Part shown: positions 1-64,000 of the stretch, one piece after another
Numbering within the stretch: the stretch's first letter is position 1
Layout: each line of letters starts with the position of its first letter
NCBI GenBank assembly: GCA_902809825.1
Contig: LR778114.1
Coordinates: forward strand, 372,001 to 436,000
Length of the DNA: 64,000 nucleotides
Origin: Candidatus Hydrogenisulfobacillus filiaventi
Lineage (GTDB): Bacteria > Bacillota > Sulfobacillia > Sulfobacillales > R501
Direction of reading: 5' to 3'
The notes under the pieces: model-generated
The model's input: only the letters and a program-made list of their open reading frames with translations
The model's database searches: none
Told to the model about the DNA's origin: nothing
Position numbers and translations under genes: made by a program

Positions 1-567
1 GTGCTGACGCGCCCCGTGGGGCCGGACCAGCCCATTCCCGCCTCGGCGGTGGCCTGGCAGACCTATCCGCTCCGCCTGGTGCCCCCCGGTGCCATCCGCA
101 GCCCCGCGGCCCTGGCCGGGGCCTGGAGCGCGGAAGCCCTGACCCCGGGCGTCCCCCTTACGGCCGCTGAAGTGTTCCGGCCGCGGGAGGCCAATGTCCT
201 GGCAGCCCGGGTGGCGCCCGGCACCGAGGCGCTGGCGGTGCCGGTCAGTGCGGACAATGCCGTGGACGGGATGGTCAGCCCGGGGGACCGCATCAGCCTC
301 TACACCACCGTGACCGGGCCGGGCGGCCACCCCCGCACGGTGCAGGTCTTCCGGGAGCTGCCGGTGCTGGCTGTGGACGGCAGCCTGAGCCCGGCCGCCC
401 CCACCCCGGGGCGCGGCTTCACCCTGCTGCTGGCCCTGCCCCCCTCCGCGGTTACCGAGCTCCTCTACATCATGCAGCATGGCCCTCTGACCGTGACCCT
501 GGACGGGCCATCGCCGGCCCCGAAGCCCGCCCCCTTCGGGCAGGCCCAGTGGGAGAACCTGCACTAG
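1..567 (+). CDS. cpaB: CpaB/RcpC-like Flp pilus assembly protein, 5' partial
   Basis: This is the C-terminal part of a CpaB (RcpC)-type protein of the Tad/Flp pilus machine, a periplasmic-side component with an SAF domain. The SAF segment covers about residues 5-75 (PVGPDQPIPASAV, then PGVPLTAAEVF), followed by the VSPGDRISLYTT strand region typical of CpaB. Family members begin with a short cytoplasmic stretch and one membrane helix, and that part is absent. The frame is open at base 1, where a GTG happens to fall, so the true start very probably lies left of the window. The stop is 21 bases before tadB, which supports an operon with the next two genes. Confidence 0.72.
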   Translation: MLTRPVGPDQPIPASAVAWQTYPLRLVPPGAIRSPAALAGAWSAEALTPGVPLTAAEVFRPREANVLAARVAPGTEALAVPVSADNAVDGMVSPGDRISLYTTVTGPGGHPRTVQVFRELPVLAVDGSLSPAAPTPGRGFTLLLALPPSAVTELLYIMQHGPLTVTLDGPSPAPKPAPFGQAQWENLH

Positions 568-588
568 CCGGGGAAAGGGGTAGACGGC

Positions 589-1497
589 GTGAGCTGGCGC
601 ATCCTGGTCCCCCTGCTGTGGGCGGCGGCCCTGCCGGCGGCGTGGGTGGCAGCCGCCGACTGGCGGTTGCGCCGGCGGCTATGGCGGGTGCTGGGGGAGG
701 AACGGGAACCGGGGCCGGTGGCGCCCTGGCGCTTGCACTGGCAGGCCTTCGAGACCCGCTGGCGGCAGAGCCCCCGGGCGGCCGCCCTGCAGTTGAAGCC
801 GCAGGAGTATTACGGCCTGCTGGCGGCGGCCGTGGGGGTGCCGGGGCTGGCCGGCGCCCTCTGGCGGGGGCCGTTGGGGGCCCTGGTGCTGGGCCTGGTC
901 GGGGGCTTGGCCACCTTAAGCTGGTTCCGCTACCGGCAGGCGCAGTGGCTGGCGGCGGCCACCGCCGCCCTGCCCGCCCTCTTCCGTTCCCTGAGCGCTG
1001 CCCTGCGGGCCGGGTCCAACATCACCCAGGGGCTGGCCCTGGTGGCGGCCCAGACGCCGGAGCCCTTGCGGACGGAGGTCCAGCGCGCCCTGAAACGCCT
1101 GGCGGTGGGGTACGACTTCGACGCCGTGCTGGAGGAACTCTCCCGGCGCATCCCCTCCCGCGACCTGGAGCTGGCGGTGCTGGCCATCACCGTGCAGCGG
1201 GAGGTCGGCGGATCCCTGGCTGATATCCTGGATCATCTGGTCACCACCATTGAGGAGCGGCAGCAGCTGCAGCGGGAGGTTCGCGCCCTCACCGCCCAGG
1301 GCCGTTTCTCCGGCTGGGTGCTAGCGGCCCTGCCCCCGTTGGTGGCAGGCGCCATCATCCTGCTCAACCCCGGCTATCTCACCCCCATGCTGCACCGCCT
1401 GTCCGGCTGGGCGGCCCTGGCCTACGCGGCGGTGTCGCTGGTGGTGGGGATGGTGGTCATCCGCATGCTGGTGGACGGGGCGGCGCGGGGGGTCTAG
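589..1497 (+). CDS. tadB: TadB-like inner-membrane platform protein of Tad pilus
   Basis: A type II secretion F-domain protein of about 302 residues, the usual TadB size. It has an N-terminal membrane helix (residues 5-22), two further helices near 85-120, the conserved cytoplasmic T2SSF helical domain (about 125-240, with ALPALFRSLSAALRAGSNI and a TVQREVGGSLADIL motif), and two C-terminal helices near 245-295. TadB and TadC together form the membrane platform that the TadA ATPase acts on to assemble Flp pili. The GTG start follows a purine-rich GGGAAAGGGG stretch. The gene lies between cpaB and tadC, with 13 bases to tadC. Confidence 0.85.
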   Translation: MSWRILVPLLWAAALPAAWVAAADWRLRRRLWRVLGEEREPGPVAPWRLHWQAFETRWRQSPRAAALQLKPQEYYGLLAAAVGVPGLAGALWRGPLGALVLGLVGGLATLSWFRYRQAQWLAAATAALPALFRSLSAALRAGSNITQGLALVAAQTPEPLRTEVQRALKRLAVGYDFDAVLEELSRRIPSRDLELAVLAITVQREVGGSLADILDHLVTTIEERQQLQREVRALTAQGRFSGWVLAALPPLVAGAIILLNPGYLTPMLHRLSGWAALAYAAVSLVVGMVVIRMLVDGAARGV

Positions 1498-1510
1498 GAG
1501 GGGGCGGGGC

Positions 1511-2412
1511 ATGGCGGCGTGGGCGGTGGTGCTGTGGGCGCTGGCGGCGGCCGCAGCCGTGCTGGGCCTGCGGGCCCGGCGGAGGGCCTGGCTCATCCGG
1601 CAGGTGACGGCCGCGGCGCCGGTGCGCCCGCGGGAGGATCCTGACTTCGCAGGGTCTTTCCTGGACCGTCTGGGCGCCCTGACTTGGCGGCGGTGGACCC
1701 GGGGCCTGAGCCGGCGGCTACTCCCCTCCGCGGCCCGCCGCCAGCTGGAGCACCGCCTGCGTCTGGCGGGATCGGCCCGTACCCCGGAGGCCTTTTTTGC
1801 TGGCCGCTTAGTCCTGGCCCTGGTCGGGGCGGTAGCCGGGGCCGGTCTGGGCCTGCTCGAGGCCCATGGGGAGGGGCGCTGCTGGGGGCGGGGGCGGGGA
1901 CCGCCTTCGGGTACCTGTGGCCGGGGGTGCACCTCAACACCCAGGTGCAGCAGCGCCGCCGGGCCCTGCTGGCGGAGCTGCCGGAGGTGTTCGACCTCCT
2001 GGCCACGGCTATGCGGGCCGGCCTGTCCTTTGATGCCGCCCTGCGCCGCATCGTCTCCCATCTCCGGGGACCGGCGGCGGAGGTTTTCGGGCGGCTGGTG
2101 CAGCAGCTCCAGGTAGGGGTGGGCCGCCAGGAGGCACTGGAGGAAGCGGCCCGCCGGACCGACCTGCCGTTGCTCACCCAGTTCGCGGCCATGGTGGCCC
2201 AGGCCAGTGCCACCGGCGGCAGCCTGTCCGACATCCTGGAGGCGTTGGCCCGGACCGGCAAGGCGGAGCGCCTGGGGCGGGTCCGGGAGGCCGCCGCCCG
2301 CTTGCCGGTGGTGCTCCTCTTCCCCATGGTGGCCTTTATCCTGCCCGCCCTCTTCATCGTCCTGCTGGGTCCGGCGGTGATGGCCATCCTGCCCCGCCTG
2401 GGCAGCCTCTAA
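1511..2412 (+). CDS. tadC: TadC-like inner-membrane platform protein, frameshifted
   Basis: Second F-domain platform protein of the Tad pilus. The reading is split. The N-terminal part (from ATG 1511) carries the membrane helix and the LEHRLRLAGSARTPEAFFAGRL region. The rest (VHLNTQVQQRRRALLAELP, MRAGLSFDAALRRI, ATGGSLSDILEALA and the C-terminal hydrophobic pair) is in the frame one base earlier. The switch must lie near 1855-1885, in a G-rich stretch (GCCCATGGGGAGGGG), and fits loss of one base. Joined, the product is about 300 residues, the normal TadC length. It may be a sequencing error, a recent lesion or, less likely, programmed -1 frameshifting. Function is by homology only. Confidence 0.72.
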
Positions 2413-2503
2413 GCCCGGGGGCAGCCCCTCCGGCAACCGGAAGAGGAAATTTGTCGGGAAGCGCGAATCGATCCTGACGGGAAATGCCGAAATCCCGCGA
2501 AAG
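2413..2503. other. Gap between Tad genes and chemosensory operon
   Basis: These 91 bases are locally poorer in G+C than their neighbours (GGAAATTTGTCGGGAAG around 2447-2463). I see no convincing -35/-10 pair, and no sigma-28 flagellar-type promoter. No small gene is supported here. Confidence 0.3.
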
Positions 2504-3451
2504 GTGGTGGGGCCGGTGACCGGTTGGAATCGTTTCCTGGGCTTTCTGGAGTGGAGCGACGCCGATGCCGGTGTGCTGGCCGTCCTGGACTGGGCGGCCC
2601 TGGCGGGGCCCTACACCGACGCCTTCTATGCGCGCATCCGGGCCGTGCCGGAGCTGGACCACCTGGTGCGGGAGCACAGCAGCTATGAGCGGCTGGCCGC
2701 GGCTATGCAGGAATATGTGCGCCGCCTGGCCGACCCGCCGGTAGGGGAGGCCTACCTCGAGCGCATGCGGGCGGTGGCGCGGGTGCATGGGCGGGTGGGG
2801 TTGAGCCCCGACTGGTACCTGGGGGCGTATCGCCTGCTCTGGGAATACGCCCTGCAGGCAGCCTGGGGCCGCCGGGAGGCTGGCCTGCCGGCCGCCCTCG
2901 CCAAACGGCTTACCGCCGACCTGGTCCTCACCATCAGCGCCTACCAGGAGCTGATGGAGGAGCGCAACCGGGAGCTGGAGACCGCCCGTTCCCTGCTGTC
3001 CGGGGCCGAACAGCAGCTTACCGCCGAAGCGGCGGAGCTGGCGGCGGCGGCGACGCAGGCCCGGGCCGCGGGGGGCCGTATGGCGCAGCTGCTGGCCGCC
3101 GTGGCGGAGGAAGGCCGGACGGTCCGGGAGCAGGCGCAGGGGGCCGTCACCCAGGCTGATGCCGGCTCCCGGGCCATGACGGTCCTGGGCGGGCAGGTAG
3201 CCGAAACCCGCAAGACGCTGGAGGAAGTGGCGGCGGCGGAGGCGGCTGCCGCGCTGGAGGCGGTGCGGGCGGCGCTGGACCAGGCGGTGGCCGCCTTTAC
3301 CGCCGTCGCCGGGCGGCTGGAGGAGAGCGGGCGCAGCATCCACGAGCTGGATGCGGCCACCGGCCGTCTGGAGTCCCAGGCCGGGCGGGTGGCCGCTCTG
3401 GCGCGTCAGCTGACGGCCCCGGCCGGTGCTGGGAAGGAGGCCATGCCATGA
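2504..3451 (+). CDS. Soluble globin-coupled (HemAT-like) sensor lacking a receptor tip
   Basis: The N-terminal ~150 residues form a protoglobin heme-sensor domain as in HemAT. The diagnostic run ARVHGRVGLSPDWYLGAYR gives the proximal heme ligand as His95. The C-terminal part (about 150-300) is a long alanine-rich coiled coil resembling the signalling half of a chemoreceptor. There are no membrane segments, so it should be cytoplasmic and sense O2 or another heme gas. Unusually, the conserved hairpin tip of chemoreceptors (the LLALNAAIEAARAGE type run that binds CheA/CheW) is missing, and the protein is about 315 residues against about 430 for HemAT. GTG starts occur at 2504, 2507 and 2516; an AAAGGTGG site best serves 2516. 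The stop overlaps the cheW start by four bases (ATGA). Confidence 0.75.
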   Translation: MVGPVTGWNRFLGFLEWSDADAGVLAVLDWAALAGPYTDAFYARIRAVPELDHLVREHSSYERLAAAMQEYVRRLADPPVGEAYLERMRAVARVHGRVGLSPDWYLGAYRLLWEYALQAAWGRREAGLPAALAKRLTADLVLTISAYQELMEERNRELETARSLLSGAEQQLTAEAAELAAAATQARAAGGRMAQLLAAVAEEGRTVREQAQGAVTQADAGSRAMTVLGGQVAETRKTLEEVAAAEAAAALEAVRAALDQAVAAFTAVAGRLEESGRSIHELDAATGRLESQAGRVAALARQLTAPAGAGKEAMP

Positions 3452-3942
3452 ATGCAGGTCAGCCCTTACTGTTGTGCCAGATCGGGCCGTACCGGTTCGG
3501 GGCGCCGGTGGATCAGGTGACGGAGCTGCTGGCGGCGCCGGTGGCCACGCCGCTGCCGCGGGTACCGGCGGTGCTGCGGGGCATCGTGGTGGTGCGGGGC
3601 CAGCCGCTGCCGCTGCTGGCCCTGCATCCGCTGGTGGGGCTGGACCCGCCGGAGCGGCCGGCCCTGGCGGTGCGGTGGTCGGACGTGGAGGGGCACGCCG
3701 CGCTGGTGGCGGTGGATCAGGTGGAGCGGTTGTGGACCCCCGAGGGGCCGGGGCTGGGCCCGGAGGCCTGGCTGGAGGCGGTGCCTCCGGCCCTGGCCAG
3801 CTGGGGCACCAGCGGCCATCTGGTGGAGGACCATTGGGTGCTGGTGTGGCCGCCCGACCTGCCGGCCCGCATCCTGGGCGCGGCGGCGCCGGCGGCGGAG
3901 GCGGTGGAGGCGGGGCACACCGAGGCGGTGGCCCGCCGCTGA
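3448..3942 (+). CDS. cheW: CheW-like adaptor protein
   Basis: A single CheW domain of about 164 residues. The pattern LLLCQIGPYRFGAPVDQV, then VPAVLRGIVVVRGQPLPLL, matches the two beta-barrel signatures of CheW (RG...VRG.PLP...L). CheW links receptors to the CheA kinase. It starts inside the sensor gene's stop codon and ends 20 bases before cheA, so the three are one operon. The C-terminal 20 residues are Ala/Glu-rich and outside the domain. The partner receptor just upstream lacks the normal CheW-binding tip, so what this CheW binds is an open question. Confidence 0.83.
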   Translation: MNAGQPLLLCQIGPYRFGAPVDQVTELLAAPVATPLPRVPAVLRGIVVVRGQPLPLLALHPLVGLDPPERPALAVRWSDVEGHAALVAVDQVERLWTPEGPGLGPEAWLEAVPPALASWGTSGHLVEDHWVLVWPPDLPARILGAAAPAAEAVEAGHTEAVARR

Positions 3943-3962
3943 CGCGGGGGAAGGAGGCCGGC

Positions 3963-6773
3963 ATGCGGTTTCAGGATGTGGTCTGGGACAGCCCGGAGGA
4001 ACGGCGCCTGTTCGTGGAGGAGGCGACCGAACTGTGCGACACCCTGGAGGCCGGGGCCTTAAGTGCGGCCCCGGACCTGGGGGAGCTGTTCCGGGCGGCG
4101 CATACCTTGAAGGGGTCGGGCGGGCTGGTGGGGCTGGACGAGTGGGTGGCGGCGGTGCATGCGCTCGAGGATGCGCTGGACGCCGCCCGGCAGGGCCGGC
4201 GGCCCTGGGACGGGGCGCTGCAGCAGGCGGTGCTGGACACGGTGGACCGGCTGCGGGCGGAACTGGCGGGGGCGCCGGCCCCGGCGCCCGCCGGGCCGCC
4301 CCCGGCCCCGGCGGCGCCGGCGACCGGGCCGGGCCCGGGGCTCGAACCCTGGCGCTTGACCTGGGACCCGGCCACGCCCCTGCCGGGGGCGCGGGCGTTT
4401 CAAGCCTGGCAGGCGGTGGCGGCGCAGGTGCCGGAGGTGGTGAGCGACCCGCCGCCGGAGGCGTTGGGGGAATGGGCCGGCGGGGTCCAGACCCTGTGGC
4501 TGCCGGCGGGCCTGGAGGCCGCCACCGTGGCGGGCTGGCTGGGGGACCTGGAGGGGCTGCGCGACCTGCAGCCGCCGGGTGTCCCCCAGGCGGCCGGGCA
4601 GGAGACGGTCCCGGCGGCGGACCCGCCGGCGGCGGCCGCGCCGCCCGCCCGCGGCGCCCGCCCCGGCGGGCGCCCGGGCGGGACGGGGACGGGGACGGAG
4701 GGGACCATCCGGGTGCCCGCCCGGGTGCTGGAGCGCATCCTGGAGGGGCTGGGCGAGCTGATGCTGGATGAGGCCCAGCTGGCGCACCGCCTGGCGGGGG
4801 CGGATAGCGAGACCAAAAGCCTGCTGGGACACCTGCACCAGGTGGCCCTGGGGCTGCAGGACACCACCCTGCGGGCGCGCATGCTGCCCCTGGACACCCT
4901 TTTCCGGCAGTACCCGCGGGCGGTGCATGACATGGCCCGCCAGCTGGGCAAGGCCATCCGCCTGGAGGTGAAAGGCGGGGAAACCGAGCTCGACCGGCTG
5001 GTGATGGACCGCCTGCAGGAGCCCCTGCTGCATCTGTTGCGCAACGCTTGCGACCACGGGCTGGAGGATCCCGACCGGCGGCGGCGGGCGGGCAAGCCGG
5101 CGGAAGGGACGGTGCGGCTGGAGGCCTATGCGGCCGAGGGGCATGTGCACATCCTGGTGGCGGATGACGGGGCCGGGATTGCCTGGGAGCGGGTGCGGGA
5201 GAAGGCGGTGGCGCGGGGCTGGCTGGCCCCGGACGCGCCCGTGGACCCGGAGTTGCTGACCCCCTTCCTGTTCCGGGCCGGGTTTTCCACCGCCGCAGGG
5301 GTGAGCGCCCTCTCGGGGCGGGGGGTGGGGCTGGACGCGGTGCAGGCGGTGCTGGACAGCCTGCACGGGACGGTGACGGTGGAGTCGGAGCCGGGCCGCG
5401 GCACCACCTTCCACCTGGAGCTGCCCATGACCATGGCCATCCTGTCCGCGCTGCTGGTGGAGACCGGCCCCTGGGTGCTGGGCATCCCGGTGCTGGCGGT
5501 GGACCGCATCCTGGAGACGGCGGAGGCGCCGCTGGACACCGTGCTGGGGCGGCCGGTGCTGACCGAGGGCCGGCTGCCGGTGCCGGTGTACCGGTTGGAC
5601 GCGCTGCTGGGCCGCCCCCCGGCACCGGAGGCGCCGGTGCCGCCGCTTTTAGTGCGCATCCGGGACGGGCGCACCCAGGCGGCGGTGTGGGTGGACGCGG
5701 TGGACGGGCAGCAGGAGGTGGTGGTCAAACCCGTGCCGGACATCGCTGACCTGGCGCCGTGGATGACGGGGGTGGCGTTGCTGGGGGACGGGCGGCTGGC
5801 GCTGATGCTGGACCTGCGCCGGCTGATTCCCGCCACCCGGCTGGAAGAGGGGCCGGCGGCCGAGGACCGGGTGCTGAAGGCGGGGACCAACCAGATGGAG
5901 CTGCTGGTGTTCCGGCTCTCGGACGGGCAGCGGTACGGCATCAACGTCTATAAGACGCGGGAGATTGTGCCGGGGGTGCCGCTGACGGCGGTACCGGGGC
6001 AGCATCCCTGGACGTTGGGGTTATGGCGGCTGCGGGGGGAGAGCATCCCGGTGGTGAGCCTGCACAAGGCGCTGGACCTGCCGGCCCCGGCGGTGGCGCC
6101 GCTGTTTGTGGTGACCGAATTTAACCAGACCCTGCAGGCGTTTGCGGTGGACGCGGTGGACCAGATTGTGCGGGTCAGCTGGGAACAGGTGCAGCCGTTG
6201 CCGGGGTTGTTTGCCCACAGCCGGGCGGAGCAGCGGCGGTTTACGGGGCTGATTGACCATCCCCAGCTGGGGGTGGTGCAGTTGATTGATTTCGAGCAGA
6301 TCCTGGCCCAGATGGCGCCGCCGGAGTACCCGGAGCCGGCGCCGGCGCTGGGGGCGGGGACCGGGGGCCGGCAGGTGTGGCTGGCGGACGATTCGGCGGT
6401 GGCGCGGCAGCAGGTGGCCAAGGCCCTGGCGCCCCTGGGGGTGCAGGTGCACCCCTTCCCGGACGGGCAGGCCTGCCGGGAGGCCCTGGAGGCAGCGGGG
6501 GAGGGCGGCCTGCCGGACCTGCTGGTGCTGGACGTGGAGATGCCGCGGCTGGACGGCTACACCTTAAGCCGGCTGGTGAAGGCGGACCCGCGCTTGAAGG
6601 CCATTCCGGTGCTGCTCCACACCTCGCTCTCCGGGCATTGGCATGCCGAGCGGGCGGGCCAGGTGGCGGCGGACGCCATCGTGACCAAGTTCGACCCCGC
6701 CCTCTTGGCGCGGACCGCCCAGGCGCTGCTGCTGCACACCGGGGTGCCGCAGGCGGCGCAGGTAGGGGCCTGA
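3963..6773 (+). CDS. cheA: Hybrid CheA histidine kinase with CheV-like CheW-receiver tail
   Basis: A 936-residue fused chemosensory kinase. Order: an HPt domain with phospho-acceptor His47 (FRAAHTLKGSGGL); a long Pro/Ala-rich linker (about 100-240); the dimerisation helices; the HATPase with its N box (LLHLLRNACDHGLEDP) and G box (GRGVGLDAVQ); the CheW-like P5 domain; a second, CheV-type CheW domain (starting near LLVFRLSDGQRYGINVYK, about residue 643); and a C-terminal receiver (about 805-925) with acidic pair DD and phospho-Asp near 857 (VLDVEMPRLDGY). CheA-receiver fusions occur in FrzE/PilL-type systems; the extra CheV unit is unusual. ATG 3963 is chosen for its GGAAGGAGG site. No CheY, CheB or CheR is nearby. 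Confidence 0.88.
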   Translation: MRFQDVVWDSPEERRLFVEEATELCDTLEAGALSAAPDLGELFRAAHTLKGSGGLVGLDEWVAAVHALEDALDAARQGRRPWDGALQQAVLDTVDRLRAELAGAPAPAPAGPPPAPAAPATGPGPGLEPWRLTWDPATPLPGARAFQAWQAVAAQVPEVVSDPPPEALGEWAGGVQTLWLPAGLEAATVAGWLGDLEGLRDLQPPGVPQAAGQETVPAADPPAAAAPPARGARPGGRPGGTGTGTEGTIRVPARVLERILEGLGELMLDEAQLAHRLAGADSETKSLLGHLHQVALGLQDTTLRARMLPLDTLFRQYPRAVHDMARQLGKAIRLEVKGGETELDRLVMDRLQEPLLHLLRNACDHGLEDPDRRRRAGKPAEGTVRLEAYAAEGHVHILVADDGAGIAWERVREKAVARGWLAPDAPVDPELLTPFLFRAGFSTAAGVSALSGRGVGLDAVQAVLDSLHGTVTVESEPGRGTTFHLELPMTMAILSALLVETGPWVLGIPVLAVDRILETAEAPLDTVLGRPVLTEGRLPVPVYRLDALLGRPPAPEAPVPPLLVRIRDGRTQAAVWVDAVDGQQEVVVKPVPDIADLAPWMTGVALLGDGRLALMLDLRRLIPATRLEEGPAAEDRVLKAGTNQMELLVFRLSDGQRYGINVYKTREIVPGVPLTAVPGQHPWTLGLWRLRGESIPVVSLHKALDLPAPAVAPLFVVTEFNQTLQAFAVDAVDQIVRVSWEQVQPLPGLFAHSRAEQRRFTGLIDHPQLGVVQLIDFEQILAQMAPPEYPEPAPALGAGTGGRQVWLADDSAVARQQVAKALAPLGVQVHPFPDGQACREALEAAGEGGLPDLLVLDVEMPRLDGYTLSRLVKADPRLKAIPVLLHTSLSGHWHAERAGQVAADAIVTKFDPALLARTAQALLLHTGVPQAAQVGA

Positions 6774-6784
6774 GAGCCGCCGGC

Positions 6785-6809
6785 GGGCGGCCGGAGGATC
6801 CGGCCGCCC
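6785..6809 (+). terminator. Hairpin after cheA
   Basis: A perfect 10-bp inverted repeat (GGGCGGCCGG, loop AGGAT, CCGGCCGCCC) lies 12 bases after the cheA stop. It is followed by GTGTGCTATTTAT rather than a clean T run, so it is a possible intrinsic terminator of the chemosensory operon, but not a textbook one. Confidence 0.45.
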
Positions 6810-6886
6810 CGTGTGCTATTTATCTCCAAGATTTCCGGCTAGGCACCGATCCGGGGGTATCAGCCGGAACCCCGGGAGGCGGTACC

Positions 6887-8943
6887 ATGACCAGCCTGTT
6901 GAGTGCAGGCCTGCTGGCTGCGGCCCTGGTGGGCCTGTTCGAGCTGGCGGCCTTCCTGCGCACCCAGCCCGGCCTGCCGGCGTGGGCGGGGTGTCTCACG
7001 GGGGTGGCGGCCGCTCCGCTGGCGTGGGCGGCGTTTGCCCGCTGGGGGCCCCTGATCCCGGCCGCCTCCACTTGGCCGGTGCTGGTGGTGGCGGAGAGCT
7101 TCTGGTTGCCGCCGCCCTGTTATGCGGGTTCGGTGGCTCTGAGTCTGGCGGGGGCGGCGGTCACCGGGGGCGCGGCCCGGCCGGCCACCCTGGGGGCCCT
7201 GGCGCTGGTGGCCGCCGGCGCCGGGCTGCCGGCCTGGCGCCACCGGGTCGCCGCCGGAGCTGCCCTGACGGCGGCGGCGCTGACAGCGGACGGCCTCCTG
7301 TTGGGGCTGCCGGCCGGGCTGGAAGGGGCCCTGGTGGCGCTGCCGGTGGCAGCCTATGTGCTGGCCCACCGGCGGCGGGCGGAGGCCCTGCGCCGCGCCC
7401 GACGGGCGGCCGAGCATGATCCGGTGACCGATGCCCTCACCCGCGCCGGCCTGGCGGAATGGCGGGGGCAGTGGCGCCGTCCCCCCTCCGGGTCAGTGGT
7501 GGTGTTGGACCCCGATGACCTGCGGGCGGTGCAGGAGACCTACGGCCGCGCCACCGCGGAGGCGGTGCTGGCGGGGGCCGCCTTCCTCCTTCGGCACCTG
7601 CTGGGGCCGCGCGAGGTGCTGGCGCGGCCGGCGGGCGACCTACTAGAGGTATGGAGTCCGGCTGCGCAGGACAGCGAATCCGCTCGCCATCTCGCCTTGC
7701 GGTTGCATGCCGCCGTCTCCGCCCGGCCCCTGCCTACTCCGGCCGGGCTGGTCCGCTGTCGGTGGTCAGCCGGCTGGGCGGCCGGGGCCCTCAGTGAGGA
7801 CCTGGCCCTGGAGGCGGAACGGGCCGCGCAGGCGGCGCGGCTGGCGGGCGGAGGACGGGTCGCCGGCCCGCCGGATGCGGTACCGGGCCCCGCAGCGGCG
7901 GGCGGGCCCAGCTGGCTGGTGGAGGCAGCCCGGGCCCTCTGGCAGGAGTGGCCGGTGGGGGCTGCCCTGACCGACCCGGACGGGCGGGTGCTGACCGCCA
8001 ACCCCGCCTTTCAGGCCCGCAGCGGCCGCAGCTGGCCCCGGCTGCTGGGCCGCGCCCTGCCCGAGGACCTGCCCTTGACCCCGCCGCAGGCGGTGCGGGT
8101 GGGGGACCGCCTGGCGGCCTACTGGGTCACCCTGGCAGGAGCGGAGGCGGCACCGCTCCTGCCGGCCCCCGCCGCCGCCCTCGACTGGCTGGCCCGTCCG
8201 GGCTTCGCCGCCGACCCCCGCTGGACGGTCACCCCCGTGTTCCAGGCCATCGTCACCCTGCCCGCGGGCCAGCTGCTGGCCTTTGAAGCCTTGAGCCTCC
8301 CCGTTGGGACGGCCGTCCCCTGGATCCCGAAACCCTGTTCCATCAGGCCGCCGGCCTGGGGCTGACCACGGAACTCGACCTGGCCTGCCTGCGGGCCCTC
8401 CGCGATGCCCTGGCCTCACGCTCCTGGCCGGCGGATGCCCTGCTGTTCGTGAATGTCAACCCCACCACCCTGAACCGCCCGGCTGAGGCAGGCCCCTTGC
8501 TGGAGGCGCTCGCCGCCTTGGTCGGGCCCGGCCGGCTGGTGGTGGAGATTTCGGAGCATGTGCCGGCCGACCTCCCGGACGGCTTCTGGGGCCGGCTGCG
8601 GGGGCTCTATCCCGGGGTGATATGGGCGCAGGACGACTACGGGCGCGGGGAGGCCGACGTGCTGCGGCTGGTGAGCCTCGACCCCGACTGGGTGAAGCTG
8701 GACCGCGCCCTGGTGCTGGCCGCCCTGGCGGCGCCCGCCGGCCGCGAGTGGCTGGCCTGGTTCGCGGACTGGCTCCAGAACCGTCATGGCCGGCACCTGA
8801 TTGCGGAAGGGGTGGAGGAGGCGTCGCAGGCGGAGGCCCTGGCCGCCCTGGGGGTAGGGGCAGCCCAGGGGTACCTGTGGGGCCGGCCTTGTGCCTGCCT
8901 GCGCCAGGCCCGGGCGGCGGCGGACACCGGTGCCGCCGGTTAG
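6887..8943 (+). CDS. Membrane GGDEF(degenerate)-PAS-EAL protein, frameshifted
   Basis: A c-di-GMP turnover protein. The N-terminal ~165 residues are hydrophobic helices. A GGDEF-type domain follows (EHDPVTDALTRAGLAEW) whose active-site loop reads RPAGDLLEV, so cyclase activity is unlikely. Then come a short PAS-like segment (TDPDGRVLTANPAFQARSG) and an EAL phosphodiesterase domain. In the first frame EAL begins as VFQAIVTLPAGQLLAFEAL. The continuation (DGRPLDPETLFHQAAGLGL, VNVNP, VVEISEH, QDDYGRG, VKLDR, IAEGVEE, QGY) is in the frame one base earlier. The switch is near 8296-8305, beside a CCCC run. Most catalytic EAL residues survive, so the intact protein would probably degrade c-di-GMP. 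ATG 6887 has a GGGAGG site. It could be a sequencing error or a real break. Confidence 0.72.
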
Positions 8944-9373
8944 GCCGGCCGGCCGGATCCGCCGGGAAGGGCGGGGCGGCCGGAGCCACCTGCATCCAGA
9001 TCCAGCGGCCGGGATGGTCGTGCAGGCGGATGAGGACGTAGCGCCCGCGCAGCCGGGTGCCGAACAGGTCGACCTTGATTTCATCCCCGGTCGCCTTCAC
9101 CAGGCGGTAGGTCCTGCGGTCCCAGATGCGGACGGTTCCTGCCCCGTACTGCCCGGGCGGGATGACGCCCTCAAAATTCAGGTAGGCCGGGGGATGATCG
9201 GCGGTCGCCACCGCCAGGCGGCGGATGCCGGGCGCGGCGGGCGGGCCTTTCGGCACCGCCCAACTGCGCAGGACGCCGTTCATCTCCAACCGGAAGTCCC
9301 AATGGCGGGTGTGGGCGCGATGCTCCTGTACCACGAAGTGCAACGCGGGTTCCCGGCCGGAAGCTGCCGCCAT
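8456..9373 (-). CDS. Stand-alone LigD-type 3'-phosphoesterase domain protein
   Basis: The first ~125 residues match the phosphoesterase (PE) module of bacterial NHEJ ligase D. Key runs are FVVQEHRAHTRHWDFRLE, WAVPKGP and NFEGVIPPGQYGAGTVRIWD, including the His/Asp residues of the active site. PE removes 3'-phosphates or ribonucleotides from DNA ends before ligation. No ligase, polymerase or Ku is in the window. ATG 9373 is chosen because a GGGGAAGGG site precedes it, 23 bases after the usp stop. The domain ends near 8985, but the frame has no stop until 8456, giving a Pro/Gly/Arg-rich tail that lies antisense to the EAL gene. That tail is doubtful: the true end may be masked by an indel. Confidence 0.68.
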   Translation of the reverse strand: MAAASGREPALHFVVQEHRAHTRHWDFRLEMNGVLRSWAVPKGPPAAPGIRRLAVATADHPPAYLNFEGVIPPGQYGAGTVRIWDRRTYRLVKATGDEIKVDLFGTRLRGRYVLIRLHDHPGRWIWMQVAPAAPPFPADPAGRPNRRHRCPPPPGPGAGRHKAGPTGTPGLPLPPGRPGPPPATPPPPLPQSGAGHDGSGASPRTRPATRGRRAPPGRPAPGRGPASPSRGRGSPAAARRPPRARSRPAPISPRDRAPAAGPRSRPGGRPAHAPKSPPPAGRARPRRRAPPARGLPQPGGSGWWG

Positions 9374-9396
9374 GGCCGTCGCCGCCCTTCCCCGGC

Positions 9397-10236
9397 TCAG
9401 GGCCGCACCACTAGTACCGGATGGCTGGCCTGCACCACCACGTGCTGGGTCACCGACCCCAGCCACAGTTCCGAGACCCCCCGCCCGTGGGTGCCCATGA
9501 CCAGCAGGTCATAGTCCCCGGACCGTTGCAGGATGACGTCAGCCGGCTGGCCGTCCTCCTGCCGGGTATGGGCGGGCACACCGGCCGCGGTGGCGGCGGC
9601 CATGGCGGCCTCCAGTGCCTTGCGTCCGGTTTCGCGTACCGCCTCCTGCCAGCGGGTGCGGGCCCGGGTGTGGGCCGGCGGCAGCACGTGCAGGAAGGTA
9701 ACCTCCGCGCCCAGAGCCTTGGCCAGTTCCAGCCCGCGGTCCACCGCCCGCACGCTGGGCGGGCTGCCGTCCACCGGCAGCAGGAAGGAGCGGGGCGCGC
9801 CCGTCCATTGATGATCGGGCCGCACCAGCAGCAGCGGAACCTTGCCCTGGCGGACCACGCCCCAGGCCACCGACCCCAGGATGAGGCCGACCAGGCCGCC
9901 GCGGCCATGGGACCCCAGCACGATGAGGTCATGCCCGGCCGCCTCCCGGCAGATGGACCCCACCGCCCGGTCCTGCACCAGCTTGGCCTCGGCCTCCACG
10001 CCGGCCTGCGCGGCCAGGGCCTTGGCCCGCTCCAGGGTATCGCGCGCCTCCGCGGTCAGTTCCTCCAGCAGTTCCGGCAGGTACCCCTCGCCCCCATCCA
10101 GGACGTAGGGGCTGAGGTCGACGGCGGTGAGCAGGGTCACCCGCCCGCCCAGAGCCTTGGCCAGGTCGAGCCCGTAGCGGACCGCGACCTCGGCAGCGGG
10201 ACTGCCGTCGGTGGGCAGCAGCAAGGACTTGAACAT
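9397..10236 (-). CDS. Tandem universal stress protein (UspA x2)
   Basis: Two UspA domains in one chain (about residues 1-142 and 145-279). Each starts LLLPTDGS / FLLPVDGS and ends with the ATP-binding glycine motif (GSHGRGGLVGLILGS, GTHGRGVSELWLGS) and VLVVRP. Such proteins bind ATP and are produced under stress or energy limitation; the precise role is unknown. Possible starts are GTG 10245, ATG 10242 and ATG 10236. The GGGGAAAGG site abuts GTG 10245, so ATG 10236, about nine bases on, is preferred. The phosphoesterase gene follows after 23 bases and may be co-transcribed. Confidence 0.86.
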   Translation of the reverse strand: MFKSLLLPTDGSPAAEVAVRYGLDLAKALGGRVTLLTAVDLSPYVLDGGEGYLPELLEELTAEARDTLERAKALAAQAGVEAEAKLVQDRAVGSICREAAGHDLIVLGSHGRGGLVGLILGSVAWGVVRQGKVPLLLVRPDHQWTGAPRSFLLPVDGSPPSVRAVDRGLELAKALGAEVTFLHVLPPAHTRARTRWQEAVRETGRKALEAAMAAATAAGVPAHTRQEDGQPADVILQRSGDYDLLVMGTHGRGVSELWLGSVTQHVVVQASHPVLVVRP

Positions 10237-10245
10237 GGACATCAC

Positions 10246-10517
10246 CCTTTCCCCGGCCGGGACGGCCGGGGGCCGCCCCCGGCCCGGCCCGGCGGGGACG
10301 GTGCAGCCGGGCCGGGCGGAGACGGGGAGATGCGGAAAGCCGGGGGGACATCGGCCCGGTTCTTTCCTGCTGCCAGTATAGGCATTGCCGGCGGCGCGTC
10401 CATAGCTGCCGGCCAGGCTGCCGGTGCGGGCGGAACGGTCCCCGCCCGATGGATTCCGGCGGGGTGGCGGGGAAGGCCGGGGGACTAGTCCGGGAGGAGC
10501 AGGCGGCCGGGGGCGCC
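10246..10517. other. Divergent intergenic region, GC-rich
   Basis: About 270 bases between the minus-strand usp gene and the next plus-strand gene. It is dominated by G/C inverted repeats (for example GGCCGGGGGCCGCCCCCGGCC around 10266-10287). A TATACT on the minus strand (10375-10380) could be a -10 for usp, but it has only a weak -35. No gene is supported. Confidence 0.35.
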
Positions 10518-10546
10518 TTGCAGGGCCGGGAGGTAACTGCTAGGGT
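10518..10546 (+). promoter_or_regulatory. Candidate promoter for small membrane protein
   Basis: TTGCAG at 10518-10523 and TAGGGT at 10541-10546, separated by 17 bases, lie about 48 bases before ATG 10594. The match to the housekeeping consensus is moderate. Confidence 0.35.
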
Positions 10547-10593
10547 GGAGGTGCGGCAGCGGTACGGTCCCGCTGGGGGAAAGGAGGCGCGTC

Positions 10594-10881
10594 ATGACCA
10601 TCGGACGGGCCTTGACGGGGACCGTCGTGAATCTCCTGGTGCCCGGCCTCGGCACCCTCATCCTGGGCAAGTGGCTGCAAGGCCTAGCCCAGCTGGGGCT
10701 GCTGGCTGCGGCCTGGGTGGTAGGCTTCATCGGAAACATCTGGCCGATCCGGGTTCTGTCCTTCGGCCTACTGGGCCTCCTGGCCCGGGGGGTGCGGGAT
10801 GTGGACTGGGTGTGGGCCCTGGTCCTGGGCGTGCTGGCCATCGTGGGTGCTGGGCGCACGCGCCGGCACCAGCTGCCCTAG
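10594..10881 (+). CDS. Small membrane protein, unknown function
   Basis: 95 residues, nearly all hydrophobic, with about three membrane helices: a first one containing LLVPGLGTLILGKWLQGL, a second around 35-55 and a third around 70-90. The PGLGTLILGKWLQG segment resembles the short re-entrant-like motif of TM2-type small membrane proteins, but I would not assign it to a family. A clear AAAGGAGG site precedes ATG 10594. It ends with a basic tail (GRTRRHQLP). The next gene is convergent, with the two stops 7 bases apart. Confidence 0.62.
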   Translation: MTIGRALTGTVVNLLVPGLGTLILGKWLQGLAQLGLLAAAWVVGFIGNIWPIRVLSFGLLGLLARGVRDVDWVWALVLGVLAIVGAGRTRRHQLP

Positions 10882-10888
10882 ACGCCGG

Positions 10889-11431
10889 TCAGGGGAGGCG
10901 GAAGACGGGCTGGATAGGTTCGGCGCCCCCCTCCGCTTCCCCCTCCGGCTCCAGGCCGGGAGCGGCGGTGCCGCGGTAGGGCCGGATCTCCATCGCCACC
11001 TCGTCACAGACGGGGAACTTGTGGCAGTTCAGGCAATCCTTCCACACCTTCTGGGGCAGGGCCGCCTTGGAAATGATGCGGAAACCGCACTTGTCAAAGA
11101 ACCCGGTCTGGTAGGTGAGGGCGATGACCCGGCCGATTTCCAGGCGGCGGGCAAGGGCCACCACATACTCCACCAGCGCCCGGCCCACCCCCTGGCCGCG
11201 GTGACCGGGATCCACCGCCAGCGAGCGCACCTCCGCCAGTCCCTGACCCAGGATGTGCAGGGCCGCAGCCCCCAGTACCTGGTCGTGCTCATCCACCGCC
11301 ACCGAGAAGCACTGCAGGCTCTGGTAGAGGGAGAGGTGACTGCGGGGCAGGAGGAGCCCTTCCTTCGCGTAATGCTCCAGCAACCGGTAAATGGCGTCCA
11401 CGTCGTGCATGACCGCCGGGCGAATCTCCAT
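10889..11431 (-). CDS. ArgA-type GNAT acetyltransferase (short N-acetylglutamate synthase)
   Basis: A 180-residue GNAT protein of the short ArgA group, which makes N-acetylglutamate from acetyl-CoA and glutamate for arginine synthesis. It has the acetyl-CoA loop as AVDPGHRGQGVGRALVEYVV (about residues 76-95) and the family's C-terminal cysteine run KVWKDCLNCHKFPVCDEVAM (about 135-154), typical of clostridial members. The last ~25 residues are an acidic tail. ATG 11431 was chosen for its AAGGAG site; the open frame runs further upstream but that part is not protein-like. A strong promoter with a dyad element lies just upstream. Generic acetyltransferase activity cannot be excluded. Confidence 0.78.
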   Translation of the reverse strand: MEIRPAVMHDVDAIYRLLEHYAKEGLLLPRSHLSLYQSLQCFSVAVDEHDQVLGAAALHILGQGLAEVRSLAVDPGHRGQGVGRALVEYVVALARRLEIGRVIALTYQTGFFDKCGFRIISKAALPQKVWKDCLNCHKFPVCDEVAMEIRPYRGTAAPGLEPEGEAEGGAEPIQPVFRLP

Positions 11432-11480
11432 GCTCCGCTCCTTGTTCCGCCAAAGGTGCCATCGTCGCAAGAATAGGTTC

Positions 11481-11509
11481 ACTATACAACCGGATGTATG
11501 AACTTGCAA
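11481..11509 (-). promoter_or_regulatory. Promoter with overlapping dyad, argA-like gene
   Basis: On the minus strand TTGCAA (11504-11509) and TATAGT (11481-11486) are separated by exactly 17 bases, about 50 bases before ATG 11431. An imperfect dyad, TGTAT...ATACA (11495-11519), spans the -35 box. It might bind a repressor such as ArgR, but it does not clearly match the ARG-box consensus. Confidence 0.62.
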
Positions 11510-11632
11510 GGTATATACAAGGGGCGGCGTCCTCCGGGGGCCGGCGCCCTGCCGGTACCGCGGGGTTGCCGGCGGGGCTGTGGTGCCGGCGCCGGAGGGG
11601 CGATCCCGCACCGCGGGGAAGGAGGCAGGGGG

Positions 11633-11941
11633 TTGGCGCAGGGACCGGAGGAGGAGCGCCGCACCCGGGAGGAGATCCGGGCCATCATCCGGGCGCACCG
11701 CGAGTTGGGTCCGGCCTACGAGGACCAGCTGGTGGACCAGTTGCTGGGGGTGCTGCAGTCCCGGCGGCCAGCCGGGGAGCCGGGTCCGCGCCGCCGCTCC
11801 CGGGGGCTGGCGGTGCTGACCCTGGTGCTATCCGTTCCCCTGATGGGGGTCGCCGGCCGGGATGCCGGGGCCCTGGGTGTGCTGGGTGTGCTACTCCTCG
11901 ACGCCTGGGCGTTGTACTGGCCGGGGCGCTCCCCCGGCTAG
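11633..11941 (+). CDS. Small two-helix membrane protein, unknown
   Basis: 102 residues starting at TTG 11633, which follows a GGGGAAGGAGG site; earlier starts in the same frame give only Gly/Arg/Pro-rich sequence. An N-terminal charged helical part (EEERRTREEIRAIIRAHREL, LVDQLLGVLQSR) is followed by a basic linker and two membrane helices (about 58-75 and 79-95). The layout resembles small Firmicute membrane proteins with a cytosolic SHOCT-like or DUF1707-like helix, but I do not recognise the family. It stands alone between a minus-strand promoter and a convergent aminotransferase gene. Confidence 0.55.
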   Translation: MAQGPEEERRTREEIRAIIRAHRELGPAYEDQLVDQLLGVLQSRRPAGEPGPRRRSRGLAVLTLVLSVPLMGVAGRDAGALGVLGVLLLDAWALYWPGRSPG

Positions 11942-11987
11942 GGGCGGGTCGGGCCGTGGACCGGTGGCCCCAGGCGGTGTTCCCCTC

Positions 11988-13145
11988 CTAGCCCCGCTGC
12001 AACACCGCGCCCAGCCGGCGGGCGGCTTCCGCCAGGTCGGCCTCGGGGGCGGTGAGGGAGATGCGCACAAACCCCTCCCCGCCGGCCCCGAAGCCGGTGC
12101 CGGGGGCCACCACCACGTCCGCCTCCTCCAGGAAGCGGTCCGCCCAGGCGGCTGCGCTCTGGTCCGGGGGTACCGGTGCCCACAGGAAGAAGGTGCCCTC
12201 GGAGGGGGGAACCGTCCATCCGGTCGCGGCCGCAGCCTCCACGAACGTTTGCATCCGCCGGCGGTAGGTCGCGCGCAGGGCCGCCACATCCTGCCCGTCA
12301 CCGTTGAGGGCGGCAGCGGCCGCCATCTGTACCGCCCCGAACTGGGAGGTATGGAGGTGGTCCTGGAGGCCCTCCAGCAGGGCGATGAGATCGGGATTGC
12401 CGGCTGCGATCCCGATCCGCCAGCCGGCCATGTTGTACGATTTGGACAAGGTGAAGAACTCCACCCCCACCTCCCGGCCGCCGGGCATCGCCAGCAGGGA
12501 GACCGCCTCCCCGTGGAAGACCAGGTCGGCGTAGGCGATGTCATGGGCGACCGCAAACCCCTCCCGGCGGGCGCGGTCGATGAGGCCGTGGTAGAAGGCG
12601 GGGGGCAGCAGGCGGCCGGTGGGGTTCTGGGGGGAATTGACGAACACCAGCCGGGCCCCCGCCGGCAGGGCGGCAAGGTCCGGGACGAAGCCGCGGGCGG
12701 CCTCCAGGCGCCAGGGGGTGAGCTCGCCGCCGGCCAGGGCGATGCCTGACCAGTAATCCGGATAGCCGGGGTCCGGCACCACCGCCCGGTCACCGGGATT
12801 GAGCAGGGTGAGGGCGATTTCCTGCAGGCCCACCTTGGTGCCGATGAGGATGGCGACCTCCCGTACGGGGTCGAGCTCCACCCCGAAGCGGCGCCGGTAC
12901 CAGCCGGCGGCCGCCTGTTTGAGGGTGTCCAGGCCCCGGAAGCCGATGTAGCGGTGAAAGCGCGGATCGGGCCCTGCGGCCAGCAGGGCCTCCACGATAT
13001 AGCGCGGCGTGGGTAGGTCGGGATTGCCCTGGCCAAGGTTGATCACCGGCCGGCCGGCGGCGGCGCGGGCATTGGCCCGCGCCACCAGTCCGGCAAAGAA
13101 CTGAGGGGGCAGGCGGCGCATGCGCCGGGCAGGCTCAAACCCCAT
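11988..13145 (-). CDS. Class-I PLP aminotransferase
   Basis: A fold-type I aminotransferase of about 385 residues. It shows INLGQGNPDLPTP, the substrate/PLP region DPGYPDYWSG, NSPQNPTG, AHDIAYADL and the PLP-lysine motif TLSKSYNMAGWRIG, plus the C-terminal FVRISL arginine strand. It belongs to the broad group holding LL-diaminopimelate, N-acetyl-diaminopimelate (PatA), methionine-salvage (MtnE) and aspartate aminotransferases; the substrate cannot be read from the sequence. ATG 13145 is chosen over an upstream extension because an AAGGAGG site precedes it. It is transcribed divergently from the MFS gene. Confidence 0.84.
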   Translation of the reverse strand: MGFEPARRMRRLPPQFFAGLVARANARAAAGRPVINLGQGNPDLPTPRYIVEALLAAGPDPRFHRYIGFRGLDTLKQAAAGWYRRRFGVELDPVREVAILIGTKVGLQEIALTLLNPGDRAVVPDPGYPDYWSGIALAGGELTPWRLEAARGFVPDLAALPAGARLVFVNSPQNPTGRLLPPAFYHGLIDRARREGFAVAHDIAYADLVFHGEAVSLLAMPGGREVGVEFFTLSKSYNMAGWRIGIAAGNPDLIALLEGLQDHLHTSQFGAVQMAAAAALNGDGQDVAALRATYRRRMQTFVEAAAATGWTVPPSEGTFFLWAPVPPDQSAAAWADRFLEEADVVVAPGTGFGAGGEGFVRISLTAPEADLAEAARRLGAVLQRG

Positions 13146-13262
13146 GGTGACGGGTCCTCCTTGCAGGGGGATGGGGCCGGGGGCCGCCCGGGTATGGGGC
13201 GGGACCGTCCTGCCGACCATTGTAGCGTACGCGCTGGGGCAGGGGCAGAAGGGAGGCGGGCG

Positions 13263-14462
13263 ATGGCGGCACCGGCGGCCGGACGCACGACGGCGGCCAC
13301 GCTACCCTGGGGGCGGGCGCTCCTCCTCACCGGGGTGCTGCTGGTGGTGGGCAGCGACCTCTACCTGGTGGCGCCCCTCCTGCCCCTCATCCGGCGGGCC
13401 CTGGGGGTGGGGTTGCCGGCCGCCGGGCTGCTGGTCAGCGGTTTTGCCGCCGCTTACACCCTGGCGTCGCCGGCCCTGGGGCGCGTCAGCGACCGCTTCG
13501 GGCGCCGCCGCACCCTGCTGGGCGGGCTGGGCCTGTTTGTGCTGGCGGAATGGGCCTCCGCCCTGGCACCCGACTACCCGGCTCTGCTGGCGGCGCGGGT
13601 GGCAGCCGGGGTGGCGGCAGCGGCCGTGACCCCGGCGGTCTATGCCCAGCTGGGGGACGAGTTCCCCTACGGCCGTCGCGGGCTGGCCATGGGCCTGGCT
13701 TCGGCTGGGTTCGCGCTGGCCACGGTGGCGGGCGTTCCCCTGGGCCTGCTCCTGGCCGGGGTGGCCGGGTGGCGGGGGACGCTGGCGGTGCTGGCGGCAG
13801 CCGCCATGGCGGCCGCGGTGGGGCTGGCCCTGCGCCTGCCGCCGGCGGGCCCGGGCCCGGACCCCGCCGGTGCCCTGCCGCCCTTGCCCTGGGCGCGGGT
13901 GTGGCGGGTGCAGGCAGCCAGCCTGGCGGCCTTTGCCGCCCTGGGGCTGGTGTACACCTACCTGCCGGCGGCCCTGGGGCGGGCCGGGATGGGGCGGGGC
14001 GCGATCGCCGGGGTCCTGGCGGTCTACGGGCTCCTGGGGCTGGGCGGCAACCTGGGCTGGGGCGTGGCCGGGGACCGGCTGGGCAAGCGCCGGGCCACCC
14101 TGGTGGCGATGGGGGCACAGGGCGCCACCCTGCCGCTGCTGGCCTGGGCCGCGGCCGGGAACCGGACCGCCTGGTGGCTGGCGGCCGCCTGGGGCTTCGG
14201 GGCGGCCGGCGCCTACATCGCCCAGCTGAAGGCCCTGGCCTCGGCGGTGCCGGCAGCGGCCCGCGGGCGCAGCCTGGCCTGGAACAATGCCGCCCTGTAC
14301 GCCGGCCTCTCCCTGGGCTCGGCGGCGGGGGGCGTGCTGGTGGCCCGTTGGGGATATCCGGCCGCCGCCTGGGCGGCGCTGCCGCTGCTGGCGGCGGGGT
14401 GGGGACTGCTGGCGGCAGGCCCGCAAACGGCCGGGGGCGGGCCCCCAGCCCGCCCCCGCTGA
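13263..14462 (+). CDS. MFS transporter, 12 transmembrane segments
   Basis: About 399 residues with twelve hydrophobic segments. The MFS A-motif between helices 2 and 3 reads GRVSDRFGRRRTLLGG; its second-half counterpart is GVAGDRLGKRRATLV. The DHA1-like layout suggests a drug or small-metabolite:H+ antiporter, but the substrate is unknown. ATG 13263 follows a GAAGGGAGG site; the longer open frame upstream is not needed. It is divergent from the aminotransferase and convergent with gltB. Confidence 0.82.
   Translation: MAAPAAGRTTAATLPWGRALLLTGVLLVVGSDLYLVAPLLPLIRRALGVGLPAAGLLVSGFAAAYTLASPALGRVSDRFGRRRTLLGGLGLFVLAEWASALAPDYPALLAARVAAGVAAAAVTPAVYAQLGDEFPYGRRGLAMGLASAGFALATVAGVPLGLLLAGVAGWRGTLAVLAAAAMAAAVGLALRLPPAGPGPDPAGALPPLPWARVWRVQAASLAAFAALGLVYTYLPAALGRAGMGRGAIAGVLAVYGLLGLGGNLGWGVAGDRLGKRRATLVAMGAQGATLPLLAWAAAGNRTAWWLAAAWGFGAAGAYIAQLKALASAVPAAARGRSLAWNNAALYAGLSLGSAAGGVLVARWGYPAAAWAALPLLAAGWGLLAAGPQTAGGGPPARPR
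14433..14457. terminator. Hairpin between MFS gene and gltB
   Basis: A perfect 9-bp inverted repeat (GGGGGCGGG / CCCGCCCCC, loop CCCCCAG) covers the end of the MFS coding region, where it meets convergent gltB (stops 14 bases apart). No T run follows. It may act on both strands. Confidence 0.4.
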
Positions 14463-14476
14463 ACCGCCCGCCAGGG

Positions 14477-17400
14477 TCATTCGGTGGCTTCGGTCTGGTC
14501 GGTCTGCGCCAGGCCGGGCACCACCTTCCAGAAATGCCGCCGCGCGTCGGCTACCAGCGCCTCCAGGGCCGGCACCCGGTGATCCTGGCCGGTGTTACGG
14601 TAGGCCTCGGCCAGCTTGCCGGCCAGCTCCTGGATGGCGGTCAGGTCCTCGCTGTCGATGGGCCGTAGGGACACCTTGGCGTTGGCGGCCAGGCGCGAAC
14701 GCAGATGATCCACCGTCAGCCCGCGTGCGGGGTCGACCATGAGGTAGAGCACCCCGCCCGTCATCCCCGCTGCCAGCCAGGGCCCGGGATCGCCCAACAC
14801 CAGGGCCCGTCCGCGGGTCATGTACTCGAAACCGAAGCCGCGGATGAGGGTCCCCCGCCAGTCGTCGGGCGCCGCCGGCACGCGGTCGATGTCATCACCG
14901 GCGATGATGACGTCCGCGCCCGCCAGACGGATGCCGGCGCGGGCGTCGGCGGTCCCCTGCACAATCAGGGTGCCGCCCTGGGCACCGTAGCCCAGGCTCT
15001 TGCCGACATGCCCGCCCAGCCAGCGGCCGTGGGCCCCGCGGCTCTTCATCACCGCGATGGTGCCCCCCGAGGCGCTCTTGCCGACCCCGTCCTGAGCCCC
15101 GCCCTCGGCGATGAGGGTGACCCCCTCACTGAGGAAGGCACCGAAGCCCTGACCGGCCACGTGCTGCACCCGCGGCAGGGTGAGGAGGCCGGGGTCGTTC
15201 TGGCGCACCTTCTGGCCCGAGGGCCCGGTGCCGATGAGGCGGGTGCGGCTGGAGAAGCGGGTGGCGGGCTTCAGGGGCGCCCCCAGGGGGGCCCCTTCCG
15301 CCAGGCCCACCACCGCCTCGCTGGACTGGGCCTCGTTAACCGCCAACGCACTTTGGGCGATGAAGTCCTCGTAGGCCACCTGCTCCCGGAAGCGCTCCTG
15401 CACGAGGTACTGGGACTGGCCCACCGCATCGGCCAGGCGGGTGATGCCCAGCTCGCGCAGGTTCTCGGCCAGGGCGTCGCCCAGGCCGGAGAAGAAGCGC
15501 ACCAAGTGGGTGACGGCGCGGTCGAGCTCCTGGGGCTGGAACTTGCGTAGCCCCCGTTCCCGCGCCTCCTCCAGGCTCTCAATCTGGGTGGCGATGCCTA
15601 CGTGGCAGGTGTCGGTCTGGCAGCGCCGGCAGACGGTGCAGCCCAGCGCCACCATAGCCAGGGTGCCGAAGCCTACCCGGTTGGCCCCCAGCAGGATCAT
15701 GCGCAGGACGTCGTCGGCGCTGCGCATGCCGCCGTCGGCCCAGATCTCGGCCCGGTTGCGCAGGCCGGCCAGGGTCAGGGCAGCGTGCACCACCGGCACC
15801 CCGATGTCGGCCGGCAGCCCGACATGGCGCAGGGCATGCATGCGGGCCGCCCCCGTGCCGCCGTCGAATCCGGACAGGTTGACCACGTCCGCCCCCGCCT
15901 TGACGATGCCAACGGCGATGGTGCCGATGTTGGGCACCACCGGCACCTTCACCACCACCTTCAACCCCGGGTGGGCCTCCTTAAGCTCGTCGATAAGCTC
16001 CTGCAGGTCCTCGATGGAGTAGAGGTCGTGGTTGTTGCTGGGCGAGATGAGGTCGATCCCGGGCACAGCCTTGCGCGCCTGGGCCACCTTGACCGACACC
16101 TTGGTCCCGGGCAGGTGACCGCCCTCGCCGGGCTTGGCCCCCTGCCCGATCTTGATCTCGGCATAGGCGGCGCCGTTAATCATGGCGGTGTTGATGCCGA
16201 AGCGCCCAGACGCGATCTGATGCCCCCGCCAGCGGTAGTAGCGGCCGACCATGTCCGGGATTTCGCCGCCCTCCCCGTTCATGGCCAGCATGTTGAGGAT
16301 GCGGGCCGCCTCGGCGTAGGCCCGGAAGGCGGTTTCCCCCTGGGACCCGAACGACATGGAGGAGATGACGAACGGCAGGTCGTGCTCCCCCATGGAGAGG
16401 TCCACCGTGCCCCCGCTGTGCCGGCCCCCGCGCAGGTTGCGGAACCCCAGCGTGTGGCGCAGCGCGATGGGGTGGCGGGCCTCCCATTCCCGGGTCCGCT
16501 GCCGGTACTCGAGGCCGCTGATGGTGCCCTCCGCCAGCTCCTGGGCGGCCCGGTGCACGTGCCCGGTTGCCCGCGGGATGGCGGTGGGCTTCAGCTGCTC
16601 CTGCCCGAAGCAGGCCAGGCGGGTGCGCGCCTCGTCCGCCCGCCGCACCAGGAAGGCGTCCATGGCGGCCGGGGCGGCAAAGCTGACCACGCCCAGGGCG
16701 CGCGCCATCGCTTCCGGCAGGCCGATGGCGGAGAAGACGTGCCCGTAGCCCTCCAGCTCATGTATGCCCATGGTGGAAAGCACCTTTTCCGCGCCCGAGG
16801 CCAGCACGTCACTGACCACCGTCCGCCGCTCCGGCGGCACCAGGGCCCAGAGCAGGCTGGGCACCACCGCTTCCGCCCCCAGCCCCAGCAGGACCATGAT
16901 GTCATGCAGGTTGCGGATCATACCGCTTTCCACCACCACGCCCACGTCCCGGCGCCGGCGGGTGTTGCGCAGCCGGCGGTCGAGGGTGGCCACAGCCAGG
17001 GCGGGATCCAGGGCGGCCGGACCCTGGGGGCTCCGGTAGGCCCCCTCGTCACTGAGGACCACCAGCCGAACCTCGCTGTTCTCCAGTGCTTCCAGTACCG
17101 CCTCCGCCAGCCGTTCCGCGGTGGTGATCTCATCCACCGCCGGATCCCACAGCAGGGGGAAGCGGGCGACCCGGGGTGCGAAGCGCGCGATGAGGGCCTC
17201 CAGCCCCGCGTGGTCCAGCCAGGGCCGCTTGAGCCACAGCCCGTCCCCCGGCACCCAGGGCCGGTCCCAGGAGGGACGGCGGCCGACGTACTGCTCCAGG
17301 CGGAAGTGCTCGCTCTCCCGCTCCCGGTCGAGGGCCGGGTTGGTCACCACCGCCACCGTTTCCTGCAGGTAGTCGCTCAGGTTGGCCAGGCCCTCGGAGA

Positions 17401-18796
17401 GGGCTGCCAGGGGGCCGTCAAAACCCAGGGAACCGATGGGCTCCTTGCCCTCCCGTGCCCAGGTCTGCACCAGGGTCTGGTCGTCCTTGTGCCAACCGTC
17501 GGCCACGTACCGCCAGGCCGGCACCTCCGGCCCCGGCTCCGTTGCCGGGGGCAGGGAAACCTCGGGGATGACGGTGTCCGGGATACGGGCGGCCAGCCGG
17601 CGGAAGACCTCCTCGCCTTCCACCACCCGGACCGGGCCCCCGTCCTCCCATTCCAGGGCCAGCAGCTCGCCGGGCCCGATGGAGCGCGGCTCCGCCACCC
17701 AGCGCCCGGAGGGCACCACCCCCGGCTCCGAGGCCAGGATGAAGGCTTCGGCCGTCTCCAGCAGCCAGAGGGGCCGCAGGCCCATGGCGTCCACCGCCGC
17801 CACCAGGCTGTTGCCCTCCAGCACCAGTACCCCGGCCGGACCCTGGGCCCAGGGGCCCCAGAGGGCCTCCAGGTAGCGCCAGGCCGCGCGCCCGGCCGCC
17901 GGCAGGCGGTCGATGAGGGCGGGGGAGGGCGCCACTGCCAGCCGCACGGCCTCGGCCGGGCTCAGGCCTTCCTGCCAGGCCAGGGCACTGACCACCCGGT
18001 CCAGGTTCTGGGAGTCACTACCCGACGGGATGGCCTCGATGCCGAAGGCCACCATCTCCCGCTCCAGCTGGTCGATGGTGTCGATCTCGCCGTTGTGGGC
18101 CAGGTTGACGAAGGGCTGCACCCGCGATAGCTCGGTGGTGGTGTTGGTGGAAAAGCGGTTGTGCCCGATGACCGCCCGCGGCAGGTAGCTTTCCCCCCAG
18201 TTGGCGCGCAGGATTTCCGCCAGGCGCTGGGGCCCGTTGGTGACCTTGAGCACCGTGTAGCGCCGGCTCAGGGAGGCGATCCGGCCGGGGAAGGCCCGCT
18301 CCAGCTCCTCGAGCAGGGCGAAGCGCGTCCGCTCGGGCAGGCTGCCCGTCCCTTCGTAGAGCAGGGCGTGGGCCTCCAGCAGGTCGCGCCCGTCGCCCAG
18401 CTCGGTGTGGGAGAGGAGCAGCCGGAAACCGAAGGCCGCCAGAACCCCGGTGAGGGCCTCATTCATGGCCCGCCGCTCCCCAATGGGGGTGACGGTGGTC
18501 AGGAGCCAGAACCGCTCACTGCCGGCCACCGGCTCCAGGCCGGCCGTCTGCAGGCGGGCGTTCCAGGCCGCCACCGGGATATCGGCCAGGATGCCGGTGC
18601 CGTCGCTCTTGCCGTCCACCCAGCCGGCCCGGTGATCCATGGCCGTCAGGGCCTCCACCGCCAGCTGCCACGGGGACTCCTGGTCCGCCGCCGTGGCCTC
18701 CTTGCGCACGATGCCGAACAGGGCACAGGCGTCCCGCTCCTGCCCGATGTACCGGTGAACCCAGCTCGCCAAGCGAGGGGAAAGCGCAGGATCCAT
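14477..18796 (-). CDS. gltB: Glutamate synthase large subunit
   Basis: About 1439 residues, slightly shorter than the usual ~1500. Domains in order: class II glutamine amidotransferase with nucleophile Cys24 (CALFGIVRK); the central domain; the FMN-binding synthase domain (about 770-1170) with FGINTAMINGAAYAEIKIGQGAKPG-type residues and a 3Fe-4S cysteine motif (CTVCRRCQTDTCHVGIATQ, about 1050-1068); and the C-terminal GXGXG helix domain. It transfers the glutamine amide to 2-oxoglutarate. ATG 18796 is chosen because GGGAGGGAC lies just before it. No gltD lies beside it, so the electron donor (a distant GltD or ferredoxin) is open. It has its own promoter and a leader of about 300 bases. Confidence 0.93.
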   Translation of the reverse strand: MDPALSPRLASWVHRYIGQERDACALFGIVRKEATAADQESPWQLAVEALTAMDHRAGWVDGKSDGTGILADIPVAAWNARLQTAGLEPVAGSERFWLLTTVTPIGERRAMNEALTGVLAAFGFRLLLSHTELGDGRDLLEAHALLYEGTGSLPERTRFALLEELERAFPGRIASLSRRYTVLKVTNGPQRLAEILRANWGESYLPRAVIGHNRFSTNTTTELSRVQPFVNLAHNGEIDTIDQLEREMVAFGIEAIPSGSDSQNLDRVVSALAWQEGLSPAEAVRLAVAPSPALIDRLPAAGRAAWRYLEALWGPWAQGPAGVLVLEGNSLVAAVDAMGLRPLWLLETAEAFILASEPGVVPSGRWVAEPRSIGPGELLALEWEDGGPVRVVEGEEVFRRLAARIPDTVIPEVSLPPATEPGPEVPAWRYVADGWHKDDQTLVQTWAREGKEPIGSLGFDGPLAALSEGLANLSDYLQETVAVVTNPALDRERESEHFRLEQYVGRRPSWDRPWVPGDGLWLKRPWLDHAGLEALIARFAPRVARFPLLWDPAVDEITTAERLAEAVLEALENSEVRLVVLSDEGAYRSPQGPAALDPALAVATLDRRLRNTRRRRDVGVVVESGMIRNLHDIMVLLGLGAEAVVPSLLWALVPPERRTVVSDVLASGAEKVLSTMGIHELEGYGHVFSAIGLPEAMARALGVVSFAAPAAMDAFLVRRADEARTRLACFGQEQLKPTAIPRATGHVHRAAQELAEGTISGLEYRQRTREWEARHPIALRHTLGFRNLRGGRHSGGTVDLSMGEHDLPFVISSMSFGSQGETAFRAYAEAARILNMLAMNGEGGEIPDMVGRYYRWRGHQIASGRFGINTAMINGAAYAEIKIGQGAKPGEGGHLPGTKVSVKVAQARKAVPGIDLISPSNNHDLYSIEDLQELIDELKEAHPGLKVVVKVPVVPNIGTIAVGIVKAGADVVNLSGFDGGTGAARMHALRHVGLPADIGVPVVHAALTLAGLRNRAEIWADGGMRSADDVLRMILLGANRVGFGTLAMVALGCTVCRRCQTDTCHVGIATQIESLEEARERGLRKFQPQELDRAVTHLVRFFSGLGDALAENLRELGITRLADAVGQSQYLVQERFREQVAYEDFIAQSALAVNEAQSSEAVVGLAEGAPLGAPLKPATRFSSRTRLIGTGPSGQKVRQNDPGLLTLPRVQHVAGQGFGAFLSEGVTLIAEGGAQDGVGKSASGGTIAVMKSRGAHGRWLGGHVGKSLGYGAQGGTLIVQGTADARAGIRLAGADVIIAGDDIDRVPAAPDDWRGTLIRGFGFEYMTRGRALVLGDPGPWLAAGMTGGVLYLMVDPARGLTVDHLRSRLAANAKVSLRPIDSEDLTAIQELAGKLAEAYRNTGQDHRVPALEALVADARRHFWKVVPGLAQTDQTEATE

Positions 18797-18988
18797 CACA
18801 GTCCCTCCCAAATCGTGCGGCCTCCACCGCGAAGTCCTTCCACAGCCACCCCGGAGGGGAACCGGATCCTTCCTCCCGGGCTACCGGTTAGGCCGGTACC
18901 GCGGGATCCCCCGCGTCGATGACGCGACCCCCGGCCGGGCACCAGGCGGGAGCCCGCCGGGGAAGGTGCTGTCGACCGGGGTCGCTGA

Positions 18989-19013
18989 GGCCCGCCGCCG
19001 CGGGCGGCGGGCC
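18989..19013 (-). promoter_or_regulatory. Strong hairpin in gltB leader
   Basis: A perfect 11-bp inverted repeat (GGCCCGCCGCC, 3-base loop, GGCGGCGGGCC) lies about 90 bases after the predicted gltB transcription start and about 195 bases before its ATG. No T run follows. The ~300-base leader (18797-19100) contains no supported gene. It may hold a regulatory RNA structure or attenuator; no known riboswitch core is recognised. Confidence 0.4.
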
Positions 19014-19106
19014 GGGACGGCAAGCGGCCGGCGCACACGCGGCGGCCGGACCATACCGGACACAAACATAACCGGGGGATGGGTAAACGACCGTACAACT
19101 ACCGTA

Positions 19107-19135
19107 ACTATACGGGCTTGTGAATGAAAATGCAA
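19107..19135 (-). promoter_or_regulatory. gltB promoter
   Basis: On the minus strand TTGCAT (19130-19135) and TATAGT (19107-19112) with exactly 17 bases between, inside the most A/T-rich stretch of this part of the window (19080-19180). Transcription from here reads through about 300 bases before gltB. Confidence 0.65.
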
Positions 19136-19228
19136 CCGTTGTTGGGTCCTTGAATAAAGTCAAAATAATATGAATAAGGATAGGCAGCCGGGGCCGGCGC
19201 CAACAACCTTACATGTGGTTTACAAATC

Positions 19229-19250
19229 GGGGCGGGCTTTGGCCCGCCCC
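19229..19250 (-). terminator. Terminator of DJ-1/PfpI gene
   Basis: A 9-bp perfect stem (GGGGCGGGC / GCCCGCCCC) with a 4-base loop lies 7 bases after the stop of the minus-strand gene. On that strand it is followed by GATTTGTAAA. Confidence 0.6.
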
Positions 19251-19257
19251 TACGGGA

Positions 19258-19824
19258 TCAGGCGTTGACCGGAGCCCGCTGGCGCAGGATCCGGATGAAT
19301 TCCCGCATCCATTCCGGGTGATCGGGCCAGGCGCGGGCGGAGACCATGGTGCCGTCCACCACCGCCGCCCCGTCCACAAAGGTGGCCCCGGCCGCGGTGA
19401 TGTCGGGGGCCAGGGCCGGGTAGCCCGCACTCTGGCGGCCCTTTAACAGGCCCAGTGGGCCCAGGGCCAGGGGGGCATGGCACAATTGCGCCACCGGTGC
19501 CTCGCGCTCGAAGAAGGCCTTGACGATGCGCTGGAAGTCAGGGTCGTTGCGGATGTATTCCGGCGCGCGGCCGCCGGGGATGACCAGGGCCACGTAGTTG
19601 TCAGGATTTACATGCTTGAAGTCCAGGTCGGCCCGCACCCGGTACCCGGGCTTTTCGGTGTAGGTGTCGAATCCCGCCTCGAAGTCATGGACCACCGTCT
19701 GGATGACCTTGCGCTCAGGGGCCGCGATATGGACTTCGTACCCTTCCTCCCGCAGCCGCTGATAGGGGTACAGCACCTCCAGGGATTCCCCGGCATCACC
19801 GGTTAGGATGAGGACTTTTGCCAT
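19258..19824 (-). CDS. DJ-1/PfpI family protein
   Basis: 188 residues of the DJ-1/PfpI class I glutamine-amidotransferase-like fold. Glu13 (GDAGESLE) and nucleophile-elbow Cys115 with His116 (VAQLCHAP) match the family's catalytic pair. IPGGRAPEYIRN is the usual oxyanion-loop region. Family members include proteases, glyoxalase/deglycase-type and stress proteins; the closest-looking group is the PfpI/YhbO type. ATG 19824 has a GGAGGTGA site and a TATAAT box 22 bases upstream. A hairpin terminator follows, so the gene is monocistronic. Confidence 0.84.
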   Translation of the reverse strand: MAKVLILTGDAGESLEVLYPYQRLREEGYEVHIAAPERKVIQTVVHDFEAGFDTYTEKPGYRVRADLDFKHVNPDNYVALVIPGGRAPEYIRNDPDFQRIVKAFFEREAPVAQLCHAPLALGPLGLLKGRQSAGYPALAPDITAAGATFVDGAAVVDGTMVSARAWPDHPEWMREFIRILRQRAPVNA

Positions 19825-19845
19825 TCGGGTTCACCTCCGCTATCC

Positions 19846-19851
19846 ATTATA
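19846..19851 (-). promoter_or_regulatory. -10 box of DJ-1/PfpI gene
   Basis: A consensus TATAAT on the minus strand, 22 bases before ATG 19824. The sequence 17 bases upstream is not a good -35, so the promoter may need an activator or a different sigma factor. Confidence 0.45.
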
Positions 19852-19889
19852 CCTAGCCGGTTGTTTGACTTGGGGATGGCGGGCACTTT

Positions 19890-19917
19890 TTGCCCGCGGG
19901 CCCGGCTATGCTAGATT
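19890..19917 (+). promoter_or_regulatory. Candidate promoter of NifX-like gene
   Basis: TTGCCC (19890-19895) and TAGATT (19912-19917) with a 16-base spacer lie about 100 bases before GTG 20019. The -35 overlaps a small inverted repeat (GGGCA CTTTT TGCCC). Confidence 0.35.
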
Positions 19918-19924
19918 AAGCCCA

Positions 19925-19972
19925 GGAGCCCCCGGGCCGGGCGCAAGGGCGCACCCGGCCGCCCCGGGCTCC
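19925..19972 (+). repeat. Long imperfect hairpin in 5' leader
   Basis: A 20-base arm (19925-19944, GGAGCCCCCGGGCCGGGCGC) pairs imperfectly with 19949-19972 around an AAGG loop. In the RNA it would sit 46 bases before the NifX-like start. It could be an mRNA stabiliser or regulatory stem. No family is recognised. Confidence 0.4.
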
Positions 19973-20018
19973 AGACTCGAGAGCACCCGCCTGGGGGCGG
20001 GCGAAGGGACGAGGCGAC

Positions 20019-20396
20019 GTGGCAATACGGATCTGTGTCCCCGTAAACCCCGATGGGACCATCGACCCCCGCTGGGGCCGTGCGGCGCGGGTGGCGCTAG
20101 TGGATGTCGAACCGGCCGCCGAGGCGGAGGGGGAGCCCCGCATTACCGGCTGGAACGAGGTGGCGGTGGGCTGGGATGTGCTGCACGACCAGAGCGTCGA
20201 AGGGGAGCATCATGCCCGGGTGGCGCGCTTCCTGATGGAGAATCAGGTCACGCATGTCCTGGCCTACACCATGGGAGGCGGCATGGCCCACATGCTGCAG
20301 CGCATGCACCTGGGGCTGGGCATGGGCGCCATGGGGGACGCCCGGGCCGCGGTGCGGGAGTTCGCCGGCCGGATTCAGGCCCAAGAGCAGCAGTAG
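20019..20396 (+). CDS. NifX/NafY-like (dinitrogenase Fe-Mo cofactor family) protein
   Basis: 125 residues of the Nitro_FeMo-Co fold: a first strand with ICVPVNPDGTIDPRWGRAAR, a middle region ending RVARFLMENQVTHVLAYTMGGGMAHML, and a C-terminal helix. Proteins of this fold bind Fe-S or Fe-Mo-type clusters in nitrogenase assembly, but most stand-alone members outside nif clusters have no known role. Here there are no nif genes. The GTG start has a GAAGGGACGAGG site. The next gene follows after 25 bases in the same direction. Its long structured leader is the main oddity. Confidence 0.7.
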   Translation: MAIRICVPVNPDGTIDPRWGRAARVALVDVEPAAEAEGEPRITGWNEVAVGWDVLHDQSVEGEHHARVARFLMENQVTHVLAYTMGGGMAHMLQRMHLGLGMGAMGDARAAVREFAGRIQAQEQQ

Positions 20397-20421
20397 AACC
20401 GGGAGAAACGGGGGCGGGGCC

Positions 20422-21297
20422 GTGCGCAGCGTCGTCATCGGGGCCTCGGGTCAGGTCGGCACCGCGGTGGCCGCGGTGGCGGCGGAGCGGGGCGAGGTGC
20501 GGGGCACCGCCTTCCGCCATCCGGCCCCGGGTCTGACCCCGCTCGACATGACGGACGGGGAGGCGGTCGCCCGCTTCCTGGACGAGGCGGAACCGGATGT
20601 GGTCTGGATCCCGGCCGCCGCCACCGACGTCGACCGCTGCGAGCGGGATCCGGAATGGGGCTACACGGTCAATGTGCTGGGTCCGCGCCGGGTCGCGGAG
20701 GCGGCCGAACTGCGGGGCCTCAAGGTGGTCTTCTTTTCTACCGATTACGTGTTCGACGGCCGCCATGGCCCCTACAGCGAGGACGACCCGCCCCGGCCCC
20801 TGATGGCCTACGGGCGGCAGAAGCTGGATGCGGAGCGCTGGCTGCTCGACCACTGCACCCGCCTGCTCATTGTGCGCACGGCCTGGATCTATAGCGAGGA
20901 AGCCCGGCCCCGCAATTTCGTCTACCGCGTGCTGGAGCAGCTGGCGTCCGGACAGCCGGTGCCGGCCGCTATCGACCAGTTGAATACCCCCACCTACGCT
21001 TCCGACCTGGTGCGCCGGGCGTTGGATCTCCTGGAGCGCGGGACCCAGGGGGTGGTGCACCTGGCGGGGCGGGACCGCATGAGCCGCTACGCCCTGACCC
21101 GCACCATTGCCGGCCTGGCCGGCTACGACCCGGGGCCGGTGCGGCCGGTGCGCCTGGCCGCGCTGCAGCTGCCGGCGCCGCGGCCCCTGGACGGGGGCCT
21201 GGTCAGCGTGCGGGCGGAGCCCAGCCCGCATACCGCTCAGCAGGACCTGGCGACGGCGGTGGGCCGTCTGCTGCGCCGGCCGGAGGCCGGCGCCTAA
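20422..21297 (+). CDS. RmlD-like NAD(P)-dependent sugar reductase
   Basis: About 291 residues of the extended short-chain dehydrogenase family, in the dTDP-4-dehydrorhamnose reductase (RmlD) group. The nucleotide-binding loop is GASGQVG (residues 7-13). The catalytic Tyr130-Lys134 pair occurs in YGRQK, after the STDYVFDG strand typical of RmlD. It would catalyse the last reductive step to dTDP-L-rhamnose, or a related sugar reduction; no rmlA, rmlB or rmlC is nearby, so the sugar is uncertain. The GTG start at 20422 is weakly supported by GGGAGAAACGGGGG. Its stop overlaps by a few bases the stop of the convergent phosphatase gene. Confidence 0.78.
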   Translation: MRSVVIGASGQVGTAVAAVAAERGEVRGTAFRHPAPGLTPLDMTDGEAVARFLDEAEPDVVWIPAAATDVDRCERDPEWGYTVNVLGPRRVAEAAELRGLKVVFFSTDYVFDGRHGPYSEDDPPRPLMAYGRQKLDAERWLLDHCTRLLIVRTAWIYSEEARPRNFVYRVLEQLASGQPVPAAIDQLNTPTYASDLVRRALDLLERGTQGVVHLAGRDRMSRYALTRTIAGLAGYDPGPVRPVRLAALQLPAPRPLDGGLVSVRAEPSPHTAQQDLATAVGRLLRRPEAGA

Positions 21298-21890
21298 CGG
21301 TCCAGCACCAGCATCCAGCCCTCGGGCAGGCGCCGAAGGTGGACCACCGCCCCATTGGGCACCAGCAGCCGCCGGGCGGCGGGGCCGGCTGCGTCCAGCA
21401 CCTCCAGCACCACCCCCTTGAGGCAGTCGGCATGGGTGGCAGCGATGACGGTGCCGGTGGTGTCCCCCGCCCAGGCATCCAGGGCGGCCAGCACCCGGGC
21501 CCCCACCGCCCGGATGGGTTCCCCTCCGGGGGGCGGATAGCGTTCGGGGTCCTGACGCCAGCGGCGGTAGTGCTCGGGGTCGCGGCCGGCGATATCGGCC
21601 AGGCGTTCCCCGTCCCAGCGGCCGAGGTCCACTTCCCGGAGATCGGGGAGGATAGTCACCGGCAGGCCCAACGCCTCGGCCAGGGGGGCGATGGTTTCGC
21701 GTGCCCGGGCGAGGGGGCTCGACAGCAGGGCTACCACCGGCAGCGGCCGTAGCCGCTCCAGCAGGGCCGCCGCCTCCTGCCGGCCTTTTTCGGTCAGGTG
21801 GGGGTCCCACAGGCGGGAGGCCAGCCGGCCGGCGGCATTGGCCTCGCTCTCCCCGTGGCGGATCAGGTACACGTCGAGCGTGCGGTTCAC
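21294..21890 (-). CDS. Histidine phosphatase (phosphoglycerate mutase-like)
   Basis: 198 residues of the histidine phosphatase superfamily. The phospho-accepting His12 lies in YLIRHGESEANAAGR, with SSPLARARET, DLREVDLGRWDG and the second catalytic His (VIAATHADCL, about residue 153). Such small enzymes dephosphorylate sugar phosphates, alpha-ribazole phosphate or cofactor-independent substrates; the substrate is not readable. GTG 21890 was chosen because AAGGAGGG lies just before it; upstream extensions are not protein-like. Convergent with the RmlD-like gene. Confidence 0.84.
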   Translation of the reverse strand: MNRTLDVYLIRHGESEANAAGRLASRLWDPHLTEKGRQEAAALLERLRPLPVVALLSSPLARARETIAPLAEALGLPVTILPDLREVDLGRWDGERLADIAGRDPEHYRRWRQDPERYPPPGGEPIRAVGARVLAALDAWAGDTTGTVIAATHADCLKGVVLEVLDAAGPAARRLLVPNGAVVHLRRLPEGWMLVLDR

Positions 21891-22070
21891 CCCCGCCCTC
21901 CTTCGGACGGCCCCGTCGCGCGGGGCGGAATCGGCCGCCCCCGCGGGGCGGCATTCGGCTACGGCTGATTGTACCGTCATCTTGCGGCGGTCGCCATGGC
22001 CGCGGGCGCCGGATGGGGCCGGCCGGGGTGCCGGTGGCCGCAATCGGGATGGAAAACGGAGGAAGCGGGA

Positions 22071-24216
22071 TTGAAGTGGATGCGCTGGCGCTGGTGGCTG
22101 GTCACGCTGTGGGTGCTGGTGGCGGCGGTCGCGCTGCCCGAAGCCCTGCAGGTCACCCACGGTCTGGTGGGGGGCGGATTTGACAACCCGCGCGGGCGGG
22201 CGGCCTGGGCGGATCACCAGCTCTACCGCTTCCGGGCCGGCGCGGCCCCCACCCTCAGCTGGCTGGTGGAGGGTGCCGGCGCCGGGACCGTGCAGACAGC
22301 CTGGACCCGGGCGCTGGTGCAGGTGGGCGGGCGGCCGCTGCTGCTCCCGGCCGGGCTGGTGCACATCGGGGCCCTGCCCGGCCACCCCCGTTCGGTGATG
22401 CTGGACGTGGCCCTGCCGCCGGGGCCGGCGGCGGCCCGGCTGCGGCAGGCAGGGGGCGGCGGCGGTGGCCGCCCTGGCCCGGCGGCCGGGGGTGCGGGTG
22501 GAGGCGGTTACCCCCACCGCTGTCAGCAACGCCGTGCTGCGGGAGGCGAAGCGCACCCTGCATGTCTCCGGCCTGATCGCCCTGCCCCTGTTGCTGGTGC
22601 TGTTGTTCCTGGTCTACGACTCCCTGGTGGCGGCCCTCCTGCCCCTGCTGGTGGCGGGAGTGGGGGCGACGGGGGCGCTGGCGGTCATCGACGTTCTGGA
22701 AGCGCACCTCCGGTTGTCGGTGTACCTGACCGACATTGTGAGCTTCTTTGCCCTGGGGGTCGGGATTGATTACTCCCTTTTCCTCAGCACCCGCTTCCGC
22801 ACCGCCCTGCGGCGCGGAAGCCCGGTGGAGGCGGCGGTGGACGAGGCCATGGCCACCGCCGGGCGCTCGGTGTTCTTTTCCGGGTTGGCGGTGGGGCTGT
22901 CCCTCTTGAGCCTGTTGATCCCCCGCACCCCCTACTGGAACGGGCTGGCCATCGGGGGGGCGGTGGCGGTATTCGCGGTGCTGGCGGTGACCCTTACCTT
23001 TCTGCCCGCGCTGCTGGCCATCCTGGGGCATGCCACCGAACGGGGCCGCCTGCCGCGGCCTGCCGCGCTGACCCGGTTCTGGGCGGGCCTCGCCCGACGC
23101 CTGCTGGCCCGGCCGCTGCCGGTGCTGCTGGCGGGGCTGGTGCTGCTGGCGGTGCCGGCCTGGTGGGCACGCCAGTTCGTCATGTCCACGCCCGCCAACC
23201 TGGGGGCCCTGCTGGCCCCCGATACCCGGCTGCACCTGGCGGTGGTGCGCCAGCAGCAGGATTTCGGGGCCGGCTCCATCGCGCCCCTGCCGGTGGTGCT
23301 GGAAAGCCCCCGGCCCCTGACCCGTGCGGCGGTGTGGGCCACCGCGGAACGGGTGGCCCGGCGGCTGGGCCGGCTGGGGGATGTGGCGCGGGTGGCGGCG
23401 CCCGCGGGGCCGCCCTCGACGTTGGCCCGGCTGGCAGCCGGGCCCCTGCCGGCCGTCTTGCGCCCGTTTGCCGCCCCGCCCGGCTGGATCCAGCTGACGG
23501 TGGTGGCCCGTTCCGGCCCGGATAGTACCGCCACCGCCCGCTTGCTGTCCCGCATGCAGGGGGTGCTGGCCGCCACCCTGCCCCGGGGCTGGCGGTGGGG
23601 CATCGGGGGGGTGCTGGGGCTGGTGCACTCCTTCAACCGGCTGGTCGCCCGCTCCCTGCCGTGGGTGCTGGCCGCCACCGCCGCCGTGGCGCTGGGGGTG
23701 CTCTTTGCCGCTACCGGGTCCCTGGCGGCGGCGGGGCTGGGCCTGGTTTTTGACGGGCTGGTGGCCCTGGCCACCGCCGGGGTGCTGGTGCTGGTGGTGC
23801 AGGACGGACGCTGGGGCTTTGCCCCCCAACATCTGGACAGCAGCATCACTCCCATCATCTTCGTCATGCTGTTCGGGCTTTCGATGGATTATGAAGTCAT
23901 CCTGGTCCACCGCATCCGCGAATACGCCCGCCGGGGCCTGGAGGCGCGGGCGGCGGCGGAGGCGGGCCTGGCCGACACGGGGGGCATGATCACCGGGGCG
24001 GGCCTTACCATGGTGACGGTGTTCCTGGCCGAGCTGGTGAGCCGTCTGCCGGTCATCCGCACCCTGGCGGTGGGCATGAGCGTGGCCCTGCTCCTGGACA
24101 TCCTGGTGGCGCGGATGCTGCTGGTGCCCGGTTCCCTCGCCCTCCTGGGCCGCTGGGCCTGGTGGCCGGGCTACCGCTGGCCGCTGCCGGACCCGCCGGC
24201 GGCGGACGGGGCTTGA
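22071..24216 (+). CDS. MmpL/RND-family membrane transporter, frameshifted
   Basis: A two-fold repeated MmpL (HAE-type RND) exporter: each half has one helix, an extracellular loop and a five-helix bundle. Conserved runs are VSFFALGVGIDYSLFLSTRF in the first half and MLFGLSMDYEVILVHRIRE in the second. MmpL proteins export lipids or drugs. The first ~130 residues (from TTG 22071, after GGAGGAAGCGGGA) are in one frame. The remainder is one base later, and the switch falls at the G5 run 22451-22455, where removing one G restores a ~714-residue protein. So there is an extra base, or a recent insertion. It may be controlled by the marR gene just downstream. Confidence 0.76.
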
Positions 24217-24299
24217 TGCGATCGGACCCCTCCGGGTGTGCTATGGTGGTACGTGTCGTAGTCGTAGCCTAATGCCATCGGCAAGGGAGACAGGCAGCG

Positions 24300-24776
24300 A
24301 TGGGGCCGGAAAGCATGGCCACATTGGACGATGTGCGGGATACAGGGCGGCTGTTTGACCTGACCTTCGCCCTCTTCCGCGCCCTGGGACGGGGTTTCCG
24401 CCGCGAGCGGGAGGACCTGTTCCACATCACGCCCACCCAGTACCACGTGCTGGCATTGGTCCGCGACCACGGTCCCGCGACCCTCATGGAGGTGGCGGCG
24501 CTGTTGCGGGTGGCCGGTCCCACCGCCACCCGGGCGGTGGAAGCCCTGGCCCAGAAGGGGCTGGTGGTCAAGGACCGGGACCCTCAGGACCGGCGGATGG
24601 TCTGGCTGCGCCTGTCCCCGCGGGGTGAGGACCTCCTGGGCCGGGAACGGCTGCAGCAGATCCGGCACCTGGAGGTGCTGCTGGGCCGCCTGGAAGGCGC
24701 CGAACAGCGGCAGCTCTGCCGCCTGCTGGCCAAGATGCTGGAGGGGGAGCCGGGCGGGCCCGGGGTGACGCCATGA
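24300..24776 (+). CDS. MarR-family transcription regulator
   Basis: 158 residues of a MarR winged helix: LTFALFRALGRGF dimerisation helix, helix-turn-helix around TLMEVAALLRVAGPTATRAVEALAQKGLV (residues 61-90), and the wing KDRDPQDRRMVWLRLSPRGE. Such repressors usually control neighbouring efflux or stress genes and respond to small phenolic or lipophilic ligands; the MmpL exporter upstream and the kinase gene downstream are plausible targets. Starts at ATG 24300 (GGGAGA site) or ATG 24315. Its TGA overlaps the next ATG (ATGA), so the two are co-translated. Direct repeats GTCGTAGTCGTAG lie upstream (24256-24268). Confidence 0.84.
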   Translation: MGPESMATLDDVRDTGRLFDLTFALFRALGRGFRREREDLFHITPTQYHVLALVRDHGPATLMEVAALLRVAGPTATRAVEALAQKGLVVKDRDPQDRRMVWLRLSPRGEDLLGRERLQQIRHLEVLLGRLEGAEQRQLCRLLAKMLEGEPGGPGVTP

Positions 24777-25792
24777 GCCGCAGCATTGCGGTCGGGGTTA
24801 TCCTCAACCCCATGGCTGGCCGTGACATCCGGCGGGTCGTCTCGGCCGCCTCCCTGGCTTCCGCCGCCGACAAGGTGCTGACCGTGCGGCGCATCCTGGC
24901 CGGCGTGCAGGCCCTGCCCGGGACCCGGGTCCTGATGGTGGATGACGACGCGGGGTACGGGCAGCTGGTGGCGCGGGCCTTCCCGGAGGGGTTTGTCACC
25001 CTGCTGAAGGACGAGGACCCCGATCAGTGGCTGTCTGCGCAGCGCACCACCGCCTGGGCGCGGCTGTTGACCGCGGCCGGGGCCCGGGTGCTGGTGGTGG
25101 TGGGCGGGGACGGCACCCAGCGCAATGCGGCGCAGGCGGGCGTGCCGGTACCCCTGGTGCCGGTGGCGGGCGGCACCAACAATGTGGCCTGCTGGACCGG
25201 CGACCAGACAGTGGCGGGGCTGGCGGCCGCGCGGGTGGCGGAAGGGCGGCTGGACCCGGCGGAGGTCGGCTGGCGCGCCAAGCTCTTGCATGTGCGCACC
25301 CCGTCCGGGGTCGAGGAGGTGGCCCTCATTGATGTGGCCCTGGTGCGGCAGCCGTTCACGGGCGCGTTGGCGGTCTGGCATGCCGGCGATGTGGAGACCC
25401 TGGTGCTGGCGGTGGCCGACCCCACCCGTCCGGGCCTGTCCAACATCGGTGGGCTGGTGGCCCCAGTCGGCCCCGAGGATGAGCACGGGGTCTGGCTGGA
25501 CCTGGACGGCCCCGGCCAAGGGCGCCTGCGGCGGGACGCGGTGCTGGCCCCCGGCCTGTTGGATACCTTTTGGGTCCGCAGCCACGGGACCCTGCCCCTG
25601 GACGGGGAACGGGTGCTGGCCCGGCGGGACGGCCAGGGCGCCAGCGTGGCCCTCGATGGGGAGCGCACGGTGGTGCTGCGCCCCGGGGAAGAGGCACGGG
25701 TACGCATCCGGCGCGACGGCCCCTGGATCGTCGACCCCGCGCGGGTGATGGCGGTGCTGCGCACGGAACGGGGGGTAGCGGACGCCCGTTAG
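24773..25792 (+). CDS. AcoX-like ATP-NAD kinase family protein
   Basis: 339 residues of the AcoX/COG3199 branch of the NAD kinase fold. The start VGVILNPMAGRDIRRVV is characteristic of this branch, and the nucleotide loop VVVGGDGTQRNAA (about 110-122) and AGGTNNVACW follow. AcoX genes usually sit in acetoin-catabolic operons; the true substrate is unknown. Here it is translationally coupled to marR and no acetoin genes are near. The end overlaps by four bases the stop of the convergent protease-like gene. Confidence 0.74.
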   Translation: MSRSIAVGVILNPMAGRDIRRVVSAASLASAADKVLTVRRILAGVQALPGTRVLMVDDDAGYGQLVARAFPEGFVTLLKDEDPDQWLSAQRTTAWARLLTAAGARVLVVVGGDGTQRNAAQAGVPVPLVPVAGGTNNVACWTGDQTVAGLAAARVAEGRLDPAEVGWRAKLLHVRTPSGVEEVALIDVALVRQPFTGALAVWHAGDVETLVLAVADPTRPGLSNIGGLVAPVGPEDEHGVWLDLDGPGQGRLRRDAVLAPGLLDTFWVRSHGTLPLDGERVLARRDGQGASVALDGERTVVLRPGEEARVRIRRDGPWIVDPARVMAVLRTERGVADAR

Positions 25793-27150
25793 CCGCAGGG
25801 CGGGGTGAGGGTCCAGGAACTGCCGTTGGTGCTGAAGGCCGCCCCATGGGTGAGCACGTCCGGCCCCACCACTGCCAGCGCCAGGTCTGGCACGCCCATG
25901 ACGGTCAGGGTGCCGCGGGCCAGGGGTACCGGCTGCCCTTGGTCGAGGACCTCCAGGTCCCGTCCGGGGATCCGGTAGCGGTAGGCGGTGCTGGTCGCCC
26001 CCGGGACCACCCCGCCCAGGCTGGTTACCCCCACCGGCTGGAAGCCGGCTGCCTGCAGCACGCTCTGGGGCAGGATGGAGTTCACCCCGCCCGTGTCCAG
26101 GAACACCGGCAGGGTTTCGGTGGCAGCCGGCCCGTCCAGGATCAGGGTGAGCGGGATGCGGTTGCCCTCCGCGGGGGAGGTGAAGCGGCCGCTCACCGGC
26201 GGCGGGCAGGCGCCGCTCCCCCGGGTGGCGGGTTCCGGGGTGCCCGGCAGGGTGAGGGCGACGCTGCGGGCCACCCAGCGCCCGGAGAGCAGGTACCAGA
26301 TCACCTGGCGGTGCCAGTAGTGGATCACCAGACGGTCCCCGGGCCGGGTCCGGGCCATGGCGGCCGTAAACGCGGCACAGTCGGGGGTGGCCCAGGTGCG
26401 GTTGCCGTCGCTGCGGTCGGTGATGGCGGCGATGAGGTCTCCCACCGGGTCGGTGCGCTGGGCGGCGCCGACCAGGCCGGCAGCGGCCGCCGGCCCCCCA
26501 CTCTGGGCACGGATGATCTCGCAGCCGCTTGCCGTCCAGTCGGCGGGGGGGTCGGCCACCGTGACCCCCAGGGAGCCCGGAGCCTGGTGGTGGATGGACG
26601 ACCAGGTCCGCACCGCGGCGGCCGCTCGGGTAAGGTCGCCGCGGGCGGTAGCGAGCAGGTGCAGGGCGGTGTCCCCCAGCTGCTGCAACGCCTGGCGGTT
26701 GGCGTCCGCCTGGGCGGTCAGCCGGGAACCCGCCCGGCGGTCGTCGGCCAGCCCGGCCGATACCGCTGCCTCCAGGTCGGCGCCGGTGGCGTCCAGGCGC
26801 AGGACCGCCTGGGCCAGGGAGGCCTCCAGGGGTGAAGGGTCGGTCGCGCCCGGATCGCGGGCGGCGGCAGGGGAGGCCAGTTGCAGGACCTGCCCGGTGA
26901 GGGTGGAGACCGCCTGCGCCTCGCGGGTGAGGGCCGTGGCATCCGCCTGGGCCCGGGTCAGGTCCTGCCCGGCCGCGGTGAGGGCCGTGCTCGCCGACGC
27001 CGGTACTGCGGCCGCCCCGCCGGCCCGGCCCAGGGACCGGTAGGCTTCCCCGAGATGCTGCACCGAGGCCAGGTAGCGGTCCACGCCTACCGCCGCCCCC
27101 GCCATCAGTGCCCCCGCTGCCACCATTCCCCACAGAATGCCTGCCTTCAC
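25789..27150 (-). CDS. Membrane-anchored protein with PDZ-like and retropepsin-like domains
   Basis: 453 residues. One N-terminal membrane helix or uncleaved signal (residues 3-22) is followed by an Ala-rich helical region (about 30-180) likely to be coiled coil, a PDZ-like segment (about 190-300: LGVTVADPPADW, then TRPGDRLVIHYWHRQVIW), and a C-terminal retropepsin-like aspartyl protease fold (about 320-450). The protease's key run is PVFLDTGGVNSILP (Asp-Thr-Gly), with a later hydrophobic ALAVVGPDVLT strand. Retropepsin-type bacterial proteases work as dimers, consistent with the coiled coil. The substrate is unknown; it would act outside the membrane. The GTG start has an AGGAGG site 13 bases upstream. 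Domain calls are by motif and moderately certain. Confidence 0.6.
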   Translation of the reverse strand: MKAGILWGMVAAGALMAGAAVGVDRYLASVQHLGEAYRSLGRAGGAAAVPASASTALTAAGQDLTRAQADATALTREAQAVSTLTGQVLQLASPAAARDPGATDPSPLEASLAQAVLRLDATGADLEAAVSAGLADDRRAGSRLTAQADANRQALQQLGDTALHLLATARGDLTRAAAAVRTWSSIHHQAPGSLGVTVADPPADWTASGCEIIRAQSGGPAAAAGLVGAAQRTDPVGDLIAAITDRSDGNRTWATPDCAAFTAAMARTRPGDRLVIHYWHRQVIWYLLSGRWVARSVALTLPGTPEPATRGSGACPPPVSGRFTSPAEGNRIPLTLILDGPAATETLPVFLDTGGVNSILPQSVLQAAGFQPVGVTSLGGVVPGATSTAYRYRIPGRDLEVLDQGQPVPLARGTLTVMGVPDLALAVVGPDVLTHGAAFSTNGSSWTLTPPCG

Positions 27151-27711
27151 CCGTCTCCGCCTCCTGTCTACGCCAAACGCCGGCGGGCCCGGAAAGGTTT
27201 CCCGGTTCCCGGGTCCGGCCGGTGCGCAGGTCCCGCGGACAGGGAGAAAGGCCGTGGCCGGAGCCGCCCGACCTGCGGCCGGGGCCTGGCGTTTCCCTTG
27301 CCGCGGTTCCTTCCCGTCTGACGGCAGGCGGCCCCATGGCCCGCCGCCCTCCGGCTGCCCCCTCCGCCCGGAAGGCGCCTACGCCGGCAGGTACCGGGGG
27401 AGGGCCCACCCCAGCGGTAGCGCTGCTGCGCCATCGGCCGGTCATCCGGCTGGACGCACCGCCTGCCGCCCGCCACCGCGGGGGCTGCGGCGGCGCCCGC
27501 CGGGCCCCTGGAGCCGGGAGAGCCCGAAGCGGGGGCGCCGCTGGCGATCCGGCAGGCGGGAACCATGGGGCGGGTAGAGACCCCGGCCGGGCCCTCCCCT
27601 CCGCCACCTGCCGCGGCACCGCCAGCGGCCCCCGGCATCCCGGCCGCCTGTGCCCCATATCGTGGAAACGGCCGGGACGGCAACCCCGGCCGCGAAGGGG
27701 GGACGGGCGTC
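27151..27711. other. 560-base intergenic region, very GC-rich
   Basis: Between a divergent pair of genes. Frames here are open only because of the base composition; they yield Pro/Gly/Arg-rich sequence with no recognisable domain. An in-frame ATG at 27565 could extend the next gene upstream. No promoter consensus, terminator or RNA gene was recognised. Confidence 0.4.
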
Positions 27712-28227
27712 TTGGGCGCCGGAAAAGCGCTGCAGCCGGGGCCGGAGCTGGTAGAGGCGGTCACCCGTCTGGCCCGCCTGCGCCGGCAGCTGAAGGAACT
27801 GGAACACGAGGAGGCGGTGGTGCGGGAGCGGGTCCTGGCCCTACTGGATCCCTGGCCGCCGGAGGCCTTCCCGCTGGCAGTGGGGCCGCTGACGGTCACC
27901 CGCTACAGCCGGCCGGGGCGGTTGGACCCGGAGGCCGCTCGGCGCGTGCTGACCGCCGCCGGCCAGTGGCAGGCGCTTCCCGCCGAATGGACGGTGGCGG
28001 ACCCCGCCCTGGCCGAGCACCTGGCCGCCCAGCTGGCCATCCTGCCTATGCCCGAGAGCAGTCGGGCGGTGCTGTCCGCCCTCTGGCGGGGGGCGCTGGC
28101 CCGGCAGCCGCGGCTGGACGCCGCCGTGCTGGACCGCCTGGTGGCGGAGGGCCGGCTGGATGCCCGGGACCGGGCTGCCTGTTTTAAAGGCGGTCGCCCG
28201 TCGGTGACGGTGGTGGCGGTGCGCTAG
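27712..28227 (+). CDS. Conserved-looking hypothetical protein with N-terminal helix
   Basis: About 171 residues from TTG 27712, preceded by GAAGGGGGG. An N-terminal helix rich in charged residues (LVEAVTRLARLRRQLKELEH, then EEAVVRERVLALLD) is likely coiled coil. A mixed domain follows (LAVGPLTVTRYSRPGRLDPE; LPAEWTVADPALAEHLAAQL) and a basic end. ATG 27565 would give 220 residues but adds only Pro/Ala-rich sequence. I do not recognise the family. Codon usage and G/C at third positions look coding. Its last 44 bases overlap the end of the convergent GH1 gene. Confidence 0.5.
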   Translation: MGAGKALQPGPELVEAVTRLARLRRQLKELEHEEAVVRERVLALLDPWPPEAFPLAVGPLTVTRYSRPGRLDPEAARRVLTAAGQWQALPAEWTVADPALAEHLAAQLAILPMPESSRAVLSALWRGALARQPRLDAAVLDRLVAEGRLDARDRAACFKGGRPSVTVVAVR

Positions 28228-29423
28228 GCGGTCCCGCCCGGGCCCAGGCGCCCAGGACCGCCGCCGACGGCCGCACCCGGCGGGCCTGGGTGGCGTAGTC
28301 CACCGCGATGAGGCCGAAGCGGGGGCCGAAGCCGAGGGCCCATTCGAAGTTGTCCAGCGCGGCCCAGTAGAAGTAGCCCCGGATCGGGACCCCGGCCGCT
28401 CCGGCGCGGGCCAGGGCGGCCAGATGCGCCTCCAGGAAGGCGGTCCGGAAGCCGTCATCGGTGGTGGCGATACCGTTCTCGGTCACCACGATGGGGAGCC
28501 GGAAGCGGGCCAGCCGGTGCAGCAGGACCTCCAGGCCTTCAGGATCCACCTCCCAGTCCATGTCCGTGACCGGTCCCCCCGGTCCGCCGGGGGGATGGAA
28601 ACCGGGGGTGAGGGTGGCGGGCCGTGACCCAGTTGCGGGTGTAGTAGTTCAGTCCGATGAAGTCTAGGCGGTCCGCCACCGCTTCCAGGAAGGCATCGTT
28701 GAACAGGCGGCCGGCCAGGGCCGCCGCCGCCCGGTCCCGCCAGCGGGGGGTGGCAGGCAGGAAGTGCACCTGGTGCTTGGCCACCCCCACCAGCGCCCCG
28801 GGAGCCTCGGCCTTGATGACGGCATAGGCTTCCCGTTGCAGGCGGGCCAGACGGCGGGAAAGGGTGAGCAGGCGGTGCGGCTGGCGCAGGCCTGGCGGCC
28901 ATTCCCCGCGGACATAGCCCATCAGCACATAAATGAGCGGCTCGTTGAAGACCACGAAGCAGGGGACCCAGGGGGCCAGGGCCCGTACCGTGCGCGCTAC
29001 CTGGGCCAGAAAGGGGCGTCCGGCCCCGGCGGCGGCGAAGCCGCCCCGGCGCGCGAACCAGCGGGGGAGGGTGAAATGGTGCAAGGTCACGCAGGGGATG
29101 AGGCCGCGCGTCCGGGCGGCCCGGGCTACCTCACGGTAATGGTCGAGGGCGGCGGGGTCGACCCGGCCGGGCTCAGGTTCCACCCGGCTCCATTCCACCG
29201 AGAACCGGTAGGCGTTGAGGCCGATGGCCTGCAGAAGGTCGAGGTCCTCCCGGTAGCGGTGCCAATGGTCGCAAGCAGCGCCGGAACGGGCCTGCCCCCG
29301 CACCCGGCCCGCCGCCTCCCAATCGGTCCAGTCGTTGTCGGTGCCGCCTTCCACTTGGTGGGCGGAGGTGGCTGCGCCCCACAGAAACGGGGGCAGGTCC
29401 GCAGGCCAGGTGGGCGCCGGCAT
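28184..29423 (-). CDS. GH1 beta-glucosidase-like glycosidase, frameshifted
   Basis: A family-1 glycoside hydrolase. The N-terminal frame shows FLWGAATSAHQVEGG, RFSVEWSRVEP, the acid/base Glu161 in VVFNEPLIYV, and FIGLNYYTRN. The C-terminal frame shows the nucleophile in VVTENGIAT and LDNFEWALGFGPRFGL. The frames join if one base is removed from the six-base G run at 28589-28594 (C6 on the coding strand), giving about 412 residues, close to the family norm. So both catalytic glutamates are kept and the break is a single extra base. It would hydrolyse beta-glucosides or beta-galactosides in the cytoplasm. The next gene's end lies 3 bases upstream of ATG 29423, suggesting an operon. Confidence 0.8.
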
Positions 29424-29425
29424 GG

Positions 29426-30325
29426 TCAGGCGCCGGCTCCCGCCCGCACCGCCAGCGCCTTGGGGACCACGCCCAGGGTTACTGGCAGGTGGCCGATGAG
29501 TTCGCCGTCGGCGTCCACCCAGAGCTCGGGCGGACCGTTCACCTCCAGGCGGGCGGCGTTAAAGGTCTCAACCGCCGGGTGGCCGGTGTGGTTGCCGCGA
29601 TAGGCCTTGACCAGCAGCGGCAGCACCTCCAGGCGGGGCAGGCGGCCGACCCACAGCACCGTGAGGAGGCCGTCGGTGGGGTCGGCCCCCGGGCAGATGT
29701 GGATGCCCCCGGCATAGAACGGGGTGTTGCCGGCGGTGAGCATGAAGGTCTCCCGCCGGCGGGCGGCCTCGCCCACGTGCACCTCCAGGGGGCGGAAGCG
29801 GTAGGTGAACAGATTAGCCAGGATGCCGCGCACGAAGGTCCAGGTGCCGGACCCCTTGCGGGATTGGCGGGCGTTGACCCAGCCGGCCACCTCCGCGTCG
29901 AAGCCGATGCCGGCCACGGTCAGGAAATAGGTGCGGTTGACCTGGCCCAGGTCCAGCTGCCGGATGCGGGGACCCTGGGGGCCCGGCTCATCCAGCGCCA
30001 CGGCCAGGCAGCCTAGGGGATCGGGGGGCAGGTCGAGCACGCGGGCAAAGTCGTTGCCGGTACCGGCCGGGATCACGGCCAGCACCGCCCGAGCGTGGGG
30101 GCCCAGCCCGTTCACCACCTCGTGATGGGTGCCGTCCCCGCCTAAGGACACCACGGTGACGGCTTCGCCGGCCAGGCCGCGGGCGATGTCGGTGGCGTGG
30201 CCGGGGCCTTCGGTGGCGCGGACCTCCACCCCCCGGCGTTCCAGTTCCGGGCGCAGGGATTCATACACCCGCCGCGCATGCCCGTTGCCGGCAGCGGGAT
30301 TGTAGATCAGGATGGCAGGGCCCAC
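29426..30325 (-). CDS. YegS/BmrU-type lipid (diacylglycerol) kinase
   Basis: About 299 residues with the diacylglycerol-kinase catalytic fold: ILIYNPAAGNGHA at the start, VSLGGDGTHHEVVNGL (about residues 57-72), VIPAGTGNDFARVLDLP, and the C-terminal beta-sandwich with GGIHICPGADPTDGLL. These enzymes phosphorylate diacylglycerol or related lipids with ATP at the membrane face. GTG 30325 was chosen for its AGGAG site; the longer open frame upstream lies over the next gene. It sits between GH1 and endonuclease IV genes, all on the minus strand. Confidence 0.87.
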   Translation of the reverse strand: MGPAILIYNPAAGNGHARRVYESLRPELERRGVEVRATEGPGHATDIARGLAGEAVTVVSLGGDGTHHEVVNGLGPHARAVLAVIPAGTGNDFARVLDLPPDPLGCLAVALDEPGPQGPRIRQLDLGQVNRTYFLTVAGIGFDAEVAGWVNARQSRKGSGTWTFVRGILANLFTYRFRPLEVHVGEAARRRETFMLTAGNTPFYAGGIHICPGADPTDGLLTVLWVGRLPRLEVLPLLVKAYRGNHTGHPAVETFNAARLEVNGPPELWVDADGELIGHLPVTLGVVPKALAVRAGAGA

Positions 30326-30341
30326 AGAATCATGCTCCTGT

Positions 30342-31238
30342 CTATTCGGGGATGCGCGCGCCCCCTTCAGCGGGGGCGTCACGGTTGGTGAGGGCCAGGG
30401 CGTCGGGGTCGCCGGCCAGCAGGGCGTGGCAGGTCCGGATCTCGTCCGCGTACTGGGCCTCTTTGGCCACCGGCGTCTCCAGGTAGAAGGGCACCGTCTG
30501 TAACCGGGGATCGGCCAGCACGGCCCGGATGCGGCGGGGCCCGATGAACCCCTGGCCGATGAGCTCGTGGCGGTCGCGGCGGGCGCCGAAGGGGACCATG
30601 GAGTCATTCAGGTGGATGGCACCCAGCCGGTCCAGGTAACGCGGTTCGGCAAAGCCGGGGAAGGCGGTGACCTCCCCGTCCGGCACTACCCCGGCCGCGA
30701 AGGCGTGCTGGGTATCGAAGCAGAACCCCAGCCGTTCGGGGGCGAAGGGTTCAGCCAACAGCAGGAGCTCCTCCAGGGTGGTCCCGATCTCGGACCCCTG
30801 CCCGGCCGTGTTCTCGAGCAGCAGGCGCACCGGCCCGCTGTAGCGCCCCAGCACGGTGGCCAGGGCCTCCTGCATGCGGGCCAGGGCCCAGGCCCGGTCG
30901 CGGTCCTTGCCCTTGCCGCAGTGGACCACCACCCCGTAGCTGCCCCGGGCCTCGGCCACCACCAGGTCCCCCACCAGGGCCTCGATGGACAGGTGGTAAA
31001 GTTCGTCGTCGGGGCTGGCCAGGTTGATCAAATAAGGGGCGTGGCCGATGGTGACCACGTCCTCCTGCGCCAGAAGCTCCCGCCCGCGGGCGGCGTCGGC
31101 CTGGTCGACCGGCTTGGCGTTGCGGAAGCCGCGGGGATTCTTGGTGAAGTACTGGAAACAATTGGCCCCCAGCCCGGGAGCCCGGGCCACGGCGGCTGCG
31201 TAGCCTTTGGCGACGCTGAGATGACAGCCGATGCGCAT
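30342..31238 (-). CDS. nfo: Endonuclease IV (AP endonuclease)
   Basis: About 298 residues of the Nfo family, which cuts DNA at abasic sites with three zinc ions. The metal-ligand motifs are all present: IGHAPYLINLASP, VVHCGKGKD, LENTAGQGSEIG, FCFDTQHAFAAG, IHLNDS, RRDRHELIGQGFIG and FYLETP. The start MRIGCHLSV at ATG 31238 has a GAAAGGGG site. Its stop is 16 bases before the lipid kinase start, so they are probably co-transcribed. Confidence 0.92.
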   Translation of the reverse strand: MRIGCHLSVAKGYAAAVARAPGLGANCFQYFTKNPRGFRNAKPVDQADAARGRELLAQEDVVTIGHAPYLINLASPDDELYHLSIEALVGDLVVAEARGSYGVVVHCGKGKDRDRAWALARMQEALATVLGRYSGPVRLLLENTAGQGSEIGTTLEELLLLAEPFAPERLGFCFDTQHAFAAGVVPDGEVTAFPGFAEPRYLDRLGAIHLNDSMVPFGARRDRHELIGQGFIGPRRIRAVLADPRLQTVPFYLETPVAKEAQYADEIRTCHALLAGDPDALALTNRDAPAEGGARIPE

Positions 31239-31311
31239 AGTCCGCCCCTTTCGTCCCCCAGCATGATGAAAAAAGTTGCGGGGACCGTCAAGCAACGGCG
31301 GGGTAGACCGC

Positions 31312-32442
31312 TCAGCTGTCCCCGCCCCGGACCAGGACCGCGCTGCCCTGCACCGCCGCCGCCTTCACCCGCACCAGGGCCTCCCGCGCCTGGCTCATGG
31401 GCCAGCGTTCCACCTCGGGCTCCACCCCGGCCTGGTCCGCCCAGTACATCCATTCCCAGGCGTCCCGGCGGGTGGCGTTGGCCACCGACCGCAACACCCG
31501 CTCACCGTAGAGCAGGCGGTAATCGAAGGCGGGGATGCCGTCCTGCAGGTGGACCGCGTTGATGGCGAGCACCCCGCCCGGGGCCAGGGCGGCCAGCGCC
31601 TGCGGGATGAGGCGGCCTACGGGTGCGAAGGTGATCCCGGCCTCCAGCGGCTCCGGCGGCGGGTCCCCGGCCGCGCCTGCCCACGCCGCCCCCAGCCGCA
31701 GGGCCAGGGCACGGTGGGCGGCACTGCGGGTGAAGACGTACACCCGGCAGCCCCAGTGACGCGCCAGCTGCAGGGCCAGGTGGGCTGAGGCGCCGAACCC
31801 CCACAGGCCCAGGGTCCGGGGCCGGTCCGGCCCCACCCCGGCCAGCCGCAGGGAGCGGTAGCCGATGATGCCGGCACAGAGCAGGGGCGCCGCCCGCACG
31901 TCGTCAAAACGGGCCGGCAGCGGTACCAGGTAGCGGGCGGGCGCGGTCAGTGCCTCCGCGTACCCCCCCGGTACCGACAGCCCGGTGAAGCGGGCTTGCG
32001 GGCAGAGATTCTCCTCCCCGCGCAGGCAGGCCGGACAGCGGCCGCAGGCGTCGTACAACCACGCCACCCCGACCCGCGTGCCGGGCCGGAGCTGCCAGGT
32101 ATCGGTCCCCGGCTGGCCGGCGGCCGCCAGCAGGGCCCCGGCGAGACCGGGATCGATGCCCGGGGGCGGGCAGACCTCCGTGGCATCGGGGGCCGTCTCC
32201 ACCACCCGGCCCACCACCTGATGGCCGGGGATGCCCCCCGGCGCCGGCAGGGGCAGCTCGCCTTCCACGGTATGGAGGTCGGTGTGACAGACGCCGCAGG
32301 TGGCCACCTCCACCAGCACCTCGCCCGGCCCCGGCCGGGGGCGGGGCCGGTCCGTCCGCCAGCGGAAGGTCAGCCGCGCGTCCTCCAGCGGGGCCGCCTG
32401 TTCCAGCACCCAGGCGCCCATGGTCCCGGACCCGGTTTCCAT
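31312..32442 (-). CDS. Zinc-dependent alcohol dehydrogenase (MDR family)
   Basis: 376 residues. The catalytic zinc site is in ATCGVCHTDLHTVEGELP with IPGHQVVGRV; the structural zinc cysteines are in DACGRCPACLRGEENLC. The Rossmann loop reads LWGFGASAHLALQLA. It oxidises alcohols or reduces aldehydes with NAD(P). Between the two zinc regions there is an extra segment of about 30 residues (PDATEVCPPPG...), longer than in common AdhA proteins. ATG 32442 is backed by AAAGGAG. It lies alone upstream of nfo with a 73-base gap. Confidence 0.86.
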   Translation of the reverse strand: METGSGTMGAWVLEQAAPLEDARLTFRWRTDRPRPRPGPGEVLVEVATCGVCHTDLHTVEGELPLPAPGGIPGHQVVGRVVETAPDATEVCPPPGIDPGLAGALLAAAGQPGTDTWQLRPGTRVGVAWLYDACGRCPACLRGEENLCPQARFTGLSVPGGYAEALTAPARYLVPLPARFDDVRAAPLLCAGIIGYRSLRLAGVGPDRPRTLGLWGFGASAHLALQLARHWGCRVYVFTRSAAHRALALRLGAAWAGAAGDPPPEPLEAGITFAPVGRLIPQALAALAPGGVLAINAVHLQDGIPAFDYRLLYGERVLRSVANATRRDAWEWMYWADQAGVEPEVERWPMSQAREALVRVKAAAVQGSAVLVRGGDS

Positions 32443-32572
32443 GTCCGTCGGTCTCCTTTCCGGCGGGATTCTAGGCGCATTGTACCGCGCGGGGGGCCGC
32501 CGGGTAGGCGGGTATCGGGTATGATGAGGACGATCAGCCCGCCCGCCGGGCGGGTGCGGGAGGAGGATGCGG

Positions 32573-32929
32573 ATGCCGGCCGACGAATCCCGGGAGGCGG
32601 CCTACCCCATCATCGGGCCGGTGGAGGAGGGCACCGACCTGCTCGACCGCAAGCTCCTGGCGTACTTCAAGGCCCTGGGCCCCGACTACGCCAAGCTCAT
32701 CGGCTTCCGGTTCGCGCGCCCGGTGGATGAGGTGCGCGCCCGGCTCGAGCACCTGGAGGCCCTGGGGCTGGTGGAACGCGTGGAAGGCCGGATTGTAAAG
32801 TACTATCATCGGCGGGTGAAGGCGGTGAAGCACCGCAACCATACCTATTATCAGCTGACGCGGGAAGGCGACCACTTCCTCCGCCGCCATCCCACCGAGC
32901 CGCCCCCCATCACCCATCCCAAGCGCTGA
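32573..32929 (+). CDS. Winged-helix protein, DUF2250-like
   Basis: About 118 residues. The core (LLDRKLLAYFKALGPDYAKL, then LEHLEALGLVERVEGRIVKYY, then HTYYQLTREGDHFLRR) has the layout of the DUF2250 winged-helix family found mainly in archaea and thermophiles, with the LTREG wing shared by many repressors. It probably binds DNA; no target is known. The ATG at 32573 is preferred because GGGAGGAGG ends eight bases before it; ATG 32567 is possible. A TATGAT lies about 55 bases upstream. It is monocistronic, ending at a bidirectional hairpin. Confidence 0.62.
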   Translation: MPADESREAAYPIIGPVEEGTDLLDRKLLAYFKALGPDYAKLIGFRFARPVDEVRARLEHLEALGLVERVEGRIVKYYHRRVKAVKHRNHTYYQLTREGDHFLRRHPTEPPPITHPKR

Positions 32930-32944
32930 GGGCGGGAGGAAGCC

Positions 32945-32974
32945 GGCGGCCCGTCCCTTCGGGGGCGGGCCGCC
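32945..32974. terminator. Bidirectional hairpin between convergent genes
   Basis: GGCGGCCCGTCCC and GGGGGCGGGCCGCC pair around a TTCG loop with one bulged region. It lies between the stops of the winged-helix gene and the convergent PLP-enzyme gene and probably ends both transcripts. Confidence 0.55.
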
Positions 32975-32982
32975 GTGGCGCG

Positions 32983-34128
32983 TCAGGCCAGCGCCTGCCG
33001 CAGGTCCCAGATCAGGTCGTCGGGGTCCTCCACCCCGGCCGAGAGGCGCAGCAGCCCGGGCACAATGCCCAGGCGGCGCCGCAGCGGTTCGGGCAGCTCG
33101 CGATGGGTTTCCGAGTAGGGATGGGTGATGAGGGATTCCGTGCCCCCCAAGCTCACCGCGGGCAGGACCAGCTGCAGGCGGTCCATGACCGCCGCCACGC
33201 GCCCGGGGTCCCGGAGCACGAAGGAGACCATGCCGCCGGGGCCGCCGGCCTGGCGGCGGTGGCGGGCGTTGGCCTCCGGTTCCAGTTCGGGGTAATAGAC
33301 GCGGGCCACCGCCGGGTGGTCCGCCAGCGCCCGCGCCACGCGGCGGGCGTTCTCCTCCTGACGGGTCAGGCGTAGGCCCAGGGTCTTGAGCCCGCGCAGG
33401 GTGAGGTAGGCGTCCAGGGGACCCAGGACGCCGCCGGTGCCGTTGGCCACTTCCCCCAGCCGCTCGGCATCCTCCGGCCCGCGGGCGACGAGGGCGCCGG
33501 CCAGGACGTCGTTGTGGCCGGCCAGGTACTTGGTGGCGGAGTAGACCACGATGTCCGCGCCCAGTTCCAGCGGCCGCTGCCGGTAGAAGGTCATGAAGGT
33601 GTTGTCCACCACCAGCCGGGCGTCGTGGCGGTGGGCGAGGGCAGCCAGGGCCCGGATATCGGAGATGCGCAGGACGGGATTGGAGGGCGTCTCCACGAAC
33701 AGCATGCGGGTGGTTCCCCGCCAGTGCCGTTCCACCTCCTGCGGGTCGCGGGTGTCCACGAAATCGAAGTCCAGCCCCAGATGGCCCAGGTAGTCGGTCA
33801 GCACCCGGTAGGTGCCGCCGTAAAGGTCGTCGGTGAGCAGGATGTGGTCCCCCTGGTGCAGCAGCAGGAAGAGGGCGGTGATGGCTGCCATGCCGGAGGC
33901 GAAGACCCGCGCTCCCGCCCCGCCCTCCAGCCGGGTCAGGGCCTCCTCCAACGCGCTCCGGGTGGGGTTGCGGGTGCGGGAGTAGTCGTAGGTGCCGAGG
34001 GCATCGCCGCGGTGCTGAAAGGTCACCGTCTGATAGATGGGCGTGGTAACGGAGCCGTAGACGGGGTCCTGGCCCGTGCCGGCGTGCGCCAAGAGGCTGT
34101 CGATGCCGAACCGGTGCGTTGCAATCAC
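32983..34128 (-). CDS. Cystathionine gamma-synthase/lyase family PLP enzyme
   Basis: About 381 residues of the Cys/Met-metabolism PLP family. It shows YSRTRNPTRSALEEALTRLE, FASGMAAITALFLLL, VETPSNPVLRI, VVDNTF and the PLP-lysine in VYSATKYLAGHND, followed by SLGGTESLITHP. Members make cystathionine from O-acyl-homoserine and cysteine, or cleave cystathionine or methionine; the exact reaction cannot be told from sequence. The GTG start has a GAGGAGGG site. No other sulfur-amino-acid gene is adjacent. Confidence 0.86.
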   Translation of the reverse strand: MIATHRFGIDSLLAHAGTGQDPVYGSVTTPIYQTVTFQHRGDALGTYDYSRTRNPTRSALEEALTRLEGGAGARVFASGMAAITALFLLLHQGDHILLTDDLYGGTYRVLTDYLGHLGLDFDFVDTRDPQEVERHWRGTTRMLFVETPSNPVLRISDIRALAALAHRHDARLVVDNTFMTFYRQRPLELGADIVVYSATKYLAGHNDVLAGALVARGPEDAERLGEVANGTGGVLGPLDAYLTLRGLKTLGLRLTRQEENARRVARALADHPAVARVYYPELEPEANARHRRQAGGPGGMVSFVLRDPGRVAAVMDRLQLVLPAVSLGGTESLITHPYSETHRELPEPLRRRLGIVPGLLRLSAGVEDPDDLIWDLRQALA

Positions 34129-34327
34129 AGGCAGCCCTCCTCGCCTTGTCCTGGTCCATAAACCGGGTAACGCCCCGCCGGCGGTAGCGGTTACCCCGGC
34201 CGCCGGCGTCCGGAGGCCGGCTTGTCCCTGCTTATGCCGGCCGGGGGCCGGCTATGCGGCCCGGGCAGCCCTCCAGGAGCCAAGCAAGGTACTTATGGAC
34301 CATTGCGTGCGACATTCGGACTCATTA
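34129..34327. other. Divergent intergenic region
   Basis: About 200 bases between the PLP-enzyme gene and the sulfocyanin-like gene. It contains inverted repeats of the type GCCGGCC/GGCCGGC (34236-34253) and becomes A/T-richer after 34270. No gene is supported. Confidence 0.35.
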
Positions 34328-34356
34328 TTGCGGGAAAATGGCTAGTACGTTAGGAT
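34328..34356 (+). promoter_or_regulatory. Candidate promoter of sulfocyanin-like gene
   Basis: TTGCGG (34328-34333) and TAGGAT (34351-34356), spacer 17, about 35 bases before GTG 34391, in a locally A/T-rich stretch. An alternative pair is TTGCGT / TATTGC slightly upstream. Confidence 0.4.
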
Positions 34357-34390
34357 CGGTCTGGCCTCAACAAATTCAGGAGGAGGCGGA

Positions 34391-34930
34391 GTGTTGCCGA
34401 TGGGACGTACGCGCCTGACCTGGCTTGGCCTGACGGCTGCAATCGGGACCCTCATCGCGGGGTGCGGGGTGACCCCTACCGTCGCCCATGCCCCCTGGTT
34501 GACCCTCAACCCTGCCACCCGCACCGCCCGCATGCTGGTGGTGATGGATTCCCACCCCAACAATCCCGGGAACCTGGGCCTGAATTTCGATGATTACTCC
34601 CGGGGTGGCCTGGTCTTCCGGATTCCCCAGGGCTACCACGTGACCATGGTGGTGCGCAACGACGGCGGCCAGGCATATTCGGCCGGCATCTACAACGCCC
34701 GCCTGCACCTCGCCTTCCCCGGTGCCGGCATCCCCCTCTCCGCCATGCGCGCCAACCCGGACAACTCCTGGATCATGCCCGGGCAGACGGTCACCTACCA
34801 CTTCACCGCCACCACCCCCGGGACCTATAAACTGGCCTCCCTGCTGTTCAGTGCCCCGTCCTCCGGCAAGCGGGCCAATCACCTGTTTACCGGCATGTGG
34901 GACACCGTCAAGGTCACCCCGGCCACCTGA
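34391..34930 (+). CDS. Sulfocyanin-like lipoprotein without copper ligands
   Basis: 179 residues. A lipoprotein signal ends in LIAGC, placing the lipid on Cys25. The body follows the sulfocyanin pattern: LNFDDYSRGGLVFRIPQGY, HVTMVVRNDGG, then AFPGAGIP, WIMPGQTVTYHFTATTPGTYKL and a final TGMWDTVKV. Sulfocyanins are blue-copper electron carriers known from Sulfolobales and Sulfobacillus. Here the first His position is AYS instead of a His-Ser pair, and the copper Cys is absent: Cys25 is the only cysteine. It therefore probably does not bind type-1 copper. GTG 34391 sits six bases after GGAGG. Its role may be structural or binding on the cell surface. Confidence 0.6.
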   Translation: MLPMGRTRLTWLGLTAAIGTLIAGCGVTPTVAHAPWLTLNPATRTARMLVVMDSHPNNPGNLGLNFDDYSRGGLVFRIPQGYHVTMVVRNDGGQAYSAGIYNARLHLAFPGAGIPLSAMRANPDNSWIMPGQTVTYHFTATTPGTYKLASLLFSAPSSGKRANHLFTGMWDTVKVTPAT

Positions 34931-34938
34931 GCGCCGCC

Positions 34939-34961
34939 CGGCCCCGGCAGGACCGGGGCCG
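34939..34961 (+). terminator. Hairpin after sulfocyanin-like gene
   Basis: A perfect 9-bp stem (CGGCCCCGG / CCGGGGCCG) lies 8 bases after the stop. No T run follows, so it is a weak or factor-dependent terminator at best. Confidence 0.4.
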
Positions 34962-35108
34962 CTGCCGTTGGCGCCCGTCTGACGACCAGTGACCCCCGCT
35001 TTTCCGCGCTTCACCGCCGGGCGGTTGAGCCCGCCCGCCGCGCCGCCGCACAATACCCTCAACAACGGGTTGCGGCGGCGGCCGCCAGTTCCGAAGGAGG
35101 CGCGGATC

Positions 35109-35243
35109 ATGGCCAAGGATCGGGACCAGGACCTCATCACCCTGGTGGACGATGAGGAGCGGGATGTGGACTGGTTTGACGTCATGCGTTCCTGGTTCGC
35201 CCAGGACGAGGAGGAGCAGGAGGAGGAACCCCGCGAGCGGTAA
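35109..35243 (+). CDS. Small acidic 44-residue protein
   Basis: A 44-residue protein rich in Asp/Glu (about 18 acidic residues), with the middle VDWFDVMRSWFAQDEEE. It is supported by a perfect GAAGGAGG site eight bases before ATG 35109 and by a strong terminator 17 bases after its stop. No family is recognised. The WFDVMRSWF amphipathic centre with acidic ends suggests a protein- or membrane-binding peptide, but that is a guess. Preceding bases (34962-35108) hold no other gene. Confidence 0.55.
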   Translation: MAKDRDQDLITLVDDEERDVDWFDVMRSWFAQDEEEQEEEPRER

Positions 35244-35259
35244 GCGGGGCAGCGGGTCA

Positions 35260-35309
35260 GGGACCGGTAAGGGCCGGGAGGGGCGGCGCTTACCGGTCCC
35301 TCTTTTTTG
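35260..35309 (+). terminator. Intrinsic terminator
   Basis: A perfect 12-bp stem (GGGACCGGTAAG, 35260-35271; CTTACCGGTCCC, 35289-35300) with a 17-base loop, followed directly by TCTTTTTT. It is the clearest intrinsic terminator in the window and ends the small acidic gene. Confidence 0.85.
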
Positions 35310-35549
35310 TCGGAGGCCGCGGGGGCCCCGCCGGCAGCAGGCCGGTGTCGCCCCTGACGGTGTGTTATGATAATGAAAGAAAACGCCCTTAGTTGCGGCG
35401 GTAAAGGCAGGGATTCGGGCAGTCCTCCGGATAGGGGGCCGGAAATCCGGGCGCGCGGAGCGGACAGCATCCGGCAGCAGCCGGTACCGGCCGTCCAAAT
35501 CCGCTGAAATCCCGCATATTGAGCAGAACAGCCACGGATGGCCTTTCCA
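35310..35549. other. Intergenic region before nucleobase island
   Basis: About 240 bases without a supported gene. It contains a TTATGATAATG stretch at 35364-35374 and short GGAAATCC-type repeats around 35449. I looked for purine, xanthine (NMT1) and TPP riboswitch cores and recognised none, but a structure-based search would be more reliable. Confidence 0.35.
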
Positions 35550-35562
35550 TGTCATGATGACA
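35550..35562. promoter_or_regulatory. Palindrome TGTCA-TGA-TGACA
   Basis: A perfect inverted repeat (TGTCATGATGACA) ends nine bases before the -35 box of the first nucleobase operon. This is a typical place for an activator site; the binding protein is unknown. Confidence 0.45.
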
Positions 35563-35571
35563 AAAAATCGG

Positions 35572-35600
35572 TTGACTAGCTGATATATTACATGTTAGAC
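35572..35600 (+). promoter_or_regulatory. Promoter of first nucleobase operon
   Basis: TTGACT (35572-35577) and TTAGAC (35595-35600), spacer 17, about 42 bases before ATG 35642. The spacer contains TGATATATTAC (35581-35591), which recurs in the promoter of the second operon at 42944. Confidence 0.6.
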
Positions 35601-35641
35601 TGCCCGCGACGGCAGTGGCTTGTGGCAGGCGGAAGCGGGGG

Positions 35642-36454
35642 ATGGCCATGGCAGGGATGGCGGAACCGGCGGCGGTGCAGGAGCCGCCCATGATTGCCGC
35701 GCGGGGGTTGACCGTCCGGCTGGGTGGCGGCGGTCAGCCCCTGCGCACGGTGCTGGAGGACATTACCCTCAACGTCCCCGTCGGCGCCTTTGTGTCGGTG
35801 GTGGGCCCTTCCGGCTGCGGCAAGTCCACCCTGCTGAAGGTGGTGGCCGGGCTGGTTCCCCCGGCGGCGGGGGAGCTGGAGGTGGCAGGGGGCAGTCCGC
35901 AGGCGGCGGTACGGGCCCGCAAGCTGGGGATGGTGTTCCAGAACCCGGCGCTGCTGGCGTGGCGGACGGTGCTGGCCAACGTGGCCCTGCCCCTGGAGTT
36001 GAAGGGCGTCCCCCGGCGCGAGCGCGAGGCCCGGGCCCGGGCCGAACTGGCCCGCATGGGGCTGGCCGAGGTGGCCCGTTGTTATCCCCGCATGCTGTCC
36101 GGCGGCATGCAGAGCCGGGTCTCCATCGCCCGTGCCCTGGCGGGCGACCCCGCCCTGCTACTGCTGGATGAGCCCTTCGGGGCCCTGGACGAGATCACCC
36201 GTACCCGCCTGAACGAGGAGCTGCTGGGGCTGTGGGAGCAGAGCGGGATGACGGTGCTGATGGTCACCCATAGCCTCATGGAGGCGGTCTGGCTCAGCGA
36301 CCGGGTGGTGGTGATGGGCCCGGGCCGGATCCTGACCGAGGAGACGGTGGACCTGCCCCGGCCCCGCACGGCCGCCATGCGCCTGGCCCCGGAGGCGACC
36401 GAACAGGCGCGACGGCTGGAACGCTGGCTGGCGGAGGCCGGGCGCCGCAACTAG
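35642..36454 (+). CDS. ABC importer ATPase (SsuB/TauB/ThiZ-like)
   Basis: About 270 residues of an ABC ATPase: Walker A GPSGCGKST, Q loop MVFQNPALLAW, signature LSGGMQSR, Walker B LLLLDEPFGALDE and H loop VTHSLMEA. The subfamily serves importers for sulfonates, taurine, nitrate or pyrimidine-type compounds. Its permease is two genes downstream; the likely binding protein is in the next operon (43054). The substrate is probably a nucleobase or heterocycle given the context. Start chosen at ATG 35642 (after GAAGCGGGGG); ATG 35648 and 35657 are possible. Confidence 0.86.
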   Translation: MAMAGMAEPAAVQEPPMIAARGLTVRLGGGGQPLRTVLEDITLNVPVGAFVSVVGPSGCGKSTLLKVVAGLVPPAAGELEVAGGSPQAAVRARKLGMVFQNPALLAWRTVLANVALPLELKGVPRREREARARAELARMGLAEVARCYPRMLSGGMQSRVSIARALAGDPALLLLDEPFGALDEITRTRLNEELLGLWEQSGMTVLMVTHSLMEAVWLSDRVVVMGPGRILTEETVDLPRPRTAAMRLAPEATEQARRLERWLAEAGRRN

Positions 36455-36468
36455 AAGGAGGGGCCAGG

Positions 36469-37608
36469 GTGGCGGATTTGGCAATCGAGATCGCGGGGCT
36501 GTCCTTCCGGAATCCGGTGCTGCCGGCGGCCGGTCCCAACTGCCGGGACGCGGCGCGGGTGGCGGAATGCGCCGCCGGGGGTGCCGGGGGCCTGCTGACC
36601 AAGACCATCTCCGTGCGGGCGGCGGAGGTGCCCACCCCCAACATGGCGGAGCTGGCGGGGCGGTCGCTGATCAACGCCGAACTGTGGTCGGAGCTCAGTC
36701 CGGAGGAATGGTTGCGCGACCACTACCCCCGGGCGCGGGCCACAGCCGACGCGGCCGGGTTGCCCCTGGGGGTGAGCCTGGGCTATACAGCGGAGGAAAT
36801 CCGCTATCTGGCCCCCCGGGTGGCGCCGTTTGCCGACTACCTGGAGCTGTCCACCCATTACCTGGAGGGGGAGACGGGGCCGGTGCAGGACGCCATCGCT
36901 GCCGCCCGGGAGGGGGGGCAGCGGCCGGTGTTCCTCAAGCTGAGCCCGCTGGCAGGCCGGGACCTGGTGGCCCTGGCGCGGGCGGCCGAGGAGGCGGGGG
37001 CCGCCGCCCTGGTGGCGGTCAACTCCTTCGGGCCTGCCCTGGCCATCGACATCGAACGCGGCCGTCCCCGCCTGGGCGGGCCGCACGGCTACGGCTGGAT
37101 CTCGGGGGCCGCCTTAAAGCCCATCGCGCTGCGGGTGGTGTATGAACTGGCCCAGGTGACCCGCCTGCCGGTCATCGGGGTGGGGGGTGTGCAGAACGGC
37201 CGGGACGCCGTAGAGATGCTGATGGCCGGGGCCAGCGCGGTGGGGGTCTCCACCGCCGCCATCCTGCAGGGCAACGGCATCTACGGCCGCATCGCGGCCC
37301 AGCTGGGCCGCTGGCTGGATGAGCATGGCGCCGCCCACGTGTGGGCCATCCGGGGACGGGCCCTGCCGCCCCCCGGCGGCCGCGTCCGCACCACCACCGC
37401 CGCCCTCCAGGCGCTGTCGGCGCCCCGGGTGCGGGCGGACGCCTGCACCGGCTGTGACCTTTGCCGGCGCTCCTGCTTCTATGATGCCATCGTCCCCGCC
37501 GGGCCCCGGCTGGTGGCGGTGGAGGAGGCGGCCTGCTACCGCTGCGGGCTCTGTTACAGCCGCTGTCCGGTGGCCGCTATCGAACCCCTGGAGGAGGTGG
37601 CCCCATGA
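36469..37608 (+). CDS. PreA-like dihydropyrimidine dehydrogenase subunit
   Basis: About 379 residues. The N-terminal ~300 form a FMN TIM barrel of the dihydroorotate/dihydropyrimidine dehydrogenase type (LSFRNPVLPAAG; LTKTISV; FLKLSPLAGRD; SGAALKPIALRVVYEL; VIGVGGVQNGRDA). The C-terminal part holds two 4Fe-4S motifs (ACTGCDLCRRSC and CYRCGLCYSRCP). This is the layout of PreA, which with the NADH-handling PreT reduces uracil and thymine. PreT is not in the window. It lies between the ABC ATPase and permease genes, and its stop overlaps the permease start (ATGA). The GTG start has an AGAAGGAGGGG site. A role in purine rather than pyrimidine reduction is possible. Confidence 0.8.
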   Translation: MADLAIEIAGLSFRNPVLPAAGPNCRDAARVAECAAGGAGGLLTKTISVRAAEVPTPNMAELAGRSLINAELWSELSPEEWLRDHYPRARATADAAGLPLGVSLGYTAEEIRYLAPRVAPFADYLELSTHYLEGETGPVQDAIAAAREGGQRPVFLKLSPLAGRDLVALARAAEEAGAAALVAVNSFGPALAIDIERGRPRLGGPHGYGWISGAALKPIALRVVYELAQVTRLPVIGVGGVQNGRDAVEMLMAGASAVGVSTAAILQGNGIYGRIAAQLGRWLDEHGAAHVWAIRGRALPPPGGRVRTTTAALQALSAPRVRADACTGCDLCRRSCFYDAIVPAGPRLVAVEEAACYRCGLCYSRCPVAAIEPLEEVAP

Positions 37609-38378
37609 ACCGGGAGGCCCGCTGGCGGTCGGCGGTGCCGGCTGCGTTGGCGCTGGGGGTGCTGTTCGGAATCTGGCAGCTGGCGGTGACCGCCTTCCGG
37701 GTCCCCGCTTACGTGCTGCCGACCCCTACCGCTATCCTGGCGGCGGGGGTGGCCCACGCCGGCCAGATTGCCCAGGCGGCGGCCATGACCACCGAAGCGG
37801 CCGTGCTGGGCTTCCTGCTGGCAACCGCTCTCGGTCTGGTCCTGGCCACCGTGTTTGCCCATTCCCGCTGGATGCGCCTCAGTTTCTACCCCTTGACCAT
37901 TGCCGTCCAGACCACGCCGGTGGTGGCGGTGGCCCCCCTGATTGTGCTCTGGGCCGGTAACGGCCTGCCCAGCCGCATCCTGATTGCGGCCATGATTACC
38001 CTCTTCCCCCTGGTGGTGAACACCACCCACGGGCTGACTGCGGTCCCGGCGGAGGAACTGGCCCTGTTCCAGGTCTACGGGGCGGGCCGCCGGCGCATCT
38101 ACTGGCATCTGCGGCTGCCCAACAGCCTACCCTACCTGTTTGCCGCCATGCGCATCGGTGCCACCCTGGCCGTCATCGGCACCATCGTGGCGGAATTCAT
38201 CACCGGCAACGGCGGCCTGGGCTATGTGATCCTGGAATCCTCCTACCAGCTGGAGACGGCGCTGCTGTTTGCGGCCCTGTTCGCCGCCGCCCTGTTGGGC
38301 ATCGCCTTCTTCCTCCTGGTGGATGCCGGGTCGCGGTTGGCCCTGCGGGGCGGCACGGCCGGACCGGCCGGAGCCTGA
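37605..38378 (+). CDS. ABC importer permease (SsuC/ThiX-like)
   Basis: About 257 residues with six or so membrane helices and the conserved ATPase-contact loop EELALFQVYGAGRRRIYWHLRLPNSLPYL region (about 145-173). It pairs with the ATPase at 35642 and probably the lipoprotein at 43054. It overlaps the PreA-like gene by four bases, so transport and reduction are translated together. Substrate inferred as a nucleobase-type compound from neighbours only. Confidence 0.85.
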   Translation: MNREARWRSAVPAALALGVLFGIWQLAVTAFRVPAYVLPTPTAILAAGVAHAGQIAQAAAMTTEAAVLGFLLATALGLVLATVFAHSRWMRLSFYPLTIAVQTTPVVAVAPLIVLWAGNGLPSRILIAAMITLFPLVVNTTHGLTAVPAEELALFQVYGAGRRRIYWHLRLPNSLPYLFAAMRIGATLAVIGTIVAEFITGNGGLGYVILESSYQLETALLFAALFAAALLGIAFFLLVDAGSRLALRGGTAGPAGA

Positions 38379-38393
38379 CGGGGAGGGAAGCGC

Positions 38394-39731
38394 GTGGCGC
38401 GGATCACGCTGCACCTGAACGGGCGCCCGGCGGAGCTGGAGGGCCGGGAACGCGCCAGCCTGCTGGAGGCGCTGCGGGCGGCCGGGTTGAGCGGGGCCAA
38501 GGAAGGGTGCGGGGAAGGGGAGTGCGGCGCCTGTACCGTGGTGGTCCGGGATGCCCGCGGGTACCGGGCGGTGAACAGCTGCCTGGTGCCCCTGGCGGCG
38601 GTGGCCGGCGGCGAGGTCTGGACGGTGGAGGGCCTGGGAGAACCCGGGTCCGGCGCCCATCCCGTGCAGCAGGCGGTGGTGGCGGAAGGGGCCGTCCAGT
38701 GCGGATACTGCACCCCGGGCGTGGTGATGAGCCTGTTCGCCGGCTACTACGCCGGTGATCCGCTGGGAACGGTGGAGGGCAACCTCTGCCGTTGCACCGG
38801 TTACCGCCCCATCCGGGATGCCGCCCGGCACCTGGGGGATCCCGCCCCCGGGGATCCCTTCCTCCGCCGCCTGAGCCTCCCGCCCCCGCAGCCGGGGCCC
38901 TGGTACGGGCAGCAGTTCATGCGGCCCACCGGACTGGCGGAAGCGCTTGCCCTGCTGGCCGAACCCGGCAGCCGCCCGGTGGCCGGTGCCACCGATCTGG
39001 CCCTGGCCGCGGACCCGGGCCCGCGCTGGGTGTCCCTGGAGGCGGTGCCTGAGTTGCGGGGGCTGGCGCGGGAGCCGCAGGCGGTGGTGATCGGCGCGGC
39101 CCTGCCCCTGGCCGACCTGGGGGCCATGCTGGGGGAGGGCTGGCCCTTTCTGCGCCCCTGGCTGGCCGTGTTTGCCTCCCCCGCCATCCGCAACCGCGCC
39201 ACCCTGGGCGGCAACCTGGCCACGGCTTCGCCCATCGGCGACAGCGCCCCCTTGCTGCTGGTCCTGGATGCCGTGCTGCGGCTGCGGCGGGCGGGCGGGG
39301 AGCGGACCGTTCCCCTGCCGGCGTTCTTCCGCGACTACCGCCGCACTGTGCTGGAGCCGGGGGAAATCATCGCCGCGGTGGCGGTCCCGCTGCCCCTGCC
39401 TCAAGAGGTGCGTTTCTACAAGGTCGCGAAGCGCCCCCGTGATGACATCAGCACGGTGGCGGCGGCTTTTGCCCTCAGCCGTGACGCCGGCGGCCGGGTG
39501 CAGACCGTGCGCATGGCGTTCGGGGGGGTGGCGGCCACCCCGGTGCGGGCTACCGCGGCGGAGGCCGTCCTCCAGGGCCGGGCCTGGACCCCGGCGGCGG
39601 TGGCGGAGGCGCGCGCGGTTCTGGGCCGCAGCTTCCGCCCCCTGAGCGACCTGCGCGGCAGCAGCGCCTACCGGCAGGCCCTGGTGGTCAATCTCTGGGA
39701 CCGGTTCGTGGAGGAGGTGCAGGGGCCGTGA
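38394..39731 (+). CDS. xdhA: Xanthine dehydrogenase, fused 2Fe-2S/FAD subunit
   Basis: 445 residues in the Rhodobacter-type XdhA arrangement. The plant-type 2Fe-2S domain uses Cys39, 44, 47 and 63 (GCGEGECGACTVVV). The second 2Fe-2S domain uses Cys103, 106, 132 and 134 (QCGYCTPG, LCRCTGY). The FAD domain (about 165-440) has VAGATDLAL and NRATLGGNLATASPIGD. It passes electrons from the molybdenum centre to NAD+. The GTG start has GGGAGGG upstream. The stop overlaps the XdhB start by four bases. Confidence 0.9.
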   Translation: MARITLHLNGRPAELEGRERASLLEALRAAGLSGAKEGCGEGECGACTVVVRDARGYRAVNSCLVPLAAVAGGEVWTVEGLGEPGSGAHPVQQAVVAEGAVQCGYCTPGVVMSLFAGYYAGDPLGTVEGNLCRCTGYRPIRDAARHLGDPAPGDPFLRRLSLPPPQPGPWYGQQFMRPTGLAEALALLAEPGSRPVAGATDLALAADPGPRWVSLEAVPELRGLAREPQAVVIGAALPLADLGAMLGEGWPFLRPWLAVFASPAIRNRATLGGNLATASPIGDSAPLLLVLDAVLRLRRAGGERTVPLPAFFRDYRRTVLEPGEIIAAVAVPLPLPQEVRFYKVAKRPRDDISTVAAAFALSRDAGGRVQTVRMAFGGVAATPVRATAAEAVLQGRAWTPAAVAEARAVLGRSFRPLSDLRGSSAYRQALVVNLWDRFVEEVQGP

Positions 39732-42055
39732 AGGCGAGCGGTGCCGGAGCCGAACCGGAGGCTGTCTGGCTCAAGGTGACCGGCCGTCAGCTCTACGTGG
39801 AGGACCGGGCCCGGGCGTATGCCAGGGTCCTGCAGGCCTGGCCGGTCACGGCGCCCTGGGCCCGCGCGGTGGTGGAGGGCCTGGACCCGGCCCCGGCCCT
39901 GGCCCTGCCGGGGGTGTTGGCGGTGCTGACCGCCGCGGACGTGCCGGGCGACAACCACATCGGCCCGGTCCGCCACGACGAGCCGGTTTTCCCGCAGGAG
40001 GTCACCTACCATTCCCAGGCGGTGGCCTGGGTGCTGGGGGAGAGCCGGGAGGCGGCGCGGGCGGGAGCGGCCGCGGTGGCGGTGCGCTACCGTCCCCTGG
40101 AGGCGGTGGTGGACCTGGAGGAAGCCATCCGCCGGCAACGCTTCCTGGCCCCGCCCCTGACCGTGCAGCGGGGGGAGGTGGAGGCGGCCCTGGCTGCGGC
40201 CCCGCGCCGCCTGAGCGGCAGCCTGCGCCTGGGGGCGCAGGAGCACTTCTACCTGGAGACCCAGGCCAGTCTGGCCGTCCCGGCGGCGGACGGACGCTGC
40301 CTGGTCATTGCCTCCACCCAGCACCCGGCCGAGGTGCAGGCCATGGTGGCCCGGGTGCTGGGCCGCCCCCGGGCGGAGGTGGTGGTGGAGGCCCCGCCGC
40401 TGGGCGGCGGGTTCGGCGGCAAGGAGAGCCAGGCCAACCTGTTCGCAGCGGTGGCGGCGGTCGGGGCGGCCCGTACCGGGCGGCCGGTGCTGGTGCGGCT
40501 GGATCGGCGCCTGGACAGCCGGCTCACCGGCAAACGGCATCCGATGCTGGCGCGCTTCACCTGCGGGTTCGACCCCGACGGCCGCCTGCTGGCGCTGGAT
40601 GTCACCCTCTACGCGGATGCCGGCTTCAGCCTGGATCTGTCGGAGGCGGTCCTGCTGCGGGCGCTGGTCCACATCGACAATGCCTACTGGATCCCCCATT
40701 TCCGGGCCACGGGCTACCTGGTCCGGACCGACAAGCCCTCTCAGACCGCCTTCCGCGGCTTCGGCGGGCCGCAGGGGATGGTGGTGGGGGAGGAGGTGCT
40801 GGACCGGGTGGCGCGGGCGGTCGGCCAACCGGCGGAGGCCGTCCGCGCCCGCAACTTCTACCGCCCGGACCAGGAGACGCCTTACGGGCAGCCGGTGGGG
40901 GAGGCGGGCCGGCTGCGGGAGCTGTGGGACACCCTGGCGGCCGACGCCGGCCTGGCGGAACGGCGGCGGGCGGCGGCGGCCTTTAACGCCGCCCATCCTC
41001 ACCGGAAACGGGGGGTGGCGATGACGCCGGTGAAGTTCGGGATCTCCTTCAACGCCGGCTTTTTGAATCAGGCCGGGGCCCTGGTCGCCATCTACCGGGA
41101 CGGCAGCGTCCGCCTGGTGCATGGCGGGGTGGAGATGGGGCAGGGGGTTTACACCAAGGTGCGCCAGCTGGTGGCCGACACCCTGGGGCTGGACCCGGCA
41201 ACCGTCGTCACGGGGCCCACCCGTACCGACCACATCCCCAATACCTCGGCCACCGCCGCCTCCACCGGGACCGACCTCAACGGCCAGGCGGCCCTGCGCG
41301 CGGCCCGGCGCCTGCGCGCCCGCCTGGCCCGGGTGGCGGCCGGGCTGCTGGGGTGCGACCCGGGTGCGGTCCGGTTCGCCGGCGGCCGGGTAGGCCCGGC
41401 GGGAGGCCGTGACCTGCCGTGGGCGGCGGTGGTGGAGGCGGCCTACCTGGCCCGCATCCCCCTCTGGGCCGCCGGCTTTTACCGCACGCCCGGGTTGTCC
41501 TGGGATCCCGGGCAGGCGCGGGGGCGGCCGTTCGCCTATTTTGCCCTGGGAGCCGCGCTGGCCGAGGTGGAGGTGGACGGCCGCACCGGCGAGTACACCC
41601 TGCGGGCGGTGGACATCCTGCACGATGCCGGCCGCCCCCTGCACCCGGCGGTGGACCGCGGGCAGGTGGAGGGCGGCTTCCTGCAGGGCGTGGGCTGGCT
41701 GACCCGCGAGGAGGTGGTGTGGGACGGTGAGGGCCGGCTCCTGACCCCCGGGGCTTCCACCTACAAGCTGCCCACCCTGGCTGACCTGCCCGCCGAGTTC
41801 CGTGTCCGCTTTCTGCCGCCGGGTCCCGGGCCGGCGGCCGTGGCGGGCAGCAAGGCGGTGGGTGAACCGCCGTTCATGCTGGCGATTGCCGTGCGCGAGG
41901 CCTTGAAGGAGGCGGTGGCCGCCTTCGGCCCCGGACCGGAGGCGGTGGAGCTGCCGGTCCCGGCCACCCCGGAGGCGGTCTATCAGGCCCTGGAAACGCG
42001 GCGCCGGCGGCTGCCGGCCGAGGAGGCGGCAACGGATGGACACCACCTGGATTGA
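39728..42055 (+). CDS. xdhB: Xanthine dehydrogenase molybdopterin subunit
   Basis: 775 residues of the molybdopterin-binding subunit. Xanthine-type active-site signatures are present: GAQEHFYLETQ (substrate Glu region), PPLGGGFGGKES, TAFRGFGGPQGM (substrate Arg) and the catalytic Glu in SKAVGEPP. It hydroxylates hypoxanthine or xanthine with water-derived oxygen. The GTG start sits in the xdhA stop, and the stop overlaps xdhC by 20 bases, so subunits and maturase are made together. Confidence 0.92.
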   Translation: MKASGAGAEPEAVWLKVTGRQLYVEDRARAYARVLQAWPVTAPWARAVVEGLDPAPALALPGVLAVLTAADVPGDNHIGPVRHDEPVFPQEVTYHSQAVAWVLGESREAARAGAAAVAVRYRPLEAVVDLEEAIRRQRFLAPPLTVQRGEVEAALAAAPRRLSGSLRLGAQEHFYLETQASLAVPAADGRCLVIASTQHPAEVQAMVARVLGRPRAEVVVEAPPLGGGFGGKESQANLFAAVAAVGAARTGRPVLVRLDRRLDSRLTGKRHPMLARFTCGFDPDGRLLALDVTLYADAGFSLDLSEAVLLRALVHIDNAYWIPHFRATGYLVRTDKPSQTAFRGFGGPQGMVVGEEVLDRVARAVGQPAEAVRARNFYRPDQETPYGQPVGEAGRLRELWDTLAADAGLAERRRAAAAFNAAHPHRKRGVAMTPVKFGISFNAGFLNQAGALVAIYRDGSVRLVHGGVEMGQGVYTKVRQLVADTLGLDPATVVTGPTRTDHIPNTSATAASTGTDLNGQAALRAARRLRARLARVAAGLLGCDPGAVRFAGGRVGPAGGRDLPWAAVVEAAYLARIPLWAAGFYRTPGLSWDPGQARGRPFAYFALGAALAEVEVDGRTGEYTLRAVDILHDAGRPLHPAVDRGQVEGGFLQGVGWLTREEVVWDGEGRLLTPGASTYKLPTLADLPAEFRVRFLPPGPGPAAVAGSKAVGEPPFMLAIAVREALKEAVAAFGPGPEAVELPVPATPEAVYQALETRRRRLPAEEAATDGHHLD

Positions 42056-42932
42056 GACCCTGGCCCGGCTCAAAGCCGCCGGCGAACCGCTGGTGGTCGT
42101 TACCCTGACCGCGGCCAAAGGGCATGCCCCCCAGGAGGCCGGGGCCAAGATGCTGGTCACCCGGGAGGCGGTGTACGGCACGGTGGGGGGCGGCAACCTG
42201 GAGCAGGCGGCGGTGGTGGAGGCGCGGGCCCTGTTGGACGCCGGCGGCAGTGAACCCCGCACCCTGCCGCTGAACCTGGGGCCGGAGGCCGGCGAGTGGG
42301 GCCTGCAATGCTGCGGAGGCCGGGTGGAGCTGCTGCTGGAGCCGGTGCGGTTCGAGCAGCCGCAAGTGGCCATCTTCGGCCTGGGGCACGTGGGCTGGGC
42401 CCTGGCCCGCATCCTGCGTCTGTTCCCCCTCGACCTGGTCCTGGTGGACCACCGGGCCCCCCTGCTGGCCCCGGCACGGCTGGCCGGCCTGGGGGAGGGG
42501 CCGGCGCGGGTCCGGCCCCGGCTGGCGGAGGACCTGGCGCAGGCGGTCGGCGGCCTGCCCGCGGGGGCGGCGGTGGTGATCATGACCCACGACCATGCCT
42601 GGGACCGTGCCATCCTGGAGGCGGCCCTCGACCACGGGCGGCTCGGGTTCATCGGGCTCATCGGCAGCGCGGCGAAATGGGCTCGGTTCCGGCGCGGCCT
42701 GCTGGAGGCGGGCCGCCCGCCGGAGGCCGTGGACCGCATCCATTGTCCTGTGGGCCTCCCCGGCATCCGCGGCCGCGAGCCGGCCCGCATCGCCCTTAGT
42801 GCCGCGGCCGAACTGATACCCGCGCTCCTCCCCGGGCCGCAAGATGTAAGGCATGCGGAACTTTATCAGGAAAAGTCCCCGGATTTGGCGGGAGATATCG
42901 CCGAAATTCCACGGAATCAGGCCGATTGTTGA
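42036..42932 (+). CDS. xdhC: XdhC-like molybdenum cofactor insertion protein
   Basis: 298 residues of the XdhC/CoxI family. The N-terminal domain has GHAPQEAGAKMLVT and TVGGGNLE, with the LQCCGGRVELLLEP cysteine motif; the C-terminal Rossmann domain has VAIFGLGHVGWALARIL and GFIGLIGSAAKW. XdhC binds molybdenum cofactor, helps its sulfuration and inserts it into XdhB. It begins within xdhB and closes the first operon. Confidence 0.9.
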   Translation: MDTTWIETLARLKAAGEPLVVVTLTAAKGHAPQEAGAKMLVTREAVYGTVGGGNLEQAAVVEARALLDAGGSEPRTLPLNLGPEAGEWGLQCCGGRVELLLEPVRFEQPQVAIFGLGHVGWALARILRLFPLDLVLVDHRAPLLAPARLAGLGEGPARVRPRLAEDLAQAVGGLPAGAAVVIMTHDHAWDRAILEAALDHGRLGFIGLIGSAAKWARFRRGLLEAGRPPEAVDRIHCPVGLPGIRGREPARIALSAAAELIPALLPGPQDVRHAELYQEKSPDLAGDIAEIPRNQADC

Positions 42933-42957
42933 CAGAATTCGAGTGATATATTACTCT
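42929..42957 (+). promoter_or_regulatory. Promoter of second nucleobase operon
   Basis: Consensus TTGACA (42929-42934), 17-base spacer, TACTCT (42952-42957), overlapping the last bases of xdhC. The element TGATATATTAC (42944-42954) lies across the spacer and -10, as in the first operon's promoter. The remaining leader to ATG 43054 (about 95 bases) has a CCCGCCGGCGGG palindrome at 43018-43029. Confidence 0.6.
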
Positions 42958-43053
42958 ATTACCGTAAGACAAATGAAAGGTTGAGGGCCGCAGCCTGGTT
43001 CTGGCTTCCGTTCCTCCCCGCCGGCGGGCCCCAGAAGGAGAGGTCATGCATCC

Positions 43054-44085
43054 ATGCGCACGGCAGCACGGCGACGGTGGTCCGTAAGAATGGCAGGTGC
43101 GGGTGCCGTGGCGGCCGCGGGGCTGGCGGCCGCCGGCTGCGGCAGCCGTCCGGCCCCCTCCGCCTCGGCAGGGCAATCCCTCACCCCGGTGAGCGTGCAG
43201 CTGACCTGGCTGCCGCAGTATCAGTTTGCCGGCTACTATGTGGCCTTGAAGAAGGGGTATTACCGTCAGGAAGGCCTCAACGTGACCATTCACCCCGGCG
43301 GTCCCGGTATTTCCAGCATCAGTGCGGTGGCCTCCGGGGCGGATACCTTCGGGCTGGCCTCGCCCGACCAGATTCTGGTGGCACGCAGCCACGGGGCACC
43401 CTTTGAGGCCATCCTGACCGATTTCCAGCATTCCCCCACCGCCTTCATGGTGCACGCGGGGTCCGGCATCCGGTCGCCGCGGGACTTTGTGGGCAAGACG
43501 GTGGCGGTCAACCTGGGCGGCAACACCCAGATCGAATACGAGGCCATGCTGGCCGCCACCGGGGTCAACCCGGCCTCCATCCACCAGGTCCCGGTGCAGG
43601 TCAGCCTCACCCCCTTCCTCACCCATCGGGTCAACGTGTGGACGGTGTTTGTCACCGACGAGCCCTACCTGGCGGAGAAGGCGGGACAGAAGATTCGCCT
43701 CATCTACCCGCGCACCTACGGGATTGACTTTTATCAGGACGTGCTGTTCGCCCGCCGCTCCACCCTGCGGCAGGAGCCGCAGGTGGCCCGGCGGTTCGTG
43801 GCCGCCACAGTCAAGGGCTGGATGTACGCCATCCACCATCCCCGGGCCACCGACCACCTGCTGATGCAGGTCAACCCCAAGCTCACCCCCGGCCATCTGG
43901 CCTACGAGACCCGGACCACCATTCCCCTCATCTGGGATGCCACCACCCGGGAGCACGGCTTCGGGTATATGGACCAGGCCCGTTGGAACGCCATCGCCCA
44001 GTCCCTGACCCGGCTGAAGCTGCTGCCGGGCACGGCCCCGGCGCAAGGGGTCTACACCGACCGTTTCCTGCCCGGTCCCTCCTGA
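43054..44085 (+). CDS. ABC substrate-binding lipoprotein, NMT1/THI5-like
   Basis: 343 residues. A Tat/Sec-like basic start with a hydrophobic stretch and lipobox AAGC (Cys29) marks a lipoprotein. The mature part is an NMT1/THI5 (SsuA/ThiY-like) binding protein: VQLTWLPQYQFAGYYVALKKG, FGLASPDQILVARS and VGKTVAVNLGG. Relatives bind formylaminopyrimidines, sulfonates or nucleobases. It is the missing third part of the importer encoded at 35642 and 37605. AGAAGGAGAGG precedes ATG 43054 by 12 bases. Confidence 0.84.
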   Translation: MRTAARRRWSVRMAGAGAVAAAGLAAAGCGSRPAPSASAGQSLTPVSVQLTWLPQYQFAGYYVALKKGYYRQEGLNVTIHPGGPGISSISAVASGADTFGLASPDQILVARSHGAPFEAILTDFQHSPTAFMVHAGSGIRSPRDFVGKTVAVNLGGNTQIEYEAMLAATGVNPASIHQVPVQVSLTPFLTHRVNVWTVFVTDEPYLAEKAGQKIRLIYPRTYGIDFYQDVLFARRSTLRQEPQVARRFVAATVKGWMYAIHHPRATDHLLMQVNPKLTPGHLAYETRTTIPLIWDATTREHGFGYMDQARWNAIAQSLTRLKLLPGTAPAQGVYTDRFLPGPS

Positions 44086-44129
44086 TGGGGGCCGCCGGGC
44101 GGCAGCACCGGGACGGAAAGGAGGCAGCC

Positions 44130-45497
44130 ATGGCCGGTAGGGGGCTGGTGGCGGATCTGGAGGCGGCCCTGGGCCCGCAGGCGGTCCTGACCGACCCGGC
44201 CGCCCAGCGGCGGCACCTCTTCAGCCGGGAGATGGTGCTCTACTCCCCCCTGTTGAAGGCGGCCTTCCGCGACCGGGCGGTGGAGGCGGTGGTTCTGCCC
44301 CGCACCCCGGAGGCGCTGGAAAACGCCCTGCGGGTGGCGGTGCGGCACCGGGTTCCGGTGACCCTGCGCGGGGCAGGCCTGACCACCTACGGGCAATCCC
44401 TCCCGCTCGCGGGCGGCATTCTGATCGATGTGCGCGGGCTTGACACCATCGGCGAGGTCGAGGGGGACACCCTGAGCGCCGGTCCGGGAGCGGTGTTCGA
44501 CCGGCTGGAGGCCCGGGCCCGGCAGGCGGGCCGGGAGCTGCGCGTGCTGCCCTCCAACCACCCGGTGGCCACCCTGGGCGGGTTTGTGGCCGGGGGTTCA
44601 GCGGGGATCGGGTCGGCGCTGCACGGGTTTCTCTGGGACGGGAATGTGGTGGAGGCGGAGGTCCTCACCGCGGAGGATCCGCCCCGCCGGCTCCGCTGGT
44701 CCGGGGAGGCGGTGCTGCCCCTGCTGCATACCTACGGCAGCGTAGCGGTGATGACCCGTATCACCCTGGCTCTGGCGCCGGCGCGGACGTGGCAGGAGGC
44801 GTACGCGGCCTTCCCGGATTACGGGTCCGCCGTGCGTTTCGCCTGGGAGATGGTGCCCGCGGCGGGGGTGCCCGTGCGCACCCTGGCGGCGGAACAGGCC
44901 CCCATTCCGGACTTCTTCACCCCCTTGCGCGGCCTGTTCGCCCCCGGGGAATCGGTGGTGCTGCTGATGGCGGAAGCGGCGGACCTGCCGCGGCTGGAGG
45001 TCCTGGCCCGCACCGCCGGCGGCCGCTTCGGCCGCTGGCCGCCGCAGCCGCCCCTAAGCCAGTTCTCTTTCAACCACTCCGTGCTGTGGGCGCGCAAGGC
45101 CGATCCCCACGCCTCCTGGCTGCAACTGGCCTTCGACCCCGGCCGCCTGCCGGAGCAGGTGGAGGCCCTGACCGCCCGTTGGGCGGGACGGCTGTACCTG
45201 CACCTGGACTTCATCCGCCGGCCCGACGGCAGCGTGTTGCCCTACGGGCGGGCGGTGGTCCCCGAGGGGGACCTGCGGGGGGTGGAGCCGGTGCTGGAGG
45301 ACTGCCGGCGGCAGGGCCTCACCGTGATCAATCCCCATAGCTACGTGGCGGAGGAGATCGGGCTCGCCGCCCTCTTCCTGGACCTGGGGACCGTGCGGCG
45401 CCTGAAGGCGGTCACCGATCCCTTCGGTCTCCTGAATCCCGGGAAGCTGGGCGGCCGCTTCTACCGGTCCCCGCCGGTACCGGGTGGAACCCGATAA
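44130..45497 (+). CDS. FAD-linked oxidase (GlcD-like, VAO fold)
   Basis: 455 residues. The FAD_binding_4 domain (about 45-215) shows VVLPRTPEALENALRVAVRH, VTLRGAGLTTYGQSLPLAGGILIDVRG and VATLGGFVAGGSAGIGSALHG. The C-terminal half ends LGTVRRLKAVTDPFGLLNPGKL, typical of lactate/glycolate oxidase-type flavoproteins. The substrate is unknown. It lies between the binding protein and a molybdenum hydroxylase that lacks its own FAD domain, so a role as electron acceptor for that enzyme is possible but unproven; its fold differs from the usual hydroxylase FAD subunit. AAAGGAGG precedes ATG 44130. Confidence 0.78.
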   Translation: MAGRGLVADLEAALGPQAVLTDPAAQRRHLFSREMVLYSPLLKAAFRDRAVEAVVLPRTPEALENALRVAVRHRVPVTLRGAGLTTYGQSLPLAGGILIDVRGLDTIGEVEGDTLSAGPGAVFDRLEARARQAGRELRVLPSNHPVATLGGFVAGGSAGIGSALHGFLWDGNVVEAEVLTAEDPPRRLRWSGEAVLPLLHTYGSVAVMTRITLALAPARTWQEAYAAFPDYGSAVRFAWEMVPAAGVPVRTLAAEQAPIPDFFTPLRGLFAPGESVVLLMAEAADLPRLEVLARTAGGRFGRWPPQPPLSQFSFNHSVLWARKADPHASWLQLAFDPGRLPEQVEALTARWAGRLYLHLDFIRRPDGSVLPYGRAVVPEGDLRGVEPVLEDCRRQGLTVINPHSYVAEEIGLAALFLDLGTVRRLKAVTDPFGLLNPGKLGGRFYRSPPVPGGTR

Positions 45498-45533
45498 TGG
45501 GCCGGATGCAGCCGGCGGGAAAGGGCGGGGATC

Positions 45534-48080
45534 ATGGACGAGCGCATCACGCTGCGGGTCAACGGCCGCACCCTGGAGGCCGCGCCCGGGCGCCTGCTGC
45601 TGGACGTGCTGCGGGAGGCGGGGTTCACCGCAGTGAAGAACGGATGCGGCAGCGGTGACTGCGGCGCCTGTACAGTACTGGTGGATGACAAGCCGCGGCT
45701 GGCCTGTACCACCCGGGCCGGGCAGGTGGCCGGCCGGGAGGTGGTGACCCCGGAGGGCCTCCCGCCGGCGGAGCGGGAACCGATCGCTGCGGCCCTGGTG
45801 GCGGAAGGGGCGGTGCAGTGCGGCTTCTGCACGCCGGGTATCAGCATGCGCCTGGCCGCGCGCCTCCGGGACCCGCGGCCCTACCAGCCGGGGGAGGAAG
45901 TCCGCCTGCTCCGCCCGCATCTATGCCGGTGTACGGGCTACCTGCCGCTGCTGGAGGCGGCCCGCAAGCTGCTGACCGGCGCCCCCCTCCCGGCCCTGGA
46001 GGAGGCCGGCGGCATCGGTGCCCGCCTCCCCCGCTACCGGGCACGGGAGCGGGTGTTCGGGGAGGTGCCTTATGTGGCCGACCTGACCGCTCCCGGCCTG
46101 CTCCACGGAGCGCTCCGGCTGGCGGGCGTCGCCCGCGGCCGGCTGGTGGCCCTGGACCTGGAGCCGGCCCGCGCCCTGCCGGGGGTGCGGGCGGTGGTGG
46201 CGGCCCCGGACGTGCCGGGGTCCCGCTACGTGGGGCTCCTGCATGATGACTGGCCGGTGTTCGTGGCGGTGGGGGAGGAAATCCGGGCGGTGGGGGATGT
46301 GCTGGCGGCGGTGGCCGCCGAGAGCGAGGAGGCGGCGCGCGCCGCGGCGGAGGCGATCCGGGCCGTCATTGAGCCTCTGCCGCCGCTGACCACCCCGGAG
46401 GCGGCCCTGGCGCCCGGTGCGCCGCGCCTGCATCCAGGCGGCAACCTGCTGGCCCGCACCGCCTTTGTGCGCGGCGACCCGGAGGCCGCTCTGGCCCGGG
46501 CGGCGGTGGTGCTGGAGGAACACTTCGAGACCCCGGCCCAGGAGCACGCCTTTCTGGAGCCGGAGGCCTGTCTGGCGGTGCCGGGGGCGGACGGGACGCT
46601 GGAGGTGTACAGCCCCGGGCAGGGTGCCTTTGAGGAACGCCGGCAGTTGGCACGGGCCCTGGGGATGGAACCGGAGCAGGTGCGGGTGCGCCTGGTGCCG
46701 TCGGGGGGCGCCTTCGGGGGGAAGGAGGACCTCTCGGTGCAGGCGCAGACCGCGCTCCTGGCCCTGGTGACCGGGCGGCCGGTGCGCACGGTGCTCACCC
46801 GCCGCCAGAGCATCCTCCTGCATCCCAAGCGCCATGCCATGCATCTCCACTACACCGTGGCCGCCGACCGGGAGGGGCACCTGCTGCTGGTGCGGGCCCG
46901 GATTGTGGGGGATACCGGCGCCTACGCCTCCGTGGGGGAAAAGGTGCTGGAGCGGGCGGCCACCCATGCCGCCGGGCCCTACCGCACCGAGGCGGTGGAC
47001 GTGGAGGCGCTGACCGTCTACACCAACAATCCCCCCGCCGGTGCCTTCCGCGGGTTCGGGGTGCCGCAGGCGGCCTTCGCCATCGAGGGCATGCTGGACC
47101 GCCTGGCTGAACGGTTAGGGCTGCCGGCGGCGGAAATCCGGGCCCGCAACCTGGTGGCCCCCGGGGACCCCCTGCCTCAGGGGCAACGGGTGGGCCCGGA
47201 GGCTGTCCTGTGGCACCAGGTGCTGGAACGGGCGCGGGCGGTGATGGGGGATCATCCGCGGGCCGGGCTGGCCCTGGCGTTCAAGAACGTCGGCCTGGGC
47301 ATGGGGGCGCCCGATACCGGCCGGGTCGACCTCGAGGTCACCCCGGACGGGAGCGGCGTGGTGATTTTAGGTGGTGCCTCCGAGATGGGGCAGGGCGTCT
47401 CCACCGTGCTGCAGCAGATGGTGGCGGAGGAGACCGGGCTTGCCCCCCGGCTGCTGACGGTGGTGCTGGGGGATACCGCACGGTGTCCCGACGGCGGCAT
47501 GACCACCGCCTCCCGTCAGACCTATTTCGGGGGCAAGGCGGCGCGGGCCGCCGCCCGCCGGCTGGCGGCCGACCTGGCCGCCCGGGGAGGGGACCTCAAG
47601 GCCCTGGCCGGGCGCCGCTACCCGGGGGAATTCCGCGGGGAGACGGTGCCGCTGGGGAGCGACGGTCCCCAGCACGTGGCCTACGGCTTCGCCGCCCATG
47701 TGGTGTTTCTGGATGCCGCGGGGCAGGTGGAACGGGTGCATGCCGTGCATGCCGTAGGCCGTGCGGTTAACCCGCTGCAGCTCGAGGGGCAGATCACGGG
47801 GGCGGTGGCGCAGGGGCTGGGCTTCGCCCTCTGGGAGGACCTGGGGCTGGAGGAGGGGGTGCCCCGCCACGACCGCCTGGCCCGGCTGGGCCTGGTGCGG
47901 GCGGACCGCATGCCGGCGGTGGAGGTGGAGGTGCTGGAGTCGGGGGATCCCGGGGCCGACCCCATCGGGGTGGGGGAGATCGCGCTCATCCCGTTGGCAC
48001 CCGCCCTGGCCCAGGCCCGCCGGCGCCGGGGGGAGGCCTGGGCCCGGCGGTTGCCCCTGCCGGACCCGGACGGGCGATGA
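45534..48080 (+). CDS. Two-domain xanthine dehydrogenase-like hydroxylase (XdhD-type)
   Basis: 848 residues with 2Fe-2S domains fused directly to the molybdopterin domains. Clusters: Cys38, 43, 46, 58 (NGCGSGDCGACTVLVDD) and Cys96, 99, 131, 133 (QCGFCTPG, CRCTGY). Molybdenum part: AQEHAFLEPEACLAV, PSGGAFGGKEDLSVQ, AGAFRGFGVPQ and the catalytic Glu in IGVGEIAL. This is the layout of E. coli XdhD and of proteins annotated as selenium-dependent xanthine dehydrogenase. No FAD domain is present and no selD, yqeB or yqeC is nearby, so selenium dependence is only a family-level possibility. Its stop overlaps the next start (ATGA). Confidence 0.85.
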   Translation: MDERITLRVNGRTLEAAPGRLLLDVLREAGFTAVKNGCGSGDCGACTVLVDDKPRLACTTRAGQVAGREVVTPEGLPPAEREPIAAALVAEGAVQCGFCTPGISMRLAARLRDPRPYQPGEEVRLLRPHLCRCTGYLPLLEAARKLLTGAPLPALEEAGGIGARLPRYRARERVFGEVPYVADLTAPGLLHGALRLAGVARGRLVALDLEPARALPGVRAVVAAPDVPGSRYVGLLHDDWPVFVAVGEEIRAVGDVLAAVAAESEEAARAAAEAIRAVIEPLPPLTTPEAALAPGAPRLHPGGNLLARTAFVRGDPEAALARAAVVLEEHFETPAQEHAFLEPEACLAVPGADGTLEVYSPGQGAFEERRQLARALGMEPEQVRVRLVPSGGAFGGKEDLSVQAQTALLALVTGRPVRTVLTRRQSILLHPKRHAMHLHYTVAADREGHLLLVRARIVGDTGAYASVGEKVLERAATHAAGPYRTEAVDVEALTVYTNNPPAGAFRGFGVPQAAFAIEGMLDRLAERLGLPAAEIRARNLVAPGDPLPQGQRVGPEAVLWHQVLERARAVMGDHPRAGLALAFKNVGLGMGAPDTGRVDLEVTPDGSGVVILGGASEMGQGVSTVLQQMVAEETGLAPRLLTVVLGDTARCPDGGMTTASRQTYFGGKAARAAARRLAADLAARGGDLKALAGRRYPGEFRGETVPLGSDGPQHVAYGFAAHVVFLDAAGQVERVHAVHAVGRAVNPLQLEGQITGAVAQGLGFALWEDLGLEEGVPRHDRLARLGLVRADRMPAVEVEVLESGDPGADPIGVGEIALIPLAPALAQARRRRGEAWARRLPLPDPDGR

Positions 48081-49432
48081 GACTGCTGTTCCGGCACCTG
48101 GACGCCCTGGTGGTGGAGGCAGGCCGTCCGCCCCTGCGGGACGCCTGGCTGGCGGAGGACGGGCAGGGCCGGGTGGCAGCAGCCGGCACGGGCACGCCCC
48201 CGCCCGGGCTGGACGGCGGCCGCGACGGGCGCGGCCTGCTGGCCGTGCCGGGCCTGGTCAATGCCCACCATCACCTCTACCAGACCGCGGCCCGGGGCCG
48301 GGCCACCGGGCAGGGGCTGTTCGCCTGGCTCACCGCCCTCTATCCGCGCTGGGGCCGGTTGAGACCGGCCACTATCCACGCGGCGGCGGTGGTCGCGCTG
48401 GCCGAGCTGGTCCGGTCGGGCGCCACCGCCACCGTCGACCACCACTACCTCTACCCGCCGGGGGCGGGCGCGGCGGCGGTGGCGGAGGCCCTGTTCGGGG
48501 CGGCCGACCAGGTCGGCATCCGCCTCATGCTGGCGCGGGGGGCCATCACCTGCGGCCGGTCCGGGGGCTGCCTGCCCCCGGATGAGCTGGTGGAACCGCC
48601 GGACGCGGTGTGGACCGACATCCGGGACCTGGCCGCCCGCTACCATCAGCGGGGGGCCGCGGCGCAGACCCGGGTGGCGGTAGCACCGGTCTCGATCATG
48701 TCCACCGATGCGGCCGTGATGCGGGATGCCGCGGAGCTGGCCCGGGTGCTCAACCTGCCCCTGCACACCCATGCCGGCGAGACCCGCGACGAGGAGCGCT
48801 ACGCCCGTCAACGGTACGGGGCGCACCCGTTTGACCTGCTGGAGGAGTGGGGCTGGCTGCGGCCCGGCACCTGGCTGGCGCACGGGGTGTGGATCCCGGT
48901 CCGCTTCCGGCCCCGCCTGGCCCGGGCCGGGGTAGGAGTGGCCCACTGCCCCTCCTCCAACCTGCGCCTGGGATCGGGGGTCGCACCGGTGCGGGCCTAC
49001 CTGCAGGCCGGGATCCCCGTGGGGTTGGGGGTGGACGGTTCTGCCTCCAACGACGGCGGGCACCTGTGGGGGGAGGCGCGCCTGGCCTTGCTGCTCTCGG
49101 GGGTGCGCGGGCGCCCGCCCCTGGCGCCGGCGGAGGCCCTGGCCCTGGCTACCCGCGGCAGTGCCCGCTGCCTGGGCTGGGAGGGGCTGGGCCGGCTGGA
49201 GCCGGGGGACGCCGCCGACGTGGCGGTCTACCGGCTGGACGACCTGGAGCATGCCGGGATGGCCGCCGGGGACCCGCTGGCAGCCTGGGCGCTGGGCTGG
49301 CCCACCCGCGCCTGGACGGTGCTGGTGGGCGGCCGGGCGGTGGTGGAGGAGGGCCGCCTGGTGACGGTGGAAGTGGAAGCAGCCGCGGCGGAGTTACGGC
49401 GGCGGATGCAGGCGGAGGAGGCGGGAGGATGA
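48077..49432 (+). CDS. 8-oxoguanine deaminase-like amidohydrolase
   Basis: 451 residues of the metal-dependent amidohydrolase superfamily. Metal and substrate motifs: NAHHHLYQTAAR (about 61-72), HTHAGET, LAHGVWI, AHCPSSNLRLGSG and GLGVDGSASND. The HHHLYQ and CPSSN...LGSG runs are those of 8-oxoguanine deaminases and the AtzB-like group. It would deaminate an amino-purine such as 8-oxoguanine or guanine, feeding urate or xanthine to this pathway. It is coupled by ATGA overlaps to both neighbours. Confidence 0.78.
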   Translation: MRLLFRHLDALVVEAGRPPLRDAWLAEDGQGRVAAAGTGTPPPGLDGGRDGRGLLAVPGLVNAHHHLYQTAARGRATGQGLFAWLTALYPRWGRLRPATIHAAAVVALAELVRSGATATVDHHYLYPPGAGAAAVAEALFGAADQVGIRLMLARGAITCGRSGGCLPPDELVEPPDAVWTDIRDLAARYHQRGAAAQTRVAVAPVSIMSTDAAVMRDAAELARVLNLPLHTHAGETRDEERYARQRYGAHPFDLLEEWGWLRPGTWLAHGVWIPVRFRPRLARAGVGVAHCPSSNLRLGSGVAPVRAYLQAGIPVGLGVDGSASNDGGHLWGEARLALLLSGVRGRPPLAPAEALALATRGSARCLGWEGLGRLEPGDAADVAVYRLDDLEHAGMAAGDPLAAWALGWPTRAWTVLVGGRAVVEEGRLVTVEVEAAAAELRRRMQAEEAGG

Positions 49433-50745
49433 GCAGCCGGCGGGTGTGCGGTCTGGTCCCCGGAGCCCGGGGGCCGCGGCTGGTGACCCTCGAACTGGAG
49501 GACGGCCGCATCCGTGCGGTTCACGAGGGCGAACAGCCCCCGCCGGACCGGCGGCCGTACGACCGCCTGGCCCGGTACCTGCTGCTGCCCGGCCTGGTCG
49601 ATGCGCATGCCCACTCCTACAGCCTGCCCCTGCGCTTCCGGGCCCGGCTACGGCCGGCGCCGCCTCCCCCCGCGCCCGGGCTGGAGGCGGCCCTGACGCA
49701 GGTCTGGTGGCCGCTGGACCGGGTGCTGACGGCCGAGGCCCTGGAGCTGGCCGCGCTGCTCACCGCCCGGGAGGCGCTGGCCGGGGGGGTGACCACGCTC
49801 TTCGACCATGTGGCGGCCCCTTACGCCGGCCCCCGGGGGCCGGCAGCGGTGGCGGCTGCCTACCGGCGGCTGGGCCTGCGCGCCACCCTGGCCTGGGAGG
49901 TGTCCGACCGTGAGGGGGAGGCGCGGGGCGCGGAGCTGGTCGACCTGCATACCGGCATTCCCATGACCCCCCTGCTGCGGCCCATGCTGGGCCTGCACGC
50001 CGCCTTCACCGTCGGTCCGGCCACCCTGGAGCGCGCGGCGCGCACCGCGCAGGCGCTGGGCATCGGGGTGCACGTCCACCTGGGCGAAGGCCCCGAGGAC
50101 CGCCGGGGATCGCGGTTGCGCTACGGCGCCGATCCCTGGGCTCGTCTGGCGGCCTCCGGCCTGCTCGACCGGCCCTCCGTCCTGGCCCATGCCGTGGACC
50201 TCACCTCCGGCGAGTGGGCGGCGGTGGCGGCTGAGCCCCGGGTATGGGTCATCACCAACCCCCACAGCAACCTGACCAACCGGGTCGGGACCCTGCCCTG
50301 GGAAAGGGTGCCGGCAGCGGCCCGGGTGGGCGTGGGCACAGACGGGTTTGCGGCCGGTCCCGCCGAGGCGGCGCTGCTGGCCGGGCTGCTGCATGCCGGC
50401 GCCCGGCCGCCCGGGGCGCTGTGGGAGGCCAACCACGCTCTGGCGGCGGCCGTCTTCGACCAGCCGTTCGGTGGCCTGGAACCGGGCGCGGCGGCCGACC
50501 TGGTGGCGGTGGAGCCGCCGTTCCCGTTTCCGCGCAGCATCGCTGAAGCCTGGACGCGGTGGGCGGCGGGGGCGGGCCGCCGGCCCCCGGTCCGGGTGTA
50601 TGTGGCCGGGGAACCGGTGGCCGCGGACGGGCGGCCCCTCCACTGGCCTTCGGGGACGCGCCGGGAAGCGGCGCGGGTGCTGGCCCGCATGGCGCGGGCG
50701 GCCTGGGGCGCGGCACCGGCACACAACGAGGAGGCGGAGCCATGA
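49429..50745 (+). CDS. SsnA-like aminohydrolase
   Basis: 438 residues. Amidohydrolase motifs: GLVDAHAHSYSLPLR, VHVHLGEGPED, LAHAVDL, NPHSNLTNRVG and GVGTDGF. The NPHSN..NRVG run and the overall pattern resemble SsnA, a protein of purine-degradation clusters in E. coli and gut anaerobes. The first Zn motif is HAHSYS rather than HxHxxQ, which is typical of this subgroup. Reaction unproven; deamination or ring opening of a purine catabolite is likely. Overlaps of four bases tie it to genes on both sides. Confidence 0.7.
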   Translation: MSSRRVCGLVPGARGPRLVTLELEDGRIRAVHEGEQPPPDRRPYDRLARYLLLPGLVDAHAHSYSLPLRFRARLRPAPPPPAPGLEAALTQVWWPLDRVLTAEALELAALLTAREALAGGVTTLFDHVAAPYAGPRGPAAVAAAYRRLGLRATLAWEVSDREGEARGAELVDLHTGIPMTPLLRPMLGLHAAFTVGPATLERAARTAQALGIGVHVHLGEGPEDRRGSRLRYGADPWARLAASGLLDRPSVLAHAVDLTSGEWAAVAAEPRVWVITNPHSNLTNRVGTLPWERVPAAARVGVGTDGFAAGPAEAALLAGLLHAGARPPGALWEANHALAAAVFDQPFGGLEPGAAADLVAVEPPFPFPRSIAEAWTRWAAGAGRRPPVRVYVAGEPVAADGRPLHWPSGTRREAARVLARMARAAWGAAPAHNEEAEP

Positions 50746-51629
50746 TTGTACGGGCTGGACTGTTGCAGTTGAGCCATGACCTGGACGGCCGGGAAAGCGT
50801 GGAGCGTCACAAGGAGGCGGCGCTGGCCAAACACGAGGCCTGGATTGAGCGGGCGGCGGGGGAGGGGGTCAACCTGCTGTGCCTGCAGGAGCTCTTCTTT
50901 GCCCCCTACTTTGCGGCCGAGCAGGACCGCCGCTGGTACCGGGCGGCGGAACCGGTGCCGGAGGGGCCCACGGTGCGGCGCATGCAGGAACTCGCCCGCC
51001 GCTACGGCATGGGGCTGGTGGTGCCGTTGTACGAGGAGGCGATGCCCGGGGTCTACTACAATACCGCGGCGGTGATCGACGCCGATGGCACGTTCCTGGG
51101 CAAGACGCGCAAGGTGCACATTCCCCAGGTCCATTCCAGCGGGGCCGGGGCCTACGGCTTCTGGGAAAAGTTCTACTTCCGTCCCGGCAACCTGGGCTAT
51201 CCGGTCTTCCCCACCCGTTTCGGCAAGGTGGGCGTGTACATCTGCTATGACCGCCATTTTCCGGAGGGGGCGCGCATCCTGGGCCTGCACGGGGCGGAGA
51301 TTGTCTTCAATCCCTCCGCTACCACCGCCGGCCACTCCGATCACCTGTGGCACATTGAGCAGCCGGCTCACGCCATCGCCAACGGCTACTTCGTGGGGGC
51401 GCTCAACCGGGTGGGGATCGAGCAGCCCTGGGCCATCGGTGAGTTTTACGGCCTTAGCTACTTCTGCGACCCCGAAGGCCGCATCCTCACGCAAGGCCCC
51501 CGTAATGCCGATGCCCTGATCACCGCCGACCTGGATCTGGACCAGATCGTCGAGGCCCGGGAGCACTGGCAGCTCTTCCGCGACCGGCGGCCGGATACCT
51601 ACGGGGACATCTGCCGGGACCTGCCTTAA
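50742..51629 (+). CDS. Beta-ureidopropionase/N-carbamoyl amidohydrolase (nitrilase family)
   Basis: 295 residues with the nitrilase catalytic triad: Glu50 (LLCLQELFFAP), Lys124 (GKTRKVHIPQ) and Cys168 (GVYICYDRHFPEGAR). It aligns with beta-ureidopropionases and N-carbamoyl-putrescine or D-amino-acid amidohydrolases, which release CO2 and NH3 from ureido acids. With the dihydropyrimidinase next door this forms steps two and three of reductive pyrimidine breakdown, while the PreA-like protein would supply step one. Start fixed by the ATGA overlap at 50742. Confidence 0.87.
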   Translation: MIVRAGLLQLSHDLDGRESVERHKEAALAKHEAWIERAAGEGVNLLCLQELFFAPYFAAEQDRRWYRAAEPVPEGPTVRRMQELARRYGMGLVVPLYEEAMPGVYYNTAAVIDADGTFLGKTRKVHIPQVHSSGAGAYGFWEKFYFRPGNLGYPVFPTRFGKVGVYICYDRHFPEGARILGLHGAEIVFNPSATTAGHSDHLWHIEQPAHAIANGYFVGALNRVGIEQPWAIGEFYGLSYFCDPEGRILTQGPRNADALITADLDLDQIVEAREHWQLFRDRRPDTYGDICRDLP

Positions 51630-51645
51630 GGAAAGGGGGGAGACA

Positions 51646-53028
51646 GTGGACCTCCTGTTTGTGCGCGGGCTGGTGGCGGCTGAAGATGGCGAACCGGCCC
51701 CGCTGGAGGTGGGGGTCGCCGGCGGCCGGATTGTGGCGTTGGGCCACGAGCTGCCCCGGGACGGGGCGGCGGTGGTGGATTGCGGCGGGTTGTGGCTGCT
51801 GCCCGGCCTCATCGACGTGCATACCCACCTGGACCTCAGCGCCAACGGGGCGCGCACGCGGGACGGCTTTACGGCCGGTTCCGTGGCAGCGCTGGCAGGG
51901 GGTGTGACCACGGTGCTGGACTTTGCTGCCCCCGAGCCGGGCCAGGGACTGGTGGAGGCCACCCGCCACCGGCGCGAGGCCATGGCGGCGGCCATGGCGG
52001 TGGATTTCGGCCTGCACACGGTGGTGCCGGGCCAGGGGCCGGATGACCTGTCCGGTGCCTTTGCCGACCTCCTTCGCCTCGGGGTCGGCAGCGTCAAGGT
52101 GTTTACCACCTATCCCGGCCTGGCCAGCGACGACCGCCGCCTGCTGGCGATCCTGCGGGCGGCGGCGGCCACCGGCATGCTGGTGGAGGTTCACGCCGAG
52201 ACCGATGCCCTGGTCCAGGATGCCACCGGGGCCCTGGCGGCCGCCGGCCGCACCAGCCTGGCCTGGCACGCCCACGCCCGGCCGCCGGCGGCGGAGGTGG
52301 AGGCGGTGGGCCGGTTGCTGGCCTTCGCCGCCGTCACCGGCGCCGAATTGTATTTCGTGCACCTCTCGACCGGGGCTGCCGCCCGCCTGGTCGGGGATGC
52401 CCGCCGGCGGGGCCGGGCGGTCACGGGTGAGACCTGTCCCCACTACCTGTTCCTGGACGCCGGCCGCTATCAGGGGCCGGAGCCGGAACGCTACCTGATG
52501 ACCCCGCCCCTGCGCCCGCCCGCGGTGCAGCAGGCCCTGCGCCGGGAGCTGGAACGGGGGTCGCTGTCCGTGGCGGCCAGCGACCACTGCGGTTACAGCC
52601 TGGACCAGCGCCGGGGGTTGCCGTTGGGCCAGGCCCCGCCCGGCATTCCCGGGGTGGGGATGCTGTTCCCCCTCCTTTACACCGAGCTGGTGGCCCGGGG
52701 AGGCTGGCCGCTGGGGCGCCTGCTGGCCCTTCTGGCGGGCAACCCGGCCCGGGTGTTCGGCCTGCCCGGCAAGGGGCGCGTTGCGGTGGGGGCGGATGCC
52801 GATCTGGTCCTGTTCGACCCCGGCGCCCGTTGGACGGCCGGTGATGCCGGGTCGGGCGGCGTGCCCGGCTACACCCCCTACGCCGGCTGGGAGATGCGGG
52901 GACGGGTGGCGGCGGTCTGGTTGCGCGGGCGTCCGGTCTACGGGCCGGGGGCGGAGGCGGTGCCGGGCCAGGGGCGCTGGGTACCCCAACGACGACGCAA
53001 GGGGGTGGGCGGATGTGGGACCTGGTAA
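51646..53028 (+). CDS. Dihydropyrimidinase/hydantoinase
   Basis: 460 residues of the cyclic amidohydrolase family. Metal ligands: His59 and His61 (IDVHTHLD), the bridging carboxylated Lys151 (SVKVFTTYP), His183, His239 (FVHLS) and Asp313 (ASDHCGYS). It opens dihydrouracil, hydantoins or related rings to ureido acids. In E. coli the comparable HyuA lies in the purine cluster with xdhD and ssnA. GTG start 51646 follows AAGGAAAGGGGGG. The last 16 bases overlap the next gene. Confidence 0.86.
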   Translation: MDLLFVRGLVAAEDGEPAPLEVGVAGGRIVALGHELPRDGAAVVDCGGLWLLPGLIDVHTHLDLSANGARTRDGFTAGSVAALAGGVTTVLDFAAPEPGQGLVEATRHRREAMAAAMAVDFGLHTVVPGQGPDDLSGAFADLLRLGVGSVKVFTTYPGLASDDRRLLAILRAAAATGMLVEVHAETDALVQDATGALAAAGRTSLAWHAHARPPAAEVEAVGRLLAFAAVTGAELYFVHLSTGAAARLVGDARRRGRAVTGETCPHYLFLDAGRYQGPEPERYLMTPPLRPPAVQQALRRELERGSLSVAASDHCGYSLDQRRGLPLGQAPPGIPGVGMLFPLLYTELVARGGWPLGRLLALLAGNPARVFGLPGKGRVAVGADADLVLFDPGARWTAGDAGSGGVPGYTPYAGWEMRGRVAAVWLRGRPVYGPGAEAVPGQGRWVPQRRRKGVGGCGTW

Positions 53029-54608
53029 TCACCGGCGGCACGGTGGTGGACGGCAGCGGCCGCCCGGGGGTGCAAGCGGACGTGGCGGTGACGGGGGACC
53101 GCATCACCGCGGTGGGCGACTGCAGCCGCGGGCAGGCGGTCCGCCGGCTGGACGCGCGCGGGCTGGTGGTGGCGCCGGGCTTCATCGACATGCACAGCCA
53201 CTCCGACCTGGCCGTCTTCGGGGAGCCGGCCCTGGAACCCAAGCTGCAGCAGGGCATCACCCTGGAGCTGTTGGGTCAGGACGGACTGGGGGTAGCGCTG
53301 GTGCCGCCGGAGGGGCAGGCGGCCTGGGCCGACCTGCTGGAGGGGCTGGACGGGCGGGCCCCGGAGCCCTGGCCCTGGAGCCGCTTCGGGGAGTACCGCG
53401 CGGCCCTGGCCGCGGTCCGCCCCGGCCCCAACCTGGCCGCCCTCGTCACCTACGGTGCGGTCCGGTACAGCGTGATGGGCATGCAGCCCGGCCGGCCGGG
53501 GGCGGAGGAACAGGCGGCCATGCAGCGGCTGGTGGCGGAGGCGATGGCGGAGGGGGCCAAGGGGCTCTCCCTGGGGCTCATCTACCAGCCGTGTGTCTAC
53601 GCCGAACCCGACGAGCTGGTGGCGTTGTACCGGGTGGTGGCGGCTTCCGGCGGCATCCTGGTGGTGCACCTGCGCAACGAGGCCGATTTCCTGCCCGACG
53701 CCATCGATGAGGTGGCTGCCATCGGCCTCGAGACCGGGGTCCCGGTACACCTCTCCCACCTGAAGATCGCAGGGCGCCGCAACTGGGGGCGGGCGGAGGA
53801 GGTGCTGGAGCGGCTGCAACGCTGGCGGGAGCGGGGCGTGGACCTTACCTTCGACCAGTACCCCTACACCGCCGGCAGCACCTACCTGCACGCCATCCTG
53901 CCCCCCTGGGCCAGTCAGGGCACCGCCGATGCCATCGCCGCCCGCCTGGGGGATCCTGCGGTGCGGGAGGCGGTGAAGGAGGCCATCCGGACGGGAGCGG
54001 GATCGGGGGCGGTCGGGGCGGGGTGGGACAACCTGGCCGGCCTGGCCGGCTGGGAGAACATCCGCATCACCTATGTCGGTCACCCCGAGCGGCGCTGGAT
54101 GGAGGGCCTGAGCGTGGCGGAAATCGGGGAGCGCCTGGGGCGGGCGCCCGACGATGCCGCTCTCGACCTGATCCGTGACGAACGGGGCGCAGTGGGGATG
54201 GTGGACTTCGTGATGGATGAGGCGACCATCCGCACCTTTCTGACCGCGGAGGGAGGCATGCTCTCCACCGACGGGCTGATGGGGGGACGGCCGCATCCGC
54301 GGGCCTACGGCACCTTCCCCCGCGTGCTGGGCCGCTACGTGCGGGAACAACGGGTGCTGACCCTGGAGGCGGCGGTCGCCCGGATGGCGGCGGCGCCCGC
54401 CCGCCGCCTGGGGCTCCGGGACCGGGGACGCATCGCGCCCGGCCTGGCGGCCGACCTGGTGGTCTTCGACCCGGCCACTATCCGCGACCGGGCCACGTAT
54501 GCGGAGCCGCGGCAGTTCCCGGAGGGGATCCGGGCGGTGGTGGTCAACGGCCGGGTGGCGGTGGAGGAGGGCCGGCCGGGGGAGAGCAGGCACGGGCGGG
54601 CGTTGTAA
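53013..54608 (+). CDS. N-acyl-D-amino-acid deacylase (D-aminoacylase family)
   Basis: 531 residues. Amidohydrolase motifs of this family: APGFIDMHSHSDL, VHLRNEAD, VHLSHLKIAG, FDQYPYTAGST, STDGLMGG and C-terminal GRIAPGLAADLVVFDP. Family members remove acyl groups from N-acyl-D-amino acids; some act on N-formyl or N-carbamoyl compounds. Here it overlaps the hydantoinase gene, so the physiological substrate may be a formyl- or carbamoyl-amino acid from ring degradation. That is inference. It ends the tightly packed part of the operon. Confidence 0.83.
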   Translation: MWDLVITGGTVVDGSGRPGVQADVAVTGDRITAVGDCSRGQAVRRLDARGLVVAPGFIDMHSHSDLAVFGEPALEPKLQQGITLELLGQDGLGVALVPPEGQAAWADLLEGLDGRAPEPWPWSRFGEYRAALAAVRPGPNLAALVTYGAVRYSVMGMQPGRPGAEEQAAMQRLVAEAMAEGAKGLSLGLIYQPCVYAEPDELVALYRVVAASGGILVVHLRNEADFLPDAIDEVAAIGLETGVPVHLSHLKIAGRRNWGRAEEVLERLQRWRERGVDLTFDQYPYTAGSTYLHAILPPWASQGTADAIAARLGDPAVREAVKEAIRTGAGSGAVGAGWDNLAGLAGWENIRITYVGHPERRWMEGLSVAEIGERLGRAPDDAALDLIRDERGAVGMVDFVMDEATIRTFLTAEGGMLSTDGLMGGRPHPRAYGTFPRVLGRYVREQRVLTLEAAVARMAAAPARRLGLRDRGRIAPGLAADLVVFDPATIRDRATYAEPRQFPEGIRAVVVNGRVAVEEGRPGESRHGRAL

Positions 54609-54751
54609 CGCCTTGCCCGGGGACCCGGACCGGCCTAGGGTGAAGGTGTCCGCCGGCGGACGGGCCGGATGCGCAGGAGCATCCGGAAGCAGCCGGGCGG
54701 GTCCCGCCCCGGCGGTCGTGCAGGCAAGGCAGGAACAAAGGAGGGTCTGAC
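54609..54751 (+). other. Intergenic region with two hairpins
   Basis: 143 bases between the deacylase and NCS1 genes. They contain a palindrome GTCCGCCGGCGGAC (54648-54661) and a perfect 8-bp hairpin CCGGATGC / GCATCCGG (54665-54672, 54679-54686). There is no T run. They may cause partial termination or mark an RNA processing site before the permease gene. Confidence 0.45.
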
Positions 54752-56221
54752 ATGGCGTCTGCATCCGGCAATCAGCAGGTGGACCGGGTGTTCCAGGTGG
54801 AGACCGAGGGCATCGGGATTATCGCCCCTGCCCATCGGCATGGCCACCCGCGGGAGTTGTTCTTTGTCTGGTTCGCGGCGGTGCTGACCTTTACCGGGGT
54901 GGTGATCGGCCAGCTGCTCACCGCTCTGGGACTGGACGTCGCCCAGGCCCTGGGTGTGGCCCTGCTCTGCTCCCTTTCCTTCGCCATCCTGGGGTGGGTG
55001 GCGGCTTCGGGCCCCCGGGCGGGCACCGTGACCCTCACCATCTCGCGGGCCGCCTTCGGGGTGCGGGGCAATGCGGTGCCGGCCCTCCTGTCCTGGCTGT
55101 CGGCCGTAGGCTGGGAGGCGGTGACCATGGTCCTCACTGTGTTTGCCCTGCTCAGCCTCTCCCAGCTGGCCGGCGGCCCCTCCGGCGGCGTGGCGGCGAC
55201 CGCCGCGGCGCTGGTCGTGACCATCGCCCTCACCTATATCGTGCCGCTCTTCGGTCATGCCACGGTGGTGGCCATGCAGCGCGTCCTGGCTTACGCCCTG
55301 GCCGTGAGCGGCATCCTGGTGCTGGTCGCCGTGCTGCCTCATGTCAACTGGCATTATGCGCCCCCGCCCAAGGACCTGGCGGCCAAAGGGGTGGTGCCCA
55401 CCGTCCTGCTGGCTCTCTCCATTGGTCTGGCCAGCACGGTCTGGGGCTGGACCAATTTCGCCGCCGATTACTCGCGCTACCTGCCTGCGTCCACGCGGCC
55501 GGGGCCGGTGGTGGTCTACACCCTGCTGGGGGGCGGCATCGCCTCCTTTGTGGTGATGGGCCTGGGGATTCTCCTGGGCACCTTTATCAATCCGCAGGCC
55601 TACGCCAAGGATCCGGTGCTGGCCATTGCCCATGCGGTGCCGGCCTGGGCGGTGGTCCCCTTCCTGGTAGTGGTTATCCTGGGTGATATTACCGCCAACT
55701 ACCTGAACTCCTACAGCTCGGGCATGAGCTTCCTGTCGCTCAACATCCCTTTGCGCCGGTACCAGGCGGTGCTGGTGGACGCCACCATCGCCACCCTGGT
55801 CAGCCTCTACGCCCTCTTCGTCTCGCCCGGCTTCCAGAACTTCATGGAGAACTTCCTGAGCCTCAACGTGATTGTGATCGGGCCCTGGACGGCGGTGTAC
55901 CTGGTGCAGCACTGGGCGAGCCGCGGGCGTTACGACGCCCCCGCCCTGGTGGACCGGACCCCGGCCAGCCGCTACTGGTATGCGGGCGGGGTGCACTGGG
56001 GGGCGTTGGCGGCACTGTTTGCCGGGGCCTTTGCCGCCTTCTGGACGGTGAACTCCGCCCTCTGGGTGAGCCCGCTTTCCCCGCGCTGGTTTGCGGGCGC
56101 GGACCTGAGCGCCTATGTGGGTCCCCTGGTTGGCGGCCTGCTGTACTTTGCCGCCCTGCGCCTGGGCCGGCGGGCCGCGGCGCTGGCCCCGGCCCTGGAG
56201 GAAGCGCCCGGCCAGGGTTAG
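54752..56221 (+). CDS. NCS1 family nucleobase permease (CodB-like)
   Basis: 489 residues with about twelve membrane helices. NCS1 marks are FFVWFAAVLTFTGVVIGQLL, RAAFGVRGNAVPALLSWLSAVGWE and TVWGWTNFAADYSRYLP. These proton- or sodium-coupled symporters import cytosine, purines, uracil, hydantoin or allantoin. It gives the island a second uptake route beside the ABC importer. ATG 54752 has an AAAGGAGGG site. Adenine deaminase follows after 31 bases, so adenine or cytosine-like bases are plausible cargo. Confidence 0.87.
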   Translation: MASASGNQQVDRVFQVETEGIGIIAPAHRHGHPRELFFVWFAAVLTFTGVVIGQLLTALGLDVAQALGVALLCSLSFAILGWVAASGPRAGTVTLTISRAAFGVRGNAVPALLSWLSAVGWEAVTMVLTVFALLSLSQLAGGPSGGVAATAAALVVTIALTYIVPLFGHATVVAMQRVLAYALAVSGILVLVAVLPHVNWHYAPPPKDLAAKGVVPTVLLALSIGLASTVWGWTNFAADYSRYLPASTRPGPVVVYTLLGGGIASFVVMGLGILLGTFINPQAYAKDPVLAIAHAVPAWAVVPFLVVVILGDITANYLNSYSSGMSFLSLNIPLRRYQAVLVDATIATLVSLYALFVSPGFQNFMENFLSLNVIVIGPWTAVYLVQHWASRGRYDAPALVDRTPASRYWYAGGVHWGALAALFAGAFAAFWTVNSALWVSPLSPRWFAGADLSAYVGPLVGGLLYFAALRLGRRAAALAPALEEAPGQG

Positions 56222-56252
56222 GATGAGGAGGCGGAGAGAAGGGAGGGGCGCC

Positions 56253-58037
56253 ATGCTACCGCGCTATGCGGTCTATCCGGTGTTGCGGGCGGTGGCGCTG
56301 GGAGAGCGGCCGGCCGAGGTGGTGGTCACCGGCGGGACGCTGCTGAACGTCTACACCCGGGAACTGCAGCCGGGGGCGGGGGTGGCCATCGCGGCCGGCC
56401 GCATCGCCGCCACCGGGGACGTGGAGTACACCATCGGCCCCGGAACCCGGGTGATTGACGCCCGGGGGCGCTTTATCACCCCGGGCCTGGTGGATGCGCA
56501 CATGCATGTGGAGAGCACCCTCCTGACCGTGACCGGGTTTGCCCGCGCGGCCTTGGTCCAAGGGACCACGGCCGTGTTCATGGACCCGCATGAGATGGCC
56601 AATGTCTTCGGCCTGGAGGGGGTCCGCCTCCTGCACGCGGAGGGGCGGGGGCTACCCCTTAAGGTCTTTACCACGGTGCCCTCCTGTGTGCCGGCGGCGC
56701 CGGGCCTGGAGGACGCCGGGGCGGCCATCGGCATCGGCGACGTGCAGGCGGCCCTGGACTGGGAAGGGGTGGCGGGTCTCAGCGAGGTCATGGACGTGCC
56801 GGGGGTGCTGGGCGCTAATCCGCTGATGGAGGCCGAGGTGGCGGCGGCGCTGGCCCGGGGGCGGCCCGCTACCGGGCACCTGCCGGAGCCGGATGCCCGC
56901 ACCCTGCAGGCCTATGCCGCCGCCGGCATCGACTCCGACCATGAGTCCACCCGGGTGGAGGAGGCGCTGGCCAAGGCCCGGGCCGGCATGACGGTGATGA
57001 TCCGGGAGGGCTCCGCCTGGCAGGATGTGGCCGCCCTGGTGCCCCTGATTACCCGCCATCGCATCGACCCGGCCATGTGCGTGCTGGTGACCGATGACGT
57101 TGATGCGGCCACCCTCGTGCACCGGGGCCACCTGAACCACGTCCTGCGGCGGGCGGTGGAGGAAGGGCTGGATCCGCTGCTGGCCTGGCAGATGGCCACC
57201 ATCCAGCCGGCGCGCTATTTCCGGGTGCAACAGGACATCGGCGCCCTGGGGCCGGGAATGGCGGCGGACCTCCTGCTGGTGGACGACCTGGCCGACCCCC
57301 GCCCTGCGCTGGTAATGACCGACGGCCGGGTGGTGGCGGAGGACGGCCGGCTCACGGTGGACCTGCCGGGCCCGGCGTTTCCGGAAGCGGTCCGGCGGTC
57401 GGTGCACCTGGCGGCCATTCCCCGGGCCGAGGAACTGCTGCCGCGGGTGGATGCCGTCCGCGACGGGCCGGCGCTGGTGCGGGTGATCGGGGCGGTGGAG
57501 AACAGCGCCCTGACCCGGGCCCTGGTGGAACGGGTGGCGGTGCGGGAGCACATCCCCGAGGCGGGGCCGGGAAACGGTCTGGCCTATCTGGCGGTCCTGG
57601 AGCGGCACCGGGCCAGCGGCCGCATCGGCCGCGGCCTGGTGGCCGGCTTCGGCCTGCGGCGGGGGGCGGTGGCCTCCACGGTGGCGCACGACAGCCACAA
57701 CCTCATCGTCATGGGGGTGGACCCCGCGGATATGGTGCAGGCGGTGGAGGCGCTGGCCGCCTGCCAGGGCGGCCTGGTGGCTGTCGCCGGGGGCCGCGTG
57801 CTGGCGCAAGTGGAGTTGCCGGTTGCGGGCCTGATGTCGACGCGCGAGGCAGGCGAGGTGGCAGCGGCGGTGGAAGCGCTGGAGGCGGCCTGGCGGGAAC
57901 TGGGGTCGGACTGGCATGCCCCCTTTATGACCCTCTCCCTGCTGGCGTTGCCGGTGATCCCCGCCTTGCGCCTGACCGACCGTGGCCTGGTGGAGGTGGC
58001 CCGGGCGGCGATGGTGCCCTTAACGGTGGAAGCCTGA
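56253..58037 (+). CDS. ade: Adenine deaminase
   Basis: 594 residues, the usual length of bacterial Ade. It shows GRFITPGLVDAHMHVESTL, VFMDPHEMANVFG, GLSEVMDVPGVL, GIDSDHESTRVEEAL, VTDDVDA and, near the end, VASTVAHDSHNLIVMG, the family's distinctive C-terminal site. It converts adenine to hypoxanthine, which XdhAB would then oxidise. ATG 56253 has GGGAGGGG upstream; the frame is open further back over the permease end but that is not used. Confidence 0.92.
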   Translation: MLPRYAVYPVLRAVALGERPAEVVVTGGTLLNVYTRELQPGAGVAIAAGRIAATGDVEYTIGPGTRVIDARGRFITPGLVDAHMHVESTLLTVTGFARAALVQGTTAVFMDPHEMANVFGLEGVRLLHAEGRGLPLKVFTTVPSCVPAAPGLEDAGAAIGIGDVQAALDWEGVAGLSEVMDVPGVLGANPLMEAEVAAALARGRPATGHLPEPDARTLQAYAAAGIDSDHESTRVEEALAKARAGMTVMIREGSAWQDVAALVPLITRHRIDPAMCVLVTDDVDAATLVHRGHLNHVLRRAVEEGLDPLLAWQMATIQPARYFRVQQDIGALGPGMAADLLLVDDLADPRPALVMTDGRVVAEDGRLTVDLPGPAFPEAVRRSVHLAAIPRAEELLPRVDAVRDGPALVRVIGAVENSALTRALVERVAVREHIPEAGPGNGLAYLAVLERHRASGRIGRGLVAGFGLRRGAVASTVAHDSHNLIVMGVDPADMVQAVEALAACQGGLVAVAGGRVLAQVELPVAGLMSTREAGEVAAAVEALEAAWRELGSDWHAPFMTLSLLALPVIPALRLTDRGLVEVARAAMVPLTVEA

Positions 58038-58057
58038 GGACCGGAGGAGGGGATACC

Positions 58058-59416
58058 ATGGGCGATGTGACCGTATTCCGGGGGCCCATGGTGGTGACCA
58101 TGGATGCGCAGGGCACCGTGCTGCCGTCAGCGGACGTGGTGGTGGCGGGCGGGCGTATCGCCGCCATCGCCCCGCCCGGCACGGCCCGGACGGAAGGGGC
58201 GACGGTGATGGATGCCGCCGGCCGGGTCCTGATTCCGGGCCTGGTACAGACCCACGTGCATTTGTGTCAGACCCTCTTCCGGGGGGCCGCCGACGACCGC
58301 GAGCTCCTGAGCTGGCTGCAGGAGGTCATCTGGCCGCTGGAGGGTGCTCACGACCCGGACTCGGTCTACGCCTCCGCCCGCCTCGGCATTGCCGAGCTGT
58401 TGCGGGGCGGGACCACCACCATCCTGGACATGGAGACGGTGCACCATACCGAGGCAGCCTTTCAGGCCATCGCGGAAGGCGGGATCCGGGCCCTGTCCGG
58501 CAAGTGCCTGATGGACGCGGGAGAGGAGGTTCCCCCCTCGCTGCGGGAGCCCACCGACGCCGCCCTCCAGGAGAGTGTGGACCTGCTGGAACGCTGGCAG
58601 GGGAGGGACGGCGGCCGCCTCGGCTACGCCTTCGCCCCCCGGTTCACCCTTTCCTGTTCGGACGCCTGTCTTAAGGCGGTGGGGGAGCTGGCGGAGCGCT
58701 ACCGGGTTCCGGTACACACCCACGCGGCCGAGAGCCGGGCGGAGGTGGACCTGGTCCGTACCCGCCGGGGACTCGGCCCCATCGCCCATTTCGCGGCCCT
58801 GGGCCTTCTCAAGCCCGGCCTCATCATGGCCCACGGGGTGTGGGCCGACGCCGACGACCTGCAGGCGGTGGCGGCGGCGGGGGCGGCCTTTACCCACTGC
58901 CCCTCCTCCAACCTGAAGCTCGCATCGGGACTCGCCGACCCCGTGGCCTGGAGCCGGGCGGGGGTGCGGTTCGGGTTGGGCGCCGACGGGGCACCCTGCA
59001 ACAACACCCTGGACGCCTTTCAGGAGCTGCGCCTGGCCGCCCTGCTCCCCAAGCCGCGTTACGGCCCTACCGCCATGCCGGCCCGGGCGGCCTTCGCGGC
59101 GGCCACTATCGGCGGCGCGCGGGTGCTGGGCCTGGAGGACCGCATCGGTAGCATCGAGCCCGGCAAGGAGGCGGACCTGGTGCTGCTGGACTGGAGCGGG
59201 CCCCACCACGCCCCGCGGGCGGCGGGGGACGTCTACGGACAGCTGGTCTATCAGACCCGGAGCGACGATGTGGTCCTGACCATGGTGGCGGGCCGCGTGG
59301 TGTACCGGGACGGCCGGCTGTTGACCCTGGACGAAGCCGAAGTCTATCGCCAGGCGGAGACAGCGGTACGGCGGGTAGCAGCCCGGGCCGGGGTCACGTT
59401 GCCGGGCCCGGCCTGA
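58058..59416 (+). CDS. Deaminase-type amidohydrolase (MTA/SAH or guanine deaminase-like)
   Basis: 452 residues. Motifs: IPGLVQTHVHLCQTLFRG, HTHAAESRAEVDLV, MAHGVWAD, THCPSSNLKLASGLAD and GLGADGAPCNN. These define the TrzA/AtzA-MtaD branch (5'-methylthioadenosine/S-adenosylhomocysteine deaminase, guanine deaminase and triazine hydrolases). In this island a guanine or amino-purine deaminase role is likely. ATG 58058 follows GGAGGAGGGG, 20 bases after ade. It ends at a pair of strong hairpins. Confidence 0.82.
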   Translation: MGDVTVFRGPMVVTMDAQGTVLPSADVVVAGGRIAAIAPPGTARTEGATVMDAAGRVLIPGLVQTHVHLCQTLFRGAADDRELLSWLQEVIWPLEGAHDPDSVYASARLGIAELLRGGTTTILDMETVHHTEAAFQAIAEGGIRALSGKCLMDAGEEVPPSLREPTDAALQESVDLLERWQGRDGGRLGYAFAPRFTLSCSDACLKAVGELAERYRVPVHTHAAESRAEVDLVRTRRGLGPIAHFAALGLLKPGLIMAHGVWADADDLQAVAAAGAAFTHCPSSNLKLASGLADPVAWSRAGVRFGLGADGAPCNNTLDAFQELRLAALLPKPRYGPTAMPARAAFAAATIGGARVLGLEDRIGSIEPGKEADLVLLDWSGPHHAPRAAGDVYGQLVYQTRSDDVVLTMVAGRVVYRDGRLLTLDEAEVYRQAETAVRRVAARAGVTLPGPA

Positions 59417-59417
59417 A

Positions 59418-59460
59418 CGCCCCGGGACGGGGCCCGGGGCGCCGCCTTACGGGCGGCGCC
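59418..59460. terminator. Two alternative hairpins between convergent genes
   Basis: CGCCCCGGG / CCCGGGGCG (59418-59441) and GGCGCCGCC / GGCGGCGCC (59438-59460) share four bases and cannot form together. They lie between the end of the nucleobase island and the convergent YVTN gene. Each could end one transcript. No T runs. Confidence 0.5.
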
Positions 59461-60445
59461 CCGGAGCCAGCACAGTGACGGTGGCGCTGGCCTGGTTTTC
59501 CACATAGGCGCGGCCGGTGCGGGGGTCCACCGCTACCCCTTGCGGCTGGCGGCCGACCGCCACCGTCTCCACCACCCGGTTGGTGCGGGTATTGATGACG
59601 GAGGTGGTGTTGCTGCCGGAGTTGTTCACCAGCAGCCACGGCGCATGGGGCGCCAGCGCCAGCCCGTGGGGGGTGCGCCCAACAGGGATCCGGGCCACCA
59701 CTCGGCGGCCCTGAATCACCGCCACCTCCGCAGCGCCGCTCACGCCGGCGTAGACCCGGTGGTTGCGGGGGTCGGCCACCACGTTCCAGGGATGCGGGCC
59801 GACCGGAATGGTGGCCAGCACGCGACCGGTGCGGCCGTCGATTTCGGTGATGCTATCCCCACGGGGATTGATCCGGAAGCCGCCGGGCACCGGCAGGATG
59901 CCGGTGTCGGCCACGTAGACCCGATCCGTCCGGGAATTGAGGGTGACGCCCCAGGGGTTGGGACCAGTGGGCACCCGGCGCAGCACCCGGTCGGTCCGGA
60001 GGTCGACCTCCACTGCCTGGCTTTGTCCGACCAGGGAGACCCAGGCCACGTGGCGGCGTTGGGACACCACCAGCCCGTGCGGCAGGCGTCCGACGGGGAT
60101 TTCCGCCAGGACGGCATCGGTGCGGGCATCGACCACGTCGAGCAGCCCGCGCTGGATATCGGTTACATAGACCCGGCCGGTCTCCTGATCGACCATGACC
60201 GTGTGTAGGGTGCCGCCGAGGTGCACGGTAGCCAGACGGCGGCCGGTGCGGGTGCTGACCACCGTCAACGTGCCTGCGGCCAGGTTGCTGACGAACAGCT
60301 TGTGCAGGCGGGCATCCACCCCGGCGAAATGCGGGGTCGGCCCGACGTCCATGTAGGTCGCTACCGTCCAGTAGGGTGCCGCGGCCCAGGGGGCTGTGCT
60401 CAGGATGAGACCCGCCGTCAAAGCGGAGACCCGCAGGGTGTTCGT
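59447..60445 (-). CDS. Secreted YVTN beta-propeller protein
   Basis: About 330 residues. A signal peptide (NTLRVSALTAGLILS, cut after APWAAA) is followed by seven or so 40-residue YVTN-type blades (KLFVSNLAAGTLTVVSTRTG, RVYVTDIQRGLLDVVDARTD, RVYVADTG, RVYAGVSG...). Such propellers are surface or periplasmic proteins, some with quinoprotein-like or adhesion roles; this one has no visible extra domain. The only standard starts are TTG 60421 and CTG 60436. A perfect AGGAGGAGGG site (60453-60462) instead points to codon 60445, which is ACG; starting there gives a proper basic signal-peptide head. An in-frame TAG stands six bases upstream. Confidence 0.78.
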   Translation of the reverse strand, partial: TNTLRVSALTAGLILSTAPWAAAPYWTVATYMDVGPTPHFAGVDARLHKLFVSNLAAGTLTVVSTRTGRRLATVHLGGTLHTVMVDQETGRVYVTDIQRGLLDVVDARTDAVLAEIPVGRLPHGLVVSQRRHVAWVSLVGQSQAVEVDLRTDRVLRRVPTGPNPWGVTLNSRTDRVYVADTGILPVPGGFRINPRGDSITEIDGRTGRVLATIPVGPHPWNVVADPRNHRVYAGVSGAAEVAVIQGRRVVARIPVGRTPHGLALAPHAPWLLVNNSGSNTTSVINTRTNRVVETVAVGRQPQGVAVDPRTGRAYVENQASATVTVLAPGRRP

Positions 60446-60833
60446 GCTCTATCCCTCCTCCTGGGAATCCGGGATCCGGGGTCCGCCCCGCCGGAGGCGG
60501 CGCCAGAGGACTTTCCCCGTTGGCGGGGACCGCCAGTCCCGGCCCAGCCTGCTCCGGCGGAATCCGGCCCGCTGGCCGCCGCCCGCACGCGTCCCCCGCC
60601 GGGCGCGGCTTGGCAGCGGCACGATAATACAAATACTGGAAAAATCGCGTGACTACAAGCTGTGGGACAGGCGCGCCGGGGGAAGGTAGGGAAATGCATA
60701 AGCCTGTATTTATAGTTGTGGCAATGAATCCATATTGTACTTGAGGATTGGGCTGCGGTACCGTGAAGGCAGAGAGAGGTTGCGGACCGCTGAGGACAAC
60801 GACGGTCGCGCTGGCAAAGGAGGCCCAGGACAG
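60446..60833. other. Divergent region upstream of cbbX
   Basis: About 390 bases. The left half is GC-rich and contains only the ribosome site of the YVTN gene. From 60620 to 60760 it becomes much richer in A/T (for example TGTATTTATAGTTGTGG at 60705-60721 and CCATATTGTACTTGAGG at 60730-60746), so the cbbX promoter is likely there, though no ideal -35/-10 pair stands out. No gene is supported. Confidence 0.4.
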
Positions 60834-61754
60834 ATGGCGGAAGAAGCGGCTCTGGAAACCCCCGGCACCGGGGAACAGCCTGTGCTTGACTTTTCGGAGG
60901 TGCTGGCCGAATCGGGGGTGACGGGCGTCCTCGACCAGCTGGATCGTGACCTGGTGGGCCTCACGCCGGTGAAGACCCGCATCCGGGAGATTGCGGCCCT
61001 CCTGCTGGTGGACCGCATGCGGCGGACGCTGGGTCTGACGGCGCAGGCGCCGTCGCTTCACATGTCCTTCACCGGCAATCCCGGCACCGGCAAGACCACG
61101 GTGGCGCTGCGGATGGCCGAGATCCTGCACCGGCTGGGCTACGTGCGCAAGGGGCACTTGGTTGCGGTTACCCGGGACGACCTGGTAGGACAGTACATCG
61201 GCCACACTGCCCCCAAGACCAAGGAAGTGCTGAAGCGGGCCATGGGGGGTGTGCTCTTCATCGATGAGGCCTACTACCTTTACCGTCAGGAGAACGAACG
61301 GGACTACGGCCAGGAGGCCATCGAAATCCTGCTGCAGGTAATGGAGAACCAGCGCGAGGACCTGGTGGTGATCCTGGCGGGGTACAAGGACCGCATGGCC
61401 ACCTTCTTCCGCTCCAACCCCGGGATGCGTTCGCGGATTGCTCACCATCTCGACTTCCCGGACTACACAGCCGACGAGCTGGTGGCCATCGCCAAGCTGA
61501 TGCTGGCGGAGCAGCAGTACCGTTTCAGCCCGGAGGCGGAGGCGGCATTCCGCGAATATGTAGAGCGCCGGATGCGGCAGCCGAACTTCGCTAACGCCCG
61601 CAGCGTACGGAACGCGCTGGACCGTGCCCGCCTGCGGCAGGCCAACCGGTTGTTTGCCAAAGGTGGTCGGGTCACGGCGGAGCACCTCATGACCATTGAG
61701 CCGGAGGACATCCGCGCCAGCCGCGTGTTCCAGGAACCGGTCAGTGAGGCGTAG
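60834..61754 (+). CDS. cbbX: CbbX-type AAA+ RuBisCO activase
   Basis: 306 residues, the CbbX size. Walker [10 protein letters not shown] and Walker [12 protein letters not shown], with the characteristic [20 protein letters not shown] pore-loop region, [19 protein letters not shown] and [20 protein letters not shown]. CbbX removes inhibitory sugar phosphates from red-type form I RuBisCO using ATP. cbbL and cbbS are not in the window, so they are either further right or elsewhere. ATG 60834 has an AAAGGAGG site; an upstream in-frame extension is not favoured. A clear terminator follows. Confidence 0.9.
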
Positions 61755-61778
61755 GCGCTGGTCCCACCCACAACTGTC

Positions 61779-61804
61779 AGGGCACCGCCGGCCGGTGGTG
61801 CCCT
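61779..61804. terminator. Terminator between cbbX and coiled-coil gene
   Basis: AGGGCACCGCC and GGTGGTGCCCT pair (one wobble) around GGCC, followed on the plus strand by GGCCGTTTTC. It lies between two convergent genes and can serve both. Confidence 0.65.
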
Positions 61805-61828
61805 GGCCGTTTTCAGGGGGATCCCGCC

Positions 61829-63373
61829 TTACGCGGCGGGAATCAGCAGCTTGACCAGGATGCCTAGGATGGCGGCCAGCATCAGGCCCAGGGACCAGTT
61901 GCGTAAACTGGCCACCGCCTGTTCTAACCTGCCGAAGTTGGTCTGAACCTGCCCCTGCAGGGCCAGAAAGTCTGCTTTTAACGCCTGATGCTGCTGCTCA
62001 AAGGCTGATTGCAGGTCCTTCATTTGGGCCCTAAGAACGTCCTGCTGCCGGGCGACGTCAGCGCGCAGGGTGGTCTGGCCGCGCAGCAGTTCCTCCTTGA
62101 GGGCATCCTGGCGGGCGGTGAGGTCGGCGCGCAGGGCCTCCTGCTGGTTCTGGAAGGTGGTCTGGCCGCGCAGCAGTTCCTCCTTGAGGGCATCCTGGCG
62201 GGCAGTGAGATCGGCGCGCAGGGCCTCCTGCTGGTTCTGGAGGGTGGTCTGGCCGCGCAGCAGTTCCTCCTTGAGGGCATCCTGACGGGCGGTGAGCTCG
62301 GCACGCAGGGCCTCCTGCTGGTTCTGGAGGGTGGTCTGGCCGCGCAGCAGTTCCTCCTTGAGGGCATCCTGGCGGGCGGTGAGCTCGGCGCGCAGGGCCT
62401 CCTGCTGGTTCTGGAGGGTGGTCTGGCCGCGCAGCAGCTCCTCCTTGAGGGCATCCTGGCGGGCGGTGAGGTCGGCACGCAGGGCCTCCTGCTGGTTCTG
62501 GAGGGTGGTCTGGCCGCGCAGCAGCTCCTCCTTGAGGGCATCCTGGCGGGCGGTGAGCTCGGCACGCAGGGCCTCCTGCTGGTTCTGGAAGGCGGTCTCG
62601 CCGCGCAGCAGTTCCTCCTTGAGGGCATCCTGACGGGCGGTGAGCTCGGCACGCAGGGCCTCCTGCTGGTTCTGGAAGGCGGTCTCGCCGCGCAGCAGTT
62701 CCTCCTTGAGGGCATCCTGACGGGCGGTGAGGTCGGCGCGCAGGGCCTCCTGCTGGTTCTGGAAGGTGGTCTCGCCGCGCAGCAGTTCCTCCTTGAGGGC
62801 ATCCTGACGGGCGGTGAGGTCGGCGCGCAGGGCCTCCTGCTGGTTCTGGAAGGTGGTCTCGCCGCGCAGCAGTTCCTCCTTGAGGGCATCCTGACGGGCG
62901 GTGAGGTCGGCGCGCAGGGCCTCCTGCTGGTTCTGGAGGGTGGTCTGGCCGCGCAGCAGTTCCTCCTTGAGGGCATCCTGACGGGCGGTGAAGTCGGCGC
63001 GCAGGGCCTCCTGCTGGTTCTGGAGGGTGGTCTGGCCGCGCAGCAGTTCCTCCTTGAGGGCATCCTGGCGGGCAGTGAGATCGGCGCGCAGGGCCTCCTG
63101 CTGGTTCTGGAGGGTGGTCTGGCCGCGCAGCAGTTCCTCCTTGAGGGCATCCTGGCGGGCGAGAAACTCCACCTGCAGGGATTCGTGGCGTTGGGCCAAA
63201 TCATCCCGCCACGCCTGTTGGTCCTGGCGTAGGAACGCCATATCACTCATAAGCTCAGCTCTCAGGTTGTCCTGCTCACGGCGGATGTCCTCCAACCGCT
63301 GCAGAATCAGCCAGCTGACCGAAGCTTGTTCCTCCGGCTTTCCGGGCCGGTCGGGAGTGTCCGGCACGCCCAT
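61829..63373 (-). CDS. Tail-anchored coiled-coil protein with 29-residue repeats
   Basis: 514 residues. An N-terminal helix (SWLILQRLEDIRREQDNL) leads into twelve complete and one partial copy of a 29-residue repeat, LTARQDALKEELLRGQTTL + QNQQEALRAD (residues 71-440). A last helical part follows (LQSAFEQQHQALKADFLALQ) and then a C-terminal membrane helix (SLGLMLAAILGILVKLLI). It should form a very long rod anchored by its tail, with most of the chain on one side of the membrane. I do not recognise the family. ATG 63373 is preferred over an upstream extension because the extra part is Arg-rich and lacks order. The methylase gene lies upstream on the same strand, 165 bases away. Confidence 0.65.
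   Translation of the reverse strand: MGVPDTPDRPGKPEEQASVSWLILQRLEDIRREQDNLRAELMSDMAFLRQDQQAWRDDLAQRHESLQVEFLARQDALKEELLRGQTTLQNQQEALRADLTARQDALKEELLRGQTTLQNQQEALRADFTARQDALKEELLRGQTTLQNQQEALRADLTARQDALKEELLRGETTFQNQQEALRADLTARQDALKEELLRGETTFQNQQEALRADLTARQDALKEELLRGETAFQNQQEALRAELTARQDALKEELLRGETAFQNQQEALRAELTARQDALKEELLRGQTTLQNQQEALRADLTARQDALKEELLRGQTTLQNQQEALRAELTARQDALKEELLRGQTTLQNQQEALRAELTARQDALKEELLRGQTTLQNQQEALRADLTARQDALKEELLRGQTTFQNQQEALRADLTARQDALKEELLRGQTTLRADVARQQDVLRAQMKDLQSAFEQQHQALKADFLALQGQVQTNFGRLEQAVASLRNWSLGLMLAAILGILVKLLIPAA
62054..63163 (-). repeat. Tandem 87-bp repeat array (12.8 copies)
   Basis: Twelve full and one truncated in-frame copies of an 87-base unit. Copies differ at a few positions only (Gln/Glu after LLRG, Leu/Phe before QNQQ, Asp/Glu at the end), and identical variants sit next to each other, which points to expansion by slippage or unequal exchange. 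Because 87 is a multiple of three, long open frames appear on both strands; only the minus-strand one fits start, stop and membrane tail. Confidence 0.93.
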
Positions 63374-63538
63374 CTTGTTCGCCTCGCTTAGGGCCAGTGT
63401 ATCACGGCGCCGGCCCGTTGACGCTGCTCGGGTCCGGCAGCACCTACGGCCGGGCGGTTCCGGCTCCAGGGTCAGCATGCCATGCCGGCGCTACGCAAAA
63501 CCGGTCAAGTTGGTCTGTATAGGCGAGGGCGTCCGGAG
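63374..63538. other. Short intergenic region
   Basis: 165 bases between the methylase gene and the coiled-coil gene, both on the minus strand. No promoter consensus or hairpin with a T run was recognised. Confidence 0.3.
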
Positions 63539-64000
63539 TCAGGGCCTGACCAAGGAGCGGGATGCCGGGACCGCCGGCTGAGGGTTCCGGCCGGGGAGCG
63601 GTTCCCCGCCCGACGGGTAATAGCTGGTAATCACGAGTTCCGTAATGGGTCCGCGGCGGTCGGCCCGCGCGTTAATGGTCCGGCGCGCCTGAATGCGGGA
63701 AATGACGAATCCGGCGTAAAGGTTCTCAAAAAAGCGGTCGGTGGGGTCGTTGTTGCGGGGGTCGGAATTGGAGATCATGACCCGGGTCCCGCGGGTCGCT
63801 GCCGCGCGGGCCCAGCTGGCCAGCGCCCGTTGTTCCTCCTCCCCGAAGGCGTCAGCGGCGTAGGCCGTAAACGCGGCGGTGGCGCCTAACGGCCGGTACG
63901 GCGGGTCGCAGTACACCCAGCTTTCGGCGTTCAGGAACGTCAGGGTCTGCCGGAAGTCACCGCTCAAGAGCGTGACGCCTTGGAGGACCCGGTGGACGGC
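63539..64000 (-). CDS. D12-class DNA adenine methyltransferase, 5' partial
   Basis: The C-terminal ~153 residues of a Dam-like N6-adenine methyltransferase. The sequence from the window edge reads RVLQGVTLLSGDFRQTL, then WVYCDPPYRPL with the catalytic DPPY motif IV, RVMISNSDP, and the end TINARADRRGPITELVITSY, typical of the D12 class. The frame is open at base 64000, so the start and the SAM-binding N-terminus lie outside. It may be a solitary methylase or part of a restriction or phage unit; nothing in the window decides this. The last ~20 residues are Pro/Arg-rich. Confidence 0.8.
   Translation of the reverse strand, partial: AVHRVLQGVTLLSGDFRQTLTFLNAESWVYCDPPYRPLGATAAFTAYAADAFGEEEQRALASWARAAATRGTRVMISNSDPRNNDPTDRFFENLYAGFVISRIQARRTINARADRRGPITELVITSYYPSGGEPLPGRNPQPAVPASRSLVRP

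Follow-up and report, generated by a model that had tools for sequence, protein, structure and literature searches.

A predicted membrane-anchored rod protein with a recently duplicated 87-bp array belongs to a class-restricted family with conserved ends and stalks of different length

Near one end of the analyzed window (the whole stretch of 64,000 nucleotides), the thermophilic and acidophilic bacterium 'Ca. Hydrogenisulfobacillus filiaventi' R50 carries a gene consisting largely of nearly identical 87-bp repeats, which raises the question of what kind of protein such an array encodes and whether the length of the repeated part matters. An initial reading based on the sequence alone had placed an array of twelve copies at 62054-63163, next to a DNA methylase gene, and suggested that the product is a membrane-tailed rod acting as a molecular ruler, spacer or scaffold. 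The array is present as described, but that interval is too short, since the gene runs well past it on both sides. The start at 63373 was picked by homology of the head region to a short paralogue and to proteins in other genomes. The features of the locus are as follows.

60831-61754, plus strand: CbbX-type AAA+ ATPase gene, a convergent neighbour (TIGR02880 above cutoff)
61829-63373, minus strand: rod-protein coding sequence, stop included; 514 amino acids, MGVPDTPDRPGKPEEQASVSWLILQ...ILVKLLIPAA
61841-61894, minus strand: predicted C-terminal transmembrane helix SLGLMLAAILGILVKLLI, residues 494-511, followed by PAA (hydropathy 2.46; compare the anchor consensus of the homologues, LGLLAKLLIPGA)
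61895-62065, minus strand: C-terminal stalk without repeats, residues 437-493, helical in the AlphaFold2 prediction
62066-62116, minus strand: partial 13th unit, residues 420-436, from unit comparison
62117-63160, minus strand: twelve complete 29-residue (87-bp) units, residues 72-419, from TRF and unit comparison
63281-63325, minus strand: head motif ASVSWLILQRLEDIR, residues 17-31, conserved across the class
63326-63373, minus strand: Pro/Gly/acidic N-terminal stretch, residues 1-16, predicted by AlphaFold2 to be unstructured
63539-64000, minus strand: 3' part of a Dam-family adenine methyltransferase gene (PF02086; TIGR00571 above cutoff), the whole gene being L099:10540-11571

Analysis by TRF identified the array at 62067-63161 with a period of 87 and 12.6 copies; matches amount to 97%, indels are absent and the score is 1966, as compared to only 73 for the second-best array of the window. 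In the minus-strand frame this bears out the twelve full copies of a 29-residue unit (consensus ARQDALKEELLRGQTTLQNQQEALRADLT) and adds the partial copy. Pairwise nucleotide identity between units was on average 95.6% (range 92-100%). Adjacent units differed at a mean of 2.5 positions, as compared to 3.8 when their order was shuffled (p=0.005), and the two GETTF units as well as the two GETAF units are identical neighbours. Since neighbours are more alike than expected from shuffling, the array has grown recently and locally, in agreement with the recent tandem duplication proposed at the outset. Nine sites vary in the array, four at codon position 1, five at position 3 and none at position 2. 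The GC fractions at the three codon positions are 0.82/0.38/0.90. Both patterns fit the minus-strand rod frame and not the antisense reading. The antisense ORF (62009-63232, plus strand) was rejected, being open only because the repeat contains no stop in that frame, with the codon-position pattern and homology against it. The substitutions in the array amount to five synonymous and five non-synonymous changes over 22 and 65 sites, respectively, a ratio of 0.34 based on few changes. A scan for promoters and terminators found none.

The structure of the protein was predicted with AlphaFold2. Without an alignment, two helical stretches were predicted for the rod protein, residues 18-196 and residues 204-510, the confidence being low (mean pLDDT 64, pTM 0.22); residues 1-20 had a pLDDT of about 45 and no helix was predicted before residue 18. 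A short homologue, predicted from an 8-row alignment, gave a single continuous helix over residues 13-106, with a pLDDT of about 82-94 over residues 21-100 and an N-terminus that was likewise unstructured. The two predictions are in line with the helical rod of the sequence-only reading. If the helix is continuous, the full rod would measure about 70-73 nm (492 residues x 0.1485 nm), of which the array would contribute 54 nm. The membrane tail that had been claimed is also present: an 18-residue hydrophobic segment with a mean Kyte-Doolittle value of 2.46 lies three residues from the C-terminus and corresponds to an anchor shared with the homologues. No signal peptide was seen in the rod protein, which together with a membrane segment ending at most three residues from the C-terminus suggests that the head and the rod are cytoplasmic. 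The rod protein is thus predicted to be a C-terminally anchored inner-membrane protein, the helix, the transmembrane segment and the cytoplasmic orientation all being predictions.

The 29 residues of a unit span eight turns of 3.625 residues each, close to the value of 3.63 for an undistorted helix (PMC4786415), so that the unit would give a nearly straight rod. The large hydrophobic residues of the unit peak at a period of 29/8 (p=0.017), but the hydropathy-weighted periodicity is not significant (p=0.44), indicating that the hydrophobic seam of this unit is weak. Several relatives whose units have 18, 21 and 25 residues show a clear seam. Coiled-coil oligomerization of the R50 rod is therefore plausible, with a stable oligomer not assured, and the description of the unit as heptad-like is only loosely right, 29 being four heptads plus one.

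Homologues were sought in 100 related genomes, using as queries both the complete protein and its ends outside the repeats. The homologues have in common an N-terminal motif VS(V/x)SWLILQRLDDL and a C-terminal membrane helix, while their middles are completely different. In the closest homologues, the residues W/L/I/L/Q/R/L/x/D/L of the head are invariant. Family members can be described by a head [ST]WLIL[QE]RL[DE]D that leads directly into a helix, a stalk with units of length 7a+11b, and a transmembrane helix that ends within about five residues of the C-terminus. The R50 rod protein has the head VSWLILQRLED (conserved motif SWLILQRLEDI), a unit of 29=7+22 residues and the anchor LGILVKLLIPAA. 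The same genome encodes a paralogue of 87 amino acids, whose stalk comprises only about 35 residues. This short paralogue precedes an apparent gerA-type spore-germination operon and lies beside an element that by eye resembles IS607, with a serine resolvase and a TnpB-like protein (L086:6006-8226, minus strand). Spore formation has not been observed in R50 (PMC10080006).

A profile built from 11 family members (A1) matched 53 of 154 class genomes at E<=1e-3, where the weakest matches include generic coiled coils, and about 35 of the 154 at E<=1e-10. In an even sample of 398 genomes from the phylum, four had matches at E<=1e-10, three of them inside the class and one, a related protein, outside it. 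The family is class-restricted, with almost none outside the class in this sample (one of about 380 genomes at that threshold). The named family loci come from genomes described by title as acidophilic or geothermal Bacillota metagenome genomes, including Sulfobacillus benefaciens AMDSBA1. A scan of the genome contigs with the full protein as a single sequence gave no matches because the search patterns fell mostly within the repeats, whereas the head and anchor profile succeeded. No relatives were found in phage records (tblastn with the full protein), nor in viral contigs and plasmids.

Pfam, NCBIfam and PADLOC contained no family covering the protein, all matches being weak coiled-coil ones. 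A weak match at cutoff to the spectrin-like SbsC domain (PF22360, E=1e-5) covers 22 residues inside the repeat, has no SbsC context and was taken as an effect of composition; weak matches of the GrpE, JAB and syntaxin type were rejected as coiled-coil noise, and the PDB profile matches as generic coiled coils. The family profile also weakly matched the C-terminal part of PDB 8qox_B, a 'Conserved membrane protein' (E=2e-4), likely reflecting shared architecture only. The proteins are therefore placed in a family that has no name and that the curated databases do not yet cover, although its architecture is of a known kind.

Several other proteins of similar plan were seen. A second branch (L132, L127, L104, L158 and others) has the head DHWGFYLLQAINRLDDKI or SSWGFHLLQEL and the anchor LQYWYWGTLIVIIVGFVTVLFTHP, follows the same stalk rule as the main family and occurs in several copies per genome. 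At least three family members lie within 12 kb on one 19-kb contig (L098; contig 55 of G006), forming a local paralogue cluster. A gene in another genome (G057, L017:1501-2073) has a different head, VNWEERYLSQIEAGIEDL, and about eight copies of an 18-residue repeat, RTELKQDIAELGGGQTSL. In two further genomes, the arrays of family genes are interrupted by runs of N (L090 in G033 and L102 in G018), suggesting that long arrays are probably under-counted in short-read genomes.

The unit lengths of the stalks follow a simple rule. At the protein level, 52 of the 80 anchor-bearing members had a detectable tandem unit, of 4, 7, 11, 14, 18 or 29 residues, and all 52 units were within 40 degrees of helix phase, as compared to an expected 30% for lengths of 4 to 40. 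At the DNA level, TRF reported arrays in 59 family genes, one of which was weak and out of frame (22 bp, with 17% indels). The 58 in-frame arrays had units of 7, 11, 14, 18, 21, 22, 25, 28, 29, 33 or 65 residues, all of which are sums of 7s and 11s; the genes are related and thus do not represent 58 independent events, but they span about 19 genera. Among the comparison arrays outside family genes, taken from the same loci and the window, only 5 of 20 had units that are sums of 7 and 11. In part, the in-phase lengths could have a mechanical origin in recombination among units of 7 and 11 residues that were already present, and not reflect selection.

Rod length, in contrast to the ends, changes between orthologues. 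In one pair of syntenic orthologues (G009 and G007), with flanks that are 84-91% identical, the rods differ by 35 residues, or five heptads, which align as 14+14+7. In a second pair (G063 and G147), from well-assembled genomes of one and three contigs, the flanking genes are 72-90% identical and the difference is 133 residues, or 19 heptads. Two more pairs of close relatives, for which synteny was not established, differ by 51 and 66 residues. The ends stay conserved as the length changes. Thus, rod length is not conserved, which argues against the ruler role that had been suggested and favours either a spacer or tether that tolerates different lengths or a stalk of neutral length.

The methylase is indeed adjacent and of the Dam family; it lies upstream of the rod gene in the same direction, with about 165 bp between its stop and the rod ATG. 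An all-against-all comparison of the genes lying up to 6 kb from the family member at about 40 loci, considering the 40 largest clusters, revealed no recurring neighbour and no methylase cluster. Recurrences were seen only in closely related locus pairs and in one scattered cluster of five loci without a fixed position relative to the rod gene. With no neighbour recurring across family loci, the methylase appears incidental, and neither it nor the CbbX-type gene is considered part of the rod system. A restriction-modification or defence system that includes the Dam methylase was likewise rejected, since the neighbourhood is not recurrent and PADLOC has no relevant model for the rod. The CbbX-type Rubisco activase gene has no Rubisco gene among its immediate neighbours. 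Just outside the window, beside the methylase, FliN-like, HD-domain and CheC/CheX-like genes were recognized by eye (L099:11906-14190, plus strand).

We consider the chances about evenly balanced that the protein is an anchored cytoplasmic helical rod, from a class-restricted family with fixed ends and an extensible stalk, that most likely serves as a length-tolerant spacer or tether. The C-terminal anchor would fix one end of the rod in the inner membrane, and the helix would carry the short conserved head, plus whatever the head may bind, away from the membrane. Tandem duplication and deletion would make the stalk grow and shrink, and only unit lengths that preserve the helix phase (7, 11 and their sums) would survive. 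Among the three roles suggested from the sequence, the spacer is thus the best supported, in a predicted and length-tolerant form; the ruler is disfavoured and the scaffold ranks low.

The close rival, though we think it rather unlikely, is that stalk length is neutral: the head and the anchor would matter, any in-phase helix could stand between them, and the R50 array would consist of tolerated recent duplications. The very different lengths of the orthologues imply that no particular length is needed, which suits a neutral stalk as well as a length-tolerant spacer. The short stalk of the same-genome paralogue, the syntenic differences of 35 and 133 residues and the identical adjacent copies, which mark the duplications as recent, are all consistent with neutrality. 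However, non-synonymous changes are depleted in the array (by the ratio given above, from few changes) and every family array preserves the phase, suggesting that the helix itself is under constraint.

It is improbable that the protein is instead a self-assembling scaffold or polymer, in which neighbouring rods pack laterally on the membrane into a lattice. Near-identical units could give regularly spaced lateral contacts, and long periodic helices often oligomerize. On the other hand, lattice proteins usually keep their axial repeats, whereas unit sequence and spacing vary between members of this family. A molecular ruler, in which the exact rod length sets a distance, is very unlikely: a long straight rod is predicted and coiled coils that act as spacers generally keep their length (PMC5082667), but between orthologues at one genomic position the length differs by as much as 133 residues, or about 20 nm. 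Still less credible is that the protein acts on the membrane as an XhlA-type haemolysin or holin. The order of a helix and a C-terminal membrane helix is similar, and of 11 members, 2 weakly matched PF10779 (E=1e-3) and 6 weakly matched phrog_1193 'hemolysin' (E=2e-4 at best), but no family member passed the PF10779 cutoff, the phage and viral collections held no relatives, and no holin or endolysin neighbour is conserved. Finally, short-read assemblies can mis-size long arrays, but we give almost no weight to an assembly artefact or a non-coding repeat, because the closed R50 genome (one contig of 2,570,337 bp) was assembled from Nanopore reads with Canu and polished with Illumina reads, the array of just 1.1 kb fits well inside the Nanopore read length, so that a collapsed, inflated or mis-sized array is unlikely, and the homologous protein ends, the codon-position pattern, the kept frame and the lack of indels between units speak for a coding sequence.

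Returning to the length-tolerant spacer or tether, it is possible, though we hold this tentatively, that selection keeps the ends and the helix phase while rod length drifts or varies quickly, which would make the rod an evolvable and possibly strain-variable trait of the inner membrane. As a rule, evolution preserves the length of long coiled coils, since length is what they function by (PMC5082667). If true, the family would be the reverse of this norm for coiled-coil spacers. The family also provides a natural series, with stalks from about 30 to about 460 residues between a constant head and anchor, which includes syntenic orthologues and two paralogues from the same genome and makes it possible to ask directly what matters: the length of the rod, the phase of the helix or just the two ends. 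A family that is common in acidophilic and geothermal Bacillota is hereby described.

Among the closest known systems are CCDC90/MCUR1 (DUF1640, PF07798), prokaryotic and organellar membrane proteins that likewise have a conserved N-terminal part, a coiled-coil stalk and a C-terminal anchor. Membership in this group was rejected on two grounds. No rod-family member reaches the gathering cutoff of PF07798, for which the R50 genome has no match at all, and the beta-layer motif [aliphatic]-A-T-K-[polar]-[DE] that starts the DUF1640 stalk (PMC4786415) occurs in only 1 of 85 rod-family sequences. Moreover, the rod-family head comprises only about 15 residues. In XhlA (PF10779), too, a short helix leads to a transmembrane helix at the C-terminus, whereas the rod family stays below cutoff, has no phage context and has stalks of up to 460 residues. 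The R50 genome has no PF10779 match, and the sole above-cutoff match among 61 genomes is in one without family members (G044). The coiled-coil arms of prokaryotic SMC proteins are the nearest precedent for phase-limited length change, in that they too tolerate only certain periodic changes (PMC5344682); the rod family differs in having neither ATPase head nor hinge, in its predicted membrane anchor and in a total length that is not conserved. Golgins and similar coiled-coil spacers and tethers also combine a long rod with a C-terminal membrane segment and a functional motif at the far end. Coiled coils vary less in length than other parts of proteins, and such spacers are typically length-conserved (PMC5082667), whereas in the rod family it is the ends that are conserved, and the length varies.
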